Positions 1 to 64,000 of a stretch of 64,000 nucleotides of DNA are shown one piece after another. Within the stretch, counting starts at the first letter, position 1. Each line of letters opens with the position of its first letter. The stretch comes from Clostridia bacterium (lineage in GTDB: Bacteria > Bacillota > Clostridia > TANB77 > CAG-465). Location: the NCBI GenBank assembly GCA_030524345.1, contig JAUNGP010000003.1, positions 67,775 through 131,774 on the forward strand, written 5' to 3'. A program made the translations under genes and the position numbers. The notes beneath the pieces are model-generated. The model was not told the origin of the DNA. It ran no database searches and saw only the letters and a program-made list of their open reading frames with translations.

Positions 1-697
1 GATCTAAATTATATGTTTGCCTATACTTTTCTAAATCTACATTTTCGTCTGTAAAATCTAAAGTATAAACTTTCGTATTCTTTGGCAAATATGATTTTCC
101 ATAATTATCTAATGTAACATTCAATTTATTCTTGTCTTCTTTATCAAAGTCCATATTAAGCGTATAACCATGGAAAGAATCTCCAAAGCTATTTTTGATA
201 ATATCTATAAATTTATTTTCATTTAATTTCAATATTTCAATATTTCCACTCGAAGAATCCTTTACAAAAATATACTCTGTGTCTTTGTCTTCACAGATTT
301 TTAATGTCACATTTTCAGCAAAATTTTTTCCTGTAGATTTTTTTACTACTTCATTTGATTTTCCATCCAAAAACATAATATCTACATTGGAATATAGCTC
401 TATATTAGCACTATTATTATCAAATTTAGGTTTACCAGATATTGCAACATAATCTTTGATACCATCATTATTCAAATCATATTTTTGTACTTCAATGATT
501 TTTTTATCTCCCAAGTCTAATCTTTTAACAAGTTCTTTTTCATACCTTTCTGAAAGCTTTTCTGGAGACTCATAATATTGATACATCCTATCTACCAAGA
601 TTCCTACAAATACAAATACTACTATCAGAAGTATGGCAAGCAAAAATCTCTTTAAAGTAAATTTAAAAGAAAATATTTTTTTAAAAAAAGATTTCAT
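1..697 (-). CDS. membrane-anchored hypothetical protein (3' end outside window)
   Basis: The reading frame starts at ATG 695-697 behind AAGGAG and runs off the left edge of the window, so only the first 232 residues are visible. The N-terminus is basic (MKSFFKK), followed by one strong membrane segment at about residues 17-38, which suggests a membrane-anchored extracellular domain. Around residue 70 there is an Asp/Asn-rich loop (DLNNDGIKDYVAI) that looks like an FG-GAP or EF-hand-like calcium loop. No enzyme motif is visible. It starts 10 bases after the def stop codon, so it is probably the last gene of the def operon. I do not recognise a family. Confidence 0.75.
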   Translation of the reverse strand, partial: MKSFFKKIFSFKFTLKRFLLAILLIVVFVFVGILVDRMYQYYESPEKLSERYEKELVKRLDLGDKKIIEVQKYDLNNDGIKDYVAISGKPKFDNNSANIELYSNVDIMFLDGKSNEVVKKSTGKNFAENVTLKICEDKDTEYIFVKDSSSGNIEILKLNENKFIDIIKNSFGDSFHGYTLNMDFDKEDKNKLNVTLDNYGKSYLPKNTKVYTLDFTDENVDLEKYRQTYNLD

Positions 698-707
698 GAT
701 TTCTCCT

Positions 708-1172
708 TTATACTCTGTCTAAAAACACAATGCCATCTAAATGATCTGTTTCATGTTGTATTACAACAGCTTCTAAGTCCTTTGCATGCAAAGTTTTCTT
801 CTTTCCATTTAAGTCTACATATTCTACAGTAATCTTCTCATGTCTTTTAACTTCCTTAAATTCGTCTGGAAAGCTTAGACACCCCTCTTCTACTGTAATC
901 ATAGATTTAGATCTAGATTTTATAACAGGATTTATCATTACTACAGGGCTTTTCTTTCCGTCCTCTTCTACATATAAATAATCATATACAATGATTCTCT
1001 TTAGCATGCCAACCTGACATGCAGCAAGTCCTATACCGTCATTTTCATACATTGTATCTAGCATATCTTGCGCCAGCTCTTTTATCTTATCATCTATCTT
1101 TTCTATCTCTTTAGATTTTTTAGATAAGATTTCATCTCCCTTTTTCCTAATTTGTCTTATTGCCACTTTCAT
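708..1172 (-). CDS. def: peptide deformylase
   Basis: Removes the formyl group from the initiator methionine of nascent proteins in the cytoplasm, using a metal ion. All three family motifs are intact in 154 residues: GIGLAACQ (46-53), EGCLS (96-100, with metal ligand Cys98) and HETDH (140-144, two His ligands and the catalytic Glu). The length fits the short type 1 enzymes. The ATG follows a GGGGAGG-like site. The gene lies in a tight minus-strand run downstream of a membrane protein and SpoIIIE, and is probably cotranscribed with the partial gene after it. Function is secure from the motifs. Confidence 0.96.
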   Translation of the reverse strand: MKVAIRQIRKKGDEILSKKSKEIEKIDDKIKELAQDMLDTMYENDGIGLAACQVGMLKRIIVYDYLYVEEDGKKSPVVMINPVIKSRSKSMITVEEGCLSFPDEFKEVKRHEKITVEYVDLNGKKKTLHAKDLEAVVIQHETDHLDGIVFLDRV

Positions 1173-1211
1173 TTCCTCCCCAAATATTTACTACATTTTA
1201 TACTATTTTTC

Positions 1212-1760
1212 TTATACCTTAATCTTTTTAGTTTTACCTGACACTTTACGATTTTTTGTACGTCTCTTTTCTCTAATCTCTAAGATTTTATTAGCTTCTT
1301 CCTTGTCGACTAGCCATTTATACATAAATACTCCATATACAATCAAACAGAATATTAAATATAACACATTATTCAATTTAAAACTTAAACCTTGTATTAA
1401 TTTATAAATACTAGGCAACATTTCAATTACAAACATAACAAATAAAGTATTTTGCAATTTTAAGATGCTCATATAATATTTTTTTCCCAACAGTTTTATC
1501 AAATAATATACTTCAATAAACACAATAATTTCTCTTATCACGTAAATGACCCTTGCAATAAAAGAAACTTTTAAAGCATTTGATGTAAGTGTTGCAATTA
1601 CTACATCATAATCAGTAGACTCACTCACTGCAAAGTCAGAATTATACAGTGCATTAATGCAGTTATCTACTACTAAAACTTGTAACAGATTGGTTAGTAT
1701 TAAAATATTTAGCGCTACTATGATTCCAAGTAAAATTGAATTTATTTTTTTCTTTTTCAT
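1212..1760 (-). CDS. hypothetical four-helix membrane protein
   Basis: A 182-residue protein with about four hydrophobic segments (roughly residues 8-32, 70-92, 103-122 and 128-150) and a very basic C-terminal tail (KRRTKNRKVSGKTKKIKV). No catalytic motif is visible. The layout resembles small DUF2975-type membrane proteins, but this is only a resemblance of topology. It starts 14 bases after the spoIIIE stop codon with a good ribosome binding site (AAGGAGAA), so it is probably cotranscribed with it. Confidence 0.8.
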   Translation of the reverse strand: MKKKKINSILLGIIVALNILILTNLLQVLVVDNCINALYNSDFAVSESTDYDVVIATLTSNALKVSFIARVIYVIREIIVFIEVYYLIKLLGKKYYMSILKLQNTLFVMFVIEMLPSIYKLIQGLSFKLNNVLYLIFCLIVYGVFMYKWLVDKEEANKILEIREKRRTKNRKVSGKTKKIKV

Positions 1761-1774
1761 AATTTTCTCCTTTG

Positions 1775-4294
1775 TTATAACTCTATATCGATACTAGATC
1801 TCTTATGCTGTTCCTGTGGTGGGTTTAATACAGCATTTTCCTCTTGAAGCACTTCAGGTTGCGAATCATTTGCTTCTTCATTATTTGTTGCCGATGAAGA
1901 ACTTGCTCCCATTTTTAATTCTTGCCACTCTTCTTTAGAGATTAGGACTTGTCTTGGCTTACTACCATCATAACCTGATATCAGTCCTCTTGCTTCCATC
2001 TGATCAACAATTCTTCCAGCCCTTGAATATCCAATTTTAAATTTTCTTTGTAACATTGAAGCTGACGCCTGTCCCATATTCATTACAAGATCAATTGCTT
2101 CATTTAAAATTGGATCGGCATCTTCTGCCTCTTCTTCACCAGATTCTTTTCCTTTCGTTGCTCCTTTTTCAATGCTCTCTATAATATCCTCACTATATTG
2201 AACTTCTACATTTGACTTAATATTTTCAACAACTTCTTCAATTTCTTTTTCTGAAATAAATGCTCCTTGAATTCTTAGAGGCTTTGTTTCTCCAGTAGGA
2301 TAGTATAGCATATCCCCTTTTCCAAGTAACTTCTCAGCACCTGCCATATCAAGAATCGTTCTAGAATCTACTTGAGATGAAACTGTAAAAGCAATACGTG
2401 ATGGAATATTAGCTTTAATAATACCAGTAATAACATCAACAGATGGTCTTTGTGTTGCAATTACAAGATGCATTCCAGCAGCTCTTGCCATTTGAGCTAG
2501 ACGACATATTGCATCTTCAACATCATTTGGAGCTACCATCATAAGGTCTGCAAGCTCATCTATGATAATTACTATTTGTGGAAGTTTTACTCCCTCTTCT
2601 TTTTCAATCAGTTTATTATAACCTTTTATATCTTTAACACCTTTTGAAGCAAATAAATTGTATCGATTTACCATTTCTTGTACAGCCCAATTTAGTGCAC
2701 CAGCAGCTTTTTTAGGATCCGTTACAACTGGTATCAAAAGATGTGGTATTCCATTATATCCTGAAAGTTCAACCATCTTAGGATCTACAAGAATCATCTT
2801 TACTTCACTTGGTTTTGCTTTATAAAGTATGGAAACGATTAGAGAGTTAATGCATACACTCTTACCAGATCCAGTAGCACCTGCAATTAATACATGTGGC
2901 ATTTTTGCAATATCTCCAACAACAATTTCACCTGCAGCATTCTTTCCAAGTGCAAATGCAAGTTTTGAAGAATGTTCATTAAACGCATCAGACTCTATCA
3001 CTTCTCTTAATGAAACAGATTCCGCTACTTCATTTGGCACTTCGATACCAACGGCAGCTTTACCCGGAATTGGTGCTTCGATTCTAATACTTTTAGCAGC
3101 CAAATTTAATGCAATATCATCAGATAAATTAACAATCTTACTAACTTTTACGCCAGTACTTGGAGTAAGTTCATATCGTGTTACTGTTGGTCCCTTTGTT
3201 ATATTAGTTACTTTTGCCTCAACCCCAAAGCTTGCAAGCGTTTTTTGTAATTTTATAGCAGTTGCATGAATTGCTTTTCTATCAAAAGCTGCTCCCCCTT
3301 TTCCTTCATTTAATAGGGTAATTGGAGGGAATATATAATTTTCCTCTTCTACATGTTTTGTATGATCTAGTGTTAACACTTCCTTTACATTTTTATCTTC
3401 TTTTTCTTCTCTTTGCATTTTGAAGAATTCATCTCTTTTTTGTTTTCCCTCAATCTCAGCCTCACTTGGTTTTCCTCCAAGTTTATTAAAATCAAATTCT
3501 ATTTGTTCAACATTATTTGTTTTTAGTTTTTCGCCTGGATCTAGACTACCTTTTTCTTTCATTCTTTCTGCAAGTTCCTTCTGTCTTCTTTCTTCTTCTA
3601 GTCTTTGTTTCTTAGAAAGTTTTTTACCATTCAATGATAAATCATCATCTAACTTTTCAGCATCTTCATATTCAGCTTTTCTAAATAAAGTATTATATGA
3701 TGAAACAAAGAAATTACATAAAGATAGGATTACGTTTTTCACTCCTACAAAAAATTCATTAAATGATATATCAAAAACAAGTAGTGTAGCGATAAAGGTA
3801 ACTAAAAGAAGTAAGACTTTACTTGCTATTCCTCCCATTACAGAGTAGCAAAGCCCTGCTATGATCATACCACTTATTCCACCCATATTGGCTCCAAGAA
3901 CACCCATATTATAGGAATCTACTACATATTTTATTGTATTATCAAAAAAATTCAAATTGCTTGATGCAAAACTACATAGTGTTGATGCAACAAGTACTAC
4001 TAATAAAGTACCTTTTATTATTTCCTTAGAAGGCATAACCTGCTCATCAGACATAATACAGTGTGCGCCTACAATGATTAACACAAATGGAAAGCCTAAA
4101 GCAAGATTTCCTAAAAGTCCTTTCAATACACTTTTTACAATATTGGATAAAAAGCCGATATTTGAAAAAGTTAACAATACAAATAGCATGATTCCAACTA
4201 CTATTAATATTCCACCTAACATATCATTTCCAATAGTTTTGGCAGCTTTTTTAGTTCTACCTTTCCTATTTTTACTTCCCTTTTTTCTTCCCAT
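1775..4294 (-). CDS. spoIIIE: DNA translocase FtsK/SpoIIIE
   Basis: A double-stranded DNA pump at the division or sporulation septum that moves chromosome ends into the daughter cell or forespore. The 839-residue protein has four N-terminal membrane segments (about 25-50, 60-80, 94-112, 135-175), a charged linker (about 205-330), and the alpha/beta motor with Walker A GATGSGKS (472-479) and Walker B IVIIIDE (574-580). A C-terminal winged-helix gamma domain (KIGYSRAGRIVDQME) recognises polarity signals. The length is typical. Sporulation genes elsewhere in the window favour the SpoIIIE name, but family members cannot be told apart by sequence alone. Confidence 0.95.
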   Translation of the reverse strand: MGRKKGSKNRKGRTKKAAKTIGNDMLGGILIVVGIMLFVLLTFSNIGFLSNIVKSVLKGLLGNLALGFPFVLIIVGAHCIMSDEQVMPSKEIIKGTLLVVLVASTLCSFASSNLNFFDNTIKYVVDSYNMGVLGANMGGISGMIIAGLCYSVMGGIASKVLLLLVTFIATLLVFDISFNEFFVGVKNVILSLCNFFVSSYNTLFRKAEYEDAEKLDDDLSLNGKKLSKKQRLEEERRQKELAERMKEKGSLDPGEKLKTNNVEQIEFDFNKLGGKPSEAEIEGKQKRDEFFKMQREEKEDKNVKEVLTLDHTKHVEEENYIFPPITLLNEGKGGAAFDRKAIHATAIKLQKTLASFGVEAKVTNITKGPTVTRYELTPSTGVKVSKIVNLSDDIALNLAAKSIRIEAPIPGKAAVGIEVPNEVAESVSLREVIESDAFNEHSSKLAFALGKNAAGEIVVGDIAKMPHVLIAGATGSGKSVCINSLIVSILYKAKPSEVKMILVDPKMVELSGYNGIPHLLIPVVTDPKKAAGALNWAVQEMVNRYNLFASKGVKDIKGYNKLIEKEEGVKLPQIVIIIDELADLMMVAPNDVEDAICRLAQMARAAGMHLVIATQRPSVDVITGIIKANIPSRIAFTVSSQVDSRTILDMAGAEKLLGKGDMLYYPTGETKPLRIQGAFISEKEIEEVVENIKSNVEVQYSEDIIESIEKGATKGKESGEEEAEDADPILNEAIDLVMNMGQASASMLQRKFKIGYSRAGRIVDQMEARGLISGYDGSKPRQVLISKEEWQELKMGASSSSATNNEEANDSQPEVLQEENAVLNPPQEQHKRSSIDIEL

Positions 4295-4342
4295 ATTCTC
4301 AACCTCTATTTAAAAATGATTAAACATACACAAATATATTTT

Positions 4343-4780
4343 TTATTTTAGTTCTTTTCTATTATTATGAACAAGTTCCATAGTCTCTTTTAAAACATCT
4401 TCTACTTTCTGTAAAATAGAATCTGCATACTCTCTTGTGCCAGAGCTAATTTCTTTAGATACTTTATTTGCATTTTCTATAATTTCTTCTTTTTGTGCAA
4501 GAGCCTGTTTTGTTATAACATGTTCATCTACCATACTTATGATTTTACCTTCTGCTTCTTTTAAAAGTGAATCTGCCTCTTTTTCAGCATCTGCCATGAT
4601 TCTTTGTCTTTCTTCTTTTACCCATTTTGCCTGTTTAAGCTCATCTGGAAGCTTTAATCTTATCTCTTCGAGTACTTCTCTAAACTCCTCTATATCTACC
4701 ATAACCTTAGTTGAAAAAGGTACTTTTTGACCTGATTCCATTAATTCTTCTAAATTTTCTAACAACGTAAAAATTTCCAT
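4343..4780 (-). CDS. coiled-coil protein (ATPase-subunit-like/DivIVA-like)
   Basis: A 145-residue, strongly charged and almost entirely helical protein. It has a conserved N-terminal part (LLENLEELMESGQKVPF) and a long coiled coil rich in Ala, Glu and Lys (KEADSLLKEAEGKIISMVDEH). Proteins of this kind sit next to rsmD in many clostridia and are often annotated as V-type ATPase subunit or ATPase-like. No enzymatic site is visible. It begins 5 bases after the rsmD stop, so the two are coupled. A structural or division-related role is a guess. Confidence 0.75.
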   Translation of the reverse strand: MEIFTLLENLEELMESGQKVPFSTKVMVDIEEFREVLEEIRLKLPDELKQAKWVKEERQRIMADAEKEADSLLKEAEGKIISMVDEHVITKQALAQKEEIIENANKVSKEISSGTREYADSILQKVEDVLKETMELVHNNRKELK

Positions 4781-4785
4781 TTATA

Positions 4786-5361
4786 CTACCTCCACTTATA
4801 CAACATCAAAATCACATTACCATAACTTCTTTTATCAAAACATTGTAGATTCTCAAAATCATCTAAGATATCAATATTCTTTTTTTGCATAAAATTCTTA
4901 TCTGTCTCATATACAATGACACCATCTTTTGAAAGTATTTCTCCTACTTTTGAATTTGATATATACTCAAGTGTATGAATTGCCATTTGACTCTCATATG
5001 GTGGATCCAAAAAAATAATGTCAAAGCATAAGTTTTCATTTTGTATCTGAATTAAACATTTTGTGTAATCTTTCCTTGTTATTTTAACACAATTCTCTAG
5101 CTTAGTCAACTTAATATTAGATATTATCGTTGATATTTCTTTATCATTTAACCAAGCAAATTTTGCTCCTCGACTAATACTTTCAATTCCTAAATTTCCA
5201 GTTCCAGAAAAAAGATCTAAAACATTGGCATCTTTTATATATGGTGAAAGTATTGAAAAAAGTGCTTCCTTCACTCTATCTAACGTTGGTCTTGTTTTTT
5301 CTGTTTTTGGTCCATTTATTTTTTTTGCTTTTAATTTTCCTGCTATTATTCTCATTTTCAA
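4786..5361 (-). CDS. rsmD: 16S rRNA (guanine(966)-N2)-methyltransferase RsmD
   Basis: Methylates G966 of 16S rRNA with S-adenosylmethionine during assembly of the small subunit. The 191-residue protein begins with the typical MRIIAGKLKAKKI, followed by TRPTLDRVKEALFSIL, the SAM-binding motif VLDLFSGTGNLGIE (about 46-59) and the catalytic DPPY (about 120-123). The start could be ATG 5361 or the second Met two codons later. It lies 3 bases after the YbaK-type gene and is transcribed with it. Confidence 0.94.
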   Translation of the reverse strand: MKMRIIAGKLKAKKINGPKTEKTRPTLDRVKEALFSILSPYIKDANVLDLFSGTGNLGIESISRGAKFAWLNDKEISTIISNIKLTKLENCVKITRKDYTKCLIQIQNENLCFDIIFLDPPYESQMAIHTLEYISNSKVGEILSKDGVIVYETDKNFMQKKNIDILDDFENLQCFDKRSYGNVILMLYKWR

Positions 5362-5364
5362 CTC

Positions 5365-5856
5365 CTATATTCTGAAAAAATCATATTTTACACTAAAATA
5401 ATCTAATATCTTCACTAACTCTTTACTCTTAAAGCTGATACTAGACGTATTATCATTTGGATGAAAGCAAACTTTATCATGATTTAAAAGTTCCTGATCT
5501 ATGATAAAATAAACATCTGTATTTGGGGCTTCAATCATATTTAAAATAGACACAGAACCTGATCTAATATTTAATTTTTCAAATAATTCCTCTTCATTTC
5601 CAAAGGTAAGCTTTTTTATATTTAACTCTTTTTCTAGCTTCTTTATATCAGCCCTTTTATGAAGTGGTAAAGAAACTAAATAAAATTTAGTTCCTCCCTT
5701 TTCTTTTAAAAATAAATTTTTACAGATAGTACCCTCACATTTTTCTTCAATACCGTCACTGTCATTCTCACTAAAAATGGCTCTATGATTCATTACTGTG
5801 TATTCAATTTTTAATTTATCAAATAACTTATATACTCTATCTTTTACTTCATTCAT
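5365..5856 (-). CDS. YbaK/EbsC (ProX-like) aminoacyl-tRNA deacylase
   Basis: A 163-residue member of the YbaK/ProRS-editing (INS) family, which hydrolyses mischarged tRNAs such as Ala-tRNA(Pro) in trans. Family features are the N-terminal helix with NHRAIFS, the CKNLFLKEK segment with the conserved Lys, and a glycine-serine loop (IRSGSVSILNMI). Length matches the stand-alone PrdX-type deacylases. It starts one base from the preceding phosphorylase stop codon, showing tight coupling in the same operon. Substrate specificity is inferred from family only. Confidence 0.85.
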   Translation of the reverse strand: MNEVKDRVYKLFDKLKIEYTVMNHRAIFSENDSDGIEEKCEGTICKNLFLKEKGGTKFYLVSLPLHKRADIKKLEKELNIKKLTFGNEEELFEKLNIRSGSVSILNMIEAPNTDVYFIIDQELLNHDKVCFHPNDNTSSISFKSKELVKILDYFSVKYDFFRI

Positions 5857-7245
5857 TTATTCATCAGCTCCAAGTATATCTAAAACATGAGGTTTTAACC
5901 TTAACGCATTTCCAAGTTTATCTTCTATATTGTCAATATAAATAGCATTTTCTATATATTCAAAGGCCTCTTCAAAATTTTGCTTATCATTATATAATAC
6001 TGTAAGTATTACGTCCCCTTCTTCTACCTTATCGCCGACCTTTTTATTGAATTCAAATCCTACAGCATAATCGATTGGATCGCCCTTTTTCTTTCTTCCT
6101 CCACCAAGGCAAACTAAAGCTTCCCCTATACTTTTACTATCAATCGATACAATATAACCTGAACTTTGAGCGTGAATTTCTTTCAAAAAAGTAACTTTAT
6201 CTTTAGTAACAGGTAAATCTAAATCTTTCTCTAACCAGTCTAAATAAACCTTTTCAGTTTTACCACCCTGTGCCTTGATTAGTTCAATAAACTTTATATA
6301 TGCCTCCCCTGAAATAATAACTCTTATAATATCCTTTTTATTTTGTTCCATATCTGTACATATTCCTGACATACTTATCATTTGTGCAGCTATTTCTAAA
6401 ACAACCTCTCTTAAATCTCTAAATTCATCACTCATAATTGTTTCTTCATCTGCAAGTAAAAAAGATATTACTTCCTTCATTTCTAATGCATTTCCAACAT
6501 TTCTTCCAAGAGGCTCAGACATAGAAGTGATAACTACCTTTGTTTCAACCCCTGCTACTTTTCCAATCTTTATCATAGATTGAGCAAGAGCTCTAGCACT
6601 ATCTAAATCTTTCATAAAAGCACCACTTCCAACTGTAACATCTAATAGTATCTTATCAGCCCCGGAAGCCAATTTTTTACTCATTATAGAAGAGGCAATA
6701 AGATCCATACATTCTACTGTTGCAGTTGTGTCACGAAGAGCATACAATTTTTTATCTGCTATTGCGATTTCATCACTTTGGGACATAAGACAAATCCCTA
6801 TATCTTGAACTTGTTTTAAAGCATCCTTTATTGGAATATCAATGCGATATCCTTCTATTGATTCCAATTTATCAGCAGTTCCTCCAGTAAAACCAAGTCC
6901 TTTTCCTGACATTTTACAAACTCCTACTCCTAAAGCAGCTACAATTGGTAATACAATTAGTGTAACTTTATCCCCTACACCACCAGTAGAATGTTTATCC
7001 ACTATATACTTACCTGGAATTTTCAAAGAAGATAAATCTATTTTCTTTGAAGAATCTCTCATAGCAAATGTAAAATTTAGTAGTTCACTTTCTGTCAAGC
7101 CATTAAAATAGATAGCCATAAGCAATGCAGATGCTTGATAATCTGGTATATTATCTTTACTATACTCACTAATAAAATAATCAATTTCAGCTTTTGAAAG
7201 TTCTCTATTATCTCTCTTCTTTTCAATAATATCATACATTCTCAT
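5857..7245 (-). CDS. pdp: pyrimidine-nucleoside (thymidine) phosphorylase
   Basis: Cleaves uridine, thymidine or deoxyuridine with phosphate for pyrimidine salvage. The 462-residue protein has the family signature SGKGLGFTGGTADKLESI in the phosphate/nucleoside site, the KHSTGGVGDK motif (about 80-90) and a C-terminal barrel-sandwich domain. I place the start at ATG 7245 (MRMYDIIEKKRD) behind AAAGGAGAAG; a longer frame reaches 7287 but would overlap the upstream gene by 40 bases. The upstream pilin-like gene ends 2 bases before this start. Confidence 0.95.
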   Translation of the reverse strand: MRMYDIIEKKRDNRELSKAEIDYFISEYSKDNIPDYQASALLMAIYFNGLTESELLNFTFAMRDSSKKIDLSSLKIPGKYIVDKHSTGGVGDKVTLIVLPIVAALGVGVCKMSGKGLGFTGGTADKLESIEGYRIDIPIKDALKQVQDIGICLMSQSDEIAIADKKLYALRDTTATVECMDLIASSIMSKKLASGADKILLDVTVGSGAFMKDLDSARALAQSMIKIGKVAGVETKVVITSMSEPLGRNVGNALEMKEVISFLLADEETIMSDEFRDLREVVLEIAAQMISMSGICTDMEQNKKDIIRVIISGEAYIKFIELIKAQGGKTEKVYLDWLEKDLDLPVTKDKVTFLKEIHAQSSGYIVSIDSKSIGEALVCLGGGRKKKGDPIDYAVGFEFNKKVGDKVEEGDVILTVLYNDKQNFEEAFEYIENAIYIDNIEDKLGNALRLKPHVLDILGADE

Positions 7246-7247
7246 AA

Positions 7248-7640
7248 TTACTTCTCCTTTTGATTTTCTAAAACTTCCTCTGTCCATTTTATTTCATAAC
7301 TATCATTTCCTATATATACAATTTTACCATTTTTGATCCCAAATTTTGCCATATCCTCTTCAACAATATATGGAATAACTGTTCTTAGGTCCTCACCATA
7401 CACATTAAGCTCTTCTTCTTTAAACTTTTTATCATCTTTTTTCTCAGCCTCTATATAAAGGGCTAATTCATCAGAATAAGCAACAAGACTAGACTTAAAC
7501 TCATTTTCAGCATCCATTAGCATATTGGAAGAATTATTTAAAAAAGTAGCAATAACTGTAAATACGGAAATTGTCACAACAATAACAAGTACCAAAGCAA
7601 TTACACTGGCACCATTTTTCATATCACCTCTAATTTTCAT
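7248..7640 (-). CDS. pilin-like single-pass membrane protein
   Basis: A 130-residue protein with a short polar N-terminus (MKIRGDMKNGAS) directly followed by one long hydrophobic helix (about residues 12-33), then a soluble acidic/basic domain. The layout resembles minor pilins or PilX-like prepilins, but a clear prepilin-peptidase site is lacking. The start at 7640 is chosen because TTGAGGTG precedes it at normal spacing; the internal Met7 has its GAGGTG too close. It is coupled to the nucleoside phosphorylase, and no other pilus genes are visible. Confidence 0.7.
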   Translation of the reverse strand: MKIRGDMKNGASVIALVLVIVVTISVFTVIATFLNNSSNMLMDAENEFKSSLVAYSDELALYIEAEKKDDKKFKEEELNVYGEDLRTVIPYIVEEDMAKFGIKNGKIVYIGNDSYEIKWTEEVLENQKEK

Positions 7641-7708
7641 ATAAACACCTCAATATATCCTTATCTTACTATAAAATATATACTTTTTCAAGGCTTTTTA
7701 TAAAAGTT

Positions 7709-7738
7709 AAAGGAGGTTATTTGATTTTAACCTCCTTT
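7709..7738. terminator. intrinsic terminator hairpin
   Basis: An 11-bp perfect stem (AAAGGAGGTTA/TAACCTCCTTT) with an 8-base loop. The T-run is better on the plus strand (TTTTTTT) than on the minus strand, although the neighbouring genes are on the minus strand. It sits after the decayed surface-protein gene. Confidence 0.55.
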
Positions 7739-7751
7739 TTTTATATCTTAA

Positions 7752-8153
7752 CTCTAATGAATATTCTTTTTATTCTTGCCATCTCTTACTATAAATATTC
7801 CAACAATTGCTACAAAAAAAAATAGCTACATATATCTATATACCTATATCTGATGTATCGACTGTTCATATATATGTATTGATTATCGTTGCTTCTTCTA
7901 TTCTTTTCTTATAATATTTTTCTGTTTCTTTTATATCTACTGTATACTCTATTTCATTTCCTAGTTCATCATATTTTGGGAGCTCAAATACATGTCTCCA
8001 TTCATCTTTCTTGCTTACTTTTGCCTCCCGTACTACTTTTCCATCTAATTTTACTTGTAACGTTACACTTTTTGGCCTTTTACTAGCTTCATTATTATTA
8101 TCATCCCAAGTGTTAATTACTTCCATTTCCATTTTATATTTATTATTGTACAT
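7752..8153 (-). pseudogene. C-terminal remnant of a Cna-B surface protein
   Basis: The open part (8153 to 7866) encodes one Cna protein B-type domain: INTWDDNNNEASKRP, LQVKLDGKVV, YDELGNEIEYTVDE-like and TIINTYI. There is no signal peptide and no N-terminal part; the frame is cut off just before asnB. Immediately after the in-frame TGA the reading continues in frame as TVDTSDIGI, meets a TAG, and after a one-base shift in a T9 run continues as a hydrophobic anchor with a basic tail (VRDGKNKKN). The intact protein at 50725-52536 has the same KTVDTSDIHVGVYVGIF anchor. This is therefore a decayed end of a related surface protein. Confidence 0.75.
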
Positions 8154-8224
8154 GTATTCTAATTCTATTTCATATTTATATATTCGTTAGACTTTGCATA
8201 TATATATAATGTAGAGGTGATTTT

Positions 8225-10069
8225 ATGTGTGGCTTTTGTGGCTATGTAAATTATAATGAAAATATTACAGATGATAAAATAGTAAAGAAAATGAACGATA
8301 AAATATATAAAAGAGGTCCTAATGAGCAAAATGTTTTTATAGATAAAAACACCGCATTTGCCCATAGTAGACTTAGTATCATTGATGTAAAATATGGTTC
8401 GCAACCAATGCAAATGGAAGCAAAAAATAATATATATACTATCATATACAATGGTGAGCTATATAATACTTCAGAAATAAGAACTGATCTTCTAAACAAA
8501 GGATATCATTTCCAAAATAGTAGTGATACTGAAGTGATTCTTGCCTCCTTCATTGAATATGGAAAAAAATGTGTAAATTTCCTAAATGGTATTTTTTCTT
8601 TTGTCATATATGATAAAAAGGAAAATTTACTTTTCTTGGCACGTGACAGACTCGGAATCAAACCACTTTTTTACACACAAATAGATGATACTTTTATATT
8701 TGGCTCAGAAATAAAAGCAATACTAGAGCATCCTAAAGTAGTACCAATTGTCAATAAAGAAAGTATTTTAGAATTAATTGGACTTGGCCCTGCCCACACT
8801 CCTGGAAAGACATTCTTTAAAAATATATTAGAACTAAAGCCAGGATTTATGGCAACATTAAATCAAAATGGTTTTGTTATAGAAAAATATTGGGACTTAG
8901 AGACCAAAGAATGTCACGATACAGAAACAGAAGCGATCGAAAAAATCCATTTTCTAGTAACAGATTCATGTAAAAGACAACTCGTATCAGATGTTGGCAT
9001 TTGCTCAATGTTATCTGGTGGAATCGACTCGAGCATTCTTACTAAAATTGCTAATGATCATATGGATCATTTAACAACTTTTTCCATCGATTATTTAAAT
9101 AATGATACAGATTTTGTATCCAATTCTTATCAAATGACAAAGGATAGTGACTTTGTCAAAATTATGAGAGATTATTTAAAAACAAATCATAAGACGGTCA
9201 AAATAGATAATACTGAATTATTTGAACTATTAGATGATTCATTAATTGCCAGAGATATGCCAGGGATGGCAGACATTGATAGTTCAATGCTTGCATTCTG
9301 TAAAGAGATCAGTAAAGAATATAAAGTATGTTTATCTGGCGAATGCTCTGATGAAATCTTTGGTGGATATCCTTGGTTTTATAGAAAACATTTAGTAGAA
9401 CATAATGGCTTTCCATGGGCATTATCAGAAAATTTAAGAACTGATTTAATCAAAAAGGATCTTTTTGAAAAAGGTGATATTCAAGAATATATTGACCATA
9501 GTATCAAAAATACTCTATCTCACGTAAAGCATTTAGAAAGTAGTGATTCATATGAAAATAGGTTTAAAGATATCAATTATTTAACTATAAAATGGTTTAT
9601 GAATACTTTGGTGGAAAGAACAGATCGTATGTCTATGCAAACTTCTCTTGAAGTAAGAGTTCCTTTTGCAGATCATAGAATATTTGAATATGTGTATAAT
9701 CTACCGGCTCAAATGAAACTTGGTCTAAATCATAGTAACGAGCCGGTGGAAAAATACCTCCTTAGAAAAGCTTTCGAGGGAGAAATTCCAAATGAAATAC
9801 TATATAGAAAAAAATCTCCCTTCCCTAAAACTTACTCTCCTACTTATTTAAATTTAGTGGAAACAAGACTTAAAAATATCCTTGCAAATAAAAATTCAAG
9901 AATACATGAAATACTAAACATCGACTATGTATCTACTCTCATTCACACACATGGTAGTAACTTAAAGGAAAACTTATTTGGCCAATTAATGACATACCCC
10001 CAAACCTTGGCATATATTATTCAAATAAATACTTGGCTTGAAAAATATCAACCAAAACTTGAAATATAA
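8225..10069 (+). CDS. asnB: asparagine synthetase (glutamine-hydrolysing)
   Basis: Makes asparagine from aspartate, ATP and glutamine. The 614-residue protein begins MCGFCGY, with Cys2 as the glutaminase nucleophile after Met removal. The N-terminal amidotransferase domain spans about 1-200. The synthetase domain carries the pyrophosphatase loop SGGIDSS (about 262-268) and the CLSGECSDEIFGGYPWF segment. The start follows GAGGTG at good spacing. It is one of few plus-strand genes here and stands alone, followed by a bidirectional terminator. Paralogues exist in natural-product pathways, but the neighbourhood does not suggest that. Confidence 0.95.
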   Translation: MCGFCGYVNYNENITDDKIVKKMNDKIYKRGPNEQNVFIDKNTAFAHSRLSIIDVKYGSQPMQMEAKNNIYTIIYNGELYNTSEIRTDLLNKGYHFQNSSDTEVILASFIEYGKKCVNFLNGIFSFVIYDKKENLLFLARDRLGIKPLFYTQIDDTFIFGSEIKAILEHPKVVPIVNKESILELIGLGPAHTPGKTFFKNILELKPGFMATLNQNGFVIEKYWDLETKECHDTETEAIEKIHFLVTDSCKRQLVSDVGICSMLSGGIDSSILTKIANDHMDHLTTFSIDYLNNDTDFVSNSYQMTKDSDFVKIMRDYLKTNHKTVKIDNTELFELLDDSLIARDMPGMADIDSSMLAFCKEISKEYKVCLSGECSDEIFGGYPWFYRKHLVEHNGFPWALSENLRTDLIKKDLFEKGDIQEYIDHSIKNTLSHVKHLESSDSYENRFKDINYLTIKWFMNTLVERTDRMSMQTSLEVRVPFADHRIFEYVYNLPAQMKLGLNHSNEPVEKYLLRKAFEGEIPNEILYRKKSPFPKTYSPTYLNLVETRLKNILANKNSRIHEILNIDYVSTLIHTHGSNLKENLFGQLMTYPQTLAYIIQINTWLEKYQPKLEI

Positions 10070-10073
10070 TAAT

Positions 10074-10106
10074 AAAAATCCTACAGTTTAAAACCGTAGG
10101 ATTTTA
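10074..10106. terminator. bidirectional terminator between convergent genes
   Basis: The stem AAAATCCTAC/GTAGGATTTT with a short loop, flanked by A and T runs on both sides, lies between asnB (plus) and the next minus-strand gene. Confidence 0.8.
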
Positions 10107-10126
10107 TTACTTAATGCTATACCATC

Positions 10127-10366
10127 TTACTTCCTCTTTTTCTTTTTCTTAGTTGCTCTTTTACCACCACCGTGTGTAAATCTAGAGGGTATCATATCTT
10201 TGTGAGTTGCATCAAACATGTCCTTAATCTCAATTGCATCACTTAACCGCATATTCTGATTTGTCTCCAACAAACTCTCCCAATAAAGCTTAAAGAAAGA
10301 ATATGTTGAAGTGTAATCCCCCATCTTTGCAGTAGCTCTGTCTACTATTTCTTCAAACTCTCTCAT
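10127..10366 (-). CDS. small hypothetical protein with Lys-rich tail
   Basis: A 79-residue protein whose C-terminus is extremely basic (GGGKRATKKKKKRK), consistent with RNA or nucleoprotein binding. The rest is helical and acidic/neutral. Its ATG overlaps the stop codon of the upstream methylthiotransferase-like gene (ATGA-type overlap), so it is translated from the same message. The coupling to a likely RNA-modifying enzyme suggests a helper role; this is inference. I recognise no family. Confidence 0.7.
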   Translation of the reverse strand: MREFEEIVDRATAKMGDYTSTYSFFKLYWESLLETNQNMRLSDAIEIKDMFDATHKDMIPSRFTHGGGKRATKKKKKRK

Positions 10367-11607
10367 AGCAGTACTCCTTTCAATCTCATATTTTGCTCTT
10401 TTCCGGTAAACAACTGATCGACACCTGTTACTTTAACCATATATTCTTTTCCATATGTTAATTCTATATCCTCATTAACACTAACAAGAATACTTTCACC
10501 ATTGAGCAACAAAGTTCCTTTTCCCATAGCAACTCCTGTATATCCTTTTTGAGCGGAGTTTATCATGCCATTTGCCTTTTCCCTCTTAAGAAGTGTTAAT
10601 AAATTCATCATCTTGAGCAATCTTTTTTGAACAATAGATGGATTAATTTGTTCCATCTCATATCCCGGAGTTCCTGGTGTAGCATCAAATTCATTTACTT
10701 GAATATAATACAAACCATTTTCCTTGATCAAATCTAACTGTTCATCAAAATCTACCTTATTTTCCCCTGGATAGCCTACCATGATATTAGTAGTAATGCG
10801 CTTTTTTGAAAAACGCTTACATATTTTTAGAACCTCTTCCCTTGTGCTGGTAAGTCTCATGTTTTTCCGTACAAGAGGTATCAGAGACTGTATCTCAATT
10901 TGAACAGATACAATTTCTTTATGATCAGCTATATAATCTACTAACTCTGGCATCAAAACTAGCTCATCAATACATAGTGCAGTTAGACATATTCTCTCTA
11001 TCTGCGTTTTGTTTTCTAGTTCTTTTAAGAGATCTATTAATCTGTAGCCCAAATCAATCCCATATTCAGTAGAATTCTCCGCAAGCAAAATGACTTCAGA
11101 ATGTCCATTTTTTAAAACTTCTTTCACATCTTTTATTACCTGTTCTAGTGGTTTCGATATTAGAGGCATACTCATATAATGTTTTTTACAAAAACCACAC
11201 TGCCTTAAGCATCCACTTTGAATCCTGACCGCGTTATGATTACATATTGGTTCTTTATCACATTCAGGATCAAATCCCAAATACTGTGATAAATCTTCAA
11301 TCATATGTCGTCTTGCAAAGACGCCATCCACAAACGGATATCGCTTTTGAAAGTTTAAGACTTCAGAAGCACAACCACCCACAAAAATTTTAACTTCCGG
11401 TCTTTCCTCTTTAATTTTTTCCAAAACAAACATACATTTTGGAATGACCTCATAATTTTCTGTAGACATTCCACAGAAATGCTGCACAATGCAATCGGCC
11501 TCAAAAATGTTTTGTGTGCGTTCCGCTCCAAGAATTCTCATTAACCGAAGGAAGTCCTCATCCTCTGCAGAGCACCCCGTGTTTGAAAAACAAATTGTTT
11601 TGAGCAT
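10363..11607 (-). CDS. MiaB/RimO/MtaB-type methylthiotransferase homologue
   Basis: A 414-residue radical SAM protein with the three-domain layout of methylthiotransferases. The N-terminal UPF0004 part carries the three cluster cysteines (Cys12, Cys45, Cys79). The radical SAM site is Cys133-X3-Cys137-X2-Cys140 (CLRQCGFC). A TRAM-like domain ends the protein (about 350-412). Known members add a methylthio group to tRNA A37 or to ribosomal protein S12. This one is shorter and divergent, so the target is unclear; it could be a paralogue with a new substrate. It is coupled to a small Lys-rich protein. Confidence 0.82.
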   Translation of the reverse strand: MLKTICFSNTGCSAEDEDFLRLMRILGAERTQNIFEADCIVQHFCGMSTENYEVIPKCMFVLEKIKEERPEVKIFVGGCASEVLNFQKRYPFVDGVFARRHMIEDLSQYLGFDPECDKEPICNHNAVRIQSGCLRQCGFCKKHYMSMPLISKPLEQVIKDVKEVLKNGHSEVILLAENSTEYGIDLGYRLIDLLKELENKTQIERICLTALCIDELVLMPELVDYIADHKEIVSVQIEIQSLIPLVRKNMRLTSTREEVLKICKRFSKKRITTNIMVGYPGENKVDFDEQLDLIKENGLYYIQVNEFDATPGTPGYEMEQINPSIVQKRLLKMMNLLTLLKREKANGMINSAQKGYTGVAMGKGTLLLNGESILVSVNEDIELTYGKEYMVKVTGVDQLFTGKEQNMRLKGVLL

Positions 11608-11747
11608 AGTAAAATCTCCTTTCTTTGCTTATAAATTATTACAATGCTATACTTAATAAGTGCGTTTATTTTATCATATATTTACATAAAATTCAACTCT
11701 CATTCACCTAATGACAACTACATTTTATATTTTATGATAAAAAGACA

Positions 11748-11780
11748 AAAATACGATCACCATTTTGTGACCGTATTTTT
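11748..11780 (-). terminator. intrinsic terminator after XRE gene
   Basis: The stem is AAAATACG.TCAC/GTGA.CGTATTTT with one mismatch and a T-rich tail. It lies 5 bases past the stop codon of the minus-strand XRE regulator. Confidence 0.75.
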
Positions 11781-11784
11781 TCCC

Positions 11785-12234
11785 CTACTTTTCAAAAAGT
11801 TCTAGCATACTATATAACAATGTTTTTTGCTCTTTATACATGGATGGTAAAGTCAGTAGAACTAACAATTTATCAATGATTTTTCTATTATCTTCATCCT
11901 TTAGGGCTTCTAAAAGAGGTATCAACACATCTGGATCTAAAACATATATATTTTTTGCTAAGAGTGCTATATTCATTGGATTACCACTAGAATCATAGTA
12001 TAAGGATTCCTCCTCATCGAGTTCTAATTCAGCCTTTGTAATAAGTTCTTGATAATTAAGTCCCAAAATAGCTGACATTTTTCTTAGATACTCTTTTTTT
12101 ATGCTTTTTCTTTGACCATTTTCTATTTTACAATAGGTGGCAGTGGATATACCAAGCATTTCAGCCATTTCCTCCTGTGTTATTTTATTTTTCTTCCGAG
12201 CAAATTTTAGTTCTTCAAATAATTGATTTTCCAT
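11785..12234 (-). CDS. XRE-family helix-turn-helix regulator
   Basis: A 149-residue protein with a classical Cro/CI-type helix-turn-helix at residues 9-62 (KITQEEMAEMLGISTATYCKIENG), followed by a helical C-terminal part of unknown function (LYYDSSGNPMNIALLAKNI). The ATG is preceded by AAAGGAGAA. It stands alone with its own terminator and 150 bases of AT-rich sequence upstream. The regulated genes are not evident; it could be autoregulated. Confidence 0.88.
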   Translation of the reverse strand: MENQLFEELKFARKKNKITQEEMAEMLGISTATYCKIENGQRKSIKKEYLRKMSAILGLNYQELITKAELELDEEESLYYDSSGNPMNIALLAKNIYVLDPDVLIPLLEALKDEDNRKIIDKLLVLLTLPSMYKEQKTLLYSMLELFEK

Positions 12235-12315
12235 ACAATTCTCCTTTATAATATAATTGGGGTTTATAGTAACTTCTAAAATATATTAACATCATTTTTA
12301 CATTTTTTCAACAAA

Positions 12316-12350
12316 AAATAACTGAGTTCATTTATGAACCCAATTATTTT
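12316..12350 (-). terminator. intrinsic terminator after HAD gene
   Basis: The stem is AATAA.TG.GTTCAT pairing with ATGAAC.CA.TTATT, followed by a T-run on the minus strand, right after the HAD phosphatase stop. Confidence 0.7.
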
Positions 12351-12353
12351 TTA

Positions 12354-12836
12354 TTAACCATATAGCTGAATCACCTCTTTATAATATGTCCAAATATCTT
12401 CAAGACATCTTACATTTCTATAATGTTGGCTTACTTTCAGATCAGATATAAAAAGTCCATGACAACCCTTCTTTTTACATTCATCTAAATTTTCCTCTTT
12501 ATCATCCATCAAAATCGAGGGATAATAAGAATACATATAATCTGATTTCTTTCTATCATATGGCACATAAATAATATCGCTATATGCATTAGGAGAAATA
12601 TTTTTACTAAGCCAGATGTTTTTTTCCTTTGTAACACCTATTCTATTGATCACTTTAGATAAAATAATCACATAGGACTCAGCATTAATTCTCTCTAATA
12701 CATCAGATATTCCTTCTCTTACTGGAATATCTAAAAAGTAACCTGGTTTCCACATATTAAGTCTTGCATATTTATCAGATTCAAAGAGATTTAATACTCC
12801 ATCCATGTCAGTATAAAATATAAATCCATTTTTCAT
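12354..12836 (-). CDS. HAD-superfamily 5'-nucleotidase-like phosphatase
   Basis: A 160-residue protein with the haloacid dehalogenase motifs: DMDGVL at residues 10-15 (nucleophile Asp10 and acid/base Asp12), a Ser in ILSKV (about 59), and the metal-binding pair in ILMDDKEEN (about 108-116). Size and motif spacing resemble 5'(3')-deoxyribonucleotidases. The substrate is unknown. It follows the MecA-like gene by 16 bases and is probably cotranscribed with it. Confidence 0.8.
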   Translation of the reverse strand: MKNGFIFYTDMDGVLNLFESDKYARLNMWKPGYFLDIPVREGISDVLERINAESYVIILSKVINRIGVTKEKNIWLSKNISPNAYSDIIYVPYDRKKSDYMYSYYPSILMDDKEENLDECKKKGCHGLFISDLKVSQHYRNVRCLEDIWTYYKEVIQLYG

Positions 12837-12852
12837 TCTTTTTTCTCCTTTT

Positions 12853-13377
12853 CTATATCAAGCTTAATTTTTCAAATGCATCTTTTGAAATCATTACCTC
12901 TCCTAATTCCAATATTCTTGCGATCTGTACAGAATCGGATTCAATACTTCCATTATACTCACATACTAAATACTCTAATTTTTTCTTAAGCTTTGAATTA
13001 GAATAGAAATAATACTTTCTATGCCACTTAATAAGGCTAACATCTTTTTTAACACCCAAAGCTTTGGAAAAATCGATACATTCATCAAGTGTTTCAAAAC
13101 GTATCATAAACTTCTTAATCATCTCTTTTTTATCCTTAGAAACAAATATCGCATACGCCTTTTTCTGCTTTTTCTTTACTTTAAGCCTAACTAGTTGTGA
13201 TTTGTCATCTGAGGAAATATCACCAAAATACATATAATCCATACATTCCTCTAAATAGTCTACTAAATCTAAATTATATACACTTAAATCATATCCATAA
13301 AGTTCCTTTAACACTTTGAAATCTTCCTTATCGATGATAAGCTTTAGGGTATGTTTGTTCATCTTTTTAATTTCCAT
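12853..13377 (-). CDS. MecA-like adaptor protein
   Basis: A 174-residue protein with the two-part layout of MecA/YpbH adaptors, which bring substrates to ClpC. The N-terminus (MEIKKMNKHTLKLIIDKEDF) matches the MecA start. The C-terminal half has the family pattern FETLDECIDFSKALG, a KYYFYS strand, and a final LELGEVMISKDAFEKL. The middle is short and Lys-rich. No clp gene is nearby. The start follows AAAGGAGGG. Adaptor function is inferred from family resemblance. Confidence 0.65.
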   Translation of the reverse strand: MEIKKMNKHTLKLIIDKEDFKVLKELYGYDLSVYNLDLVDYLEECMDYMYFGDISSDDKSQLVRLKVKKKQKKAYAIFVSKDKKEMIKKFMIRFETLDECIDFSKALGVKKDVSLIKWHRKYYFYSNSKLKKKLEYLVCEYNGSIESDSVQIARILELGEVMISKDAFEKLSLI

Positions 13378-13451
13378 ATAAATATCCCTCCTTTTAATAA
13401 AAATGAAGTCATTAAAAAATAATTATTTTTTTCATTTTTTTATTTTTGTAT

Positions 13452-13481
13452 ATTATATTATATCACTTTTTATAAAGTCAA
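13452..13481 (-). promoter_or_regulatory. probable sigma-A promoter for MecA-like gene
   Basis: On the minus strand TTGACT and TATAAT are separated by 18 bases, about 75 bases upstream of the MecA-like start codon. Confidence 0.55.
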
Positions 13482-13562
13482 TTATTTACAGTACATTTTT
13501 TGCATATTTTATACAAAATGTCACAAAATATGAATGTGAATTTAAGAGTTAGGAGGTAAAAA

Positions 13563-14306
13563 ATGGATAATAAAAATTCAAATGGAAATGGTGAAAAAAT
13601 AGCAGTAGTAATTACTATTATTATTATTGTACTTGCAGTTTTATATTTATTATATGTTGTGTTTCTATCCAATAAAAATGTAACAAATAACGTAAAAAAT
13701 GCTACTAATGAGATTAAAAACGATATACAAAACACAACAGTAGATATCTATGATGGAACCAACGACTTAAAAAATGACATCGAAAATAAAACAAATGAAG
13801 TAAAAAATGATATGAAAAATGATGTTAATAATAAAGCTGCAAAAGTATCAGAAGAAATTGAAATTAGCGCTTTTACTACAACTATTTATGACAAAGACGA
13901 AGGAAGAATTCACAATATTTCCCTTGCTAATACAAAATTAAATGACACTATAGTAAAGCAAGGGGAAGAATTCTCCTTTATAAATACTGTTGGAACTATG
14001 GGAGAATCTGAAGGATATCAAAAGACTCTTGGATTTGACTCTGAAGGAAGAAAAATACAAATTGCCGGTGGTGGTCTTTGTCAGCTTAGTAGTACATTAT
14101 ATAACGCAGCCTTAAATATTGGACTTGAAATCACAGAAAGACATCCCCATAGCAGACGTGTATACTATGTTCCAGTAGATAAAGATGCAACTGTATGCTA
14201 TCCTTCTTTAGACCTTAAATTTATTAACAATACAGATCATGATATTAAAATAAAAGTAACAAACGATAGTGATAATGTTACGGTAAAATTATATAAAATA
14301 ACATAA
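13563..14306 (+). CDS. VanW-family membrane-anchored protein
   Basis: A 247-residue protein with an N-terminal anchor (residues 13-37), a repetitive Asn/Lys/Asp linker (about 40-98) and a VanW domain (about 105-235) with the family core GGGLCQLSSTLYNAAL. VanW proteins occur in some vancomycin gene clusters and widely in clostridia, but their activity is not established. The start follows TTAGGAGG. The linker contains approximate repeats of EIKNDI, DLKNDI, EVKNDM and likely forms a helical spacer across the wall. Monocistronic, with a terminator after the stop. Confidence 0.88.
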   Translation: MDNKNSNGNGEKIAVVITIIIIVLAVLYLLYVVFLSNKNVTNNVKNATNEIKNDIQNTTVDIYDGTNDLKNDIENKTNEVKNDMKNDVNNKAAKVSEEIEISAFTTTIYDKDEGRIHNISLANTKLNDTIVKQGEEFSFINTVGTMGESEGYQKTLGFDSEGRKIQIAGGGLCQLSSTLYNAALNIGLEITERHPHSRRVYYVPVDKDATVCYPSLDLKFINNTDHDIKIKVTNDSDNVTVKLYKIT

Positions 14307-14346
14307 AAATTAAGAGTCAGTACCACATACCGACTCTTAATTTTTT
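14306..14346. terminator. bidirectional terminator between VanW and DivIC-like genes
   Basis: A long stem ATTAAGAGTC.GT/AC.GACTCTTAAT with A/T runs at both ends, between convergent genes. Confidence 0.85.
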
Positions 14347-14370
14347 ATGTTTAATGAGCAATAAAACACA

Positions 14371-14682
14371 TCATCTGTTTGCATCTACAAATATTTTTTC
14401 ATAAGGCTTTACATACCCTAATTTATCTCTAGCAACACTTTCAATATATTCATCTGTTTGAATATTTTCACTTTGCTGACTATAATAATCTAATAGACCA
14501 TTTTTTACTTCTATATCTGCTTCATACATTTCTATCTGTGAATCATAATTATTAATTTTTGTTTGCTGATCAATCATGGTATATATAAAATAAATACAAA
14601 ACGCAAAAGATATAATATGTATGATATTAATATTTCTTTTTTTCCTCTTAACAACTTTATTCTTAGACTTCTTTTGTCCCAT
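14371..14682 (-). CDS. divIC: septum formation initiator (DivIC/FtsB-like)
   Basis: A 103-residue single-pass protein with a basic N-terminus (KVVKRKKR), one membrane helix (about 20-37), a coiled coil (about 40-75) and the family C-terminal pattern EYIESVARDKLGYVKPYEKIF. Such proteins join FtsL/DivIB in the divisome. In spore formers this gene commonly follows yabP-yabQ, as here; its start overlaps the yabQ end by 20 bases. The family assignment is firm, the divIC name is by synteny. Confidence 0.88.
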   Translation of the reverse strand: MGQKKSKNKVVKRKKRNINIIHIISFAFCIYFIYTMIDQQTKINNYDSQIEMYEADIEVKNGLLDYYSQQSENIQTDEYIESVARDKLGYVKPYEKIFVDANR

Positions 14683-15202
14683 AATTTTTAACCTCTTTTG
14701 AATTTTTTTTCTTTTGTTTAAATAACTTAAAAAAAGTTTTTTTATGTAAGACTTTATCCTTATATTTATTAAAGTCTATCACATAAAAAAATTTTTTGCA
14801 ACATTTTTTGAGTATTTTCTTAAATAACTTTAATATTTTTGTCAAAATTTGTTTATAAAAGGCAAGCGTAATATTTAAAAATTCAAATATGAATTCTGAA
14901 GTTTCAAAAAATAATATAAAAAATTTGATTGTATATTTACTAAACTTATTGACATGAATCATGACTCCAATTAATATTGATACAACAATATACAATCTAA
15001 AATTTGAGTCTAAAATATGAGTAATACCAGTCACTACAATCATCGTTGCTATAACAAAATAAATGATATCCTGTATGATTGTACTTTTATTAGTAGGTAT
15101 TTTAAATTTTCTATATGCTCTAAAAAAATCAAATATTATAGCAAGTATGATTCCAATGCAAGTAAATTCTACAAATAGGGTAATTTGCTTTGTAACACTC
15201 AA
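14663..15202 (-). CDS. yabQ: spore cortex biosynthesis protein YabQ
   Basis: A 179-residue protein with a hydrophobic N-terminal half (about four membrane segments) containing the YabQ-like GIILAIIFDFFRAYRKF stretch, and a strongly Lys-rich C-terminus. In Bacillus subtilis YabQ is needed for cortex formation and sits in the forespore outer membrane. It lies 12 bases after yabP and overlaps divIC, the conserved sporulation order. It supports an endospore-forming host. Confidence 0.85.
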   Translation of the reverse strand: MSVTKQITLFVEFTCIGIILAIIFDFFRAYRKFKIPTNKSTIIQDIIYFVIATMIVVTGITHILDSNFRLYIVVSILIGVMIHVNKFSKYTIKFFILFFETSEFIFEFLNITLAFYKQILTKILKLFKKILKKCCKKFFYVIDFNKYKDKVLHKKTFFKLFKQKKKNSKEVKNYGTKEV

Positions 15203-15214
15203 AAATGATCCCCT

Positions 15215-15502
15215 CTATTTAAAAAGTTTATTCATAAATCCATTTTTCTTCGAACTAGAAATATCACTATATGCAACTGCCATAATTTTACCTTCTACAA
15301 TAAGCTCATTATTCTCAAGATTTAATTTATTCATTTTTAAATCATCACCCTTGATTGTAAGTATACCAAGGTCTGTTTGAGCAAGCACTAGCTCATCATC
15401 AAAACTATGTATATCTATTACTCCACTAATTGAAATTTTCTCTCTATTTTCTATTACAATATTTTGATTTGTTACAATTTTATTTACTTTTTTATCTTCC
15501 AT
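15215..15502 (-). CDS. yabP: sporulation protein YabP
   Basis: A 95-residue YabP/YqfC-family protein with the typical beta-rich repeat pattern (ISISGVIDIHSFDDELVLAQTDLGILTIKGDDLKM is the core region, residues about 23-57). I start it at ATG 15502 because GGGAGTG precedes it at 8 bases; the frame also has an ATG at 15517, but that codon is part of the ribosome binding site. First gene of the yabP-yabQ-divIC operon. Confidence 0.88.
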   Translation of the reverse strand: MEDKKVNKIVTNQNIVIENREKISISGVIDIHSFDDELVLAQTDLGILTIKGDDLKMNKLNLENNELIVEGKIMAVAYSDISSSKKNGFMNKLFK

Positions 15503-15594
15503 TACATTCACTCCCATTTTATCTATTTGTTCTATAATATTATATATTCAGCTACCAAAAATTTATTACTAAAAACAAATATAAAAATAAAAAA

Positions 15595-15621
15595 GAACTG
15601 AGCTTTTATACAGCTCAGCTC
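15595..15621 (-). terminator. terminator overlapping the nagZ stop
   Basis: The stem GAGCTGAGCT/AGCTCAGTTC begins inside the nagZ stop codon region and is followed by a T6 run on the minus strand. Confidence 0.85.
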
Positions 15622-16718
15622 TTTTCAGTAAAAACTTTACTTCTGATTTTTTCAATTCTTTGATTGATTTCTTCTATATTGATATTATTTTCTACCTTAT
15701 CATTATGAACATGATATTTTTCTTTCATTTTTAATATTCTAATAACACTTCTATTCACTCTTCCAATATCTATTTTTCCATCCTTTGCAAGTTTTAATAC
15801 TTCTCTAATTGCTTTTTCTTCTGTTTTCTTATTATATCTAAAAATAATAATATCATTTCCAGCTTCAAAAGCCTTTTTAAAAGCTAATACTTCTCCATAA
15901 ATCATTCTGATTGCTCTCATTTTTAAATCATCTGTTACGACAAGTCCATTAAATTTACACTTTTTTCTTAAGTATTTCCCAATAAACTTTCTGGAAAGAG
16001 ATGCAGGAAAAATTCCTGTCGCATTTCTAATTAGTAAGTGTCCAACTAAAATAGCATCTGCACCATTTTGTATTGCATTTTCAAAAGGAATCATATCATC
16101 ATTTTCTAATTTTACCATACTCTTGGTAACAACGGGCAATAAAAAATGTGAATCTGTACTAGTAGCGCCATGTCCTGGAAAATGCTTAATAACTGAAATA
16201 ATATGGTTTTCCTGCATTTTTTTCATAAATGGTATCCCATATTTTATAACTTCTTCTTTATTTTCACCAAATGCCCTGTCTCCTATAGCATGATGATCAG
16301 AAAATCTTTTAATATCTAAAACTGGTGCAAAATTCATATTAAAGCCAAAATTTTGTAACATTTTTGAAATAATATCTGCCGATTCTTCTATTAAAGCTTT
16401 ATCTTTTAACATTGCAATTTTATTTACGGGTGGTAAATTGAGAAACTCCTTTGGCATTCTATTAACCCTACCACCTTCCTGATCTATCGATATAAATAGG
16501 GGGACTTTATTTCCTTTATTTAATTCCTTTAAAGAATTAATTAAGTTTCCTAAATCTTCATATGTACTAAAATTTTTCCTATATAATATAACTCCACCTA
16601 TTTTATATTCTTGTATCAGCCTTTTAATTCTATCTGTAACATAATTGGTTTCCATTCCTACAATTAGCATCTGACCTATTTTTTCTTCTAAAGTTAACTC
16701 ACTTACTTTAACATTCAT
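15615..16718 (-). CDS. nagZ: glycoside hydrolase family 3 beta-N-acetylhexosaminidase
   Basis: A 367-residue single-domain GH3 enzyme that removes N-acetylglucosamine from muropeptides. Motifs are EKIGQMLIVG, the substrate-binding SIDQEGGRVNR (about 78-88), KHFPGHGATSTDSH (about 172-185, with the catalytic Asp-His dyad typical of NagZ) and the nucleophile region VVTDDLKM (about 254-261). No signal peptide is visible, so it is probably cytoplasmic and acts in wall recycling. It stands alone with its own terminator. Confidence 0.9.
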   Translation of the reverse strand: MNVKVSELTLEEKIGQMLIVGMETNYVTDRIKRLIQEYKIGGVILYRKNFSTYEDLGNLINSLKELNKGNKVPLFISIDQEGGRVNRMPKEFLNLPPVNKIAMLKDKALIEESADIISKMLQNFGFNMNFAPVLDIKRFSDHHAIGDRAFGENKEEVIKYGIPFMKKMQENHIISVIKHFPGHGATSTDSHFLLPVVTKSMVKLENDDMIPFENAIQNGADAILVGHLLIRNATGIFPASLSRKFIGKYLRKKCKFNGLVVTDDLKMRAIRMIYGEVLAFKKAFEAGNDIIIFRYNKKTEEKAIREVLKLAKDGKIDIGRVNRSVIRILKMKEKYHVHNDKVENNINIEEINQRIEKIRSKVFTEKS

Positions 16719-16878
16719 AATTTCACCCTAATTTCTATTTTTTATATTATATATTATTTACATGCTTTTGAAAAGCTTTTTTATAAAATAAAAAAGATTA
16801 GAAAAAATCTTAGTTAAAAATAATGAACTTATGACAGAAGGTCTGCTTTTTTCATTAACAATAACTAAGATCAATCTT

Positions 16879-17523
16879 TTAAAGAAATTGAATCCACATA
16901 GCACTAATCGTTCCGCAAAGATAAATGAGAGTATCAATACTACAAAGTACAATTCCGATAATGGCTAAAGCTTTTAATGAAGATTTTATACCTGTAGCTC
17001 CGATGACAATGCCAGATATAGTAAGTATAAATGCTAAACATACTGGAAATGGTATAAATAAACAAAGAAACATAATGATACCAAGTACTAAAGATACAAT
17101 GGCTGCAGTTTTCATATCCGGATTTAATTCATATTTTGCCTCTTTCAAATCATCCACATCAGCAATTTCTTTATCAATTGTATTTCTATTAATAACTTCA
17201 TCTTCTGTAGCATTAAAAAGTATGATAATACTATTTATAATTCCTTTTAACTCTTTCTTAGGAACACATGCAACAAAATCATCATCTACACCAAATTCAT
17301 TTCCAAAAGCTTTAATCCATGCTACTACCTTTAAAACTCCATCTTTGATATATATTTTCATATATTGTGGATTGGTAAATCCAGGTACAGCATTTTTTAC
17401 TAATACCTCTTCTCCATTATATTTTTTATTTTTATAACCATTTTTGATTAGAAACTCTTCCATAATTTTATGTATTTCTTCACTATTCTTGTCCATTTTT
17501 ATAATCAATATTTGTCTTGCCAT
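16879..17523 (-). CDS. hypothetical membrane protein with DUF4190-like C-terminus
   Basis: A 214-residue protein. The first ~130 residues are soluble and look like a small alpha/beta domain (QILIIKMDKNSEEIHKIMEE). The C-terminal part (about 135-210) holds two or three membrane helices with Gly-rich turns (GIVIGATGIKSSLKALAIIG), similar to DUF4190. It begins 9 bases after the uvrB stop and is probably cotranscribed with it, which may be incidental. Function unknown. Confidence 0.78.
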   Translation of the reverse strand: MARQILIIKMDKNSEEIHKIMEEFLIKNGYKNKKYNGEEVLVKNAVPGFTNPQYMKIYIKDGVLKVVAWIKAFGNEFGVDDDFVACVPKKELKGIINSIIILFNATEDEVINRNTIDKEIADVDDLKEAKYELNPDMKTAAIVSLVLGIIMFLCLFIPFPVCLAFILTISGIVIGATGIKSSLKALAIIGIVLCSIDTLIYLCGTISAMWIQFL

Positions 17524-17532
17524 ATCAACACC

Positions 17533-19488
17533 TTATCCCTTCATCTTTTTTAGCTCTTCTATAAAATCTCTAATAGAAGCAGCTTTTTCAAATTCATACT
17601 TTCTTGCATAAGTCATCATTTCTTCAGTAAGTCTTTCAATTGTTTCTTCTATACTTTCACCTTTTTGAATATCAATTTTCTCTGCTTCCTCTTCCTCAAA
17701 AGTCGCTTTTACACTGTCTCTTACATCTTTTACAATAGTTTGTGGTATAATTCCATGTTTCTTGTTATATGCCATTTGTATCTTTCTTCTTCTATTTGTT
17801 TCATGAATTGCATGATCCATTGAATCAGTTAGTTCATCTGCATACATAATCACTCGACCTCTAACATTTCTTGCGGCTCTACCAATGATCTGAATCAGAG
17901 ATCTCTCACTTCTTAAAAATCCTTCTTTATCTGCATCAAGTATTGCAACAAGAGACACTTCTGGAATATCCAATCCCTCTCTTAGCAAGTTAATTCCAAC
18001 TAAAACGTCAAATTTTCCAAGTCTTAGATCACGTATAATTTCAAGTCTATCTAAGGCTTCTATATCTGAATGCATATATCTGACTTTAACACCTTTATCA
18101 CTAAAATAACTAGAGAGTTCCTCAGCCATTTTTTTAGTTAGTGTTGTCACTAAAACTCTTTCACCACGTGCAACCACCTCATTTATGTTCTCTAGTAAAT
18201 CTTCTATTTGACCTTCTGTTGGTTTTACAACAATTTCAGGATCCAAAAGTCCTGTTGGCCTTATAATCTGTTCTGCTAAATTTTCCGCATGTTCTGCCTC
18301 ATATTCTGCAGGAGTTGCACTAACAAATATTCTTTTTTTGGCTCTTTCTTCCCATTCCTTAAATTTCAATGGCCTATTGTCAAAAGCAGACGGAAGTCTA
18401 AAACCATTATCTACTAAGGATTCCTTCCTTGCCCTATCGCCATTATACATTCCTCGAATTTGTGGAATAGTAACATGGGACTCATCAATAACAACTAAAA
18501 AATCGTCTCCAAAATAATCAAATAATGTATATGGTGTACTTCCAGGAGCACGCCCTGTAAGAACCGCAGAATAATTCTCAATTCCTTGGCAAAAGCCAGT
18601 CTCTTTTAACATTTCAATATCAAAATTTGTTCTTTGCTCAATTCTATATGCTTCTACCACCTTATCTTGTTCCTTAAAATATTTAATTCTTTCTTCTAAT
18701 TCTTCCTGAATTTTAGGAATTGCCTCATCTATCTTTTCTTTTTGAATCACATAATGCGATTTAGGATAGATAAACTCATGTTTAGAAGTAGCATTGACTT
18801 TACCTGTTATTGGGTCTATAAGACATACTCTATCTATTTCATCGCCAAAGAATTCAAGTCTAATTGCTTCCTCAGAGCTATCAGCAGGAAAGATATCTAC
18901 AATATCTCCTTTGACTCTAAAGTTTCCCCTCAAAAATTCCATATCACTTCTTGTATATTGCATTTCAATCAGTCGATTTAGAATCTCTTCTCTGGATTTT
19001 ACCATTCCAGGTCGTACAGAAAGTACCATATTGGTATAATCATCAGGTGAACCTAAAGAATAAATTGAGGAAACACTGGCAATAATAATAACATCTTTTC
19101 TTTCAAATAAAGCAGCTGTAGCACTATGACGTAGTTTATCTATTTCATCGTTAATTTGACTATCTTTTTCTATATATGTATCCGTAGAGGCAATATATGC
19201 TTCTGGTTGATAATAATCATAATATGATATAAAGTATTCTACAGCGTTTTCTGGAAAAAATTCTTTGAACTCACTATATAACTGGCCTGCCAATGTCTTG
19301 TTATGTGTCATTATGATAGTTGGTTTTTGTACTTGCTCAATAACATTTGCTATTGTAAAAGTTTTACCAGATCCCGTAACGCCTAAAAGTGTCTGATCAT
19401 GATATCCTTTCTTTATCCCATTAACCAATTTTTCAATGGCTTCTGGTTGATCACCAGTTGGCTTAAATTTTGAATGTAATTTAAACAT
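17533..19488 (-). CDS. uvrB: excinuclease ABC subunit UvrB
   Basis: The damage-verifying helicase-like subunit of nucleotide excision repair. At 651 residues it is full length: Walker A GVTGSGKT (about 38-45), the beta-hairpin region [16 protein letters not shown] (motif II), QIIGRAARN (motif VI) and a C-terminal UVR motif ([20 protein letters not shown]) for contact with UvrC. The start follows GAGGAGG. A plausible LexA-type box lies just after its -10 element. uvrA and uvrC are not in the window. Confidence 0.97.
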
Positions 19489-19518
19489 GTTTACCTCCTC
19501 ATGCTCTCTTACCCAAAA

Positions 19519-19561
19519 GAACTATTGTTTTTATTATATCATGATTCATCAATAATAACAA
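19519..19561 (-). promoter_or_regulatory. uvrB promoter with possible LexA box
   Basis: On the minus strand TTGTTA and TATAAT (with TG extension) are spaced 17 bases. Immediately downstream, 19519-19530 reads AAACAATAGTTC, one base off the Gram-positive SOS pattern GAAC-N4-GTTC. Confidence 0.45.
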
Positions 19562-19642
19562 TCCCACGACACTATATAGGAAAAAAATATACAGGCTAAA
19601 AAAGAAGGAGTAATGAATCCCCCTCTAAAACCATTTACCTAT

Positions 19643-20359
19643 TTAGTTTTTTATCATAGAAATTAGTAAATCTAACAATTCTTCTTTAGTAATTCCCTTT
19701 GTCTCTATATCAAAATGAACTCCATTATAACTAAATACTACTATATACATATCCTTAAATTCTGATATTTCAAACTCAGTATCACTTATTTTAGATTTTT
19801 CTTCTACATCATCGATTTCATAATCTCTTAATGGTTCGCCAATCTCAGAAAATCTAACTTTTATCGTTTTTTCATTATTTTCTGTAGCGTACAAAAATAC
19901 ATAATCGTGTAATATGTCATATTCTTTTTCAATAGATTCTTTTGCGCTTTCATTACAGTTTGTATAAACTGCATAACTACTTGCTAATTTTAAATTTTCT
20001 GGCAAAGTAATCTGATTGATAAAGTTAATATTTTCAGGAATACTTACTATTTTGATCTCCTTTACATCTAAATCTGAAGATAACTGCAAATAACTTTTAG
20101 AATTTAATTTATTAATATTTAATTCAACCTCAATACTTTTACCATCGCCTTCTGCAACAGCGATTTCATTATCTATACTCATATTTTTTGTATAACTAAG
20201 GGCAGCAAATACGATTACCATTACTAATACAAATGTAGGTATTAGTAGGTATCCTAATTTTTTACTATCATTTTTATTTTCTATTTTTGATAAAATCTCT
20301 TCATAATTTTTATTTTTATCAAATTCTTTCTCCATTTTCTTTTTCAAATCATTGTACAT
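19643..20359 (-). CDS. putative anti-sigma factor (single-pass)
   Basis: A 238-residue protein with a short N-terminal cytoplasmic helix region (about 1-50), one membrane segment (about 56-76) and an extracytoplasmic domain rich in acidic residues. The layout fits anti-sigma factors and so does the position: its 5' end overlaps the ECF sigma gene. I prefer ATG 20359 (AAGG at 8 bases); upstream GTG/ATG codons lie too close to the ribosome binding site. No zinc-finger motif is visible. The signal sensed is unknown. Confidence 0.72.
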   Translation of the reverse strand: MYNDLKKKMEKEFDKNKNYEEILSKIENKNDSKKLGYLLIPTFVLVMVIVFAALSYTKNMSIDNEIAVAEGDGKSIEVELNINKLNSKSYLQLSSDLDVKEIKIVSIPENINFINQITLPENLKLASSYAVYTNCNESAKESIEKEYDILHDYVFLYATENNEKTIKVRFSEIGEPLRDYEIDDVEEKSKISDTEFEISEFKDMYIVVFSYNGVHFDIETKGITKEELLDLLISMIKN

Positions 20360-20894
20360 TTTCATCACCTTCTATCTTGGTATTTTCTTTCATTTCTTTT
20401 AATGTTCTATACAAAAGATTTTTAACATTAGACTCACTTATATTAAGTTCTACTGCAATTTCTGATATTTTTAAATCCAAATAATAATATAAATAGAAAA
20501 TTTTTATCACTCTGCTATCTTTTTTCTTAATATATCTTAAAACACTCTCCGCACTTAACTTTGTTAATATTGTATCTTCTAGGTCAAAATCTGCAGGTAT
20601 ATCTATTTCCATTTCATCTTTACTATTCCAAAATGAAAACATTTTTACTTTATAAAATATGCCATAATATCTTTGTATCTTTTTCTTTGCAATACCAATC
20701 ACATAATTGATAATATTATCTATCACCAAATAATCTTTTCTTTTTAAAATATGGTATAATTCTACATATGTATCCTGAATTAAATCATTAACATCACAAA
20801 TATTAGAGCACTTGCACATGATATATTTTAATACTGGATGATATGTTAAATTGTATATATTTTCAAAATCTTTTAAGGAAACTTGCGTACTCAT
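20349..20894 (-). CDS. ECF-type RNA polymerase sigma factor
   Basis: A 181-residue sigma-70-family protein. Region 2 holds DVNDLIQDTYVELYHIL (about 33-50) and region 4 holds the helix-turn-helix LKISEIAVELNISESNVKNLLYRTLKEMKE (core about 143-170). Region 3 is absent, as in ECF sigma factors. It starts behind AAAGGAGAA and overlaps the putative anti-sigma gene. The regulon is not visible, apart from likely autoregulation. Confidence 0.9.
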   Translation of the reverse strand: MSTQVSLKDFENIYNLTYHPVLKYIMCKCSNICDVNDLIQDTYVELYHILKRKDYLVIDNIINYVIGIAKKKIQRYYGIFYKVKMFSFWNSKDEMEIDIPADFDLEDTILTKLSAESVLRYIKKKDSRVIKIFYLYYYLDLKISEIAVELNISESNVKNLLYRTLKEMKENTKIEGDENVQ

Positions 20895-20966
20895 AACATT
20901 CTCCTTTCACTATATAGTGTCATATTTTTAAAATAAAGTTTCAATTTTTTAAGAAATAGACAAAAA

Positions 20967-20990
20967 CAAGTAATTGTTTCAAATTACTTG
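20967..20990 (-). terminator. terminator after GIY-YIG gene
   Basis: Stem CAAGTAATT/AATTACTTG with a short loop and a T5 run on the minus strand. Confidence 0.8.
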
Positions 20991-21018
20991 CCAGATTATT
21001 TTTATGTTACTTTTCAAG

Positions 21019-21324
21019 CTATATCATTTTGATGTATCGATCCACCTCTATTTTATTTTCAAATACTTCTTCTAAATGATTATATATGATCAATTTTTCT
21101 TTTTGAATTTTAGATAATTTCTTAATATGAAACTCCAGCTTTGAAGCTAAAGCTCTATTTTCAGTTTTCCATACACTCTCTATTTTTATGGCTGTATGAT
21201 TGAATGTATATTTTGCGCATTTTTTATCTTTACTAACGTGTTCTCTCATTCTACGCTCTACATCAGTAGTAATTCCAGTGTAAAGTGAATTATCTTCACA
21301 TCTTAACATATAGACATAATACAT
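21019..21324 (-). CDS. GIY-YIG nuclease superfamily protein
   Basis: A 101-residue stand-alone GIY-YIG domain of the UPF0213/YhbQ type: YYVYMLRCEDNSLYTGITTD carries the two motif strands (here YVY and YTG), followed by the conserved Arg (ERRMREH) and Glu (around 66). YhbQ proteins are thought to act in DNA damage responses. Isolated gene with a terminator after it. Confidence 0.9.
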   Translation of the reverse strand: MYYVYMLRCEDNSLYTGITTDVERRMREHVSKDKKCAKYTFNHTAIKIESVWKTENRALASKLEFHIKKLSKIQKEKLIIYNHLEEVFENKIEVDRYIKMI

Positions 21325-21409
21325 ATTTTACCTCTTACAAATTACTACTTCATATTATCATAAATATAAAAAATTAGCAATTATTACTTTTTCACCTTTA
21401 TTATTTTTT

Positions 21410-21678
21410 CTACCATAAAATATTATAGGCATATTGATATTTATTTTTATTTACAGTTAAAAATGCAATACTAACAACTAATGCTAAAAGCTCTGCTGCA
21501 ACAACTACAAGCCAAATTCCATTTAATCCCCATATAGCAGGAAGAATAAGTATCATTGCTACTTAAAATACAAATGTTCTTAAAAATGATATTGCCGCTG
21601 AAACCGTTCCATTATTTAGTGCAGTAAAAAATGATGAGCTAAATATATTAAATCCGCTAATGATATAGGAAATAGCAA
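21410..21678 (-). pseudogene. MATE-family efflux transporter, C-terminal remnant
   Basis: Translation of the minus strand gives the last ~85 residues of a MATE multidrug exporter: ISGFNIFSSSFFTALNNGTV, SFLRTFVF, then ILPAIWGLNGIWLVVVAAEL and a final NKNKYQYA. One in-frame TAA replaces a codon after RTFVF. The N-terminal ~360 residues are gone. At the upstream edge the sequence passes directly into a truncated HxlR regulator on the opposite strand, so a deletion removed the front halves of both genes. Confidence 0.8.
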
Positions 21679-21679
21679 A

Positions 21680-21895
21680 ATGATAATGAAAAAATTTGGA
21701 GAACTGAAAAAGTCAGTAAACAACATTTCTCTAAAAACACTCACAAGCAATTTAAGACAAATGGAAACGTCTGACATTATACAAATGTATGCAGAAGTAC
21801 CACCCAAAGTAGAATATGATTTAGGTCTCTCTTTAAAACCAGTTTTAGATTCTATGGTAAAATGGGGCGAAAACTATCGCACAATAAAAAACTAA
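21680..21895 (+). pseudogene. HxlR-family regulator, N-terminally truncated
   Basis: The 71-codon frame shows HxlR signatures: FGELKKSVNNISLKTLTSNLRQME, then AEVPPKVEY and LKPVLDSMVKWGENYR. The first ~40 residues of the winged helix (the usual CP and GGKW region) are missing, two residues are missing before AEVPP, and the TEL segment before GLSLKP is deleted. It is very likely non-functional. In clostridia HxlR genes are often divergent from MATE exporters, which is the arrangement seen here minus the middle. Confidence 0.75.
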
Positions 21896-21925
21896 ATCCT
21901 TATTAATCAACGGATTTAGTTTTTT
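21886..21925. terminator. bidirectional terminator
   Basis: Stem AAAACTAAATCC/GGATTTAGTTTT with a 12-base loop and T/A runs, between the HxlR remnant and a convergent gene. Confidence 0.8.
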
Positions 21926-21930
21926 GTTCA

Positions 21931-22566
21931 TTAATAGAGCTTTTCAGGAAAAAACATCCCTCTTATCATTAAATAAATTCCTACCACAATAAAGAGAATA
22001 GGTATGATGATCCATATTCTAAAAACTGTAAATAATTCTACTATTGAAATTTCGTTTGCCTGTATATATATGATACCAATACCCATTGCAAAAAAAACAA
22101 TGCCTATTACGATATCTAAAGGATTCATTCTAAAATGAGCAAAATATCCCAACGTATATATATATCCCAATATGAAAAGCAATGGAACGGCTATAAACAT
22201 AAATCCAAATAGTATCAATAGACTATAGCGATTTGTACCCAAAATAATTGCCTCTTTAGGATTATCGGGATTATACATAATCGTCTTTTCACTACCTTTT
22301 TGCGGAACATAACCAATACCATAATCTGTTGACACGATATATTCTTCATCATTTACAATATAGGAATAAGTAAGTCTATATGTTGTATTTCTTCCGCGTC
22401 TACTGTTTGAATAAATACTATAATCCAAAAGATATCCTGTAACTGTTTCATATTGTTTTGTCTTCTTACTTAAGTCATGAGATCCATGAACCCCAATACA
22501 CAACATAAAGATTCCACATACCATACAGATGACAATCAGTACAGCAGATATGATTTTTGCTTTCAT
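21931..22566 (-). CDS. DUF3592-domain membrane protein
   Basis: About 211 residues with an N-terminal membrane segment, a beta-rich extracytoplasmic DUF3592 domain (about 40-105; the YRLTYSYIVNDEEY and YNPDNPKEAII pieces are typical), then three membrane helices. DUF3592 proteins have no known activity. The start is uncertain: ATG 22566 has GGAG only 3 bases away, and a GTG at 22578 is also open. It is 24 bases after another membrane protein gene. Confidence 0.82.
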   Translation of the reverse strand: MKAKIISAVLIVICMVCGIFMLCIGVHGSHDLSKKTKQYETVTGYLLDYSIYSNSRRGRNTTYRLTYSYIVNDEEYIVSTDYGIGYVPQKGSEKTIMYNPDNPKEAIILGTNRYSLLILFGFMFIAVPLLFILGYIYTLGYFAHFRMNPLDIVIGIVFFAMGIGIIYIQANEISIVELFTVFRIWIIIPILFIVVGIYLMIRGMFFPEKLY

Positions 22567-22590
22567 ACACTCCACCACTTTCCAATATAA

Positions 22591-23373
22591 CTACCTTAAT
22601 GGTATTTCTTTTTGATTATTTTCCTCTAATGCTTGAATAAAAGTTAATTGATTGCTTCTTGGTTTTAATTGCTCAGTAAAATGAGAAGAATATAAAATAT
22701 ATAAAGCGAATACATATGGCATACCAAGATTCGTTTCAAGTAGAGAATTTACAAACAAAGTGATCAGCTTATCTGCCCATGAAGCAACCATAGCACTACG
22801 AATTCCGCCGATTAATAAAGCAAATTCCCATCCAAATTGAACTAAAATTCCAATGATTAAAATCCAACCTATTGGTACTTTATGCATACGCTCTTGATGC
22901 CTCATATTCCATAATATGACACCAAAATATCCAATAAATAAAATGAGTGCCATATATCCGTGATATTCTCCTGTAGTACGCTCTATCGTGATTAGTTTTT
23001 CTGTACTTCCAAAAGTATTGGTCAGTAATGGACAGCAAAACCACCAAAGTAATATTAATAATGACCATTCCTTCAAGTTTTTATCACGTGAGATCCAAAG
23101 CCAGATCCATGCAAAATTAGTGAAGCCATAGCTCATACTCATCCATAATAATACCCAAAATAGACTATATCCCTCACTAATACTCCTAGAATGACAAAGC
23201 AGATGAAAGATTCCATAATCTACAATCATATAAAGGACACCTGCAGTAAGTCCTACAATTACTGTCATATACTTTTTCTGTTTTAAAAGTAAAAATAATA
23301 ATATAGTTAAAAATGCTATATCAAACCAAATATACCAAAGACTAAATTGCCTTTGTGCAACTATTTCTCCCAT
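22591..23373 (-). CDS. polytopic membrane protein of unknown function
   Basis: About 260 residues with seven or so membrane helices, rich in Trp. The start is set at ATG 23373 (MGEIVAQRQF) behind GGAGG; a longer frame has no ribosome binding site. No transporter or enzyme motif is visible. It is followed closely by the DUF3592 gene and has its own promoter-like -10 (TGTATAAT) just after the terminator of the upstream gene. Confidence 0.75.
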   Translation of the reverse strand: MGEIVAQRQFSLWYIWFDIAFLTILLFLLLKQKKYMTVIVGLTAGVLYMIVDYGIFHLLCHSRSISEGYSLFWVLLWMSMSYGFTNFAWIWLWISRDKNLKEWSLLILLWWFCCPLLTNTFGSTEKLITIERTTGEYHGYMALILFIGYFGVILWNMRHQERMHKVPIGWILIIGILVQFGWEFALLIGGIRSAMVASWADKLITLFVNSLLETNLGMPYVFALYILYSSHFTEQLKPRSNQLTFIQALEENNQKEIPLR

Positions 23374-23441
23374 TTTCCTTTCCTCCAATTGATCATTTGA
23401 TTTTTTACGTATATTATCATTATACACTAAAAATAATAAAA

Positions 23442-23464
23442 AGAATAGTCATGAAAACTATTCT
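23442..23464 (-). terminator. terminator after BrkB-family gene
   Basis: Stem AGAATAGT/ACTATTCT with a T5 run on the minus strand. The flanking sequence TTTTTAGTGTATAAT, which also carries the next promoter's -10, recurs at the terminator at 27710. Confidence 0.75.
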
Positions 23465-23482
23465 ATGAAAATCAATGTAAAA

Positions 23483-24331
23483 CTATATGATATTCCTTCT
23501 ATTGTTCTTGGTCTTTCCAATACAATAAAGCTTATTAATCTCTGCCCCTAAAAATATGATATAAAAGCAAGCATATGTCCACATCATAACTAACATTAAT
23601 GCTGTTAAACTACCATAAGTTGTTGAAAAACTTTTAAATATATCCAAATATTTAGAAAATATAAAAGATATGATATTTAGTGCGAACGAACCAAATACTG
23701 CTCCACGAATTTGGCTTTTAAAAGTGGTTTTGTGTCCAGGTAAAAATTTATAAATACATAAAAATACTATAAAAGTAATTACTATAATGATAATATAGGT
23801 AATTCCTTTAGAAAGGATCGTATAATTATCTAACAAGTTAAAATATCTTTTAATGATAGAAATAATAGTATTTCCAAATACTAATATCACGAGTCCTACC
23901 ACCATTAGCACAATCAATCCCATTGTTTTTAATAATGACATAAATTTCAAGTATAAAAAAGATCTACTTTGATTATCATCAGAATCATATACTAGACGTA
24001 GTCCCTTCATTAGTGCAAAAGAGCCTTTATCTGCTGCAAATAATGTAAATATTAGTGAAATGGAAATTGTTCCTATCGATTTTGAATACACTTCTTGAAT
24101 AACTCCTAGTATGATTTCTCTCATACTAGTGGGTAATATTTTTGATATCATATAAAATAATTGCTGTGGCTCTATATTGGTATACTGAACTAAAGTAAGT
24201 AATAAAATGATAAACGGTATAAAAGACAATATAACATAATAAGAGCACTCTGCTGAAAATTCACTGATATGGTCTCCCTTTACATGATCTACTATATTTT
24301 TTATGACGACTGATTTACTTTTTATATTCAT
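23483..24331 (-). CDS. YihY/BrkB family membrane protein
   Basis: A 282-residue protein of the YihY/virulence-factor BrkB family (once called ribonuclease BN, which proved wrong for its E. coli member). It has six membrane helices and the N-terminal pattern HISEFSAECSYYVILSFIPFIILLL. The C-terminal YGSLTALMLVMMWTYACFYIIFLGAEIN stretch (split here into recognisable halves YGSLTAL and LGAEIN) is the most conserved part of the family. Function is unknown. Confidence 0.9.
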   Translation of the reverse strand: MNIKSKSVVIKNIVDHVKGDHISEFSAECSYYVILSFIPFIILLLTLVQYTNIEPQQLFYMISKILPTSMREIILGVIQEVYSKSIGTISISLIFTLFAADKGSFALMKGLRLVYDSDDNQSRSFLYLKFMSLLKTMGLIVLMVVGLVILVFGNTIISIIKRYFNLLDNYTILSKGITYIIIIVITFIVFLCIYKFLPGHKTTFKSQIRGAVFGSFALNIISFIFSKYLDIFKSFSTTYGSLTALMLVMMWTYACFYIIFLGAEINKLYCIGKTKNNRRNII

Positions 24332-24400
24332 ATAACATCCTTTTTTATTTTCTTACATTACAACGTATCATTTTATATGAATATTATTCTCAAATCTCAA

Positions 24401-24721
24401 TCATTTATGTGATTGCTTTTTATTATTTTTTACTAACAAATCCTTGCAAGTATCTATGATGATTTCCTTTACTCTATTTGGATCATCGATTTCCTCTACT
24501 AAATACATAGGCTTAGCGCCATCATATGGTATTACTTCTTGCATATGATACCTCTTATTACCATTTACCATCTTAACAAGGAATCGATTATCATAAATTC
24601 CACCAAATAATATTTGATTATAATAAAGTAAATATTCCCCCATCATAGTTTTGCAAGTAATGTTTTCTAACAAACTTAACTTATCTAATACAAAGTCTTT
24701 ATAATCTTTTGTTGTAGCCAT
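24401..24721 (-). CDS. TfoX/Sxy N-terminal domain protein
   Basis: A 106-residue protein matching the TfoX N-terminal domain: KTMMGEYLLYYNQILFGGI and RFLVKMV. In gamma-proteobacteria TfoX/Sxy activates competence; stand-alone N-terminal domains in Firmicutes have no proven role. It lies 25 bases downstream of a membrane protein gene and may share its message. Confidence 0.85.
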   Translation of the reverse strand: MATTKDYKDFVLDKLSLLENITCKTMMGEYLLYYNQILFGGIYDNRFLVKMVNGNKRYHMQEVIPYDGAKPMYLVEEIDDPNRVKEIIIDTCKDLLVKNNKKQSHK

Positions 24722-24746
24722 ATTTTTTCATCTCACTTTCCATCTT

Positions 24747-25229
24747 TTATTTCACCATTTCTTTTTGGTGATGTAAATGTATTCCTATATGTCCTATTCC
24801 TAACAAGATAACAGAAACTATTAAAAATATGTTTTTACCATAAATTCCCAGTAATAAAAATGCGATAACAGGCAAGGTGGCACCTGCAACGGGAATTCCT
24901 AAAAGGTCACTATAAAAGTCTTTCATTGTTTTACTACTTTTAAAATATCTTATCCAATATATCTCGTATAGAACCATTATTATAAATGCAATTAATAAAA
25001 TCATAGTCCAATTTGAAATAGTATTGATATTAAAATCTCTAAATATCAACACTAGACAAGTCACCAAGACTTCCCCAACTCTTTCAAAAAGTAATAATAT
25101 TTTATTTTCATTTTTTACATACTGATCATAGTTCTTAGGTTTATTTTTACGCCATATGATATTTGGTATCATAAGCATGAGTAAAAATATAAAACCTATA
25201 TATGAAAATCCTAAATGTATATTCATCAT
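24747..25229 (-). CDS. conserved membrane protein, function unknown
   Basis: A 160-residue protein with about five membrane helices. The first part MNIHLGFSYIGFIFLLML and the RKNKPKNYDQYVKNENKILL loop look conserved-family-like. The C-terminus is His-rich (GHIGIHLHHQKEM). Its ATG overlaps the stop of the upstream gene, so translation is coupled. No function can be assigned. Confidence 0.75.
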   Translation of the reverse strand: MMNIHLGFSYIGFIFLLMLMIPNIIWRKNKPKNYDQYVKNENKILLLFERVGEVLVTCLVLIFRDFNINTISNWTMILLIAFIIMVLYEIYWIRYFKSSKTMKDFYSDLLGIPVAGATLPVIAFLLLGIYGKNIFLIVSVILLGIGHIGIHLHHQKEMVK

Positions 25230-26089
25230 TTCCTATCTTCCTTTTTTCTTCCCACAAATTGAAAGCCCAAATACTCTAAAATAGATACAACATATTGATA
25301 CATCAAAACACTATCTTTTTCTATTTCTACATTTTTACTTACTATTTCTTGATGATAAAATTTCCTAATTTTCGCCTGCTTATCTCCTGTACTTCCACCA
25401 TAAATACCAAATAATGTTTCTGCGATTCCAAAAGTAAAAGCATTAATACTACTTTGTAATCCTTTGGTCGTTTTATCAATATCACTTACTCTTCCACAAT
25501 TTTGATATGTCATTGTCTCATATATCCAAGTTTCAAGTATGCCATATAGTTCTAGCCCCTTCATGCTAGCAAAATGATATCCAGTAATATTAGGATTGAT
25601 ATGATCAATCAAATATTGATATGTGATAATATCATTTTTATCTTTTCTAATGCTACTTGCTATGATTCTTAATAAAACATTTTTACTAGTACTATTTTGA
25701 TCATCAAACTTTTCAATTACTTTAATCTCATCTTCACTAAGCTCTCTTAATTTGATTTTGCAAGAATTTCTCTTTGCTAAATAGTCATTCCAAAGGCCTA
25801 GATCATCTTGTATTTCCAATTGAGAAAACATATTTCTAATCGAAAAAAATAATTCCAGGATTCTATCATATTCTTTATCATCTTCTACATGAACTTTGCA
25901 AAAATCATCTATGCAACTATTCTGAAAATGAAAATTTAAAGGTTCGCTTTTTAAATTGATAATAACTGTGAAAAAATACTCATTTTTCATTTCATAGCGC
26001 CATCTAGTATTTTCTATAATCTTATTAAATACATCAGTAGGATTATATCTTTTCTTTAATTTCCCTTTATAATATATTGTACAGCTCAT
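25226..26089 (-). CDS. hypothetical protein
   Basis: About 287 residues, soluble, with no recognised domain. The start is ATG 26089 (MSCTIYYKGKLKKRYNP) with GGAG at about 12 bases; a TTG 21 bases upstream is too close to the binding site. The N-terminal ~90 residues look like a small alpha/beta domain (YFFTVIINLKSEPLNFHF); the rest is helical. Coupled by overlap to the following membrane protein. Confidence 0.7.
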   Translation of the reverse strand: MSCTIYYKGKLKKRYNPTDVFNKIIENTRWRYEMKNEYFFTVIINLKSEPLNFHFQNSCIDDFCKVHVEDDKEYDRILELFFSIRNMFSQLEIQDDLGLWNDYLAKRNSCKIKLRELSEDEIKVIEKFDDQNSTSKNVLLRIIASSIRKDKNDIITYQYLIDHINPNITGYHFASMKGLELYGILETWIYETMTYQNCGRVSDIDKTTKGLQSSINAFTFGIAETLFGIYGGSTGDKQAKIRKFYHQEIVSKNVEIEKDSVLMYQYVVSILEYLGFQFVGRKKEDRK

Positions 26090-26196
26090 TATATAAATTT
26101 CTCCTTTCAAACGCCTATTTAATACTCAAAATAAAAAAGAATGGCAGATAAAACTATTCTATATATGTTTCATCTCTCTTATTCTTATCCAACCTA

Positions 26197-26818
26197 TCAT
26201 TTTTCATTATGAAAATATAATTCGACTTGTTCTTTTATAGCAAATTGTAACATTTCAATTGTTCCGTCTTGATGCACATGATTCATATCTTTTAAAACGC
26301 TATTAGGAAACAAATTCTTCAAGTCTTTTGCATAATAACTCCATCTCGAGGTATCTCATAGTTCATCAAAACATATTCATTATTTTCTTTTGTCAGTTCT
26401 ATTTTATATGGTATAGAAGATCCTGAGTTTTGTTTAATTTCATTATTTTCTTCATAATATGTTTCCATTACAATCCAGGCATAAACAAATATCTTGTTTT
26501 CCTCTTCACTAATTAAATATGTTCTCTTCGTTTTATTAATTTTCCTGTTTGTTTCATTCATTGTATTTAAACTATTTTCTTCTAGCCTATTCTGATATTC
26601 CTCTTTTTTTATTCTTTCACCACTTAATAATTCATTAATCGTTAACCCAGTTCATCACATAATGGTTTAAGTAATGTATAATCTGGCATAGTTTTTCCAT
26701 TTTCCCAACGACTAACTGATTTATCAGTTACACCCAAATTTTCTGCTAACTGTTCTTGTGTCATATTTTTTTCTTTCCTCAGTTCTCTGATGAATAACCC
26801 TATTTTTTCTTGATTCAT
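26197..26818 (-). pseudogene. XRE-type HTH protein with C-terminal domain, two frameshifts
   Basis: From ATG 26818 (GGAGG before it) the frame reads a complete HTH (GLFIRELRKEKNMTQEQLAE, VTDKSVSRWENGKTMPD) and stops at LCDELG near 26646. One base later the next frame continues as LTINELLSGERIKKEEY and then the segment IFVYAWIVMETYYEENNEI to PRDG near 26335. A second one-base shift continues as SYYAKDLKNLFP and ends HVHQDGTIEMLQFAIKEQVELYFHNEK at 26197. Both shifts restore family-like sequence, so one ancestral gene has two indels. Sequencing error is possible. Confidence 0.75.
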
Positions 26819-26971
26819 CAATAATCCCTCCTTTATTTCATTTTATACCTTTCATATGTATCATTTACAGGACATATCCTGAGAATTACGAAAAAACAGA
26901 TAGACAAAACATGAGAATTAGAAAATTTTTACCATTTTGCATGAATATAATTTATACACCTTACTAACTTA

Positions 26972-27646
26972 TTATATAACTGACTTTCTGTTATAATCCG
27001 TTATATTACTGCCTAACTTTTCATACAACTCTCTTACTCTAATTTCCTTGTTATAAATTGCCTTTAACTCTCTATCAGTTACTCCTACAAATTCTACAAA
27101 ACAAACCTTTCCATTTGGTGTTTCAATTTCATGGAATGTATCATCAGGTAATGTAATAAACCCTGTAATATTTGATTTTCTATTACAATCAATTCCCTCT
27201 GTTTGTCTTGTATATACATATTCAAAAGAATTGAATAATTCTCCTTTTGAAAAAGTAATTCTGGCAATAGACTGTAAGATACCGCATACACATCTTATTT
27301 CATCTTCTTCATTTTCATATTTGTCTTTTTTCAACTTAAAGGTAAATTCCATCCCATATCCGCTTACTTCTTTTATATCCGACTCTTTATCATATAATTC
27401 AGATAAACCATAAGTAACAAAATGCCAATAATTTCCACCATCATAAACACTAATTCCATCCAATGGATCATTCCCCCCTAATCTATAACTAATAATTGGA
27501 TGATAATGTTTAGGATTCTTTTGATTTGGGTATGCTCTTTCACATTCTGCTGTAATAGCATCCCACCCTAATGCACTGATTTCTTCCTCCTCTTTCTTTT
27601 TATTAATATTTTCGTTCTGTTTTTTTAATTGATCCAATATTCCCAT
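26972..27646 (-). CDS. suppressor-of-fused (SUFU) domain protein
   Basis: A 224-residue protein. After a charged 28-residue start (KKQNENINKKKEEEE) comes the SUFU domain: GWDAITAECERAYPNQ, then SYRLGGNDPLDGISVY, YWHFVTYGLSELY and GYGMEFTFKL. Bacterial SUFU proteins are thought to act as immunity or partner-binding proteins, by analogy to polymorphic toxin systems; eukaryotic SUFU regulates Hedgehog signalling. No toxin gene is adjacent. The start has AAAGGGAG. It stands alone. Confidence 0.9.
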   Translation of the reverse strand: MGILDQLKKQNENINKKKEEEEISALGWDAITAECERAYPNQKNPKHYHPIISYRLGGNDPLDGISVYDGGNYWHFVTYGLSELYDKESDIKEVSGYGMEFTFKLKKDKYENEEDEIRCVCGILQSIARITFSKGELFNSFEYVYTRQTEGIDCNRKSNITGFITLPDDTFHEIETPNGKVCFVEFVGVTDRELKAIYNKEIRVRELYEKLGSNITDYNRKSVI

Positions 27647-27709
27647 GCTTTCATCTCCCTTTCAAACTGAATATTTTATGATAAATCTATTATACACTAA
27701 AAATGAGAA

Positions 27710-27735
27710 AAAGAATAGTATATCAACTATTCTTT
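27710..27735 (-). terminator. terminator after small membrane protein
   Basis: Stem AAAGAATAGT/ACTATTCTTT with a 6-base loop and T-run on the minus strand. It closely matches the hairpin at 23442, including the adjacent promoter-like TTTTTAGTGTATAAT. Confidence 0.75.
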
Positions 27736-27747
27736 CAAATCTAATGA

Positions 27748-27909
27748 CTATTTATCCTTATTTGATGGTTTTACTAGATATAGGCATCCTATACAACCCC
27801 AAGCACAACCCAAAATTAAATTGATTACTTGGCGACCAATAAAATATACAATTAAAAAACAAATTGCTGCACAAAAGGCAAGTATAGCAGGTATTTTTTT
27901 CTGATTCAT
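27748..27909 (-). CDS. small membrane protein (53 aa)
   Basis: A short gene: ATG 27909 lies 7 bases from AAGGAGGA and the frame encodes 53 residues ending at TAG. The peptide starts MNQKKIPAIL, then has two hydrophobic stretches with four cysteines (LAFCAAICFLIVYFIG and ILGCAWGCIGCLYL). It ends with a basic KPSNKDK. It fits the size and layout of small two-helix membrane proteins. It follows the ABC exporter genes by about 55 bases on the same strand. Confidence 0.6.
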   Translation of the reverse strand: MNQKKIPAILAFCAAICFLIVYFIGRQVINLILGCAWGCIGCLYLVKPSNKDK

Positions 27910-27963
27910 TTTCATTCCTCCTTAAAATATACATCAATACACTAACTAAATCGTGTTTTTCTT

Positions 27964-29112
27964 CTATCCTATTTTTTGCTTTCTTTTCGAAACAATATTT
28001 GAAAGAATAACAAATATTACGGAAAACACCACAATAATTATCATGTTTGTAATAATAGGTCTCATCGCTTCTATACTAAAAGTCTCTAATTTTGCAATCA
28101 TCTCATTACTACTGATATAATAGTATGTTGGTAAAATATGTGCAACTTTTAACACTGAGTCCGGTAAAAACTCCATCGGTACAAATGCACCACATAAAAA
28201 GCTTGATCCTAATGCTATTACATTTACAATACCATTAATTGCATTTTTATTATTTACTAAATTTCCTATTAAAAAGGCGATTGTAAGGCCACAAATAGTA
28301 AACACAAACGCATTAGCAATATATACTAGTCCATGCATTGTAAACATAACATTGCCTACTAGTATAATACTAAGTAATACATAAAACATCCATAAAACAA
28401 TTGCAAATAAACTATTGGATAATAGTAAATCTCTATTATATTTCTTGTAATTCATACTACTGATTACGGTCCTTTTCTTTATCTTATCTGATTGAAAACT
28501 TGATAAGATCAGACAAATTACATAAACGCAACCAGCAAGAATACTATAACTTGCAAAATTATAATAAAAGGTAGCTTTAGATAGGTTATCCGTATCCAAA
28601 CTAGATGTTATCTCTACTTCTGCTTGTTTCTCTAGTGTATTATTAATTTTACTGATTAATTCTTCTTCTGTATCTACTACATCTTTGTATATATTTGCTA
28701 CCTTGATATATCTTGAAAGTATCATTTCTGCAAGAGAAGCTTGATAGTCTCCAGTACTTTTAATTTCAATTTTTGGATCTTTTCCATTAAAAAAATCTTC
28801 ACCATAATTTTTAGGAATATAAATAATATAATTAACATCTCTATAAAATAAAGCATCATTTATTTTTTCTTCATCATTTTCAATGTCTATTATATTACTA
28901 TTTTCGCTTATATACTGAATTAAATTATTGGTAAGCGGATTTTTCGTATCATTATTAACAATGAAAATATCTGGCTTACTAGAAACAAAAGCAGTACTTG
29001 TATCACTTGTTTTCATATTAAATCCACCAAACGCAACTAAAATTACAGTGTATAAAATGATAGGAACAATACATGCCTTTAATACCTTTAAAAAAGTTCT
29101 AAATACTGTCAT
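27964..29112 (-). CDS. ABC-2 type exporter permease
   Basis: A 382-residue permease: first helix near residue 15-30, a large extracytoplasmic loop (about 50-180), then five more helices (from about 182). This is the ABC-2/YhgE-Pip like export topology. It overlaps the preceding permease gene by 14 bases and is the last gene of a TetR-ATPase-permease-permease operon, so the exporter is probably a heterodimer of two permeases with one ATPase type. Substrate unknown. Confidence 0.87.
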   Translation of the reverse strand: MTVFRTFLKVLKACIVPIILYTVILVAFGGFNMKTSDTSTAFVSSKPDIFIVNNDTKNPLTNNLIQYISENSNIIDIENDEEKINDALFYRDVNYIIYIPKNYGEDFFNGKDPKIEIKSTGDYQASLAEMILSRYIKVANIYKDVVDTEEELISKINNTLEKQAEVEITSSLDTDNLSKATFYYNFASYSILAGCVYVICLILSSFQSDKIKKRTVISSMNYKKYNRDLLLSNSLFAIVLWMFYVLLSIILVGNVMFTMHGLVYIANAFVFTICGLTIAFLIGNLVNNKNAINGIVNVIALGSSFLCGAFVPMEFLPDSVLKVAHILPTYYYISSNEMIAKLETFSIEAMRPIITNMIIIVVFSVIFVILSNIVSKRKQKIG

Positions 29113-30289
29113 ATTGTTGCCTCCTTAAACTAAATATAGAAATCCCTATCATTACCAGAGAAAAGATAAAAAGACTTGCTATATTAAAATAATATCTATC
29201 TAAAGTATCATAATAATATAACGAATAAAATCCATCTGTTATCATACTAGCAGGATTTAATTTATTAATAATAGGTATATTTTTATCTACGATATACTTC
29301 ATAGTAATTCCCATCATACCAGATAAGAAACAACCAACCATTGTTACGGCAATCACAATACCAGTCTTTGCATTATCATTTGTTTTAAAAACACATGCAA
29401 TCACAATACCAAGTGATAATCCTGCTAAGCAACCTACTAATGCTAACAGAATAATAAGCAATAAATTTTCACCATAATCGACTTTCAATATCAATATTGT
29501 ATAAAGAAATAACAATGCAACTCCGATAATTTGTGTAATATAGCTTGCAAGAACACTACTAAAGATTAACTTTCCTTTAGAAGTAGGACTGACGGCAACC
29601 CTTTTGCCATTACTGCTCATATTTGCTAAGTTTTGATTAACGGATACCATGCCAAGGATCCCCCCATATAAACATGCCATGGCAATCAAAGTATAATATT
29701 CTATCATAGTATAGCTTAGATTTGCACTAGATATATTCTCGATATTTGTACTACCTTCCTTTGTCATTTCTATTACTTTTTGATATACACTTGCATAAAT
29801 TGAATTAAGATTACTAGCTTCAACAGGATTTTTCTCTATTTCTTGTCTGAACTCATATTCTGCTACATTTCTCATTGTTTCTTCTGTTTGCGTAATTTCT
29901 TCTGTAACATATTTTAAAATTGTTTCATCAATACCGCTTGTCTTAACTACTACTTTCGGTTCATCTTCAAGTATTAAATAACCTATTATTTTATCTTCAT
30001 CAAGTAAATTTTTGGCCTCTTTTTCTGTAACATACACTGTATTAAAGAGTCTATCTTCACTTTCTTTATCACTTAATACTTTAAATGTTTCTTTGAAAGC
30101 AAAATTTTGATTAAAATTTTCATTTTCAACAATAGCAATATCTATAATATCTAACTTTTCATTTTTTTCAATGTTTGAAAATGCCATCTTGAAAAAAGTT
30201 CCAAGTATGATTGGAAAGGCAAAAGTCCAAAATATTAGCATTTTATTTTTAAAGAGAGTTTTTAGAGCATATTTAAAATTATGTATCAT
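29099..30289 (-). CDS. ABC-2 type exporter permease
   Basis: A 396-residue permease paralogous in layout to the next gene: one helix (about 18-36), a long extracytoplasmic region (about 40-195) and five C-terminal helices. The start codon overlaps the ATPase stop (TGATG), showing translational coupling. Together with the ATPase it forms a drug or peptide exporter of the ABC-2 class. Confidence 0.87.
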   Translation of the reverse strand: MIHNFKYALKTLFKNKMLIFWTFAFPIILGTFFKMAFSNIEKNEKLDIIDIAIVENENFNQNFAFKETFKVLSDKESEDRLFNTVYVTEKEAKNLLDEDKIIGYLILEDEPKVVVKTSGIDETILKYVTEEITQTEETMRNVAEYEFRQEIEKNPVEASNLNSIYASVYQKVIEMTKEGSTNIENISSANLSYTMIEYYTLIAMACLYGGILGMVSVNQNLANMSSNGKRVAVSPTSKGKLIFSSVLASYITQIIGVALLFLYTILILKVDYGENLLLIILLALVGCLAGLSLGIVIACVFKTNDNAKTGIVIAVTMVGCFLSGMMGITMKYIVDKNIPIINKLNPASMITDGFYSLYYYDTLDRYYFNIASLFIFSLVMIGISIFSLRRQQYDSI

Positions 30290-31227
30290 CAGTCACGAAG
30301 TTCCTTACCTGTAAGCTCTAAAAATACATCATTTAACGTTGGTCTTTCAGAATAAATTTTATTATATTTTATACTCTCTTTTTTTAAATAATCCATTAAC
30401 TCCACTAAGTTATTTTTGCCTTTTTTGTATGTAACTAATAAAATGTGATTCATATATAATACCTCATCCACATTTTTTAATGCTTTTAATTCCTCTATAT
30501 ATTTATGATCTAGCTCCATTACTTCTACACTTACTTTTTCCTCTATTTTAGCAAGCTCTTTTAATTCATCCGTAGTCCCACTTGCAATAATTTTTCCCTT
30601 ATCTATGATAATGACTCTATCACAAAGTATTTCTACCTCTTCCATATAATGTGTAGTATAAACAATTGTTGCACCACCATCTCTTAATTTCTTAATTCCA
30701 TCTAATATATTATTTCTGCTTTGTGGATCTACTGCTACCGTTGGTTCATCCAAAAAGATCAACTTAGGTTTATGAGCAATACCACAAGCAATATTTAATC
30801 TTCTTAATAAACCACCTGAAAGTTGTTTAGGATAAAATTTTTTAAAATCATTTAACCCTACTAAATCAATGGCATCATCAATATATTTTACTCTTGTACT
30901 TTTTTCATGAATGTATAATCCGCAAAAATAATCAATATTATCATATACAGTAAGCTCATCAAATACGGCTACATCTTGAAATACAACACCGATATCTCTT
31001 TTGATATCATAAGCATTTGGCCTCATCTCTTTTCCAAATATTTTGATACTTCCATGACTGAACTTAAGTAGTGATAAAATACTATTTATGGTAGTAGTCT
31101 TACCACTTCCATTTGGTCCAAGTAGTCCTAAAATCTCACCCTCATAAACTTCAAATGATAAGTCATCTACTGCTTTTAAAGTTTTATATTCTTTTGTAAG
31201 ATTTTTAACCTCAATCACATTTTTCAA
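30289..31227 (-). CDS. ABC transporter ATP-binding protein
   Basis: About 312 residues. It has Walker A GPNGSGKTT (about 40-48), the Q-loop VFQDVAVFDEL, signature LSGGLLRRL, Walker B LIFLDEPT and the switch His (TTHYMEE). The C-terminal ~90 residues form a DrrA-like extension. I choose TTG 31227 as the start because GGAGG lies 7 bases before it and it overlaps the TetR stop (TTGA); a further upstream ATG would lie inside TetR without a proper site. Confidence 0.92.
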   Translation of the reverse strand: MKNVIEVKNLTKEYKTLKAVDDLSFEVYEGEILGLLGPNGSGKTTTINSILSLLKFSHGSIKIFGKEMRPNAYDIKRDIGVVFQDVAVFDELTVYDNIDYFCGLYIHEKSTRVKYIDDAIDLVGLNDFKKFYPKQLSGGLLRRLNIACGIAHKPKLIFLDEPTVAVDPQSRNNILDGIKKLRDGGATIVYTTHYMEEVEILCDRVIIIDKGKIIASGTTDELKELAKIEEKVSVEVMELDHKYIEELKALKNVDEVLYMNHILLVTYKKGKNNLVELMDYLKKESIKYNKIYSERPTLNDVFLELTGKELRD

Positions 31228-31802
31228 TTTTCTTCCTCCTTCTCTTTCCATTGATATCCTCTAAGCATTTCAATTACAGTACTACTTAAAAGATTATCTA
31301 TTTCATCATCTGTAAATTCTACTGTTTTGGTTGCAACTAGACACGCAATTCCATGTGTAAATATCCAAACCTTAACGTGAAAATCCTTCTGATCTTCATA
31401 AGGGAGTCCTAATATTTTTTGCCCAGCTTTTACAACACCTTCTCCCATTGCATCAGCCATCACAAAATTTTTAACATTTAGATTCGTTTTTTGCATAAAA
31501 ATAATCTTAAAAAATTCTGGATAATCCCTTGCAAACTTGATATATGACATTCCCATTGCTTTATATGGGTTCTCAGAATCCATACCACTCATCATGTACG
31601 CTTGATATTGATTATATATTTTCTCATAAACTGCACGATTTACTTCCTCCATGCTAGCAAAGTTATGAAAAATAGGCTGTACAGAAGAATTTAACTCTTT
31701 TGCAATTCTTCTTGCATTCACATTTTCAAACCCTTCATTTTTTACGATTTCATATGCTATATCTATAATATCTTCCCTTTTAAACTTTCTTAATGGTGGC
31801 AT
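31224..31802 (-). CDS. TetR-family transcriptional regulator
   Basis: A 192-residue protein with an N-terminal helix-turn-helix (KREDIIDIAYEIVKNEGFENVNARRIAKELNSS covers about 9-40) and a helical ligand-binding domain. It heads the ABC exporter operon and probably represses it in the absence of the exported compound. Palindromic sites lie right upstream. Confidence 0.9.
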   Translation of the reverse strand: MPPLRKFKREDIIDIAYEIVKNEGFENVNARRIAKELNSSVQPIFHNFASMEEVNRAVYEKIYNQYQAYMMSGMDSENPYKAMGMSYIKFARDYPEFFKIIFMQKTNLNVKNFVMADAMGEGVVKAGQKILGLPYEDQKDFHVKVWIFTHGIACLVATKTVEFTDDEIDNLLSSTVIEMLRGYQWKEKEEEN

Positions 31803-31820
31803 CTTATCACTCCTCTCATT

Positions 31821-31849
31821 TATAACATTTGTTATATATCAATTGTTAT
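31821..31849. promoter_or_regulatory. candidate TetR operator pair
   Basis: TATAACATTTGTTATA (31821-31836) is a perfect inverted repeat with 7-base arms. It abuts an imperfect palindrome ATATCAATTGTTAT (31836-31849) that shares the ACAA/TTGT core. Both lie 20-47 bases upstream of the TetR start codon. Confidence 0.5.
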
Positions 31850-31867
31850 CATTATATCATTAAAAAT

Positions 31868-31896
31868 AACTTTTGTATATAAAAAATACAAAAGTT
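31868..31896 (-). terminator. terminator after amidase gene
   Basis: Stem AACTTTTGTAT/ATACAAAAGTT with a T5 run on the minus strand; located between the amidase gene and the TetR promoter region. Confidence 0.75.
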
Positions 31897-31917
31897 TCTA
31901 AAATATGATATATCACC

Positions 31918-32589
31918 TTACAAAAATTCTTTCACCTTTTCTTTGAATTCCTCTAATCTATTATCTCTTAAAATCAAATGAGGACAGTCTTTTCCTGAGA
32001 AATCATGATGTGTTTTTATAGCAGTAATATCTAGTTCATATTCTTTCATTAAATAGGCAACTAATTTAGCACCATTTTCAAAAGTTTTTTCAAAGTCACC
32101 ATCTTCATTGACACATAGTTCTATGCCAATACCATAAAAGTTTCCTACATTACTTGCTGCATGATATGCTACTTCATTATCCGGTATATGATGATATATT
32201 TCTTGATCATCAACTGTATAATGCCAAGATGTATAATCACTTGTACTACTGCTATTCAAAAATTCGGCATGATTTTTTGCCCCTGCACCCTTTTTAGAAT
32301 TGTCAGTATCATGGATCACAATATACTTGATTTTTCTCTTTGTTCCAGGTCTGGCTTTGGTACCAATTTTTACAAGTGTCGTGTTGACAGGAACTCCATA
32401 GACTACCTTTGGAAAACTAGATATTTCTGTTATATCATCTAATATAATTTCTTCATCATTAATGTCTTGTTTTGCAATTTTATGATCAAAACATAATTTA
32501 ATGATAACAATACTAACCATTAGCAAAATAGCCAATATACTTATTAAAATAATTTTTAACTGCTTGGTAATAACAATATTAATTTTCAT
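31918..32589 (-). CDS. membrane-anchored N-acetylmuramoyl-L-alanine amidase
   Basis: About 223 residues with an N-terminal anchor (about 8-30) and an amidase-2 (PGRP-like) domain. Zinc ligands are visible in YIVIHDTDN (first His, about 95), in THHDFSGKDCPH (second His and Cys) and the substrate-contacting SWHYTVDD. It cuts the lactyl-peptide bond of peptidoglycan outside the membrane. The start is ATG 32589 behind AGAGGTG. Related enzymes act in wall turnover or sporulation. Confidence 0.88.
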   Translation of the reverse strand: MKINIVITKQLKIILISILAILLMVSIVIIKLCFDHKIAKQDINDEEIILDDITEISSFPKVVYGVPVNTTLVKIGTKARPGTKRKIKYIVIHDTDNSKKGAGAKNHAEFLNSSSTSDYTSWHYTVDDQEIYHHIPDNEVAYHAASNVGNFYGIGIELCVNEDGDFEKTFENGAKLVAYLMKEYELDITAIKTHHDFSGKDCPHLILRDNRLEEFKEKVKEFL

Positions 32590-32607
32590 AATCACCTCTT
32601 TATAAAT

Positions 32608-33129
32608 CTAATCCATGGAATCCCAAAATACCATTTCTTCTAAAGTATTTCGTTTCTCATGTAAACTACTAGGAACTGAATTTGCTGATTTATACCCAAC
32701 AGGTAGCAAAGCTACTACCTCATAATGCTCTGGTATATTATATACTTCCCTTATTTTATTAGGATCAAAAGAGCCTATCCATGTTGTTCCTAGTCCTAAA
32801 CTTTCTATTTCTAGCATCATATGTGTTGCTACAATAGAAGCATCCATAGTGCCTCCATCTTTTCCATCAAATTTTCGTTTCCATGATATATTTTTATCAT
32901 AGCATACAATCATGATAACTGGAGCATTCCATCCATATGTAGTACACTGACTTAATTGTTCTAACTTCTTTGGATCTTGTAATACCAAAATCCTTTGCGA
33001 TTGATAGTTTCTTCCTGTTGGGGCAACTCTTCCAGCCTCTAAAATTTTTTCTAACTTTTCTTTTTCCACTGGTTTATCTGAAAAGCTCCTACAAGAATAT
33101 CTATTTTTAATAAGCTCTAAAAAATCCAT
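32608..33129 (-). CDS. nitroreductase-family flavoprotein
   Basis: About 173 residues with the nitroreductase pattern: a start of LELIKNRYSCRSFSDKPVE (FMN phosphate contacts), AGRVAPTGRNYQSQ and a C-terminal LLPVGYK. Such enzymes use FMN and NAD(P)H to reduce nitro compounds or quinones. The start is ATG 33129, GGAG about 10 bases upstream. The physiological substrate is unknown. Confidence 0.9.
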   Translation of the reverse strand: MDFLELIKNRYSCRSFSDKPVEKEKLEKILEAGRVAPTGRNYQSQRILVLQDPKKLEQLSQCTTYGWNAPVIMIVCYDKNISWKRKFDGKDGGTMDASIVATHMMLEIESLGLGTTWIGSFDPNKIREVYNIPEHYEVVALLPVGYKSANSVPSSLHEKRNTLEEMVFWDSMD

Positions 33130-33212
33130 ACAACGGTACTCCTTTCTCCTCTCATAATAATTATTTATCATTTTTCTTTTTCACAAATAACTTCTTTTGT
33201 TCTCTCTAAATG

Positions 33213-33785
33213 CTAATTCCAATGCTCTACGCTAGTTCTAATAACGACATTATTTTCATTTAAATATATGTGATAATAATCTCCTTCTAAGAATTCATTT
33301 TTGATAGAATAACAAATGGTACATTCCCCATTCGATTTTTCAAGTTCCTGGTCTGGTTTTCCTAAGATTTCATATATTTCACTTTTTGTCATTCCCTCAA
33401 GACAATATTTTTCTTCTAAGTCATCTAGCATAATATACCTAAATGTATGCCAAGTATCATTGCTCCATTTTTCAGATGTAAATGATTTGAAATAACAATT
33501 AATTCCAAATTTCATCATAAATAGAAAAATGAAATATATCATGATTGATATGATACCAATTAAAATAGATTTGTAAAAGTTCCTTTTTAGCATTAGTTTA
33601 CATACAAGAGGTATTATCAAAAGTATTATTGGTAAAAAAATAAAACAAATATTAAAAAGTATACTAGAAAAATCAATAATTGTTCCGACTAATACTGCAA
33701 ATATATATAAGTAAAAAAAGAATATGAAATTAACAATATAGTAGACAATTCCTAAAAAAATTTTCCATTTTCCTCCTTGAATCAT
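33213..33785 (-). CDS. membrane protein with OmlA/SmpA-like C-terminus
   Basis: A 190-residue protein with three N-terminal membrane helices (about 8-30, 36-62, 74-95) and a small soluble domain containing GMTKSEIYEILGKPDQ. This motif is typical of SmpA/OmlA- and BLIP-like folds. Its ATG overlaps the stop of the upstream gene (ATGA). Function unknown. Confidence 0.72.
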   Translation of the reverse strand: MIQGGKWKIFLGIVYYIVNFIFFFYLYIFAVLVGTIIDFSSILFNICFIFLPIILLIIPLVCKLMLKRNFYKSILIGIISIMIYFIFLFMMKFGINCYFKSFTSEKWSNDTWHTFRYIMLDDLEEKYCLEGMTKSEIYEILGKPDQELEKSNGECTICYSIKNEFLEGDYYHIYLNENNVVIRTSVEHWN

Positions 33786-34498
33786 ATTGTTCCATCTCCC
33801 GCAAACGCTTCCCCATTTTCATTGATTACCTCTATTGTATCTTCAATATAATATGGGAAAATTTCAAAAGCCTCTTTATACTCATTCGGAACAATATAGC
33901 AGCAATATATCTGCTCTTTTGGAGCTCCATTTTCTTGGCGCTCTTGCTCTGTGGGTTCAATGTATACCACTTGACCGTTTATTTTTCCTACTAATCCAAT
34001 ATACTTAGTCCCAACAGGACAATCTTCATAGCTCACATATACCATTTTAGCAAAATGGTATATATTATCTGTCTTAATATAAAACTTCTCCGTTATCTCT
34101 TCATTTAGAAGACAAGTTACTGCCCAAATGAGTTCTTGATCTGTATATCGCTGATTACTAATATATACCCCTGTAATTTGGCCATCCTCTGGTATGATGT
34201 AACTTTCCTTTACGACATAAAAATTATCCAAAAAGCTTCGTACTGCTAAAAAATTATGTTCCTTATCTTCTGGAATTTCTTTAATATCCCAAGAATCTGC
34301 CTCTCCTATTATTTTTCCTTCTTTTGTAAAGGCAAAATCAAATTTTCTATACTCTTCACCTTTAAAAATAATTCCATCCATGATTAATTTTCCACTACGA
34401 TCAATAGATAAATATTTTACAACTGTCATAGTTGCAAGCAATATAACTATTAAAATTGGAATGAAAATCAATAAAATCTTTCTCTCTTTCTTTTTCAT
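33782..34498 (-). CDS. hypothetical single-pass secreted or membrane protein
   Basis: A 238-residue protein: basic start (MKKKERK), one membrane segment (about 8-28), then an extracytoplasmic domain of beta-rich appearance. No lipobox is present. Coupled by overlap with the next membrane protein; the two may work together. No family recognised. Confidence 0.7.
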   Translation of the reverse strand: MKKKERKILLIFIPILIVILLATMTVVKYLSIDRSGKLIMDGIIFKGEEYRKFDFAFTKEGKIIGEADSWDIKEIPEDKEHNFLAVRSFLDNFYVVKESYIIPEDGQITGVYISNQRYTDQELIWAVTCLLNEEITEKFYIKTDNIYHFAKMVYVSYEDCPVGTKYIGLVGKINGQVVYIEPTEQERQENGAPKEQIYCCYIVPNEYKEAFEIFPYYIEDTIEVINENGEAFAGDGTI

Positions 34499-34581
34499 AA
34501 AAACCTTCCATATTCTTACTTATAACATATATATTATCATAAAAACTGACAATTATCAAATAATTACCTACTCTATTATAT

Positions 34582-35070
34582 TTATGATGATAGCTTTTTT
34601 ATCATATTTTGCATTCTTGTATGATAACCGCATTTAGTATAAAAATTAATAGCGCTTTCATTATATGCAAATACATCTAAACAGATATATTCACATTCTA
34701 TAGATTTAAAATAGCTTTCCAATTGATTGATAAGTACAGTACCAATTCCTTTTTCCCTTGCATTTTTACTGATGATTAGCTCTCGAATATATCCCTTTTT
34801 AGGGCATTTATAATCTAAAGAATCTTCTTCATCGTACTGATACACTTCTCCCATAATTAACCCTATCACTTTATCATTTTGAATAGCAAGAAAACATTTT
34901 CCATGATTATTTTTAACTTTTTCTAAATCGTATACAACCATTTTTTCTCTATAATCTTTACCCATTTGATCTAGATGGTCTTCATCAATAGAGATAATAT
35001 ACTCTTCTAATTCTACCAATAAGTCTTTGACCTCTTCTAAATACTTTTCTTTATATTCAATTACTTTCAT
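34582..35070 (-). CDS. GNAT-family N-acetyltransferase
   Basis: About 162 residues with the GNAT core: GLIMGEVYQY (beta4), the acetyl-CoA loop ISKNAREKGIGTVLINQLE (the R/Q-x-x-G-x-G/A pattern, about 100-118), and YNESAINFYTKCGY (motif B). The start is ATG 35070, with GGAGTG 9 bases upstream. Substrate unknown. Confidence 0.88.
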   Translation of the reverse strand: MKVIEYKEKYLEEVKDLLVELEEYIISIDEDHLDQMGKDYREKMVVYDLEKVKNNHGKCFLAIQNDKVIGLIMGEVYQYDEEDSLDYKCPKKGYIRELIISKNAREKGIGTVLINQLESYFKSIECEYICLDVFAYNESAINFYTKCGYHTRMQNMIKKLSS

Positions 35071-35197
35071 AACTTTTTTCACTCCCATTTTATTTATCAT
35101 AACATAAAGAATCATTATTATCAACTAATACTTTTAATTGCTTTATTTCATTAATATATTATTTTTCAATGATTATTTCTGTTTTCCTATCAAAAAA

Positions 35198-35226
35198 ATA
35201 GACTAATATTTTATTTCATTAGCCTA
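35198..35226 (-). terminator. terminator after DUF3781 gene
   Basis: Stem ATAG.CTAAT pairing with ATTAG.CTAT, followed by a T7 run on the minus strand. Confidence 0.7.
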
Positions 35227-35237
35227 TCATTTTTTCA

Positions 35238-35489
35238 TTATTTTTTCATCTTATGCGCAGTAATAATCGTATAATTATAAGAATTAATCGTAATTTTACA
35301 ATTATCCACTTCAGCATACCAATTCTTTCCTTTTTTATAGATATAACAATTTTCATCTAATATTTTTCTTTTACAATACAGTACAGCATCCTCATTTATT
35401 AGCTTAAGATTTTTTTTAATTCTTTTTATTCCCAGTGGAGTGGTATGAACTTGATCTAAATGATTTAGTAACTCTTCTTTCTTAACCAT
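35238..35489 (-). CDS. DUF3781-family protein
   Basis: An 83-residue protein of the DUF3781 type: LDQVHTTPLGIKRIKKNL at the start and a C-terminal beta region (NWYAEVDNCKITINSYNYTIITAH, residues about 57-80). Function unknown. It lies between the GNAT and the radical SAM gene; spacing of about 70 bases to the latter. Confidence 0.82.
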   Translation of the reverse strand: MVKKEELLNHLDQVHTTPLGIKRIKKNLKLINEDAVLYCKRKILDENCYIYKKGKNWYAEVDNCKITINSYNYTIITAHKMKK

Positions 35490-35557
35490 ATTAACCTCTA
35501 TCTTCCTTTAGCATTTTACTGCGAATTTCTTTTTGCTCTTTTTCATAATGTAATCAA

Positions 35558-36451
35558 TTATTTATCAAAAAATGTTATTTGTTCATCTTGTATTCTCTCT
35601 TTTTTATATGCTTTGATAATATCTTGCATTTGATACAATATTCCATATTGATCACATTCCATCGTAAATATTTTGTATAGTCCTTTAGCATTTGGTACAG
35701 AACAATAATATCGATTTCCATACGCTTTTCTATATTTTTGCTTTAATCCCTCAAAATTTTGCTCAAGCTTTTGATAAAAATATTCTCTTTGATTTTCTCT
35801 TAAAGTAACTCCCATATAAGTGTGAATAAATTTAGCTCCACTCATACTTGCAAGTCTTACAAGACCTTTTATATCCTCCTCATTATCTGTTATAAATGGT
35901 AAAACAGGATTTAGCATAATACCTACAAATATTCCATTTTCACTTAAAGTTTTAATGGCTCTAAATCTTTTGGAAGATACACATACATTTGGCTCTATGA
36001 TTTTTGCTAGTTCATCCTTTGGAGTTGTAATTGTAAACTTAACAATTACATGATTCTTCCTATTAATTTCTTTGAGTAGATCAATATCTCTTAATATCAA
36101 GTCACTTTTGGTATCAATTGATACTCCATAACCATATTTTGATATCAACTTTAGTGCTCCTCTTGTTATCTCATATTTTAGTTCCTGAGGATTATAAGTA
36201 TCAGACATAGCACCAATACCGATGACTCCTCTTTTTCTTTTGCATATGAGCTCTTTTTCTAAAATAGTAAGTGTATTTTCTTTTCCACAAACTATATCAA
36301 AATTTTCTATATGATAGCAATTACTTCTGCTATCACAATAAATACAACCATGGGAACATCCTCTATATAAATTCATATTATAGTCTATTCCATACCACTT
36401 TTCCCCATTTTTAGCTTGTGATAAAATTGTCTTTGCTTTTATAAATTCCAT
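35558..36451 (-). CDS. SPL-family radical SAM protein
   Basis: A 297-residue radical SAM protein related to spore photoproduct lyase and Rv2578c-type proteins. The cluster motif CSHGCIYC (Cys32-X3-Cys36-X2-Cys39) follows NMNLYRGCSHGCIYCDSRS-like sequence, the hallmark of this subgroup. Real spore photoproduct lyase needs further conserved cysteines that I do not clearly see, so DNA repair is not secured. It ends with QITFFDK, often seen in this family. Confidence 0.82.
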   Translation of the reverse strand: MEFIKAKTILSQAKNGEKWYGIDYNMNLYRGCSHGCIYCDSRSNCYHIENFDIVCGKENTLTILEKELICKRKRGVIGIGAMSDTYNPQELKYEITRGALKLISKYGYGVSIDTKSDLILRDIDLLKEINRKNHVIVKFTITTPKDELAKIIEPNVCVSSKRFRAIKTLSENGIFVGIMLNPVLPFITDNEEDIKGLVRLASMSGAKFIHTYMGVTLRENQREYFYQKLEQNFEGLKQKYRKAYGNRYYCSVPNAKGLYKIFTMECDQYGILYQMQDIIKAYKKERIQDEQITFFDK

Positions 36452-36460
36452 CTGATTTCC

Positions 36461-37204
36461 TTACTGGTATAACATTTTAACCATATTCTTATTCAATAGA
36501 GTATTTGATAAAAATTTCCCATCTTTAAAAGTAGCCCAATTATTAAATACACAAGGGACACTTTTGGCTTGTGCCAATGTATCTACTCTATAAATATTGA
36601 TTTTTATATTATTTTCTTGACTGAATTCCTTGATTTCCTTCACGCAATTTTCTACATAGGGACATTGCGGACTATAATATATAGTCAAATCTTGACTATC
36701 AACTTCCATTTTTCTTGCATTATCATTAAATTTTGGTAACTCTGCTTCATGAAATGGTAAAGCAAGTAATTCATACTCTCCTATTGTGTCAACAACCTTA
36801 AATCCATATTTTTCAAAGAACTTCTCTTCGGATAAAAATGGCTTCTTTTTTTTAGAAGTAATTGTACAAATTCCATTTTTATTCTTTCTTTTACTATCTT
36901 CTATTGCATACTCTAATAATTCTTTACCATATCCCTGATTTTTAAAAGAACCTGCTACCCATAAACAATATATATACATGAAGTCTTTTCCTATTACAGG
37001 AATCCATGCCTTTTCCAATGGAGCATATTCAATAAACACTTTTCCTCGAGCATTTAACTTTCTAAAAACGTGTCCTTCCTTTATTCTTTCCTTTAACCAC
37101 TCTTTTTTTTGGTCAACTCCTATTTGATGTTTTTTGTCTCCAATTGCACAACATAAATGTTCCTCTTGTAAATGATCTAATGTTAAATTCATAAACTTAC
37201 TCAT
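36461..37204 (-). CDS. GNAT acetyltransferase with YoaP domain
   Basis: A 247-residue two-domain protein. The N-terminal GNAT fold (about 1-155) has the acetyl-CoA loop FKNQGYGKELLEYA. The C-terminal YoaP-like domain (about 165-247) has a thioredoxin-like strand with YYSPQCPYVENCVKEI, including a Cys-Pro pair. B. subtilis YoaP is the model; substrate unknown. Its ATG overlaps the stop of the upstream GyrI-like gene. Confidence 0.87.
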   Translation of the reverse strand: MSKFMNLTLDHLQEEHLCCAIGDKKHQIGVDQKKEWLKERIKEGHVFRKLNARGKVFIEYAPLEKAWIPVIGKDFMYIYCLWVAGSFKNQGYGKELLEYAIEDSKRKNKNGICTITSKKKKPFLSEEKFFEKYGFKVVDTIGEYELLALPFHEAELPKFNDNARKMEVDSQDLTIYYSPQCPYVENCVKEIKEFSQENNIKINIYRVDTLAQAKSVPCVFNNWATFKDGKFLSNTLLNKNMVKMLYQ

Positions 37205-37845
37205 ATGCTATCCTCTATCTTTCTAATTGGATGTCTAATTACTGTTTTTAAGCGATTCACATTACATCTTCTAGGATCACTCAAGTAAATCTCATGATGA
37301 TATCTATTCTTATTCATATCTATCGCATAACCATTTTCCTTTGCAAAGCTTTCCATTAACTTGATTGTAGTAGGCTCATCATCATATGATCCGACATGCA
37401 TACACTGAACGCACACTCCTTCGTTATAGGTGAAAAATTCTACTTTAGAAAAATCTTTTCCTTTTTTATGAGTGGCCTCACGAATAGCCCAATCAAAATC
37501 TTTTTTTGTAACAAAATCCGGTAGTCTGATAACAGATATAAAAGAAAACTTTTTTTTATGGGAATAATCAATCTCACATTTTCCTTCTTCCCACCAAAAT
37601 CCTTCTAATGGAGGTACTACATAGGAAAAATAACCATCTATTTGATAGTCTCCTTTATAACTCATCTTAATGGTAAATGCTATTGTATACAATAACTCTA
37701 TTGATTTTTTATACTCGCCATCTTCATCATTTGGATTCCCTTTTCCTCTTACAGCAAGATAGTTCATTTTAGGAACTGTAACAATACTTGGTTGGCTTTT
37801 AGGCATATAATACTCTTTATATTCTTTCTTATAATCAAACGCCAT
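37201..37845 (-). CDS. GyrI-like domain protein
   Basis: About 214 residues with a GyrI-like small-molecule-binding domain: PSIVTVPKMNYLAVRGKGNPND at the start (split: MNYLAVRGKG is the family hallmark), YQIDGYF, and CVQCMHVGSYDDEP near residue 150. The start is ATG 37845, with GGAG 9 bases upstream. These proteins bind cationic drugs or act as hydrolases. Coupled by overlap to the GNAT-YoaP gene. Confidence 0.87.
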   Translation of the reverse strand: MAFDYKKEYKEYYMPKSQPSIVTVPKMNYLAVRGKGNPNDEDGEYKKSIELLYTIAFTIKMSYKGDYQIDGYFSYVVPPLEGFWWEEGKCEIDYSHKKKFSFISVIRLPDFVTKKDFDWAIREATHKKGKDFSKVEFFTYNEGVCVQCMHVGSYDDEPTTIKLMESFAKENGYAIDMNKNRYHHEIYLSDPRRCNVNRLKTVIRHPIRKIEDSI

Positions 37846-37970
37846 ATCAATCATCTCCTATTCTTTCTTAATTATATAACAAAAATATGACAACAGTATG
37901 TCATATTAAAATCTATCAACTAATTTTTTTATTTAGTATCTTAACATAGAAGCAAGCAATTTTCAAACAA

Positions 37971-38010
37971 AAAAGAGCAAAAACTCCATTTTAGAAATTT
38001 TTACTCTTTT
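37971..38010 (-). terminator. terminator after NADAR-like gene
   Basis: Stem AAAAGAG.AAAAA/TTTTT.CTCTTTT with T-run on the minus strand. Confidence 0.75.
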
Positions 38011-38031
38011 GGCCTACCAAATGATACCGAT

Positions 38032-38670
38032 TTAATACATCACATGTTGCCTATGAAATGTAATAAACTCTTCTTTGCTTGGGAATTCTAATATTTTCCC
38101 ATATTCCTTTAACATCAGCTGTATGAGTGCCATTGTTCTTGCTTGACAATTGGTACTCACTTCCGGATTCAATGCTACGTCTGTAAATAGTTCATATTCC
38201 ATAATTTCTTCTAATTCTTCTTTTGTCAAAATCCTTTTTGCTGCATCAATATACAAATAATCATAAAAAGCTGTTTTGGGCTCAGTAGACCAAACCTCAT
38301 CATGAAAAATATAATGTATTACTTTTCCAGATTCTTTCTTTTTAGGATCTCTCTTCACTTCAGCAGGTGGCATATTCAACCATTCTAAATAAGGGCCACC
38401 TTTTTCAAAAACTTTTGCAGCCTGAAATACGCACTCTAAACAAGTTTCCTCGTAAGGAATCTGAAAAGCACTCATTTTTCTACCTAGTTCTACATCAGAA
38501 AAAGAACTTACCTCAAGTGTTTTTCTATTTCCAATCTCCTGCTTAAGAAGCCTCAGTATATCCTTATGTTTTTTGACAGGATTAACAAAAAAATCAACCC
38601 CTACTACCTTTTTCTTTTCTACTCGGAATGCAATCCTTCTTATTTTCTGCTCTGTGTTATAATCTGTCAT
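38032..38670 (-). CDS. NADAR-like protein, DarT1-antitoxin type (orphan)
   Basis: A 212-residue protein that resembles the NADAR antitoxins linked to DarT1 toxins. The family-like stretches are YEETCLECVFQAAKVFEKGG, EVWSTEPKTAFYDYLYIDA and ELFTDVALNPEVSTNCQA. NADAR antitoxins remove ADP-ribose from guanine bases added by DarT1. No DarT gene is next to it: the upstream neighbour is a WYL regulator and the downstream one GyrI-like. The start follows GGAGGA and a clear promoter. Family assignment is from memory of motifs and moderately sure. Confidence 0.62.
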   Translation of the reverse strand: MTDYNTEQKIRRIAFRVEKKKVVGVDFFVNPVKKHKDILRLLKQEIGNRKTLEVSSFSDVELGRKMSAFQIPYEETCLECVFQAAKVFEKGGPYLEWLNMPPAEVKRDPKKKESGKVIHYIFHDEVWSTEPKTAFYDYLYIDAAKRILTKEELEEIMEYELFTDVALNPEVSTNCQARTMALIQLMLKEYGKILEFPSKEEFITFHRQHVMY

Positions 38671-38719
38671 TTTTCCTCCTCCATATTAATCGTGAAATAG
38701 ATGTATTTTTGACAGATTC

Positions 38720-38748
38720 ATTTTAGCACACTTTGTCAGTTTTTTCAA
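38720..38748 (-). promoter_or_regulatory. promoter of the NADAR-like gene
   Basis: On the minus strand TTGAAA and TAAAAT are 17 bases apart. TGACA and TGTCA arms flank the -10 as an inverted repeat, a possible operator. Confidence 0.5.
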
Positions 38749-38801
38749 GTTATGTAAATAGATATATTTTTCTTTAAAATACTATCAAGAATTTAATTAA
38801 A

Positions 38802-39713
38802 TCATAAATATTTGTGAATACTTTTTTCTAATTTAACTTGAATCGTCTTTTTTACATACTCAGGGGAAATTACTTTCATATATTCTCCAAATGACAGAAT
38901 ATAACCATATACCCAATCACTTTCTGGGAATTCCACCCTCACTAAAAAATCTCCATTGTCCATCATAGTAATATGATCACTACAAAATTCATCATATACC
39001 CTATAGGCTACCTCCTTTGATATTTCCAAGACAAGTGACACCATGTTTGGCTTTTTATCTTCTTTCCAAATTTTATTTGGGATTTCTCTAACAAACGTTT
39101 CATTCAATTGATTCAAATTTTTGATCCTAGTCATTTTAAACATTCTGTAATCACGCTTTTGCTCATCAAAAGCTAATACATACCAGGCATTATATTGAAA
39201 ACACATTTTAAGTGGCTCCACAATTCTTCGAGATACTTTGCCATAAGCATTATAGTAATCAAATTCTATTTTTTTCTCCTCCAATATTGCTTGCTTTACC
39301 TTTTGAAAGGCTATATTTTGAATTACATCTTTTCCCCAAACACTAAAATCTACACTAATCCATTCTTTGTTCTCTTTTTGAAATAGCAGTTTCATCTTAT
39401 CGAGTATACTATTTGTATTAACTCCTAGTTTTTCGAGACTTTGTAGTGCGAATAATATCTGATTTTGTTCTTCTTCACTTAACAATGCTTTATCTAGTTT
39501 ATAACTATCTAAAAGACTAATTCCACCATTTTTTCCTTTACTGGTATAAATAGGAATATGAAGAGTGCTTAATAATTCTATATCTCGATATATTGTTCTT
39601 ACAGATACCTCAAAGTAATCTGCTAACTCCTTAGCAGTTACACTATCTTTTGAAAGTAATATATATATGATTCCAAAAAGTCTATTGTTCTTCATATTTT
39701 TCATCTCCATCAT
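38802..39713 (-). CDS. WYL-domain (YafY-type) transcriptional regulator
   Basis: A 303-residue regulator: N-terminal winged helix (LLSKDSVTAKELADYFEVSVRTIYRDIELL, about 17-46) and a WYL ligand-sensing domain (about 140-220; here the core reads AWYVLAFDE), then a C-terminal extension. WYL regulators often control defence and DNA-damage genes. Its start codon lies in an ATGATGG-type overlap with the PdaA-like stop region, so the two are cotranscribed. Confidence 0.88.
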   Translation of the reverse strand: MMEMKNMKNNRLFGIIYILLSKDSVTAKELADYFEVSVRTIYRDIELLSTLHIPIYTSKGKNGGISLLDSYKLDKALLSEEEQNQILFALQSLEKLGVNTNSILDKMKLLFQKENKEWISVDFSVWGKDVIQNIAFQKVKQAILEEKKIEFDYYNAYGKVSRRIVEPLKMCFQYNAWYVLAFDEQKRDYRMFKMTRIKNLNQLNETFVREIPNKIWKEDKKPNMVSLVLEISKEVAYRVYDEFCSDHITMMDNGDFLVRVEFPESDWVYGYILSFGEYMKVISPEYVKKTIQVKLEKSIHKYL

Positions 39714-40492
39714 TTAAAGTTATCTAAACTCTCAAATCGGTACCCCATTTTTCTCATTTCTTTGATACAATCATCTAATACATTTGCATTATCCTTGGAC
39801 ACTGCATGAAGTAGTATCACTCCACCCTTATGTACATTGTTTAAAATTTTATTTTTTGCATATTCTTCTCTTCCTTGATTATCTACATTCCAATCATCAT
39901 ATGCAAAAGACCACATCACAGTTCTATATCCAAGTAAACTACAATATTTTACACTTTCCTCATTAAACTCACCCATCGGTGGTCTTAGATATTTCATTTC
40001 ATATCCAAATTTCTCATATACTAAATTATGAACTTCCATTACCTCCTGCTCTATCTCTTTGTTACTTAGTGTTGCCATGCTTTTATGATTCATGGTATGA
40101 TTTCCAATAATATGTCCTTCATCAATCATCCTTTGAACAAGTTCAGGGTTTTTCATTACATACGGGCCAGTCACAAAAAAGGTTACCTTTACTTGATTTT
40201 CTTTTAAAACATCTAAAATTTTTTCTGTACATCCATTTTCATATCCTTCATCAAATGTTAAATATATATTTCTAGATAAAGAATTTCCAAGAAATATTCC
40301 ATGATACTCTTTTAGTATATTCTCATACTCTCTATCAAAAACAGGTTGCTCATGAGAAGTGTTTTTAACATATGCCCATGCATATTTCTCCTTTTTATTG
40401 ATAATCTGATTCTTAAAAATGAGTAAAATGAATAAAATCAAAATGATTAATAATAGTACAATTCCTATATGCCTTTTCTTGATCATTTTCAT
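39710..40492 (-). CDS. pdaA: PdaA-like polysaccharide deacetylase
   Basis: A 260-residue protein with an N-terminal anchor (about 8-28) and a NodB deacetylase domain: YLTFDEGYENGCTEKILD (Asp pair with the PdaA-specific DEGYENG), IIGNHTMNHKSM (metal His residues), YLRPPMGEFN and VILLHAV. In B. subtilis PdaA deacetylates muramic acid for cortex muramic-delta-lactam formation. The DEGYENG motif argues for PdaA over chitin or xylan deacetylases. Supports a spore-forming host. Confidence 0.87.
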   Translation of the reverse strand: MKMIKKRHIGIVLLLIILILFILLIFKNQIINKKEKYAWAYVKNTSHEQPVFDREYENILKEYHGIFLGNSLSRNIYLTFDEGYENGCTEKILDVLKENQVKVTFFVTGPYVMKNPELVQRMIDEGHIIGNHTMNHKSMATLSNKEIEQEVMEVHNLVYEKFGYEMKYLRPPMGEFNEESVKYCSLLGYRTVMWSFAYDDWNVDNQGREEYAKNKILNNVHKGGVILLHAVSKDNANVLDDCIKEMRKMGYRFESLDNFK

Positions 40493-40634
40493 ATCTTCCC
40501 CTCCAATAACTACATCATATCTTATTATATCAATTAAATCAATATTTTTCTAGAATAATTCTTGCAAGCATGTCCAATAAGGCTTAATATCATTTCTTTT
40601 TGCACAATAATTGGAAAAAATTGGTAATTTTTTC

Positions 40635-40663
40635 TTGACTATTATTTTTTACTAACATATAAT
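40635..40663 (+). promoter_or_regulatory. promoter of the IbrA/IbrB-like cassette
   Basis: TTGACT and TATAAT spaced 17 bases, about 95 bases upstream of the IbrA-like start codon. An 8-bp perfect stem (ATGTTAAA/TTTAACAT, 40725-40745) with AGGAA in its loop lies 11 bases before the start codon. Confidence 0.65.
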
Positions 40664-40756
40664 AACAATATGATTTTGTAGTATTTTGTCACATATTACA
40701 AGATTAAATCTAAAAAAGGAGATTATGTTAAAAGGAATTTAACATAGAAATGAAAT

Positions 40757-42070
40757 ATGCCAAAAGTTTACTTAGAAAAAAATGTATTAGAAGCGGCACT
40801 AAAAAGAATTGAAATTATCCTTACAAATTTTAATCATGTCTATTTTTGTGTAAGTGCCGGAAAAGATAGTTCTGTAATGATTCAACTAGCAAATATCGTT
40901 GCAAAAAAATTAGATAAAAAATTTGATGTCTTATATATTGATTTAGAAGCACAATTCAAATGTACCATAAATCATCTCTATGAATTAAAAGAATTATCAC
41001 AAATAAGGGATTTTTATCATATAGCACTTCCTCTTGCACTAAGAAATGCAACTTCTGTACTTCAACCCAAATGGATTTGTTGGGAAGAAGAAAGTAAAGA
41101 CCTATGGGTTAGAGAAATGCCTAAAGATAGTATCAATATGTCAAATAATCCTTTTCCATGGTTTCGTAAAGGAGAAGAATTTGAAGACTTTATCGTTCAG
41201 TTTGCAGATTGGTATCAACAAAAATATAATGAAACAGTTGCTTGTGGAATTGGTATCAGAACAGATGAAAGTCTCAATAGGTTTAGAACAATTGCTTTTC
41301 AAAAACATAAAGAAGAATTTCAAAATTATCATTGGACTACAAAATTAAAATCCAAAAACAAAACTTACGATGTCTATAACTTCTACCCTATTTATGACTT
41401 TAAAGTAGAAGATATTTGGGGAACTGTTAGCAAACTTGATTTTAAGTATAATCAAATCTATGAATTAATGTATAAAAATGGTTTAAATATACACTTACAA
41501 AGAATTTGTCAACCTTATGGAGATGACCAAAAAAATGGTCTGGACCAATTTAAATCATTAGAATATGAAACCTGGGAAAAGGTATTATCTAGAGTAAATG
41601 GTGTTAATTTTGGAAACATATACTGCCGCACTACAGCTCTTGGAAATATCAAATCCTGTAAGCCAAGATTTATGAAATGGCAAGAATATGCGGTTTTTTT
41701 ACTAGAAAGTATAGGAATTTATAATCCTGACCTAATGTATCATTACTATGGAAAAATCAAAAAATTTATTAATTGGTATGAAAAGAAAGAAAATATCACT
41801 ATACAAGACATTCCAGAAGAAGCACCGCCGTTTTTAGAAAACAACAAAAAAGCCATTTCTTGGAGAAGAATTGCAAGAGCAGTAGAGAAAAATGATTTCT
41901 ATATGAAAAGGCTATGCTTTGCTCAAACCAAAACGGATAACAAAAAATTAGAACTACTTGCCCACAAATGGGACAACCTATTAACAGCAGAGACTGACAC
42001 CAATGATAAAGATCTCATTAATTTTATAAATCGAAAGGAAAATGAAAATGATATTAAAATTAACCAATAA
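40757..42070 (+). CDS. IbrA-like PAPS-reductase-family protein (DUF3440)
   Basis: A 437-residue protein with an N-terminal PP-loop ATPase/PAPS-reductase fold: YFCVSAGKDSSVMIQLAN carries the loop SAGKDSS (about 33-39). The C-terminal half matches the DUF3440 type found in E. coli IbrA. IbrA with IbrB activates eib genes in E. coli; the biochemical activity is unknown. The fold relates it to DndC-type sulfur-activating enzymes. It begins a three-gene plus-strand cassette, and its end overlaps the next gene. No canonical ribosome binding site is right before ATG 40757; AGGA is held in the loop of a hairpin upstream. Confidence 0.85.
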   Translation: MPKVYLEKNVLEAALKRIEIILTNFNHVYFCVSAGKDSSVMIQLANIVAKKLDKKFDVLYIDLEAQFKCTINHLYELKELSQIRDFYHIALPLALRNATSVLQPKWICWEEESKDLWVREMPKDSINMSNNPFPWFRKGEEFEDFIVQFADWYQQKYNETVACGIGIRTDESLNRFRTIAFQKHKEEFQNYHWTTKLKSKNKTYDVYNFYPIYDFKVEDIWGTVSKLDFKYNQIYELMYKNGLNIHLQRICQPYGDDQKNGLDQFKSLEYETWEKVLSRVNGVNFGNIYCRTTALGNIKSCKPRFMKWQEYAVFLLESIGIYNPDLMYHYYGKIKKFINWYEKKENITIQDIPEEAPPFLENNKKAISWRRIARAVEKNDFYMKRLCFAQTKTDNKKLELLAHKWDNLLTAETDTNDKDLINFINRKENENDIKINQ

Positions 42071-42416
42071 ATCGGAAAACTTTTATAACTATCTAGGGAA
42101 ATTTTTTGGCTCTAGAATTGTTGAAATTACAACACAAGATAGGATCTATGATGATAACAACAAGACTTGGTACATTTATCTAGAAAGCGATGTGGTAACA
42201 AGCTTTATCTCAATTGCAAATGATAAAATCAAAAATATATATTCTACCAATTCAGATCATCTTGAGAAATTACTAAACTATCTAAAAGAAGATACGCTTA
42301 TTCTTCCAAGTACTGTAACAAATGCCTATGTAGAAATATATACCAAATGTAATTTTAACATTTCTAGTGATAATTATAAAAATTTTGTAAAGATATGGAG
42401 TAAAGAAAATGAGTAA
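42048..42416 (+). CDS. small GNAT-fold-like protein of the IbrA/IbrB cassette
   Basis: A ~122-residue protein between the IbrA- and IbrB-like genes. The middle (WYIYLESDVVTSFISI) and the end (AYVEIYTKCNFNISSDNYKNF) look like a degenerate GNAT fold, with the motif B tyrosine-rich segment but without a clear acetyl-CoA loop. The start is ATG 42048, 8 bases from AGGA; ATG 42042 is also in frame but too close. It overlaps both neighbours, so all three are translationally coupled. Confidence 0.7.
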   Translation: MILKLTNKSENFYNYLGKFFGSRIVEITTQDRIYDDNNKTWYIYLESDVVTSFISIANDKIKNIYSTNSDHLEKLLNYLKEDTLILPSTVTNAYVEIYTKCNFNISSDNYKNFVKIWSKENE

Positions 42417-42951
42417 GAAAAAAATTGAATTTCCAGTACTAAATGTAAAAATGGTAGACATAGAAAAAGTGGAATCAAACGATTATAATCCCAATCGAGT
42501 TGCAACACCTGAAATGGAACTGCTAAAACACTCTATCGAAATGGATGGATATACGCAACCAATTGTTGCATACTATGATAAAAAAGAAGATAAATACATT
42601 ATTGTAGATGGCTTTCATAGATATAAATGTGCTAGACTATATTTTGATTTAAAGGAAATACCAGTTGTGGTCATTAATAAAGATTTAAAAAATCGAATGG
42701 CAAGTACTATCAGGCATAATCGTGCTAGGGGTACCCACCAGATTCCAAATATGTCAAGCATTGTAATAGAACTTACAAAACTTGGTTGGTCTGAACAAAA
42801 AATATCAGTTGAACTGGGAATGGAACTTGATGAAATTGTCAGACTAAAACAAATCAGTGGCTTAAAAGAAGCTTTTGCAGACCATGTGTTTAGTAAATCT
42901 TGGGAAGAATTCGAAACTAAAATTCAAAGCGATAATCAGGAAAAAATATAA
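42409..42951 (+). CDS. IbrB-like ParB/sulfiredoxin-domain protein
   Basis: A 180-residue protein with a ParB N-terminal nuclease-like domain: SNDYNPNRVATPEMELLKHSI, then TQPIVAYYD, the YIIVDGFHRYKCA motif and RASTIRHNRARGTH-like sequence (about 98-112). The C-terminus has a short helical part (WSEQKISVELGMELDEIVRLKQ, about 130-150) reminiscent of a helix-turn-helix. E. coli IbrB has the same type of domain and works with IbrA. Starts inside the end of the preceding gene. Confidence 0.87.
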   Translation: MSKKKIEFPVLNVKMVDIEKVESNDYNPNRVATPEMELLKHSIEMDGYTQPIVAYYDKKEDKYIIVDGFHRYKCARLYFDLKEIPVVVINKDLKNRMASTIRHNRARGTHQIPNMSSIVIELTKLGWSEQKISVELGMELDEIVRLKQISGLKEAFADHVFSKSWEEFETKIQSDNQEKI

Positions 42952-42952
42952 A

Positions 42953-42983
42953 ATATACCATGGCATCACACCATGGCATATTT
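42953..42983. terminator. bidirectional terminator after the IbrB-like gene
   Basis: Stem ATATACCATGG/CCATGGCATAT with a T7 run, between the convergent IbrB-like gene and the next minus-strand gene. Confidence 0.8.
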
Positions 42984-42985
42984 TT

Positions 42986-43417
42986 TTACTCATCACTCAT
43001 ATCATAGCAATCATAATCTTCTACATACTTTTCGCATAAAGCTTCGGAATCTTCCACTTCAAAGGTATCATCATATTGAATTTCTCTACAAACGCCATCC
43101 AAGATCAAATACATCTTAAACTGATATACTGTATGAACGGCAAAATCGATGCAGGTATCATGTGCCTCTGGAATATATTCTCTTAATAAAATTTTATCAT
43201 ATCCCTTCACCTTTTCATACCAGTAATGATAACCACAAATGCTTGTATATGCTTTTAATAACCATGTAACAAGATCTGCTTCATCTAGGCCAAACGTCCA
43301 GCTTTTTTCTAATATGTCGCCATCATTAAAGTCTCCCTTGGCCCATAATATAAAGCCATCTGCTGGACTCTCTCCAATTTTAAATCCTTCCATTTGTTCT
43401 AATTTTTCTGATTTCAT
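42986..43417 (-). CDS. hypothetical acidic protein
   Basis: A 143-residue soluble and acidic protein (C-terminus EDSEALCEKYVEDYDCYDMSDE). It has several Trp and Tyr residues in the middle (YHYWYEKV) and no recognised motif. Base composition is somewhat less AT-rich than neighbours by eye. It lies alone between the terminator of the IbrA/IbrB cassette and the DnaB-like gene. An immunity-type role would be a guess. Confidence 0.7.
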   Translation of the reverse strand: MKSEKLEQMEGFKIGESPADGFILWAKGDFNDGDILEKSWTFGLDEADLVTWLLKAYTSICGYHYWYEKVKGYDKILLREYIPEAHDTCIDFAVHTVYQFKMYLILDGVCREIQYDDTFEVEDSEALCEKYVEDYDCYDMSDE

Positions 43418-43514
43418 TAATCAATATCCTCCTATTTCTTATAATAGGTGAATTATATCATACTTATGTAATCTTGTCAATCGTACATTATATTGATTTT
43501 AAAGTTTCCTTTAG

Positions 43515-45212
43515 CTAATTATTATGATGCTTTAACTTTAAATACCCTAGTTCCTCCCAACTATTGTATGCAAGATTTAATCTAAATAAGATTTTAGGTT
43601 TTGCTCCTGCTCTGTTCTTATCTACAACACAAGCATAATACCTTACATCAGGATCATCAAATTTTTCCAAATCAAAAAATTCAGTATCTACTTCCTTTAG
43701 GGAATAAATATAATCATCATAATCATCCCTATTAATTTGTTTTATCAAACACAATGTATCTAGTACTTCCTTAACAGTTCTACTTACTGCTAAATCATTA
43801 ATAGTTAAATTAATCGGTAAAGTAGAACTTTCTGTAAGCTGTAATGTAGCAAAAATAAATATTTCAAAATTTTGAGAAATATTAGAAAGGATAGTAGCAG
43901 TTTTCTTTAATTCCTCACCATTTCCAATATTTGCAGTATCTGTTTTCAATGTATCATAAAATACATATTGTATTTTTTCCTTGTAATAGTAATTGATAAT
44001 TACTTTTTGAAGCTCTTCATTGGTATGGTCTGTAATATTTACAAAATGAATTGAATTATTAATTTCTTGATTAATCCAATTTGTAACTGTTATAATTTGA
44101 TTAAATTCAGTTGAATTTTTTTGAAGTCTTTGTATGAAATCCTCTTGTGACTCTTTTTCACCTTTTACCATAAATCCATCTTTATCAACTTGCACTGCTT
44201 TTGGATCATCTGGTCTAAATTTGAATTCTAATAATTCCCCTTCTGATTTTCTGATATTTTGACCATGTATTTTTTGAATTGCTGGATCATTTAAAATAGT
44301 AGTAATAAGACAAAGCCTCATTTTTTCTTCTGACATTTCATTTGAGATAATAAGCACTTTCTTTTGATGTACAAGTGCAGTATACGCTGCAATTTTTATT
44401 GTATATCTACTTTTTCCTGTATTAGACGGCATTGCATAAGCCATTGTTTCTCCCTTTCTGATGCCCTTAAAAACACTAGTAAGAATCGGAAAAGGTAAAG
44501 CAAGACCATCTTTTAGGTTATTAGAACCTTCCTCTAAAAATTCTGTAAGTCCTTTACTTAGAATTGCTTGTTTAAATTTCCCAGTAACATTTACTTGGTT
44601 TATTGCAGCTTCAACTTCTTCCACTGACATTTTATCATACAACTCATAATTGATAATATCGACCACTTTTTCTTGTAATTCTTGAATTGGAATCGCAAGG
44701 AAATTTTTTCTTAAAGTAAATAGCTTTTTTAGTTCTATATAAGTTTTTTCCATACTATAATTTTTTCCTTGAACTGCAGCTTTTAACTTTTTCTTTAAAT
44801 TTTGAACTTCATCTGTTATCTTAGCAAATCCAAATCTTTTCTTTGCAACTTCTGGTGTATAAAGTGCTCCTTCTGTAAAGAGTACACTTTTATATATATT
44901 TAACATTTCAGAATCTTCAAATAAACAATCCTCATATAAAAAATAATACTTTACAATTGCTTTTGGATTTTCTAATAAAAGTCCTATATATCTTTTTTCA
45001 AGTTCTGCATCTTGTAACTTTTCTGGATATTTCTCTTCTACTTTATTTTCTACCACTACTCTTCTGTTAGAAGCAATTGTACTATGCCATTTTCCAAGGC
45101 TAACTTCTGGAGTATTTTCACTCTCCTTTACCTTGTCTGCATCTACTACTTGCTTTTTTCCAAGCATTTCTTCAAAATTTTTTAGATCCATTCCTTTTCC
45201 ATTTTCACTCAT
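43515..45212 (-). CDS. divergent DnaB-like hexameric helicase/ATPase
   Basis: A 565-residue protein. The central part resembles the RecA-like C-terminal domain of replicative helicase DnaB: Walker A MPSNTGKSRYT (about 264-274), a following KKVLIISNEMSEEKM strand (typical LYFSLEMS position), Walker B VFYDTLK and a C-terminal Arg-rich region (DKNRAGAKPKILFRLNL) matching the KNRNG-type end of DnaB. The N-terminal ~220 residues differ from DnaB. No dnaG, dnaC or phage genes are adjacent, so it is an orphan. It starts after TGGAGGA. Confidence 0.72.
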   Translation of the reverse strand: MSENGKGMDLKNFEEMLGKKQVVDADKVKESENTPEVSLGKWHSTIASNRRVVVENKVEEKYPEKLQDAELEKRYIGLLLENPKAIVKYYFLYEDCLFEDSEMLNIYKSVLFTEGALYTPEVAKKRFGFAKITDEVQNLKKKLKAAVQGKNYSMEKTYIELKKLFTLRKNFLAIPIQELQEKVVDIINYELYDKMSVEEVEAAINQVNVTGKFKQAILSKGLTEFLEEGSNNLKDGLALPFPILTSVFKGIRKGETMAYAMPSNTGKSRYTIKIAAYTALVHQKKVLIISNEMSEEKMRLCLITTILNDPAIQKIHGQNIRKSEGELLEFKFRPDDPKAVQVDKDGFMVKGEKESQEDFIQRLQKNSTEFNQIITVTNWINQEINNSIHFVNITDHTNEELQKVIINYYYKEKIQYVFYDTLKTDTANIGNGEELKKTATILSNISQNFEIFIFATLQLTESSTLPINLTINDLAVSRTVKEVLDTLCLIKQINRDDYDDYIYSLKEVDTEFFDLEKFDDPDVRYYACVVDKNRAGAKPKILFRLNLAYNSWEELGYLKLKHHNN

Positions 45213-45341
45213 ATATTTTCCTCCATTTTTACATTCAATACTATATTATCCAGTAACATTATATCTAATCACTTACCAATTTTCAATATTATTTTGTTTA
45301 ATCTTGTCATTTTTTATGACAAAAACAGTATCATTTTATCC

Positions 45342-46280
45342 CTATTTTTGATTTAAAACTTTCTCTATTATCCAATTATATAAATCATTATATATCTGCT
45401 GATAATTGTCTTCATGTAAAATATCATGTCGTAAATCATCATATAATTTAACAGTGATATCATTTATTCCAACTTTTTTAAAGGCAGCATTTGCACGCAT
45501 AACGCCTTTTCCACACTCACCTACAGGATCCATACTACCAGATATCAAGAATATAGGAATATTTTTATTCATCTTTTCTATATTTTCTTTTTTTCCAGTA
45601 TATGCCATACAACTTAGAAGTTCTCTAAAAAGACCTGCTGTAAAAGCTTTACCTCGCATAGGATCTGCAATATATTCATCAAGATTTTTCTCACTTTTAC
45701 ACAACCAATCAAATTCAGTTCGATTTGGTGCAAACGCTTTATTATATGTTCCAAAAGTAAGTTTATCGATTCCAGAGCTTGTATGATCCTCTCCTACCTT
45801 TTTAGCCTCTTTATTTGCCATAAGTTTGCCAAGAAAAATACTTATAGGTGGAGTTTGACCAGTTCCCATTAATATGGCTGCATCCACGCTATCTGGATAA
45901 TCTATTAAAAAAGCCCTTGCAATATAAGAGCCCATTGAAAATCCAAGCATAATGTATGGTACATCCTTAAACTTTGCTTTTGTCATCTTATAGCAAGTAT
46001 AAGTATCCTCCACCACAAACTTAAAACTTCCTTCCGTGCCAAAATACATTGGTTCTTTTCCCGATGCAATAGAAAGTCCATGACCAATATCATCAATACC
46101 AACTACAGCAATTCCTTTATCGGTTAGATACTTTGCTAATGGCTCATATCTTAATATATATTCTGTTACTCCATGAGACACTTGAAGAACTGCAATTGTC
46201 TTCATTTCAGGCAACCATTCAACAGCATGAATATTCGTAATTTCATCTACTGATTGAAAAGTAAATTCTCTTTTTATCAT
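45342..46280 (-). CDS. alpha/beta hydrolase (lysophospholipase-like)
   Basis: About 312 residues with a serine hydrolase fold of the Hydrolase_4/S33 type: oxyanion HGVTEY region, DIGHGLS, nucleophile elbow GFSMGS (about 110-115), acid in SGSMDPVG and catalytic His in DLRHDILHED. It resembles monoacylglycerol lipase-like proteins. I start at ATG 46280 behind GGGAGG; an ATG 24 bases further up lacks a site. Substrate unknown. Confidence 0.9.
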   Translation of the reverse strand: MIKREFTFQSVDEITNIHAVEWLPEMKTIAVLQVSHGVTEYILRYEPLAKYLTDKGIAVVGIDDIGHGLSIASGKEPMYFGTEGSFKFVVEDTYTCYKMTKAKFKDVPYIMLGFSMGSYIARAFLIDYPDSVDAAILMGTGQTPPISIFLGKLMANKEAKKVGEDHTSSGIDKLTFGTYNKAFAPNRTEFDWLCKSEKNLDEYIADPMRGKAFTAGLFRELLSCMAYTGKKENIEKMNKNIPIFLISGSMDPVGECGKGVMRANAAFKKVGINDITVKLYDDLRHDILHEDNYQQIYNDLYNWIIEKVLNQK

Positions 46281-46347
46281 AACGCAACCTCCCAATTTTT
46301 TCAATCACATCAATTATATTATTAGTTTAGTAATAAGTCAATATAGA

Positions 46348-46384
46348 AAAAATGCAGATTTCACAAAAGTAAAATCTACATTTT
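46348..46384 (-). terminator. terminator after DUF5301 gene
   Basis: Stem AAAATG.AGATTT/AAATCT.CATTTT with T-run on the minus strand, starting at the stop codon of the gene. Confidence 0.7.
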
Positions 46385-46385
46385 C

Positions 46386-46814
46386 TTAAATTTTTTCACT
46401 TAAATAATTGTTGATAATATCATACTCTTCCTTTGATATTTGATATATACCATTGTATGGTTTTTCAATAAAGGACTTTTGATTCTTTTCATATATGTAT
46501 AAAGTATCTTTTTCATCTGATCTTGAAGTTATTTTTAATTGAATCACATCATCTGTATTAGATGGATAGTCACCAACACTTGCCACTTTTGTTACTCTTT
46601 TTACTTCTAGTATCATATTTACAATATCACTTATTTTATCCATATTTGTTATCATCATATTATTTCCATCTTTTGTCATTTCTATTGTTAAAATGTCCTC
46701 TAAATTAGCTATTTGAAGTGTATACCTGTTTCTACTAGAGAGAGCACCACAAGTACCAATTACAATTGCAATCGTTATCACAAATATAAATAAAATTAAC
46801 AATCCCCTTTTCAT
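46386..46814 (-). CDS. DUF5301-like membrane-anchored protein
   Basis: About 142 residues: N-terminal hydrophobic anchor (MKRGLLILFIFVITIAIVIG, about 4-22) and a small extracytoplasmic domain (about 35-142) resembling DUF5301 (LTIEMTKDG, ISKEEYDIINNYL). The start is ATG 46814 behind GGGGGA. Function unknown. Confidence 0.72.
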   Translation of the reverse strand: MKRGLLILFIFVITIAIVIGTCGALSSRNRYTLQIANLEDILTIEMTKDGNNMMITNMDKISDIVNMILEVKRVTKVASVGDYPSNTDDVIQLKITSRSDEKDTLYIYEKNQKSFIEKPYNGIYQISKEEYDIINNYLSEKI

Positions 46815-46852
46815 GTAAATTCCCCCTTTATACAAAATTACCTTGTTTCATT

Positions 46853-46984
46853 TTATTCATCATAAAAGTAACTCATTACTTCATGTCTCACGCAGTTTCC
46901 CAAAGTCTTTTCAATCTTGATAAGAAAATGCATCAAGTTATTCACATTACTGTTTTCTTTCAGAACAATCTTTCCAATTCTTGT
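46853..46984 (-). pseudogene. possible gene remnant (44 codons, no start)
   Basis: After a TGA at about 46985 the minus strand stays open for 44 codons to TAA 46853 and reads like a protein end (NVNNLMHFLIKIEKTLGN, then VRHEVMSYFYDE). No start codon or ribosome binding site is usable. It may be the C-terminal remainder of a lost gene. Confidence 0.3.
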
Positions 46985-47005
46985 ATATCATATCATAAAA
47001 GAAAA

Positions 47006-47029
47006 AAAGTGTAAACAAATTTACACTTT
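47006..47029 (-). terminator. terminator after alpha-CTD-like gene
   Basis: Perfect stem AAAGTGTAAA/TTTACACTTT with a T7 run on the minus strand. Confidence 0.82.
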
Positions 47030-47039
47030 CATTTTCATA

Positions 47040-47276
47040 TTATACATCAAGTAAAGTATTTCTTTTAGCATGATTTCTTTTTAAATCAAAACCTAATAGT
47101 TGCAATGAAATACTAATCTTGGTAATTTCCTCATTACAAAAGCCATTTTCTTGTAATTCCATTCTTGAATAATTACAAATCTTATATATATTATCTATTT
47201 CTAACTTTTGTAATTTATCGGTTATTTTTTTATCTAATTTTAACACTAAAATATTTTCTCGTAAAGTATTTTTCAT
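47040..47276 (-). CDS. RNA polymerase alpha-CTD-like small protein
   Basis: A 78-residue protein resembling the C-terminal domain of the RNA polymerase alpha subunit: LVLKLDKKITDKLQKLEID (helix 1 and loop), then IYKICNYSRMELQEN and EEITKISISLQLLGFDL (helix-hairpin-helix end). No N-terminal alpha domain is present. The start codon overlaps the CarD stop (TAATG). It could bind promoter DNA or sigma/CarD; this is inference. Confidence 0.6.
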   Translation of the reverse strand: MKNTLRENILVLKLDKKITDKLQKLEIDNIYKICNYSRMELQENGFCNEEITKISISLQLLGFDLKRNHAKRNTLLDV

Positions 47277-47755
47277 TATATACCAGCTCCATTTAAAATA
47301 TAATCTTTTACATCATCTTGATTAATATTCAAAGAATATGCAAATTCAACATCAATTAAATCTTCTGCCATTTTGATGATCTTTTTATCTGTTTCCGTAA
47401 GATTTCCTTTATCTTTCTTTTGTTTTAATAAAGATTTGATTAGTTTAAATAATATCTCTATATTCCCAGATTTTAACATCCTATCATATTCTCTTGTTCT
47501 AATTCTATAATCGTATATTGGCTCTGCAATAATACTTGGAATATTTTTAATTGCTTCATCGATTTCACTTTTACTAGCAACGCTTCTTACCAGATTTAAC
47601 TTAGAATTTACAGGTATCATGATCTTTGTTCTACTATCATCAAATTTATTTAGCACATAGTAGTCTTTATCAAAGTAATTAACGATATCTTTAATTTTAC
47701 AAAGTCCTTCTACATTATGTACAACATATTCGCCAACATTAAACAAACTCCTCAT
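47276..47755 (-). CDS. CarD-family transcriptional regulator
   Basis: A 159-residue CarD/CdnL-type protein. The N-terminal RNA polymerase-interacting domain (about 1-65) has FNVGEYVVHNVEGLCKIKDI and YYVLNKF. The C-terminal helical DNA-binding domain (about 70-159) follows. CarD proteins bind the RNA polymerase beta subunit and stabilise open complexes. ATG 47755 has GGAG directly against it; an in-frame TTG 9 bases further in (MFNVGEY) is an alternative. Its 5' end overlaps the upstream gene by 17 bases. Confidence 0.85.
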   Translation of the reverse strand: MRSLFNVGEYVVHNVEGLCKIKDIVNYFDKDYYVLNKFDDSRTKIMIPVNSKLNLVRSVASKSEIDEAIKNIPSIIAEPIYDYRIRTREYDRMLKSGNIEILFKLIKSLLKQKKDKGNLTETDKKIIKMAEDLIDVEFAYSLNINQDDVKDYILNGAGI

Positions 47756-48110
47756 CTCCTTTACTTATTTTTTCAATATTTTCATTCAGTTTTAATAATA
47801 CATTGCAAAATATATCAAACTCTACCATATCAATTCCACTAATCATAGAACCATGATACTGTTCGATTTTTGCCTTGATATGATGATATATTTCTTTTCC
47901 TTCTTTTGTGAAAGAATATTCTTCATCAAATTCATCATATGTCATGATATTTTTATTTACTAATTTTTCTAACACACTTTTATGACCAATTTTACCTGCA
48001 CTAAGTATTGCAATGATTTCATCTTTTTCTATCCCATTTACTTCTTTTTGTATTAATTTTAGTAAGTCATTTTGTATCAAAAAAAACAGCTTATAAATAT
48101 TTACATCCAT
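47739..48110 (-). CDS. winged-helix-like (MarR/PadR-type) protein
   Basis: A 123-residue helical protein. The segment DEIIAILSAGKIGHKSVLEKLVNKNIMTYDEFDEEYSFTKEGKEIYHHI (around residues 28-77) looks like a winged helix with a beta-wing (EYSFTKEG). No family is certain. First gene of the operon with CarD and the alpha-CTD-like gene. It has GGAGG 5 bases before its start and a conserved 35-bp element further upstream. Confidence 0.6.
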   Translation of the reverse strand: MDVNIYKLFFLIQNDLLKLIQKEVNGIEKDEIIAILSAGKIGHKSVLEKLVNKNIMTYDEFDEEYSFTKEGKEIYHHIKAKIEQYHGSMISGIDMVEFDIFCNVLLKLNENIEKISKGDEEFV

Positions 48111-48140
48111 TCTAACCTCCCAATAAACGTGCTATCTTTC

Positions 48141-48175
48141 AGCTGGATTTATACCATAAAAGACAACATACTATT
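48141..48175. repeat. 35-bp repeated element, copy 1
   Basis: Matches 27 of 35 bases of copy 2 at 48516-48550. All eight differences are transitions, including three places where CG in copy 2 is TA here. Lies about 30 bases upstream of the winged-helix gene start. Confidence 0.6.
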
Positions 48176-48196
48176 ATATATCATTCATATTAATTT

Positions 48197-48475
48197 TTAC
48201 TTTTGTAACGCTTCATCTTGCTTATTTGTGTAATAATTCGTAGTAAATTCTTTCAATTCATGTATCATATCACTGATTTTTTTGATATTTATAATGATTT
48301 GAATATCATCTCTTATTTCTTTTTCTAATAAAGAAGTATACAACCTATCCAAAGACGCAAAATAACCAATCTTTTTATAGTTTTCCTTTCCAGTCGTTTC
48401 TGAAACTTTTTTCTCATATAAAATAAAAGTAGTTTTATTACTCCCTAAATAATATTTCTCTGTTATCTCTAACAT
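48197..48475 (-). CDS. hypothetical phage-type small protein
   Basis: A 92-residue protein starting MLEITEKYYLGSNKTTFILYEKKVSE behind AGGAGTGAG. It resembles small DUF5405-like proteins found in mobile elements (a beta-hairpin start followed by a helical end). It is 86 bases upstream of the winged-helix gene; each has a copy of the 35-bp repeat before it. Confidence 0.55.
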   Translation of the reverse strand: MLEITEKYYLGSNKTTFILYEKKVSETTGKENYKKIGYFASLDRLYTSLLEKEIRDDIQIIINIKKISDMIHELKEFTTNYYTNKQDEALQK

Positions 48476-48515
48476 TTTCTCACTCCTATCAAAAAATCAG
48501 CATATCATCTTACAT

Positions 48516-48550
48516 AGCCGGATTTACGCCACGAAAGACAACACGCTGTT
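48516..48550. repeat. 35-bp repeated element, copy 2
   Basis: Copy of the element at 48141-48175, about 40 bases upstream of the start of the 92-residue gene. The conserved core is AAAGACAACA. Role unknown. Confidence 0.6.
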
Positions 48551-48644
48551 TACTTATATTATATTATTTATATATTTATTTTATCACATTTTTTTTATTT
48601 TTGTAATACCTCTATTTTTATTTTTTTTAATTTTTCCAAGACGA

Positions 48645-48675
48645 AAAATGAGATGAAATAAATCATCTCACTTTT
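48645..48675 (-). terminator. terminator after RiPP-precursor candidate
   Basis: Stem AGTGAGATGA/TCATCTCATT followed by a T5 run on the minus strand. Confidence 0.8.
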
Positions 48676-48682
48676 CATTTTC

Positions 48683-48886
48683 TTAGCGATTTCTTTCTCT
48701 TAAACTTGCAAAAGCTGCTGCAATATCACTAGAAGATGCAGCTACTCTACCACCGCATCCACCGCTATCGACCTCAAACTTCGTATCGCCGCATGCACCT
48801 CTTGAGATATAAAGATATCTTCCACCAGAACCACATCCTCCACTGTCAATCAGCATGCTACAAGTTCCAGAACCACCACAAGACAT
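48683..48886 (-). CDS. Cys/Gly-rich peptide, candidate RiPP precursor
   Basis: A 67-residue peptide with five cysteines (3, 9, 18, 32, 44) and many glycines. It begins MSCGGSGTCS and has two DSGGCG motifs (14-19, 40-45) separated by RYLYISRGACGD. The last ~20 residues (ASSSDIAAAFASLRERNR) lack Cys and look helical, a possible follower/recognition part. The ribosome binding site is strong (AAAGGAGG, 7 bases). It starts 14 bases after a radical SAM gene in the same operon and is followed by a terminator. Sactipeptide- or ranthipeptide-like maturation is inferred. Confidence 0.75.
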   Translation of the reverse strand: MSCGGSGTCSMLIDSGGCGSGGRYLYISRGACGDTKFEVDSGGCGGRVAASSSDIAAAFASLRERNR

Positions 48887-48899
48887 ATTTGTTCCTCCT

Positions 48900-49787
48900 T
48901 TATGATTGTTTTTTTATCATATTTAAAAACTTTGATATATTGTCTGATGTTCCATCCCAATCATAACATATATCTCCGTTTTGAAATATAATCAAATCAT
49001 TTAATTCTGCAATATTTCCAAAATATACTGCAGTATTCATAATGCCTCTATGATATTGCATTCTAAATACTTTTTCCTTATTTTCACCAATTTTAGAAAA
49101 AGTACAAGTATCACAAACATTGCAAAAAGTATGAGATTCGTAAAAATAAGTTTGCGCAAGCTCGTTAATGAGAGTGCATTCTGTCATTTCATGTAGTTTG
49201 CTTCTATCTTGTCTTACATAATCACTTCTCATATTTAAAACTAAGGTATCCATTCCACCTTTTAACGTAGCAATCCTTTCCCATCTTTCTACATACTTTT
49301 TTACATTTTCAATAGAAAAAGTCTCTTCATTCTGTGATACAACATTAATTCGTACAGGCTTTTTTATGGTTGCAATCACTTCATCTTGAACAATATCATG
49401 TAATAATTCAAGATCTTCTTCATAAGTAGTTTTATGCCTTGATATACTAATACTCTTGATACAATCGTAACGATTTACAATATCAATAAATTCATCACTA
49501 TTTTTCTTAGGCAAGCTAGTATTAATGTATACAATCTTATCATCAACGATACTCAATAGCTCTCTAAGCATTTTAGGATTTGCACTTGGTTCACCACCTG
49601 TAAATACTACAATTGGCAAGATGGAATCACGTATTAGCATAAGACTTTCTTTTATTTTAGAAAAATCGCACCTTCTTTTTTTGTAGTCTTCTTTTGAAGA
49701 ACAAAATTTGCACCGATTGGTACAATCCCACGGTACATATACCGTTACAGAAAAATCACTTCGACCAATTGTAAAATCACTCACCAT
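48900..49787 (-). CDS. radical SAM enzyme, candidate peptide maturase
   Basis: A 295-residue radical SAM protein with Cys22-X3-Cys26-X2-Cys29 (CTNRCKFC), GGEP (64-67) and a second cysteine group CNVCDTC (222-228), which could ligate an auxiliary cluster. No full SPASM domain of the usual length is visible, and there is no RRE-like N-terminal domain. The adjacent downstream gene is a Cys-rich peptide, which suggests peptide modification through thioether or similar bonds. Transcribed from a consensus promoter. Confidence 0.85.
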   Translation of the reverse strand: MVSDFTIGRSDFSVTVYVPWDCTNRCKFCSSKEDYKKRRCDFSKIKESLMLIRDSILPIVVFTGGEPSANPKMLRELLSIVDDKIVYINTSLPKKNSDEFIDIVNRYDCIKSISISRHKTTYEEDLELLHDIVQDEVIATIKKPVRINVVSQNEETFSIENVKKYVERWERIATLKGGMDTLVLNMRSDYVRQDRSKLHEMTECTLINELAQTYFYESHTFCNVCDTCTFSKIGENKEKVFRMQYHRGIMNTAVYFGNIAELNDLIIFQNGDICYDWDGTSDNISKFLNMIKKQS

Positions 49788-49843
49788 AATCTCACATATC
49801 CTTTCTCAATATTCGTTGATCGTTCAAAAAAATAATTACGCAG

Positions 49844-49872
49844 ATTATACTATCACTTTTTCTAATTGTCAA
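49844..49872 (-). promoter_or_regulatory. consensus promoter of radical SAM/peptide operon
   Basis: On the minus strand TTGACA and TATAAT are exactly 17 bases apart, placed between the ZIP gene stop and the radical SAM start. Confidence 0.85.
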
Positions 49873-49876
49873 GTAA

Positions 49877-50641
49877 TTAGCCAAGTACTATGTCAAGAAA
49901 CATCATCACAACAAATCCAGAAAGTGCGCCAAGTGTTGTACATCTTGATTTTTGCTCTGGAACCAACTCATCAAATACAACATACATCATCGTTCCTGCT
50001 GCAAAAGATAACATATATGGAATAAATGGAATGATATAACTAGTAAGAAGAAGTGTAATGATTGCCCCAATTGGTTCAACAACACCCGATAATACACCAT
50101 ATAAAAATGCTTTAAACTGGCTCATTCCATTTAATTTTAATGGAATCGAAATAATAGAACCTTCTGGAATATTTTGAATAGCAATTCCAATAGATAGTGC
50201 CATAGCAGCTGTAAAAGTAACACTAATGTCTTGAACAAGTAGAGCAGAAAACATAATTCCAACAATCATTCCCTCTGGTATATTATGGAGCGTAACAGAG
50301 AAAAATAACATTGACTTTTCTCTTAAGGTATTAGACTGCTCATTTAATTTTCTTTGATCAATAAAGCTGATGATTTTATCTAAAAAAAATAAAAATATAT
50401 TTCCAAGTATAAAACCTAAAATTGCCGGTAGAAATGATAATTTTCCCATACCTGCAGACATCTCTATTGCTGGTATTAAAAGTGAAAAAACAGATGCTGC
50501 TATCATAATACCAGATGCAAAAGACATTAAAAACACTTGAAATTTTTCACTAATTTTATCTTTTATAAAAAACACCATTAAGCTTCCAAGAGACGTTCCC
50601 AAAAATGGAATCAGAAGTCCAATCATGATCTGAATATTCAT
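49877..50641 (-). CDS. ZIP-family metal transporter
   Basis: A 254-residue ZIP (ZupT-like) importer with eight membrane helices. The metal-binding signature HNIPEGMIVGI lies in helix IV (about 117-127) and NIPEGSIIS in helix V (about 157-165). Likely imports zinc or other divalent metals. Own promoter region; terminates before or within the radical SAM promoter. No regulator is nearby. Confidence 0.92.
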   Translation of the reverse strand: MNIQIMIGLLIPFLGTSLGSLMVFFIKDKISEKFQVFLMSFASGIMIAASVFSLLIPAIEMSAGMGKLSFLPAILGFILGNIFLFFLDKIISFIDQRKLNEQSNTLREKSMLFFSVTLHNIPEGMIVGIMFSALLVQDISVTFTAAMALSIGIAIQNIPEGSIISIPLKLNGMSQFKAFLYGVLSGVVEPIGAIITLLLTSYIIPFIPYMLSFAAGTMMYVVFDELVPEQKSRCTTLGALSGFVVMMFLDIVLG

Positions 50642-50689
50642 ATTATCACCTTTTAATACTATATTCTAAATACTAAAAAAGGTGAAAAA

Positions 50690-50716
50690 AGACTACTAAC
50701 TTCAAATTAGTAGCCT
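50690..50716 (-). terminator. terminator after surface protein A
   Basis: Stem GGCTACTAA/TTAGTAGTC (one GU-type pair) with a T6 run on the minus strand. Confidence 0.82.
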
Positions 50717-50724
50717 AAAAAATT

Positions 50725-52536
50725 TTAGTTTCTATTCTTTCCATTATTTTGAATCATAATAATCACTACCATACAAATAATGATAAAACTAATTAAAAAT
50801 ATTCCTACATACACTCCTACATGAATATCTGATGTATCTACTGTTTTCTCTACTGGTATCTTTTCAAATATTGCATAAAAAATAGTGTCCTCTACTATTT
50901 TATACTCACTTGGTATCACTTCTATTCTTTCTCCATCTTTTTCTACTTCCCACCTTATAAATCGATAACCTTCATCTGCTTTTGGTGTTGGTACATTCTT
51001 AGGATACTCATCTGGTTTTACAATTTCATTATCTTCTCCTACAATTGTTCCTCCTTCTTCTGCTATATATGTTACCTTTAGTTCTATTTCTTTTGAAGAG
51101 ATTGTGATACAATCTTCATATACATCTCTTATACTTAAGACATTATCTACATAACTCTCTTTTCCTAGTCCCTTTCCTAAATCTTCTCCGTTTATATCTT
51201 CTGATAGATACCCGGATATGATATTTTCATTACTTGTAATTTCTCTAATACTTAAACTATTATCTTTTTCAAAATTTACTTGATTTCTACTATATATTAA
51301 GTTTTCATGATCTATTTTATTTCCATTCTCATCTACTTCATATACATAATATTGATCATTTAGATTATAATGCTCAATTTCTATAGTTGTATCCCCTTTT
51401 CCATTCCACAATTCTATTTTGGCAATATAATCTGTCTGATTACTTAATTCATCTGTAAACAATCCTATATAGTGAATGCTATTATCATTTGCACTGTTTA
51501 CTTCCTTATGAATCTTAATAATTGCCTCTCTTTTTCTAATATATTCTAATGTTGGAGAACTAATCGTAATATTCCCTCTTACATTACTACTATCAATCAT
51601 ACACGTTGCAGTAGAATTAGTATCTAACATTTCTTCTCTTGGTGTTTCATCATTCATTTTCTTATATAAGATATTAAATTCGAATGTCTCTATCATATCA
51701 GATGTTGCAAACTCATTTTTATCTATATACCAATAAATCGTGTTTGTTGGTTTGATATAAATATATTTCTTCCCTTGATAAATTTCATATGATACTCTTG
51801 CCATTTCATCATCATCTAAGCTTTCTACAATCGTCCATTCATCATTTGTCATATACTCAGAAGATAGTTCAAAGTCATCACTTAGCTTATCTACATATAA
51901 AATGACTTTTTGAAAGCTTTGTGCCATACCAACATTTTTATACATAGTCTCACTTAAAACTGGTAAATATTGTAATTTGATTTGTGCAATTCCTTGCTCC
52001 TTATGAATCCATTTAGCAGATTTTACAACTGCTTGTTCATCATTTTTCACAAACTTTTTTGTAACATAGATTGTTATCTCATTTTTACCTGCTATATCAA
52101 AATTTTCAATTCTCACATCAGGCCAATTTCCATGATACTTGACTCCATCTATTTCAAATTCAGTATAACAATCATATCCCGGTATTTGACCATTTAAAAA
52201 TTGTCCAATGTAAAGCTCCTCTAAGGTATCTGTTAGAAAAACTTTTTCTTCTTTTTCTAGTGAATACACATAATAGTTTCCGTCTCTATTTGTATATGTA
52301 TATCTATTCATTTCTTCTACATCAGATGCCTCACAGGTAAAATATAGTCTTTCACAAAATTCACTTACCTCATCATCTGAGATGCCTTCAGTTTTCAATT
52401 TAAACACAACAGTTGGTGCGTCTTCTAATATAGCATTACTTTCTTTCACACTATTTATTGTAATAATAACCATTATAGCAATTAACATAATCCATAGAAA
52501 TACTGTTAAAACTGATATATTTCGCTTTTGTTTCAT
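50725..52536 (-). CDS. two-anchor surface protein A
   Basis: About 603 residues: a cytoplasmic start (MKQKRN), an N-terminal membrane helix (LTVFLWIMLIAIMVIITI), a very large extracytoplasmic region, and a C-terminal anchor (VGVYVGIFLISFIIICMVVIIM, followed by KNRN). Near the C-terminus is an InlB B-repeat-like unit (VTYIAEEGGTIVGED, YRFIRWEVEKDG, TIFYAIFEK). There is no LPXTG. The start is ATG 52536 behind CAGGAGG; upstream TTG codons are inside the leader. It is paralogous to 61307-63235 and shares its leader. Confidence 0.85.
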   Translation of the reverse strand: MKQKRNISVLTVFLWIMLIAIMVIITINSVKESNAILEDAPTVVFKLKTEGISDDEVSEFCERLYFTCEASDVEEMNRYTYTNRDGNYYVYSLEKEEKVFLTDTLEELYIGQFLNGQIPGYDCYTEFEIDGVKYHGNWPDVRIENFDIAGKNEITIYVTKKFVKNDEQAVVKSAKWIHKEQGIAQIKLQYLPVLSETMYKNVGMAQSFQKVILYVDKLSDDFELSSEYMTNDEWTIVESLDDDEMARVSYEIYQGKKYIYIKPTNTIYWYIDKNEFATSDMIETFEFNILYKKMNDETPREEMLDTNSTATCMIDSSNVRGNITISSPTLEYIRKREAIIKIHKEVNSANDNSIHYIGLFTDELSNQTDYIAKIELWNGKGDTTIEIEHYNLNDQYYVYEVDENGNKIDHENLIYSRNQVNFEKDNSLSIREITSNENIISGYLSEDINGEDLGKGLGKESYVDNVLSIRDVYEDCITISSKEIELKVTYIAEEGGTIVGEDNEIVKPDEYPKNVPTPKADEGYRFIRWEVEKDGERIEVIPSEYKIVEDTIFYAIFEKIPVEKTVDTSDIHVGVYVGIFLISFIIICMVVIIMIQNNGKNRN

Positions 52537-52583
52537 GTTTTCCTCCTGTCCATCATGATCATGGTGACTTGCACACAAAAAGA

Positions 52584-52609
52584 GCTGGTACTAGTTTCCT
52601 AGTATCAGC
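52584..52609 (-). terminator. terminator-like hairpin in leader A
   Basis: GCTG-A-TACTAG / CTAGTA-C-CAGC with a GAAA loop and a TCTTTTT tail, 48 bases before the surface protein start. Identical in the second leader. Confidence 0.75.
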
Positions 52610-52657
52610 CTATATCATAACGGACAAAATTATCCTTATTATCTACTTTTTCACTGT

Positions 52658-52729
52658 TTATAGAACTACGTTGTGTGTGTGTGTGTGTGTGTGTAGTTCT
52701 TTCACTATTTTGTGTACTTTAGTTACCAT
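52658..52729 (-). CDS. leader peptide A (23 aa, His-Thr repeats)
   Basis: ATG 52729 lies 8 bases from AGAGGA. The frame begins MVTKVHKIVKEL, continues HTHTHTHN and ends VVL with TAA. The His-Thr run comes from a (CA)11 tract. The second leader has the same frame, length and tract with two amino-acid changes (V5M, K10N) and one silent change (CAC/CAT). Confidence 0.5.
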   Translation of the reverse strand: MVTKVHKIVKELHTHTHTHNVVL

Positions 52730-52838
52730 AATCATTTTCCTCTTTTCTGTAACCATATTAGGTTACATTCATATGTTAACATTTTTCGACAACTTTTTCA
52801 AGTATTATTATGTAAAATATTTCATCATTAATACTTTT

Positions 52839-53951
52839 TTACCAAAGCTTTAGTATTTTCTCCCAAGCAAGATCTTCTTTCCCAAAATGTCCATAATTAG
52901 TTGTTTTTCTATAAATTGGTTTTTGTAAATCTAAAAAATCAATGATGCCTTTTGGTGTAAGATCAAATTTTTCCTGCACTTTTTGTGATAAGCTCTCATC
53001 ACTTATGATTCCTGTCGAAAATGTGTCTACATATACTGCTACAGGCTCTTTTATTCCAATAGCATAAGAGATAGATACTTCACATTTTTTAGCATAACCA
53101 TTGGCAACAATGTTTTTGGCTATCAATCTCGCCATATAAGAAGCCGATCTATCAACCTTAGTAGCATCCTTTCCAGAAAAAGCACCGCCACCGTGTCTAG
53201 CATAACCACCATAAGTATCTACAATAATTTTTCTCCCCGTAAGTCCGCTATCTCCAAGTGGGCCACCTATGACAAATCTTCCTGTAGGATTAATATAGTA
53301 TTTTGTATTAGAATCGAGATACTCTTTAGGGATGACTTGTGCTATCACGTGCCCCTTTATATCTTCTTTTATCCTGTCTAAAGAAATTCCCTCTTTGTGT
53401 TGCGTAGAGAGAATAATATTGTCAATTCTGATAGGTAAGCTCTCTTCATACTCCACAGTTACTTGAACTTTTCCATCAGGTCTTAAATACTCTATGATAT
53501 TCTTTTTTCTTACCTCCTCAAGTCTTTTTGCTAACTTATGTGCAATCGATATTGGAAGTGGCATATATTCTTTTGTTTCTAAAGTTGCATATCCATATAC
53601 GGTTCCTTGATCCCCTGCACCATAGTCTCGATCAACACCCATTGCAATATCCAAAGATTGCTTTGATAGATTAACGATGATTTTACATGTTCTATAATCC
53701 ATATCCAACTTCTCATTATCATATCCAACTTCCTTGACGACATCCCTTACGATACTTTCAATATCAATCATTGCAGTAGAAGTAATCTCACCTGTTACAT
53801 ATATTTCTCCTTTTGATGCTACAGTCTCAACTGCAACTCTTGCCAAGGGGTCTTGCTCTAAATAGGCATCTAAGATACTATCTGATATATAATCGCATAA
53901 TTTATCTGGATGCCCACTTGTTACACTTTCTGATGTAAATAATCTTTTCAT
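52839..53951 (-). CDS. metK: S-adenosylmethionine synthetase
   Basis: Makes S-adenosylmethionine from methionine and ATP. About 370 residues with [10 protein letters not shown] (ATP site), the GAGDQG motif (about 108-113) and the GGGAFSGKD loop, plus the YGHFGKED end. I start at ATG 53951 ([10 protein letters not shown]); upstream frame extends through the riboswitch and is not translated. The tail is typical though the protein is slightly shorter than the ~395-residue norm. Controlled by the SAM-I riboswitch upstream. Confidence 0.95.
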
Positions 53952-53989
53952 AAAAATCAAATCCTTCCTCTTAATATATGTTCCAAGAA

Positions 53990-54016
53990 AAAAGAAAAAC
54001 TCTGTCAATGCAGAGA
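53990..54016 (-). terminator. riboswitch expression-platform terminator
   Basis: Stem CTCTG/CAGAG (CTCTGCATTGACAGAG) followed by TTTTTCTTTTTT on the minus strand, directly after the aptamer and 40 bases before metK. Confidence 0.8.
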
Positions 54017-54033
54017 TCCAATCATAATTAAAA

Positions 54034-54128
54034 TTATCACCCAAAGTAAACTTTGTCGGTTTTAGCACCTTATATACACAGGTTGCTGTGGAGTCATAAA
54101 GCCGAATCTCTCGTCCACTCTTGATAAC
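54034..54128 (-). ncRNA. SAM-I (S-box) riboswitch
   Basis: On the minus strand the S-box landmarks appear in order: GTTATCAAGAGTGG, GAGAGATTCGGC, TATGACTCC, CAGCAACC, GGTGCTAAAACC and a closing GGTGATAA that pairs with the start. The aptamer is followed by a terminator, so high SAM should stop transcription before metK. It has a consensus promoter just upstream. Confidence 0.93.
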
Positions 54129-54144
54129 ATATATTATATATCCT

Positions 54145-54173
54145 ATTATATTTATTTATAACAGAAATGTCAA
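54145..54173 (-). promoter_or_regulatory. consensus promoter for riboswitch-metK
   Basis: TTGACA and TATAAT spaced 17 bases on the minus strand, upstream of the aptamer. Confidence 0.85.
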
Positions 54174-54176
54174 TAA

Positions 54177-54201
54177 GCCCTATAGAAAAAACTATAGGGC
54201 C
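54177..54201 (-). terminator. hairpin after the nucleoside-type operon
   Basis: Perfect 9-bp stem GCCCTATAG/CTATAGGGC, 8 bases past the PurC-like stop. The T-run is weak on the minus strand, so termination may be partial. Confidence 0.55.
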
Positions 54202-54208
54202 TATTTCA

Positions 54209-55015
54209 TTAATCTAATACATATACAAAGGATTCATAGTTTGGATACAATCGATCCAAAAATTCCTTGTAAACTTTTAAAATTTCCTCATCAGATTTCA
54301 TTTGTCTGAAAGCATCCTTGGTAAGCGTTCTACCAGTCTTAACATCGTTTGCTCTAATGCAGTCCTGACTAATTTCATCAATGAGTATCATTTTGCCATC
54401 GCATTTACCAAATTCCATCTTCATATCAATTAGCCTGATATCAGCTTTTTGAAATAAAAAGTTAATGCGACTGCCAATCGAAGAAAGCAACAGATCAGCT
54501 TCATCAAACTCTTCTTTACTTAAAAGATCAAGTCCAATAATATAACTTTCATTCATAGTAGGATCGTCAACACCACCAGTCTTGGATACGTCAATTTTGA
54601 TATCATACTTATGAAGCGGTCTTTTAAATTTCTGACCTTCTACTACATAACCGGGAAACAGTCTTACAATACTCCCAGCCGCATAATATCTACAGATCCA
54701 CTCAATGGGGACTGGCTTTGTAAGCTTTACCAAAATACCATAGATACCATTTACCTTTATTATTTTAGAATACTTAAGGTGTGTAGGTATATTACTATCC
54801 TCAAGAGTGTTTAAGATTCCAATCGTGGCATACATTCTGTAAAGATCTGTTCCAGGAATCATTTCTTCTCTGTTGTAAGTTACACTTCTAAGATGAGGTT
54901 TGTAAACCATAAATCCGGTCTCTTCATCTATCTTGTAAATTGTTTTTGACTTACCATCTGCAATCACCTCACATTTAGTAAGATCAAGTGTTTTAAGTGT
55001 ATCCAGGGCCATCAT
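54209..55015 (-). CDS. SAICAR-synthetase-like (PurC/PenC-like) ligase
   Basis: A 268-residue PurC-family ATP-dependent ligase: ADGKSKTIYKI (ATP loop), RYYAAGSIVRLFPGYVVEG (about 109-127), MEFGKCDGKMILIDEISQDCIR (about 200-221; the DEIS motif). Overlaps the fusion gene stop by four bases (ATGA) and has GAGGAGG at 7 bases. Not in a purine operon. With the HisG-like domain and the SDR it matches the PenC/CofC role in pentostatin/coformycin pathways. Housekeeping PurC cannot be excluded from the protein alone. Confidence 0.85.
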   Translation of the reverse strand: MMALDTLKTLDLTKCEVIADGKSKTIYKIDEETGFMVYKPHLRSVTYNREEMIPGTDLYRMYATIGILNTLEDSNIPTHLKYSKIIKVNGIYGILVKLTKPVPIEWICRYYAAGSIVRLFPGYVVEGQKFKRPLHKYDIKIDVSKTGGVDDPTMNESYIIGLDLLSKEEFDEADLLLSSIGSRINFLFQKADIRLIDMKMEFGKCDGKMILIDEISQDCIRANDVKTGRTLTKDAFRQMKSDEEILKVYKEFLDRLYPNYESFVYVLD

Positions 55016-57225
55016 TTCAATTCCTCCTCTAAAATTTCCTTCACATCTTCAATGACTTCTGAAGTTGTCTTTGATACATCAAGTTCAATGACATTTACCA
55101 GCTTATTCTCTCTTAAGAAATTAACGGCTTCCTCATACAAATTGTAGTATTCCTGAAGAGATTCTAAAGATTCAAATTCATCTTTTTTACTTCTCTGCTG
55201 TGATCTTTCATATGCAATACTTGGATCAACTTTGCAATAGAGTAACACATCTGGTAGAGGCATCCAACTCTGAAGTACCTTTTTAATCATCTCTTCTGAT
55301 TCCCGTGCTTTAAAAAGATCTACTACACCTGTTAAAACGGATCTGTCATAGACCATATTCACAACTTCATTTGCACGCCAATGTTTTTTAGCAATGCACA
55401 TAGACCAATCTACAAATTTACCATCCTTCCATAAAGCAAAGCTCTCTCTTCCCACTTTTCCAGAAAATGGTTCTACAAGAACAGTCGGCAAGAACTTAAA
55501 AAGTCCATTTTGAACAACAACTTTAGCAAGCGTAGATTTACCAGATCCATCAATTCCATCAAAAGCGATACATTTAAATTTCTCTATTCTGTCTACCAAA
55601 CCTAAATTCACAAAAAGAGGAATTTTATCAACTCTAGAAGTAGCAAGTACTGCTCCAAATTTCATCACAGGCATGTACTCTACAAGTCCATTTTCTTTAG
55701 CTGTTTCACCTGTTTCAACTACATCAAAGATACTACTTGCCCAACCAAGTGGTATACTTGCTTCCACACTTCCCTCCATTAGTAAGATATTCTCATCAGG
55801 AACATTTAGATGCTCTTTTAATAAATTGGGATAACTTGTTGCAATCTTTCTCTCTTTAAAAAAGCTAAGGGGCATTTCTTTTAGTCTCTCTGGCACAAGT
55901 AAACTCATTCTACAGTCTTTCTGCTCAAAAAATTTTAAAGCAACAAAAGACTTATTACTCTTCTCGAGCCACTTGTCTGCACCATAAATAACAAAGTCAA
56001 ATTTGTCATAATTCTTAGTAATATCTGCCCACTTCAGAAGGCTGATTCTTAAGATATATCGATCAGTTTCAATATCATAAACAAGTATTCTATCACTGAT
56101 TTTAGGAATCGATACTCCAATAGATTCTAAATATTTATGAAGTACTTTTTGTAATCTTCCCTTTACCGCACCAATGGTAACAAGAATTTTTTCTTCTGTT
56201 CTGGGCATATTTACCTCATTAAAAATACATTTCTCTAATTCTGCTAAAATATTATCATTTTCCGTTGTATGAAAAGTTCTAATTCCCTCCTCTGTAAGCA
56301 AAATTTGACTTGTTGACTCAGAAGTATTAGAATAAGCCTGACCTGCCATAGAATTTCCCACCAAAGAAAGCATGGATCGGATTAAATACTCTGGCATTGT
56401 AGGCTTTAATCTTTTTATAACTTCTATAGACTTAAAGAAAGCATCTCTTACTGCCTCATCGCCATTTTTAAACGACTTACCAATTCCAATAACGGCTAAA
56501 GCATTTTGACCGGTAAGCGGTTCTTTCCCCATAATAAAAATGGGGTCAGTTTGAAATGGTTTCCAAGGCTTTACAATCGATACTCTAATCGTTACATTAG
56601 CAGAAGCCTCAAGCGCCACACCACTTAACTCTCCATAAGACTGAACAGCATGAACATCGCCTAGATAAAGCATAGCTCCATCCAGTTGCACCGGCAAATA
56701 AATATCTACCCCTTCTTTGATAAAAGGATTATCAAAATTTCCGCCTGTAACACCAATATGACCTGTTTTAATAAATCCTTCTTCTGGTGTAGTTGCAATC
56801 ATTCCAATACATGGCTCTAATTTTAGCTTAATACCAGAATGATAGTATTCAATCTGTCCACTTTTGATTTCTCCCATCGTTGCCATTCTGTCAGAAAACG
56901 AGAAATCATCCTTTTTAATAGGAGATATTCCTGCTGTCTTAGAAAGCATCTGTGCCATTTCCAGTATTTCAATTTTTTCGATATGAATTTTTATCATATC
57001 ACCCTTTTTTGCTCCTTTAACTTCAATAGGTCCTGTCAAAGGATGATGATGATTTGCATCACCACTCATACTTAAAATATCCTGTAACTCAGATACGTTT
57101 GAAAACCGTTTCCCATAGGCATTAATTGTTTCAATTACAACACTTTCATCCGTGCAGATACTTTCAACCGAGGTATGTTCCTTTGAAATCCTAGTTGCAT
57201 AATTACATGAAATAAATTTGCCCAT
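55012..57225 (-). CDS. triple fusion: formamidase-like, HisG-like, dTMP-kinase-like
   Basis: A 737-residue protein with three enzyme domains. Residues ~1-325 are acetamidase/formamidase (GDANHHHPLTGPIEVKGAKKGD, GGNFDN, LGDVHAVQSYGEL). Residues ~345-545 are an ATP-phosphoribosyltransferase (HisG) core: KGRLQKVLHKYLE at the start, IATSYPNLLKEHL (461-473), LLMEGSVEASIPLGWASSIFD (the PRPP region, 481-501) and ETGETAKENGL. Residues ~550-737 are thymidylate-kinase-like: P-loop DGIDGSGKST (556-565), YDRSV, and a LID with several Arg/Lys. The HisG part lacks the C-terminal histidine-sensing domain. It lies 11 bases after the SDR gene. Confidence 0.88.
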   Translation of the reverse strand: MGKFISCNYATRISKEHTSVESICTDESVVIETINAYGKRFSNVSELQDILSMSGDANHHHPLTGPIEVKGAKKGDMIKIHIEKIEILEMAQMLSKTAGISPIKKDDFSFSDRMATMGEIKSGQIEYYHSGIKLKLEPCIGMIATTPEEGFIKTGHIGVTGGNFDNPFIKEGVDIYLPVQLDGAMLYLGDVHAVQSYGELSGVALEASANVTIRVSIVKPWKPFQTDPIFIMGKEPLTGQNALAVIGIGKSFKNGDEAVRDAFFKSIEVIKRLKPTMPEYLIRSMLSLVGNSMAGQAYSNTSESTSQILLTEEGIRTFHTTENDNILAELEKCIFNEVNMPRTEEKILVTIGAVKGRLQKVLHKYLESIGVSIPKISDRILVYDIETDRYILRISLLKWADITKNYDKFDFVIYGADKWLEKSNKSFVALKFFEQKDCRMSLLVPERLKEMPLSFFKERKIATSYPNLLKEHLNVPDENILLMEGSVEASIPLGWASSIFDVVETGETAKENGLVEYMPVMKFGAVLATSRVDKIPLFVNLGLVDRIEKFKCIAFDGIDGSGKSTLAKVVVQNGLFKFLPTVLVEPFSGKVGRESFALWKDGKFVDWSMCIAKKHWRANEVVNMVYDRSVLTGVVDLFKARESEEMIKKVLQSWMPLPDVLLYCKVDPSIAYERSQQRSKKDEFESLESLQEYYNLYEEAVNFLRENKLVNVIELDVSKTTSEVIEDVKEILEEELK

Positions 57226-57236
57226 TTTTCTCCTCC

Positions 57237-57920
57237 TTATTTATACTGTAAAATTTCAATTCCATCAAATGGAAGTTCCAATGGTGACGTAGGTCTTAGA
57301 TTGATATACGATGGTAATAAATTAGGTGGAAGTTTTGCTAAAGAAACAATCGCCTTTCCTATTTCTTCAGGCTTGATTTTCCATTCCTCATCTATCCCAT
57401 GATCCCGATTCTTAATAGCTCCAAGAGACAATACAGTACTTCTTACTCCAGTATGTCTTACTTCTTCCATAAAGCATTCTGCCATAACATGTAAAGCTGC
57501 CTTACTAGAACAATACGCAGCACCTTTTGCAAAAGGATAATCCCCTGCATGGGAGCCAATAAATACAACATGTCCCTTATTTTCTTTCAGCTTATCTACC
57601 AAGCAAGATAAAATATAGAAAGGTCCTTTTAAATTCACATCAATTGAATCAGAAAAATCTTTTAATGTAAGATCTCCGATACCACCAAATCTTCTAATTC
57701 CTGCATTTAGCACAAGCAAATCTACCTTTTTTACCTGGGAACAAGCATACTGTATCTCTTCCATATTGGAGATATCACACCGTATATCATGGTAATTTTT
57801 TAAATCTTCTTTTAGCGGAGTTTTATTAAACCCGTATACAGTATACCTGTTGGCTAAAAGTTCTTTTAAAATACCATAACCTGCTCCCCTGTTACATCCT
57901 GTAATTACTGCTACTTTCAT
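57237..57920 (-). CDS. short-chain dehydrogenase/reductase (PenB/CofB-like position)
   Basis: A 227-residue classical SDR: cofactor motif TGCNRGAGYG (8-17), NAG (about 72-74), Ser in GSHAG and catalytic YCSSK (about 136-140). The C-terminus has SYINLRPTSPLELP, unusual for housekeeping SDRs. First gene of the three-gene operon, with AAAGGAG before ATG. By synteny it would reduce the keto group of a diazepine nucleoside precursor; the substrate is inferred, not shown. Confidence 0.88.
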   Translation of the reverse strand: MKVAVITGCNRGAGYGILKELLANRYTVYGFNKTPLKEDLKNYHDIRCDISNMEEIQYACSQVKKVDLLVLNAGIRRFGGIGDLTLKDFSDSIDVNLKGPFYILSCLVDKLKENKGHVVFIGSHAGDYPFAKGAAYCSSKAALHVMAECFMEEVRHTGVRSTVLSLGAIKNRDHGIDEEWKIKPEEIGKAIVSLAKLPPNLLPSYINLRPTSPLELPFDGIEILQYK

Positions 57921-57970
57921 AAAAATTCTCCTTTCAAATAGATACTATAGTTTAAGTACAAGAATTGTTT

Positions 57971-57984
57971 TGGGAAATTTCCCA
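57971..57984. promoter_or_regulatory. perfect palindrome in the operon leader
   Basis: TGGGAAATTTCCCA is a 14-bp perfect palindrome, itself flanked by ACAAG and CTTGT. It is about 25 bases downstream of the -10 of the operon promoter, a place where a repressor could block transcription. Confidence 0.5.
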
Positions 57985-58008
57985 TAACTTGTTATTTGTT
58001 GCAGAAGT

Positions 58009-58037
58009 ATTATATCAGTCAGATTATGTAATGTCAA
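58009..58037 (-). promoter_or_regulatory. consensus promoter of the nucleoside-type operon
   Basis: TTGACA and TATAAT (with TG extension) spaced exactly 17 bases on the minus strand. Confidence 0.85.
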
Positions 58038-58104
58038 GAATATATTTATAGATAAATTTAGCAAAAATTAGTTGGCTTAAAAAAATTAAGCCAACCAAAC
58101 ATTA

Positions 58105-58383
58105 TTATTCATTATTATATCTTTTAATGATTTCCATCACTTCATTATAGCAAGAAAGGCAACCATCTTCCACCATTCCATCGCTGCCATCCCTATCTTT
58201 CTGGTAAGAATCAAAAACACAATATATCATAATATCACTTCCTGTAAAATATATGAGTTTTAAGTACCGTCCATCTTTTAATCCAATCTTCATGGATTTT
58301 GTCTTTGTCCGTTTATTTACTTTCAAATGCCAAGCATCCTCTAACTCCCATAATTTTTCAAAATCTTTTTCAAGTTTTGCCAT
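58105..58383 (-). CDS. small hypothetical protein
   Basis: A ~92-residue protein (MAKLEKDFEKLWELEDAWHLKV...), soluble and charged, containing SYQKDRDGSDGMVEDGC and CYNEVMEII. The start is ATG 58383, with GGAGGG 9 bases before it. It has its own consensus promoter (TTGACA-17-TATAAT) and lies upstream of the nucleoside-type operon on the same strand. No family recognised. Confidence 0.68.
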   Translation of the reverse strand: MAKLEKDFEKLWELEDAWHLKVNKRTKTKSMKIGLKDGRYLKLIYFTGSDIMIYCVFDSYQKDRDGSDGMVEDGCLSCYNEVMEIIKRYNNE

Positions 58384-58441
58384 AATTATATGCCCTCCTT
58401 CCATTTTTTCAATCAAAAAAAACTAAACTCTATTTTGAGTA

Positions 58442-58470
58442 ATTATAGCACTCGAGCAAAATATTGTCAA
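58442..58470 (-). promoter_or_regulatory. consensus promoter of the small hypothetical gene
   Basis: TTGACA and TATAAT spaced exactly 17 bases on the minus strand. Confidence 0.8.
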
Positions 58471-58495
58471 TGATAGAAAAAGATAGAGTATTCCT

Positions 58496-58800
58496 ACTGA
58501 AATGTACCCCAAAAGTATCACTTAAAAAAAGAAAGATGCGATAAAATAACGCCAACGAAAGGAAGTGCTATTTTTTTGGGTAACATTAAAATAAAAGTCA
58601 TAAATGACTTCCTAGAATACATGGTGATACAGTAAATCTATCTAAAAAATATGGAATTTCATACCAAGCTATAGATAAATAAATTATCAAAAATTTGATA
58701 TTGTTAATAAAAATCTGAAAAAAGATTTTAAAACTTTGAAAAACAACTGAAGAAAAAATTACTCAATTAAAGCACCGATGAGATTTACAAATGAATTCTG
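58496..58800 (+). mobile_element. degraded IS3-type insertion remnant
   Basis: Starts near a terminal-like TGAAATGTACCCCAAAAG and then, in shifting frames, reads VINDFLEYM and DTVNLSKKYGISYQAIDK, the helix-turn-helix of an IS3-family OrfA. Further pieces of coiled-coil (NKNLKKDFKTLKNN) follow. No intact frame or OrfB remains. The 58417-59014 interval has no gene otherwise. Confidence 0.45.
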
Positions 58801-58809
58801 AAAAAAAAT

Positions 58810-58846
58810 AAATGTCCTATAACTCAACAATTATAGGACATTTTTT
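58810..58846. terminator. bidirectional terminator
   Basis: Stem AAATGTCCTATAA/TTATAGGACATTT with T6 on the plus strand and an A-run giving T8 on the minus strand. Confidence 0.8.
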
Positions 58847-59014
58847 ATTTTTAGTAGTATGAAAGAAATGATATTTTTATACTAATTGATTTTATTATGA
58901 TTTTGATTTCTATTTTAATAAATTTCTAAATGATTGATATCTTAATTTGTTATTTCTAATGATACAATTGAATTTCTTTCTACAAATTTCAAAATAAGCG
59001 TCTCCTATTATGAA

Positions 59015-59737
59015 CTAAACATTTTCATCTTCATTTTTGTTATTTACTTTTTCTACAATTATAGAAGTAGATTTTCTTATCATTCCTTGGCTTAAATTAT
59101 CTTTAGAAATTTTTACAATATCACCTGCATTTAATAATTCTCCATTTTTTTCTACAATAGAATAATCTATTCCATTAAGAATAATTATATATTTTCCATC
59201 TACGTTTTCAACAATACATTTTTTATTTATTATAAAATTCATACTTTTAAAATGAAATTTTTTATCATCATACATTTCTATTGAGTTCTGTGTTTGCTCA
59301 AAAAAATTATCAACAATATATATGATTTCTCCATCTTCAAATTCATTAGGATTGTATATTTTAATAAGATTTATAAATTTAGGAATCCCATTTATTCCTG
59401 CAATTATAATAACTAAATATCCTACTACAAATATAGGGTTCTTAAATATTATTTTAAAATCAGATCTTGTAAAATAAAGAATCGCTAAGAATATGGCACT
59501 TATAGCAAAAAATATTATAATTTTTTGCAACTTCTCTGATTTAATAATAAAAATATCGTTGCTAATGAAATATTTAAAAATAATCCATGAAATTATGGTA
59601 CAAATAATGGTTACAATTACAATAATACTTATTTGTAAACCACATAAATATGAAATCAATCCTCCTATACAACCAAAAAATATATTTTGTGAATTACTCC
59701 ATATACTAATTTTGTTTTGTAACACTGTTCCAATCAA
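59015..59737 (-). CDS. membrane protein with NfeD-like soluble tail
   Basis: A 240-residue protein with about four N-terminal membrane helices (about 18-38, 40-60, 72-90, 100-118), then a soluble beta-rich domain (about 120-240) ending LLNAGDIVKISKDNL, which resembles an NfeD or OB-like fold. The start codon is TTG 59737 behind TAGGAA. Function unknown. Its upstream neighbour is 180 bases away. Confidence 0.65.
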   Translation of the reverse strand: MIGTVLQNKISIWSNSQNIFFGCIGGLISYLCGLQISIIVIVTIICTIISWIIFKYFISNDIFIIKSEKLQKIIIFFAISAIFLAILYFTRSDFKIIFKNPIFVVGYLVIIIAGINGIPKFINLIKIYNPNEFEDGEIIYIVDNFFEQTQNSIEMYDDKKFHFKSMNFIINKKCIVENVDGKYIIILNGIDYSIVEKNGELLNAGDIVKISKDNLSQGMIRKSTSIIVEKVNNKNEDENV

Positions 59738-59917
59738 ATTTATTCCTAATAATACTAAATTAGAATTTATTGATAATCAGGATAAAAACATGAATTTTTT
59801 TTGTAGCTTGTATCAAATTTTGCACAAGTTTTAAGTAATAAAATTCCTCTGCAAATATTAAAATACTACACTTTATCTTTCGTCATCAAAGAACAAACCC
59901 GTATTCATCTTCTCCCT

Positions 59918-61291
59918 TCATTTAATTGTATAATTTAGTATAATAACAATTGCATTTATCAATACATAAATTGTAAAAATTTCTTTTCTATTTTTCTTTA
60001 TTTTTTTATCTAATATATGGATCATCATGATTTGTGAGCAAATACAAGTTACTAATAAATTTCTATATGTAAAATATGCATGTCCTGCCGAATGTTCCCT
60101 AATAAAGGTATACCATAACATTGGAGTCACTCCTATAATTCCAAGTAATAAATTAAGACAAAATATAGGATCTACTTTTTTAAATTTTATTTTCTCATAT
60201 ATAGTAACTATGATATTGACAACATATATTGCTCCTGTATATATTGCTACTGGTAATCCAATAAACGTGATATTTAGTGATTGTACTTGCCAAAATTTGA
60301 CATTTAATGAATCAATTCTGTATAAGGCTTGACAAATTGCATTTTTGATCAACTCTCTTTCATACACAGCATCCACGATAATCCACTTAGTAGTCCACAT
60401 TGCTACATATCCAATTGAAAATAATAGACAATATCTAAAACAATCTTTGATAAGTAGTTTGATATCTTTTTCTTTATAAAGTAGCATACAAAGAATTAAA
60501 GGAAATGCAAATATAGCAACTGGTATCGTAAACAAATCAAAAAATGCTGTGATCATTCCTATTATAAAAAAATAATTATTATATTTTTTATTATTAGTGC
60601 TAAGGAGAATAATACTTTCTACTAATATTAAACTAAATCCAATTGTTTCTTCAAGGCATAGATATACTAAATACCCCTCCGTTACTATCACTCCAAATAC
60701 GACTGCAATTAAATACTTCATACCTAATTTCTTTTTTATTTGATACAGTAATACTGCAATTAAAATATAATGAATGATAAAACTTACGATTTTTATTTCC
60801 ATATAATTGAATACAGTAAGAAGTGGCCTTAAATATACTAAATATCCATGCCAATATCTTGCATATTCTATCGCATCCAATTTCTCTCCCATTACCACTT
60901 TTTCTAAATCGTTTGTATGAGGAAAAATGGCTATTTTATTTTGCTTGTATGCCTCATCTGGAAAAGTTTTATCTGTTACACCATCTACATAGTTACTTCT
61001 TGCAAATAGCATAGAATAAAAAGGATGTTTACTGTCTATACTATATGCCGTATTCATCATCATTGCATCTGCATATGTATCAAAAATGATCTTTTTATTA
61101 AAAATATTTACTATCTTTTTACTACCATTATTTTTCACTTCATTTAAAGACTCCATCATATTGTTTTTCAATTTACTTGATGGAATGAGACAGGTCGTAT
61201 ATAAACATATCATACAAATACATAATATGCCAAAAAAAATAACTATGTATTGAAAGATTTTTTTCATTGATTTCATCATTTGATATACCAC
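59918..61291 (-). CDS. polytopic membrane protein, GT-C-like
   Basis: A 457-residue protein with about ten membrane helices and a large first extracytoplasmic loop (about 45-150) containing HPFYSMLFARSNYVDG and an Asp-rich TYADAMMMN start, a layout like GT-C glycosyltransferases. A catalytic Asp is not certain. It begins 15 bases after surface protein B, so it probably shares its message and could act on it, for example by glycosylation. The start (GTG 61291 or the following ATG) is uncertain. Confidence 0.62.
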   Translation of the reverse strand: MVYQMMKSMKKIFQYIVIFFGILCICMICLYTTCLIPSSKLKNNMMESLNEVKNNGSKKIVNIFNKKIIFDTYADAMMMNTAYSIDSKHPFYSMLFARSNYVDGVTDKTFPDEAYKQNKIAIFPHTNDLEKVVMGEKLDAIEYARYWHGYLVYLRPLLTVFNYMEIKIVSFIIHYILIAVLLYQIKKKLGMKYLIAVVFGVIVTEGYLVYLCLEETIGFSLILVESIILLSTNNKKYNNYFFIIGMITAFFDLFTIPVAIFAFPLILCMLLYKEKDIKLLIKDCFRYCLLFSIGYVAMWTTKWIIVDAVYERELIKNAICQALYRIDSLNVKFWQVQSLNITFIGLPVAIYTGAIYVVNIIVTIYEKIKFKKVDPIFCLNLLLGIIGVTPMLWYTFIREHSAGHAYFTYRNLLVTCICSQIMMIHILDKKIKKNRKEIFTIYVLINAIVIILNYTIK

Positions 61292-61306
61292 TTTTTACCA
61301 TATAAT

Positions 61307-63235
61307 TCATGATTTATTTTTTATCAATAGCAATATGGTTACTATACAGATAACAATAATACTGATTACCAAGATTGCACCATACATCCATATATTAATA
61401 TCACCTGTATTTACCATTATCGCTTTATATTGGTATACGATTACTATCTCTTCTTTTGTCATAATTCCGTCTTTATTATCTGGCTCTTCTCCATATGCAT
61501 AATAACCATCTATGGTTCTTCTTTTAGTTGTATACTCATCTCCTACATATCCATCTATGATCTTGCTGTCTGCTATTTCATTTCCTGCTTCATCTACATA
61601 TTTTATAATCACTTTGGTTGGAATCTTTTTAAACAGTGCAATAAATGTGGTATCTTCTTCTACCACATATTCATTTGGACTTACCTCAATTTGTTTTCCA
61701 TTTTTTTCTATAATCCATTTATCAAATTCATAATTTTTATCTGGAATTAAGTTTGGTATAATGCTTGATTTTTCTCCATGCTTTACTACTTCTTCACTTT
61801 GCCCCTCAAGACTTCCACCTTTTTGAGTTATATATCTTACAAAATGAACTTCTTCTTGATAGTCTGATGTTATCGTTACGGTATCCTCATATTTATTGCT
61901 GAATAAGATAAGATTATTATTATATAATGAGTCAGTTATTTGTGTATTCGATAATGATGAGATAATACCCTTATCAGATAATATTTCTAATTTTTCTATA
62001 CCAGCAATATGATCCAGTACAAGATTTTTACTATATGTAAGTCTCTCACTTTCTATTTTATTTCCAAACTCATCTACCTCATATATATAGTAGTTCTCAT
62101 TGACATCATATAAATCAAGATCTATTGTTACATGTCCTATTCCATTTTCTGTATGGATATCATATATTTTATCTACTTTCGTATCTGACTCATTATGAAA
62201 CACACCTAAATGATAAGTATTATTACCAATTTCTCCATTTACCAATTTATTAACAATAACTCTTGTATTCGTTTGTTCTTCATATTTTAAATATTTCGTT
62301 CCTAAATCATACTCTTCTACTACATGTTGTGTATCGCTAGATCCCATTCCGTCTACTTTTGCATACACGGCTCTTGTATCAAATTCAAATAATGAACTTT
62401 CTTTATTCAAATCATTACATATTACATGAAACTTAGTTTCTTTGATTACTTCTTCATCAGATATTAAAGAGTACACGATATTAGTATTTTTTAAGTATAT
62501 ATATTTTATCTTTTTATTCCAGCCAAAATATCCATCATTCATATGTGCAAAGAAATGACTATATATATAATTTGGTATTCCATTAGCAGAATCTAGATTT
62601 TCTCTCTCTCTATCAGATAACTCATTTTCGTCTATGATTTTCCATTCCTCTGAATCCTGATATTCATCTGCTAATACAAAGTTATCCGGTAGTCTTTCTA
62701 CAAAGATAACCTCACCATGTTCTCTTGGCGGAAATCCACTAATTTTGTTAATAATAGTAGCTTTCCCTTCTTCTTGATCCGTCCAGCTGATTTTACTTTG
62801 TACTTTTTTAGTATCATTCATTACTGTAAAATGATAATCAGATATTTCGCTCTCCTTTGTAATATTTTTACAATAATAACAGGTTTCATTATATTCGATA
62901 ACATCTAATTCCTCTTGGCCATCAAGCACATAATAATCTCCTGTATCTATTAATATACAGTAATCACTACTTGTATCTACTTCAATCGAAAATATGGCAA
63001 AAAAGTCAGATGCTGAATTCAATGATGTAGACGATAAATTACCATTTTGAAGAATATAACAATTAGTTGATAATGTAACATAGCCATCTAATTGAATTGT
63101 TATGCTTTTTTTGTTTTCTTCTAAAGAATTTCTTTTAGTTATTCCACCTATTGTTACCACAGCTATTGCTACTATGAATGCTATTAACAAAAATACTGTT
63201 AATAGTGAAATTCTACTTTTTTCTTTTTTTTCCAT
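61307..63235 (-). CDS. two-anchor surface protein B
   Basis: A 642-residue paralogue of surface protein A: N-terminal anchor (LLTVFLLIAFIVAIAVVTIG), large outer region, an InlB B-repeat-like unit (VRYITQKGGSLEGQSEEV, FDKWIIEKNGK) and a MucBP-like segment (VIIKYVDEAGNEIADSKI, GYVGDEYTTK), then a C-terminal anchor and KNKS. No LPXTG. The start follows AGAGGAGG. Transcribed from the second copy of the leader. Compared with A it has the extra MucBP-like part. Confidence 0.85.
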   Translation of the reverse strand: MEKKEKSRISLLTVFLLIAFIVAIAVVTIGGITKRNSLEENKKSITIQLDGYVTLSTNCYILQNGNLSSTSLNSASDFFAIFSIEVDTSSDYCILIDTGDYYVLDGQEELDVIEYNETCYYCKNITKESEISDYHFTVMNDTKKVQSKISWTDQEEGKATIINKISGFPPREHGEVIFVERLPDNFVLADEYQDSEEWKIIDENELSDRERENLDSANGIPNYIYSHFFAHMNDGYFGWNKKIKYIYLKNTNIVYSLISDEEVIKETKFHVICNDLNKESSLFEFDTRAVYAKVDGMGSSDTQHVVEEYDLGTKYLKYEEQTNTRVIVNKLVNGEIGNNTYHLGVFHNESDTKVDKIYDIHTENGIGHVTIDLDLYDVNENYYIYEVDEFGNKIESERLTYSKNLVLDHIAGIEKLEILSDKGIISSLSNTQITDSLYNNNLILFSNKYEDTVTITSDYQEEVHFVRYITQKGGSLEGQSEEVVKHGEKSSIIPNLIPDKNYEFDKWIIEKNGKQIEVSPNEYVVEEDTTFIALFKKIPTKVIIKYVDEAGNEIADSKIIDGYVGDEYTTKRRTIDGYYAYGEEPDNKDGIMTKEEIVIVYQYKAIMVNTGDINIWMYGAILVISIIVICIVTILLLIKNKS

Positions 63236-63281
63236 AATGCCTCCTCTTATAATATTGATTATGTTTTTAAACGCAAAAAGA

Positions 63282-63307
63282 GCTGGTACTAGTTTCCTAG
63301 TATCAGC
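63282..63307 (-). terminator. terminator-like hairpin in leader B
   Basis: Identical to the hairpin of leader A: GCTG-A-TACTAG, GAAA loop, CTAGTA-C-CAGC, tail TCTTTTT, 47 bases before the surface protein B start. Confidence 0.75.
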
Positions 63308-63355
63308 TTATATTGAAACGAGCAGAACTCGCCCTATTACCTTTCTTTACAATAT

Positions 63356-63427
63356 TTATAGAACTACGTTGTGTGTGTGTGTGTGTGTGTGTAGTTCATT
63401 CACTATTTTATGCATTTTAGTTACCAT
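63356..63427 (-). CDS. leader peptide B (23 aa, His-Thr repeats)
   Basis: ATG 63427 lies 7 bases from AGAGGA. The frame begins MVTKMHKIVNEL, continues HTHTHTHN and ends VVL with TAA. Same length and (CA)11 tract as copy A. Confidence 0.5.
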   Translation of the reverse strand: MVTKMHKIVNELHTHTHTHNVVL

Positions 63428-63618
63428 AATCATTTCCTCTTCTCTGTAATCTATTTTTGATTACATCTATATGCTAACATTTTTTGACAATTATTTCAAG
63501 TATTATGATAAAAATATATTAGACTTTTTATGCCGGCCAGTCTAAATTCAAAATGAAAAATACATCACTCCTTTGCCATCTCTTCTACAACCAGATTTGA
63601 TTTTTTCTTGTCAAAAAA

Positions 63619-63642
63619 ATAGAACATGCAAACATGTTCTAT
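63619..63642 (-). terminator. terminator after dnaJ
   Basis: Stem ATAGAACATG/CATGTTCTAT beginning at the dnaJ stop codon, followed by a T7 run on the minus strand. Confidence 0.85.
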
Positions 63643-64000
63643 CTAAAAAATCCTTTCTTTTTTGGATTTACTTCCTCACCTAAAGTGCTAGCAAATTCAG
63701 TTAGTATTTCCCTTTGTCTATCATTTAATTTTTTAGGAATATCTACATCTACAGTAAATTCTAGATTTCCCTTTCCTCTACCATGTATATTTTGGATTCC
63801 TTTTTCTTTAATTTTAAATGTAGTACCAGCCTGTGTCCCTTCAGGAATATTAAATTCCATTTCACCTTCTAGTGTAGGTATTTTAATTGTACCACCAAGT
63901 ACCATTTTAGAATATGGAATTTTAAAATTTGCAAGTATATCAAATCCACGTCTTGTAAATATCTTATGTGGTGAGACATTTACTACTATGAATAGGTCAC
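63639..64000 (-). CDS. dnaJ: chaperone DnaJ, C-terminal part (5' end outside window)
   Basis: The frame enters from the right edge and ends at TAG 63639, giving about 120 residues. It matches the C-terminal substrate-binding and dimerisation domains of DnaJ: DLFIVVNVSPHKIFTRRGFD, KMVLGGTIKIPTLEGEMEFNIPEGTQAGTTF (split parts GGTIKIPTLEG and IPEGTQ), and NDRQREILTEFAS. The J-domain and zinc fingers lie outside. Works with DnaK/GrpE. Confidence 0.92.
   Translation of the reverse strand, partial: DLFIVVNVSPHKIFTRRGFDILANFKIPYSKMVLGGTIKIPTLEGEMEFNIPEGTQAGTTFKIKEKGIQNIHGRGKGNLEFTVDVDIPKKLNDRQREILTEFASTLGEEVNPKKKGFFR

Follow-up and report, generated by a model that had tools for sequence, protein, structure and literature searches.

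A clostridial operon encoding HisG-like, SDR and PurC-like enzymes as a candidate source of a coformycin-type nucleotide

Gene arrangement of the operon

Does a small operon of a Clostridia bacterium serve the synthesis of a coformycin-type nucleotide, or does it encode ordinary enzymes of histidine and purine synthesis? The question was raised by the initial annotation of a 64,000-nt stretch of DNA (in the following called the window), which likened an SDR, a protein with a HisG core and a PurC-like protein to the enzymes that build pentostatin and coformycin in actinobacteria. We delineated the following elements from the 5′ to the 3′ end of the operon.

58009–58037, minus strand: promoter-like site TTGACA-N17-TATAAT with TG preceding the second hexamer (consensus match only)
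57237–57920, minus strand: SDR family oxidoreductase, 227 aa (PF00106, adh_short, 113 bits; kept in 14 clusters)
55012–57225, minus strand: 737-aa three-domain protein (Pfam: FmdA_AmdA, HisG, Thymidylate_kin)
56206–57225, minus strand: its FmdA_AmdA (acetamidase/formamidase) domain, residues 1–340 (PF03069, 93.6 bits)
55591–56196, minus strand: its HisG-like phosphoribosyltransferase domain, residues 344–545 (PF01634, 77.9 bits; TIGR00070, 85.6 bits)
55012–55578, minus strand: its thymidylate-kinase-fold (NMP kinase-type) domain, residues 550–737 (PF02223, 50 bits)
54209–55015, minus strand: SAICAR-synthetase (PurC)-like protein, 268 aa (PF01259, SAICAR_synt, 117 bits)
54177–54200, minus strand: 9-bp hairpin directly 3′ of the purC-like stop codon, a candidate terminator (T-run scored for the plus strand only)

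The coordinates of the three minus-strand ORFs and their Pfam matches bear out the annotated operon, and no his or pur gene lies among the neighboring ORFs examined. The HisG core of the 737-aa protein was likewise recognized correctly, but the N-terminal FmdA_AmdA and C-terminal Thymidylate_kin domains had been overlooked. The 737-aa ORF and the PurC-like ORF overlap by 4 nt. The promoter-like site matches the consensus at 12 of 12 positions, 89 bp 5′ of the SDR start codon, and the SDR gene is predicted to belong to one transcription unit with the other two genes. No phosphatase or exporter was recognized within the operon.

Beyond the 3′ hairpin, metK forms a separate unit. Because metK has its own promoter and a SAM riboswitch, and no homolog of metK or of the downstream radical SAM and Zip genes occurs near the clusters of the relatives, we rejected all three as pathway parts. 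We also rejected flanking repeats as the mark of a mobile-element boundary: the one repeat present (165 nt, 86%) sits immediately upstream of a pair of paralogous genes for surface-protein-like products.

Within the 737-aa protein, the Pfam HisG match spans residues 407–531 and the ETGxT PRPP loop is retained; we propose a PenA-like role for this domain. The closest solved relatives of the FmdA domain are 3tkk and 2ii1, and its motifs GGN-x-D and GD-x-H-x7-GE are retained in all 12 aligned sequences. The kinase-fold domain carries the P-loop GIDGSGKST and a DRS motif; its AF2 model has a pLDDT of 80.5, and all 50 Foldseek matches listed are thymidylate kinases. What we propose below for the function of the FmdA and kinase domains is guesswork. 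In the literature searched, we found no description of an FmdA::HisG::thymidylate-kinase-like fusion. Residue comparison of the PurC-like protein showed that the nucleotide and ribotide residues of PurC are retained and one loop is replaced. For this protein a PenC/CofB-like role is proposed, and for the SDR a PenB/CofA-like role.

The operon enzymes are distinct from housekeeping HisG and PurC

The genome containing the window (1.71 Mb, 99.85% complete) has a true purC elsewhere, on contig C34, so the PurC-like protein of the operon is not the housekeeping copy; it also stays below the purC equivalog cut-off (86.9 versus 189.9 bits). The operon's HisG domain is the sole copy in this genome and lies above the TIGR00070 hisG equivalog cut-off (85.6 versus 75.75), but HisI, HisA/HisF and HisE gave no match above the cut-off there, which argues against a housekeeping HisG. 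PF01502 (HisI) had no match at all, and the best candidate for a hidden HisA, a partial PF00977 match of 18.5 bits in a 331-aa frame, fell below the cut-off. In phylogenetic trees, both the HisG-like and the PurC-like proteins fall outside ordinary HisG and PurC, in clades of their own with a support of 100/100. Because of the separate purC, the lack of HisE, HisI and HisA matches and these fully supported clades, the operon enzymes are neither the housekeeping HisG nor the housekeeping PurC.

Long and short types of the operon in Clostridia

Including the host of the window, 14 uncultured Clostridia carry the operon. Seven of them have a long type with an added HisE-like protein and a HisA::HisI fusion, giving the set SDR, FmdA, HisG::TMPK, PurC-like, HisE-like and HisA::HisI. 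These genes lie together in six cases, while in one genome (G122) the HisA::HisI gene is located on another contig. FmdA is encoded by a separate gene in the long-type clusters but is fused in the window's operon, which belongs to the short type. The four core domains and the SDR share ~45–65% identity across both types, with the same motifs, and the operon genes, short type included, are under purifying selection (dN/dS 0.08–0.19).

HisI and HisA, which the published coformycin route needs, were found in all five long-type genomes searched, whereas neither exceeded the cut-off in any of the six short-type genomes searched, the window's among them. In the long type, the catalytic residues of HisA and HisI are retained, as is the HisG PRPP loop. 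The long-type genomes searched lack a full-length HisF, and PRFAR made there would therefore not be used for histidine. The HisE-like protein is assigned tentatively, from its fold: HisE structures are the top matches (Z 8.3 and 8.2, where a helical bundle needs 13 to be decisive; Foldseek probabilities 0.98 and 0.97), the profile E-value is 2.7e-4 compared with >0.5 for controls, and Pfam gave no PRA-PH match. We also considered FmdA as a replacement for HisI in the short type, which is unlikely because long types have both proteins and the FmdA motifs are alike.

Further genes accompany the operon in some relatives: a PurA-like protein in three of the seven short types, an NrtR-type repressor in long types, and a HAM1 gene adjoining two long-type clusters. 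The distribution is patchy, with signs of transfer. The carriers look like gut bacteria, since the sequence records of some relatives indicate an animal metagenome as source (wild mice; 'Lapin', French for rabbit). Genome contigs were scanned with family-specific peptide patterns, which distant PenC homologs would escape. No relatives were found among viral contigs, and a candidate from Anaerolineaceae (L062) was only a partial match of 21.6 bits. In plasmid and phage collections, hisG, purC, FmdA and kinase genes were of ordinary kinds only; neither hisG on Nocardia plasmids nor purC on a Tsukamurella plasmid had pen-like surroundings.

A possible route to a coformycin-type nucleotide

The best explanation, to which we give roughly an even chance, is that the operon is a divergent clostridial variant of the PenABC/CofABC enzyme set, making a 1,3-diazepine (coformycin-type) or related purine nucleotide; this likeness is drawn from the enzyme kinds as described. 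A HisG-like protein, a PurC-like protein distinct from housekeeping PurC and an SDR occur together in what the gene arrangement suggests is one unit, the trio known as the PenABC set (PMC12648386). The long-type gene content matches the published route to PRFAR, ring closure and reduction, with HisE assigned by fold.

In the predicted route, the HisG domain would link PRPP to N1 of an adenine nucleotide. The purine ring would then be opened and the ribosyl unit isomerized to a PRFAR-type ketose, in the long type by the cluster's own HisE-like, HisI and HisA proteins and in the short type by some other means. The PurC-like enzyme would form the seven-membered ring, giving an 8-keto nucleotide, and the SDR would reduce the keto group. 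The thymidylate-kinase-fold domain may phosphorylate the substrate or product nucleotide, and the formamidase-like domain may hydrolyze an amide on the route, possibly an imidazole carboxamide before ring closure.

The coformycin-type product named in the initial annotation is supported in part. The enzyme set, its separation from housekeeping enzymes and the sister clusters with HisE-like and HisA::HisI proteins argue for it; the short-type genomes argue against it, as the known route cannot run as published where HisI and HisA are absent (six genomes searched).

Alternatively, the short type may make a different modified nucleotide, the long type being a related pathway in which HisE, HisI and HisA were acquired or retained; we regard this as possible, though doubtful. 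The HisG domain might use a non-adenine base, or the N1 adduct might be kept, and the PurC-like, SDR, FmdA and kinase functions would tailor it without a histidine-type ring opening. The strict division of HisI and HisA between the types, the continued purifying selection on short-type genes and the PurA-like protein are consistent with this alternative. On the other side, the conserved core domains and SDR suggest one chemistry for both types, and a HisG-like, PurC-like and SDR combination is the known diazepine set.

A role in nucleotide-based defense or signaling, with the enzymes making or destroying a modified nucleotide during phage infection, is improbable. The patchy distribution with signs of transfer, the NMP-kinase fold and the neighboring HAM1 genes would fit, but PADLOC matches of the cluster proteins tested were confined to P-loop domains (best VakA, 39.7 bits), no effector gene was recognized, and the long-type NrtR-type repressor fits metabolic control. 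Least credible by far are ordinary housekeeping HisG, SDR and PurC brought together by chance: the HisG domain's equivalog score and single copy favor it, but the missing histidine genes, the purC elsewhere, the separate clades and a gene order common to 14 species in differing surroundings all contradict it.

We tentatively suggest a bolder reading, in which a self-contained enzyme set of gut Clostridia that lack a histidine pathway would yield a purine nucleotide, either a diazepine or one modified in another way. The short-type FmdA::HisG::TMPK protein, a trifunctional enzyme in this view, PurC-like cyclase and SDR would then need no HisE, HisI or HisA, and the product, phosphorylated by the kinase, would stay a nucleotide rather than become an excreted nucleoside.

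In the literature searched, descriptions of the PenABC-type pathway come from Actinomycetota, and fungal pentostatin is known as a separate case. Some gut bacteria may produce compounds that inhibit adenosine or AMP deaminase, which, if true, would bear on adenosine signaling and purine competition there. With the early histidine steps and ring closure encoded by only a few genes, the long-type clusters lend themselves to studies of PurC-like cyclization. The short type raises the question of whether the ring is built without HisI and HisA or the product differs.

Comparison with known systems

In the proposed coformycin route of Streptomyces kaniharaensis (cof cluster), reportedly put forward by Ren et al. 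in 2020, HisG, HisE, HisI and HisA lead to PRFAR, followed by a PurC-like cyclase and then an SDR. The clostridial long type has a counterpart for every proposed step, that of HisE being a candidate by fold. Whereas the early steps in Streptomyces overlap with histidine synthesis, the long type encodes them in the cluster.

In the pen cluster for pentostatin of Streptomyces antibioticus, PenA, PenB and PenC are a HisG-like protein, an SDR and a SAICAR-synthetase-like protein (PMC12648386). As there, the three enzyme kinds are encoded together and apart from the housekeeping purC. In contrast, the HisG domain of the window's operon shares one polypeptide with FmdA and thymidylate-kinase-fold domains, searches of the host genome turned up no HisE, HisI or HisA, and no arabinosyl-adenine genes accompany the operon; in long-type relatives, genes for HisE-like, HisI and HisA proteins are present.

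The formycin and pyrazofurin clusters contain second copies of PurC-type and, for formycin, PurA-type enzymes (PMC8724604), a similar use of extra enzymes of these types for nucleoside antibiotics, but no C-glycoside synthase like beta-RFAP synthase was recognized near the clostridial operons. The ade cluster for adechlorin of Nonomuraea sp. ATCC 39365 recruited the HisG homologs AdeC and AdeL and the HisA homolog AdeK (PMC13055916). No halogenase was recognized in the clostridial operons, and recruitment of HisI is not described in that report, whereas the clostridial HisA is fused to HisI. The ade cluster is nevertheless a known diazepine cluster that, like the clostridial long type, includes HisG and HisA homologs, recruited in its case.

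Gene organization of the operon and its surroundings

Three reading frames proposed in the initial annotation were recovered at the coordinates claimed, on the minus strand, and their identities were supported by Pfam and NCBIfam.

Features of the operon and its surroundings (window coordinates)
57237–57920, −: SDR
55012–57225, −: 737-aa protein with a HisG core
54209–55015, −: SAICAR-synthetase homolog (PurC-like)
54031–54130, −: SAM riboswitch upstream of metK (72.6 bits)
52573–52737 and 63271–63435: 165-nt direct repeat (86%), directly upstream of two paralogous surface-protein-like genes
48900–49787, −: short radical SAM protein, no curated NCBIfam family match above cut-off
40757–42951, +: PAPS-reductase/DUF3440 protein, then a 124-aa ORF, then a ParB-domain protein

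The three genes are predicted to form one transcription unit, based on a 12/12 promoter match 89 bp upstream of the SDR start, the overlap of the PurC-like start codon with the preceding stop codon, a hairpin 3′ of the PurC-like stop codon, and the promoter match and riboswitch that the next gene, metK, has of its own. Because the listed GTG-started 409-aa metK ORF begins within this riboswitch, the downstream ATG is the predicted true start.

The 737-aa protein consists of an acetamidase/formamidase domain (FmdA; residues 1–340; closest solved structures 3tkk and 2ii1), a HisG domain (344–545) retaining the ETGxT PRPP loop, and a thymidylate-kinase-fold domain (TMPK; 550–737; AF2 model, pLDDT 80.5). 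The 50 PDB matches listed for the latter model were all thymidylate kinases (50/50), and this NMP-kinase fold suggests further handling of a nucleotide.

The paralogous surface-protein-like genes (50725–52578 and 61307–63235) flank the operon, one per side, and a third lies further upstream (locus L031:5535–8036). No link between the radical SAM protein and the operon was found. The group at 40757–42951 is possibly a mobile-element module.

The HisG-like and PurC-like proteins are not housekeeping copies

The window's genome (G000; 1.71 Mb, 99.85% complete) was searched for a regular hisG and purC. An ordinary purC is present on another contig, but there is no second hisG, the operon's own HisG being the only one. 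HisI was not found in this genome, HisE gave no Pfam match, and the best match to HisA/HisF (18.5 bits) stayed below the cut-off. When the operon's HisG-like and PurC-like proteins were placed in trees alongside reference sequences of several phyla (7 PurC, 8 HisG), they fell in 100/100 clades apart from the references, although the program warned of long branches. The operon copies are not housekeeping HisG and PurC.

Sequence comparison with E. coli PurC showed that the PurC-like family retains G10, K11, K13, R94, S100, K123, D129, D175 and K177 as well as E179, D191, E192, D196, R199, K211, D212 and R215, which we take to be nucleotide and ribotide site residues. The otherwise conserved region of A34, G37, K46, G47 and N50 is swapped for the family's own invariant residues (KPHLRS, then T, RE, I, T); this loop presumably lies on the second-substrate side.

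Distribution, operon types and selection

Operon genes occurred in 11 of 385 sampled genomes of the order, the window's included, and a phylum-wide draw returned the window's genome only (1/398). Scanning ~85,000 species genomes with a peptide pattern gave 13 close relatives; every one of them is uncultured Clostridia or Clostridium, and ten were already among the order's 11. The resulting 14 species split into two types.

Operon types (G, sampled genomes; L, loci)
Short (G000, G027, G312, G220, G097, G253, L058): SDR, FmdA::HisG::TMPK fusion, PurC-like
Long (G050, G075, G122, G194, G197, L051, L055): SDR, FmdA, HisG::TMPK, PurC-like, HisE-like, HisA::HisI, NrtR-family regulator

A PurA-like protein is added in G097, G253 and L058, and the fusion gene of G220 is spread over two contig ends. 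The HisE-like protein (~150 aa) is fused to the PurC-like protein in G050 and G075. In G122, the contig stops after the HisE-like gene, HisA::HisI is on another contig, and the regulator was not seen.

Five clusters adjoin a second, divergent PurA-like protein (L021:59–1351, L022:11745–13037, L027:2816–4114, L029:11097–12401, L058:9723–11114). Its loop reads DAEGMRRR or AEGMLRR in place of the usual TTGRPRR, and its amino-acid substrate may therefore be other than aspartate. Directly upstream of three long-type clusters lies a ~300-aa protein (L055:4758–5651, L051:5151–6056, L028:6799–7779), P-loop kinase-like in its C-terminal half and without a family in its N-terminal half. The short-type clusters of G312 and G220 adjoin a UMPH-1 type 5′-nucleotidase gene on the opposite strand (L020:11667–12464, L025:7655–8446), which could in principle serve nucleoside release.

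Within the window's genus, the operon is present in only 2 of 28 genomes. One of these, G027, is placed in the tree among representatives of a different family, apart from the window; both observations point to horizontal transfer. The dN/dS ratios were 0.08–0.09 for G097/G253 (four genes), 0.09–0.19 for G050/G075 (four genes) and 0.08–0.19 for G000/G027 (three genes; dS near saturation). The operon genes are under purifying selection.

Histidine-type steps in the long type

The HisA::HisI fusion is clearly assigned by its sequence (PF00977, 145 bits; PF01502, 113 bits): it passes the phosphoribosyl-AMP cyclohydrolase equivalog (139 vs 126) and retains the HisI cysteines and HisA aspartates. 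The HisE-like protein lacks a Pfam match to HisE, and comparison with the HisE profile gave an E-value of 2.7e-4 at a program probability of only 19%, with three unrelated profiles above 0.5. Its AF2 model (pLDDT 92.5) best matches the HisE structures 1y6x and 1yvw (Foldseek probability 0.98 and 0.97, but E-values 0.35 and 0.8; Z 8.3 and 8.2). As helical bundles easily give middling Z values, it is only a probable HisE. No second full PF00977 protein was found in the long-type genomes searched, G194 having three further weak partial matches; these genomes thus lack HisF, and PRFAR made there would have no histidine fate.

Comparison with known diazepine pathways

PRFAR is said to be the coformycin branch point in the work of Ren et al. 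2020, where the PurC homolog CofB reportedly converts it to 8-ketocoformycin 5′-phosphate, ammonia and D-erythronate 4-phosphate, and the dehydrogenase CofA reportedly reduces the 8-keto compound. The long type matches the coformycin route enzyme by enzyme (HisG, HisE-like, HisI, HisA, PurC-like, SDR) and probably makes a coformycin-type nucleotide. For the window operon, we consider such a product an even possibility, a lower estimate because HisI and HisA are missing from all short-type genomes searched (6/6). Either another enzyme supplies these steps in the short type or its product is different. FmdA is unlikely to replace HisI, since both types have it with the same motifs. Speculatively, FmdA could convert a carboxamide to a carboxylate, which the PurC-like enzyme would then activate with ATP.

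No adenosine deaminase (PF00962) was recognizable in the window's genome, and adenylosuccinate synthetase (PF00709) was found neither there nor in G050; for the window's genome, this is compatible with, and weak evidence for, production of a purine-deaminase inhibitor. With purC but without a PF00709 match, AMP would have to come from salvage in G000.

Coformycin and pentostatin synthesis begins with steps similar to those of the histidine pathway (PMC11592144). HisG and HisA homologs have been recruited to the adechlorin cluster, and its HisG homologs fail to complement a hisG mutant (PMC13055916). In pentostatin synthesis, PenA is HisG-like, PenC SAICAR-synthetase-like, and PenB the last-acting SDR (PMC12648386). 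The initial observation is confirmed, and the proposal of coformycin-type synthesis finds partial support: the window operon has the three-enzyme set in common with PenABC and plausibly acts in the same way, but HisI and HisA, which the known route requires, were not found in the window's genome. We therefore report the operon as a divergent variant, not as a coformycin cluster.
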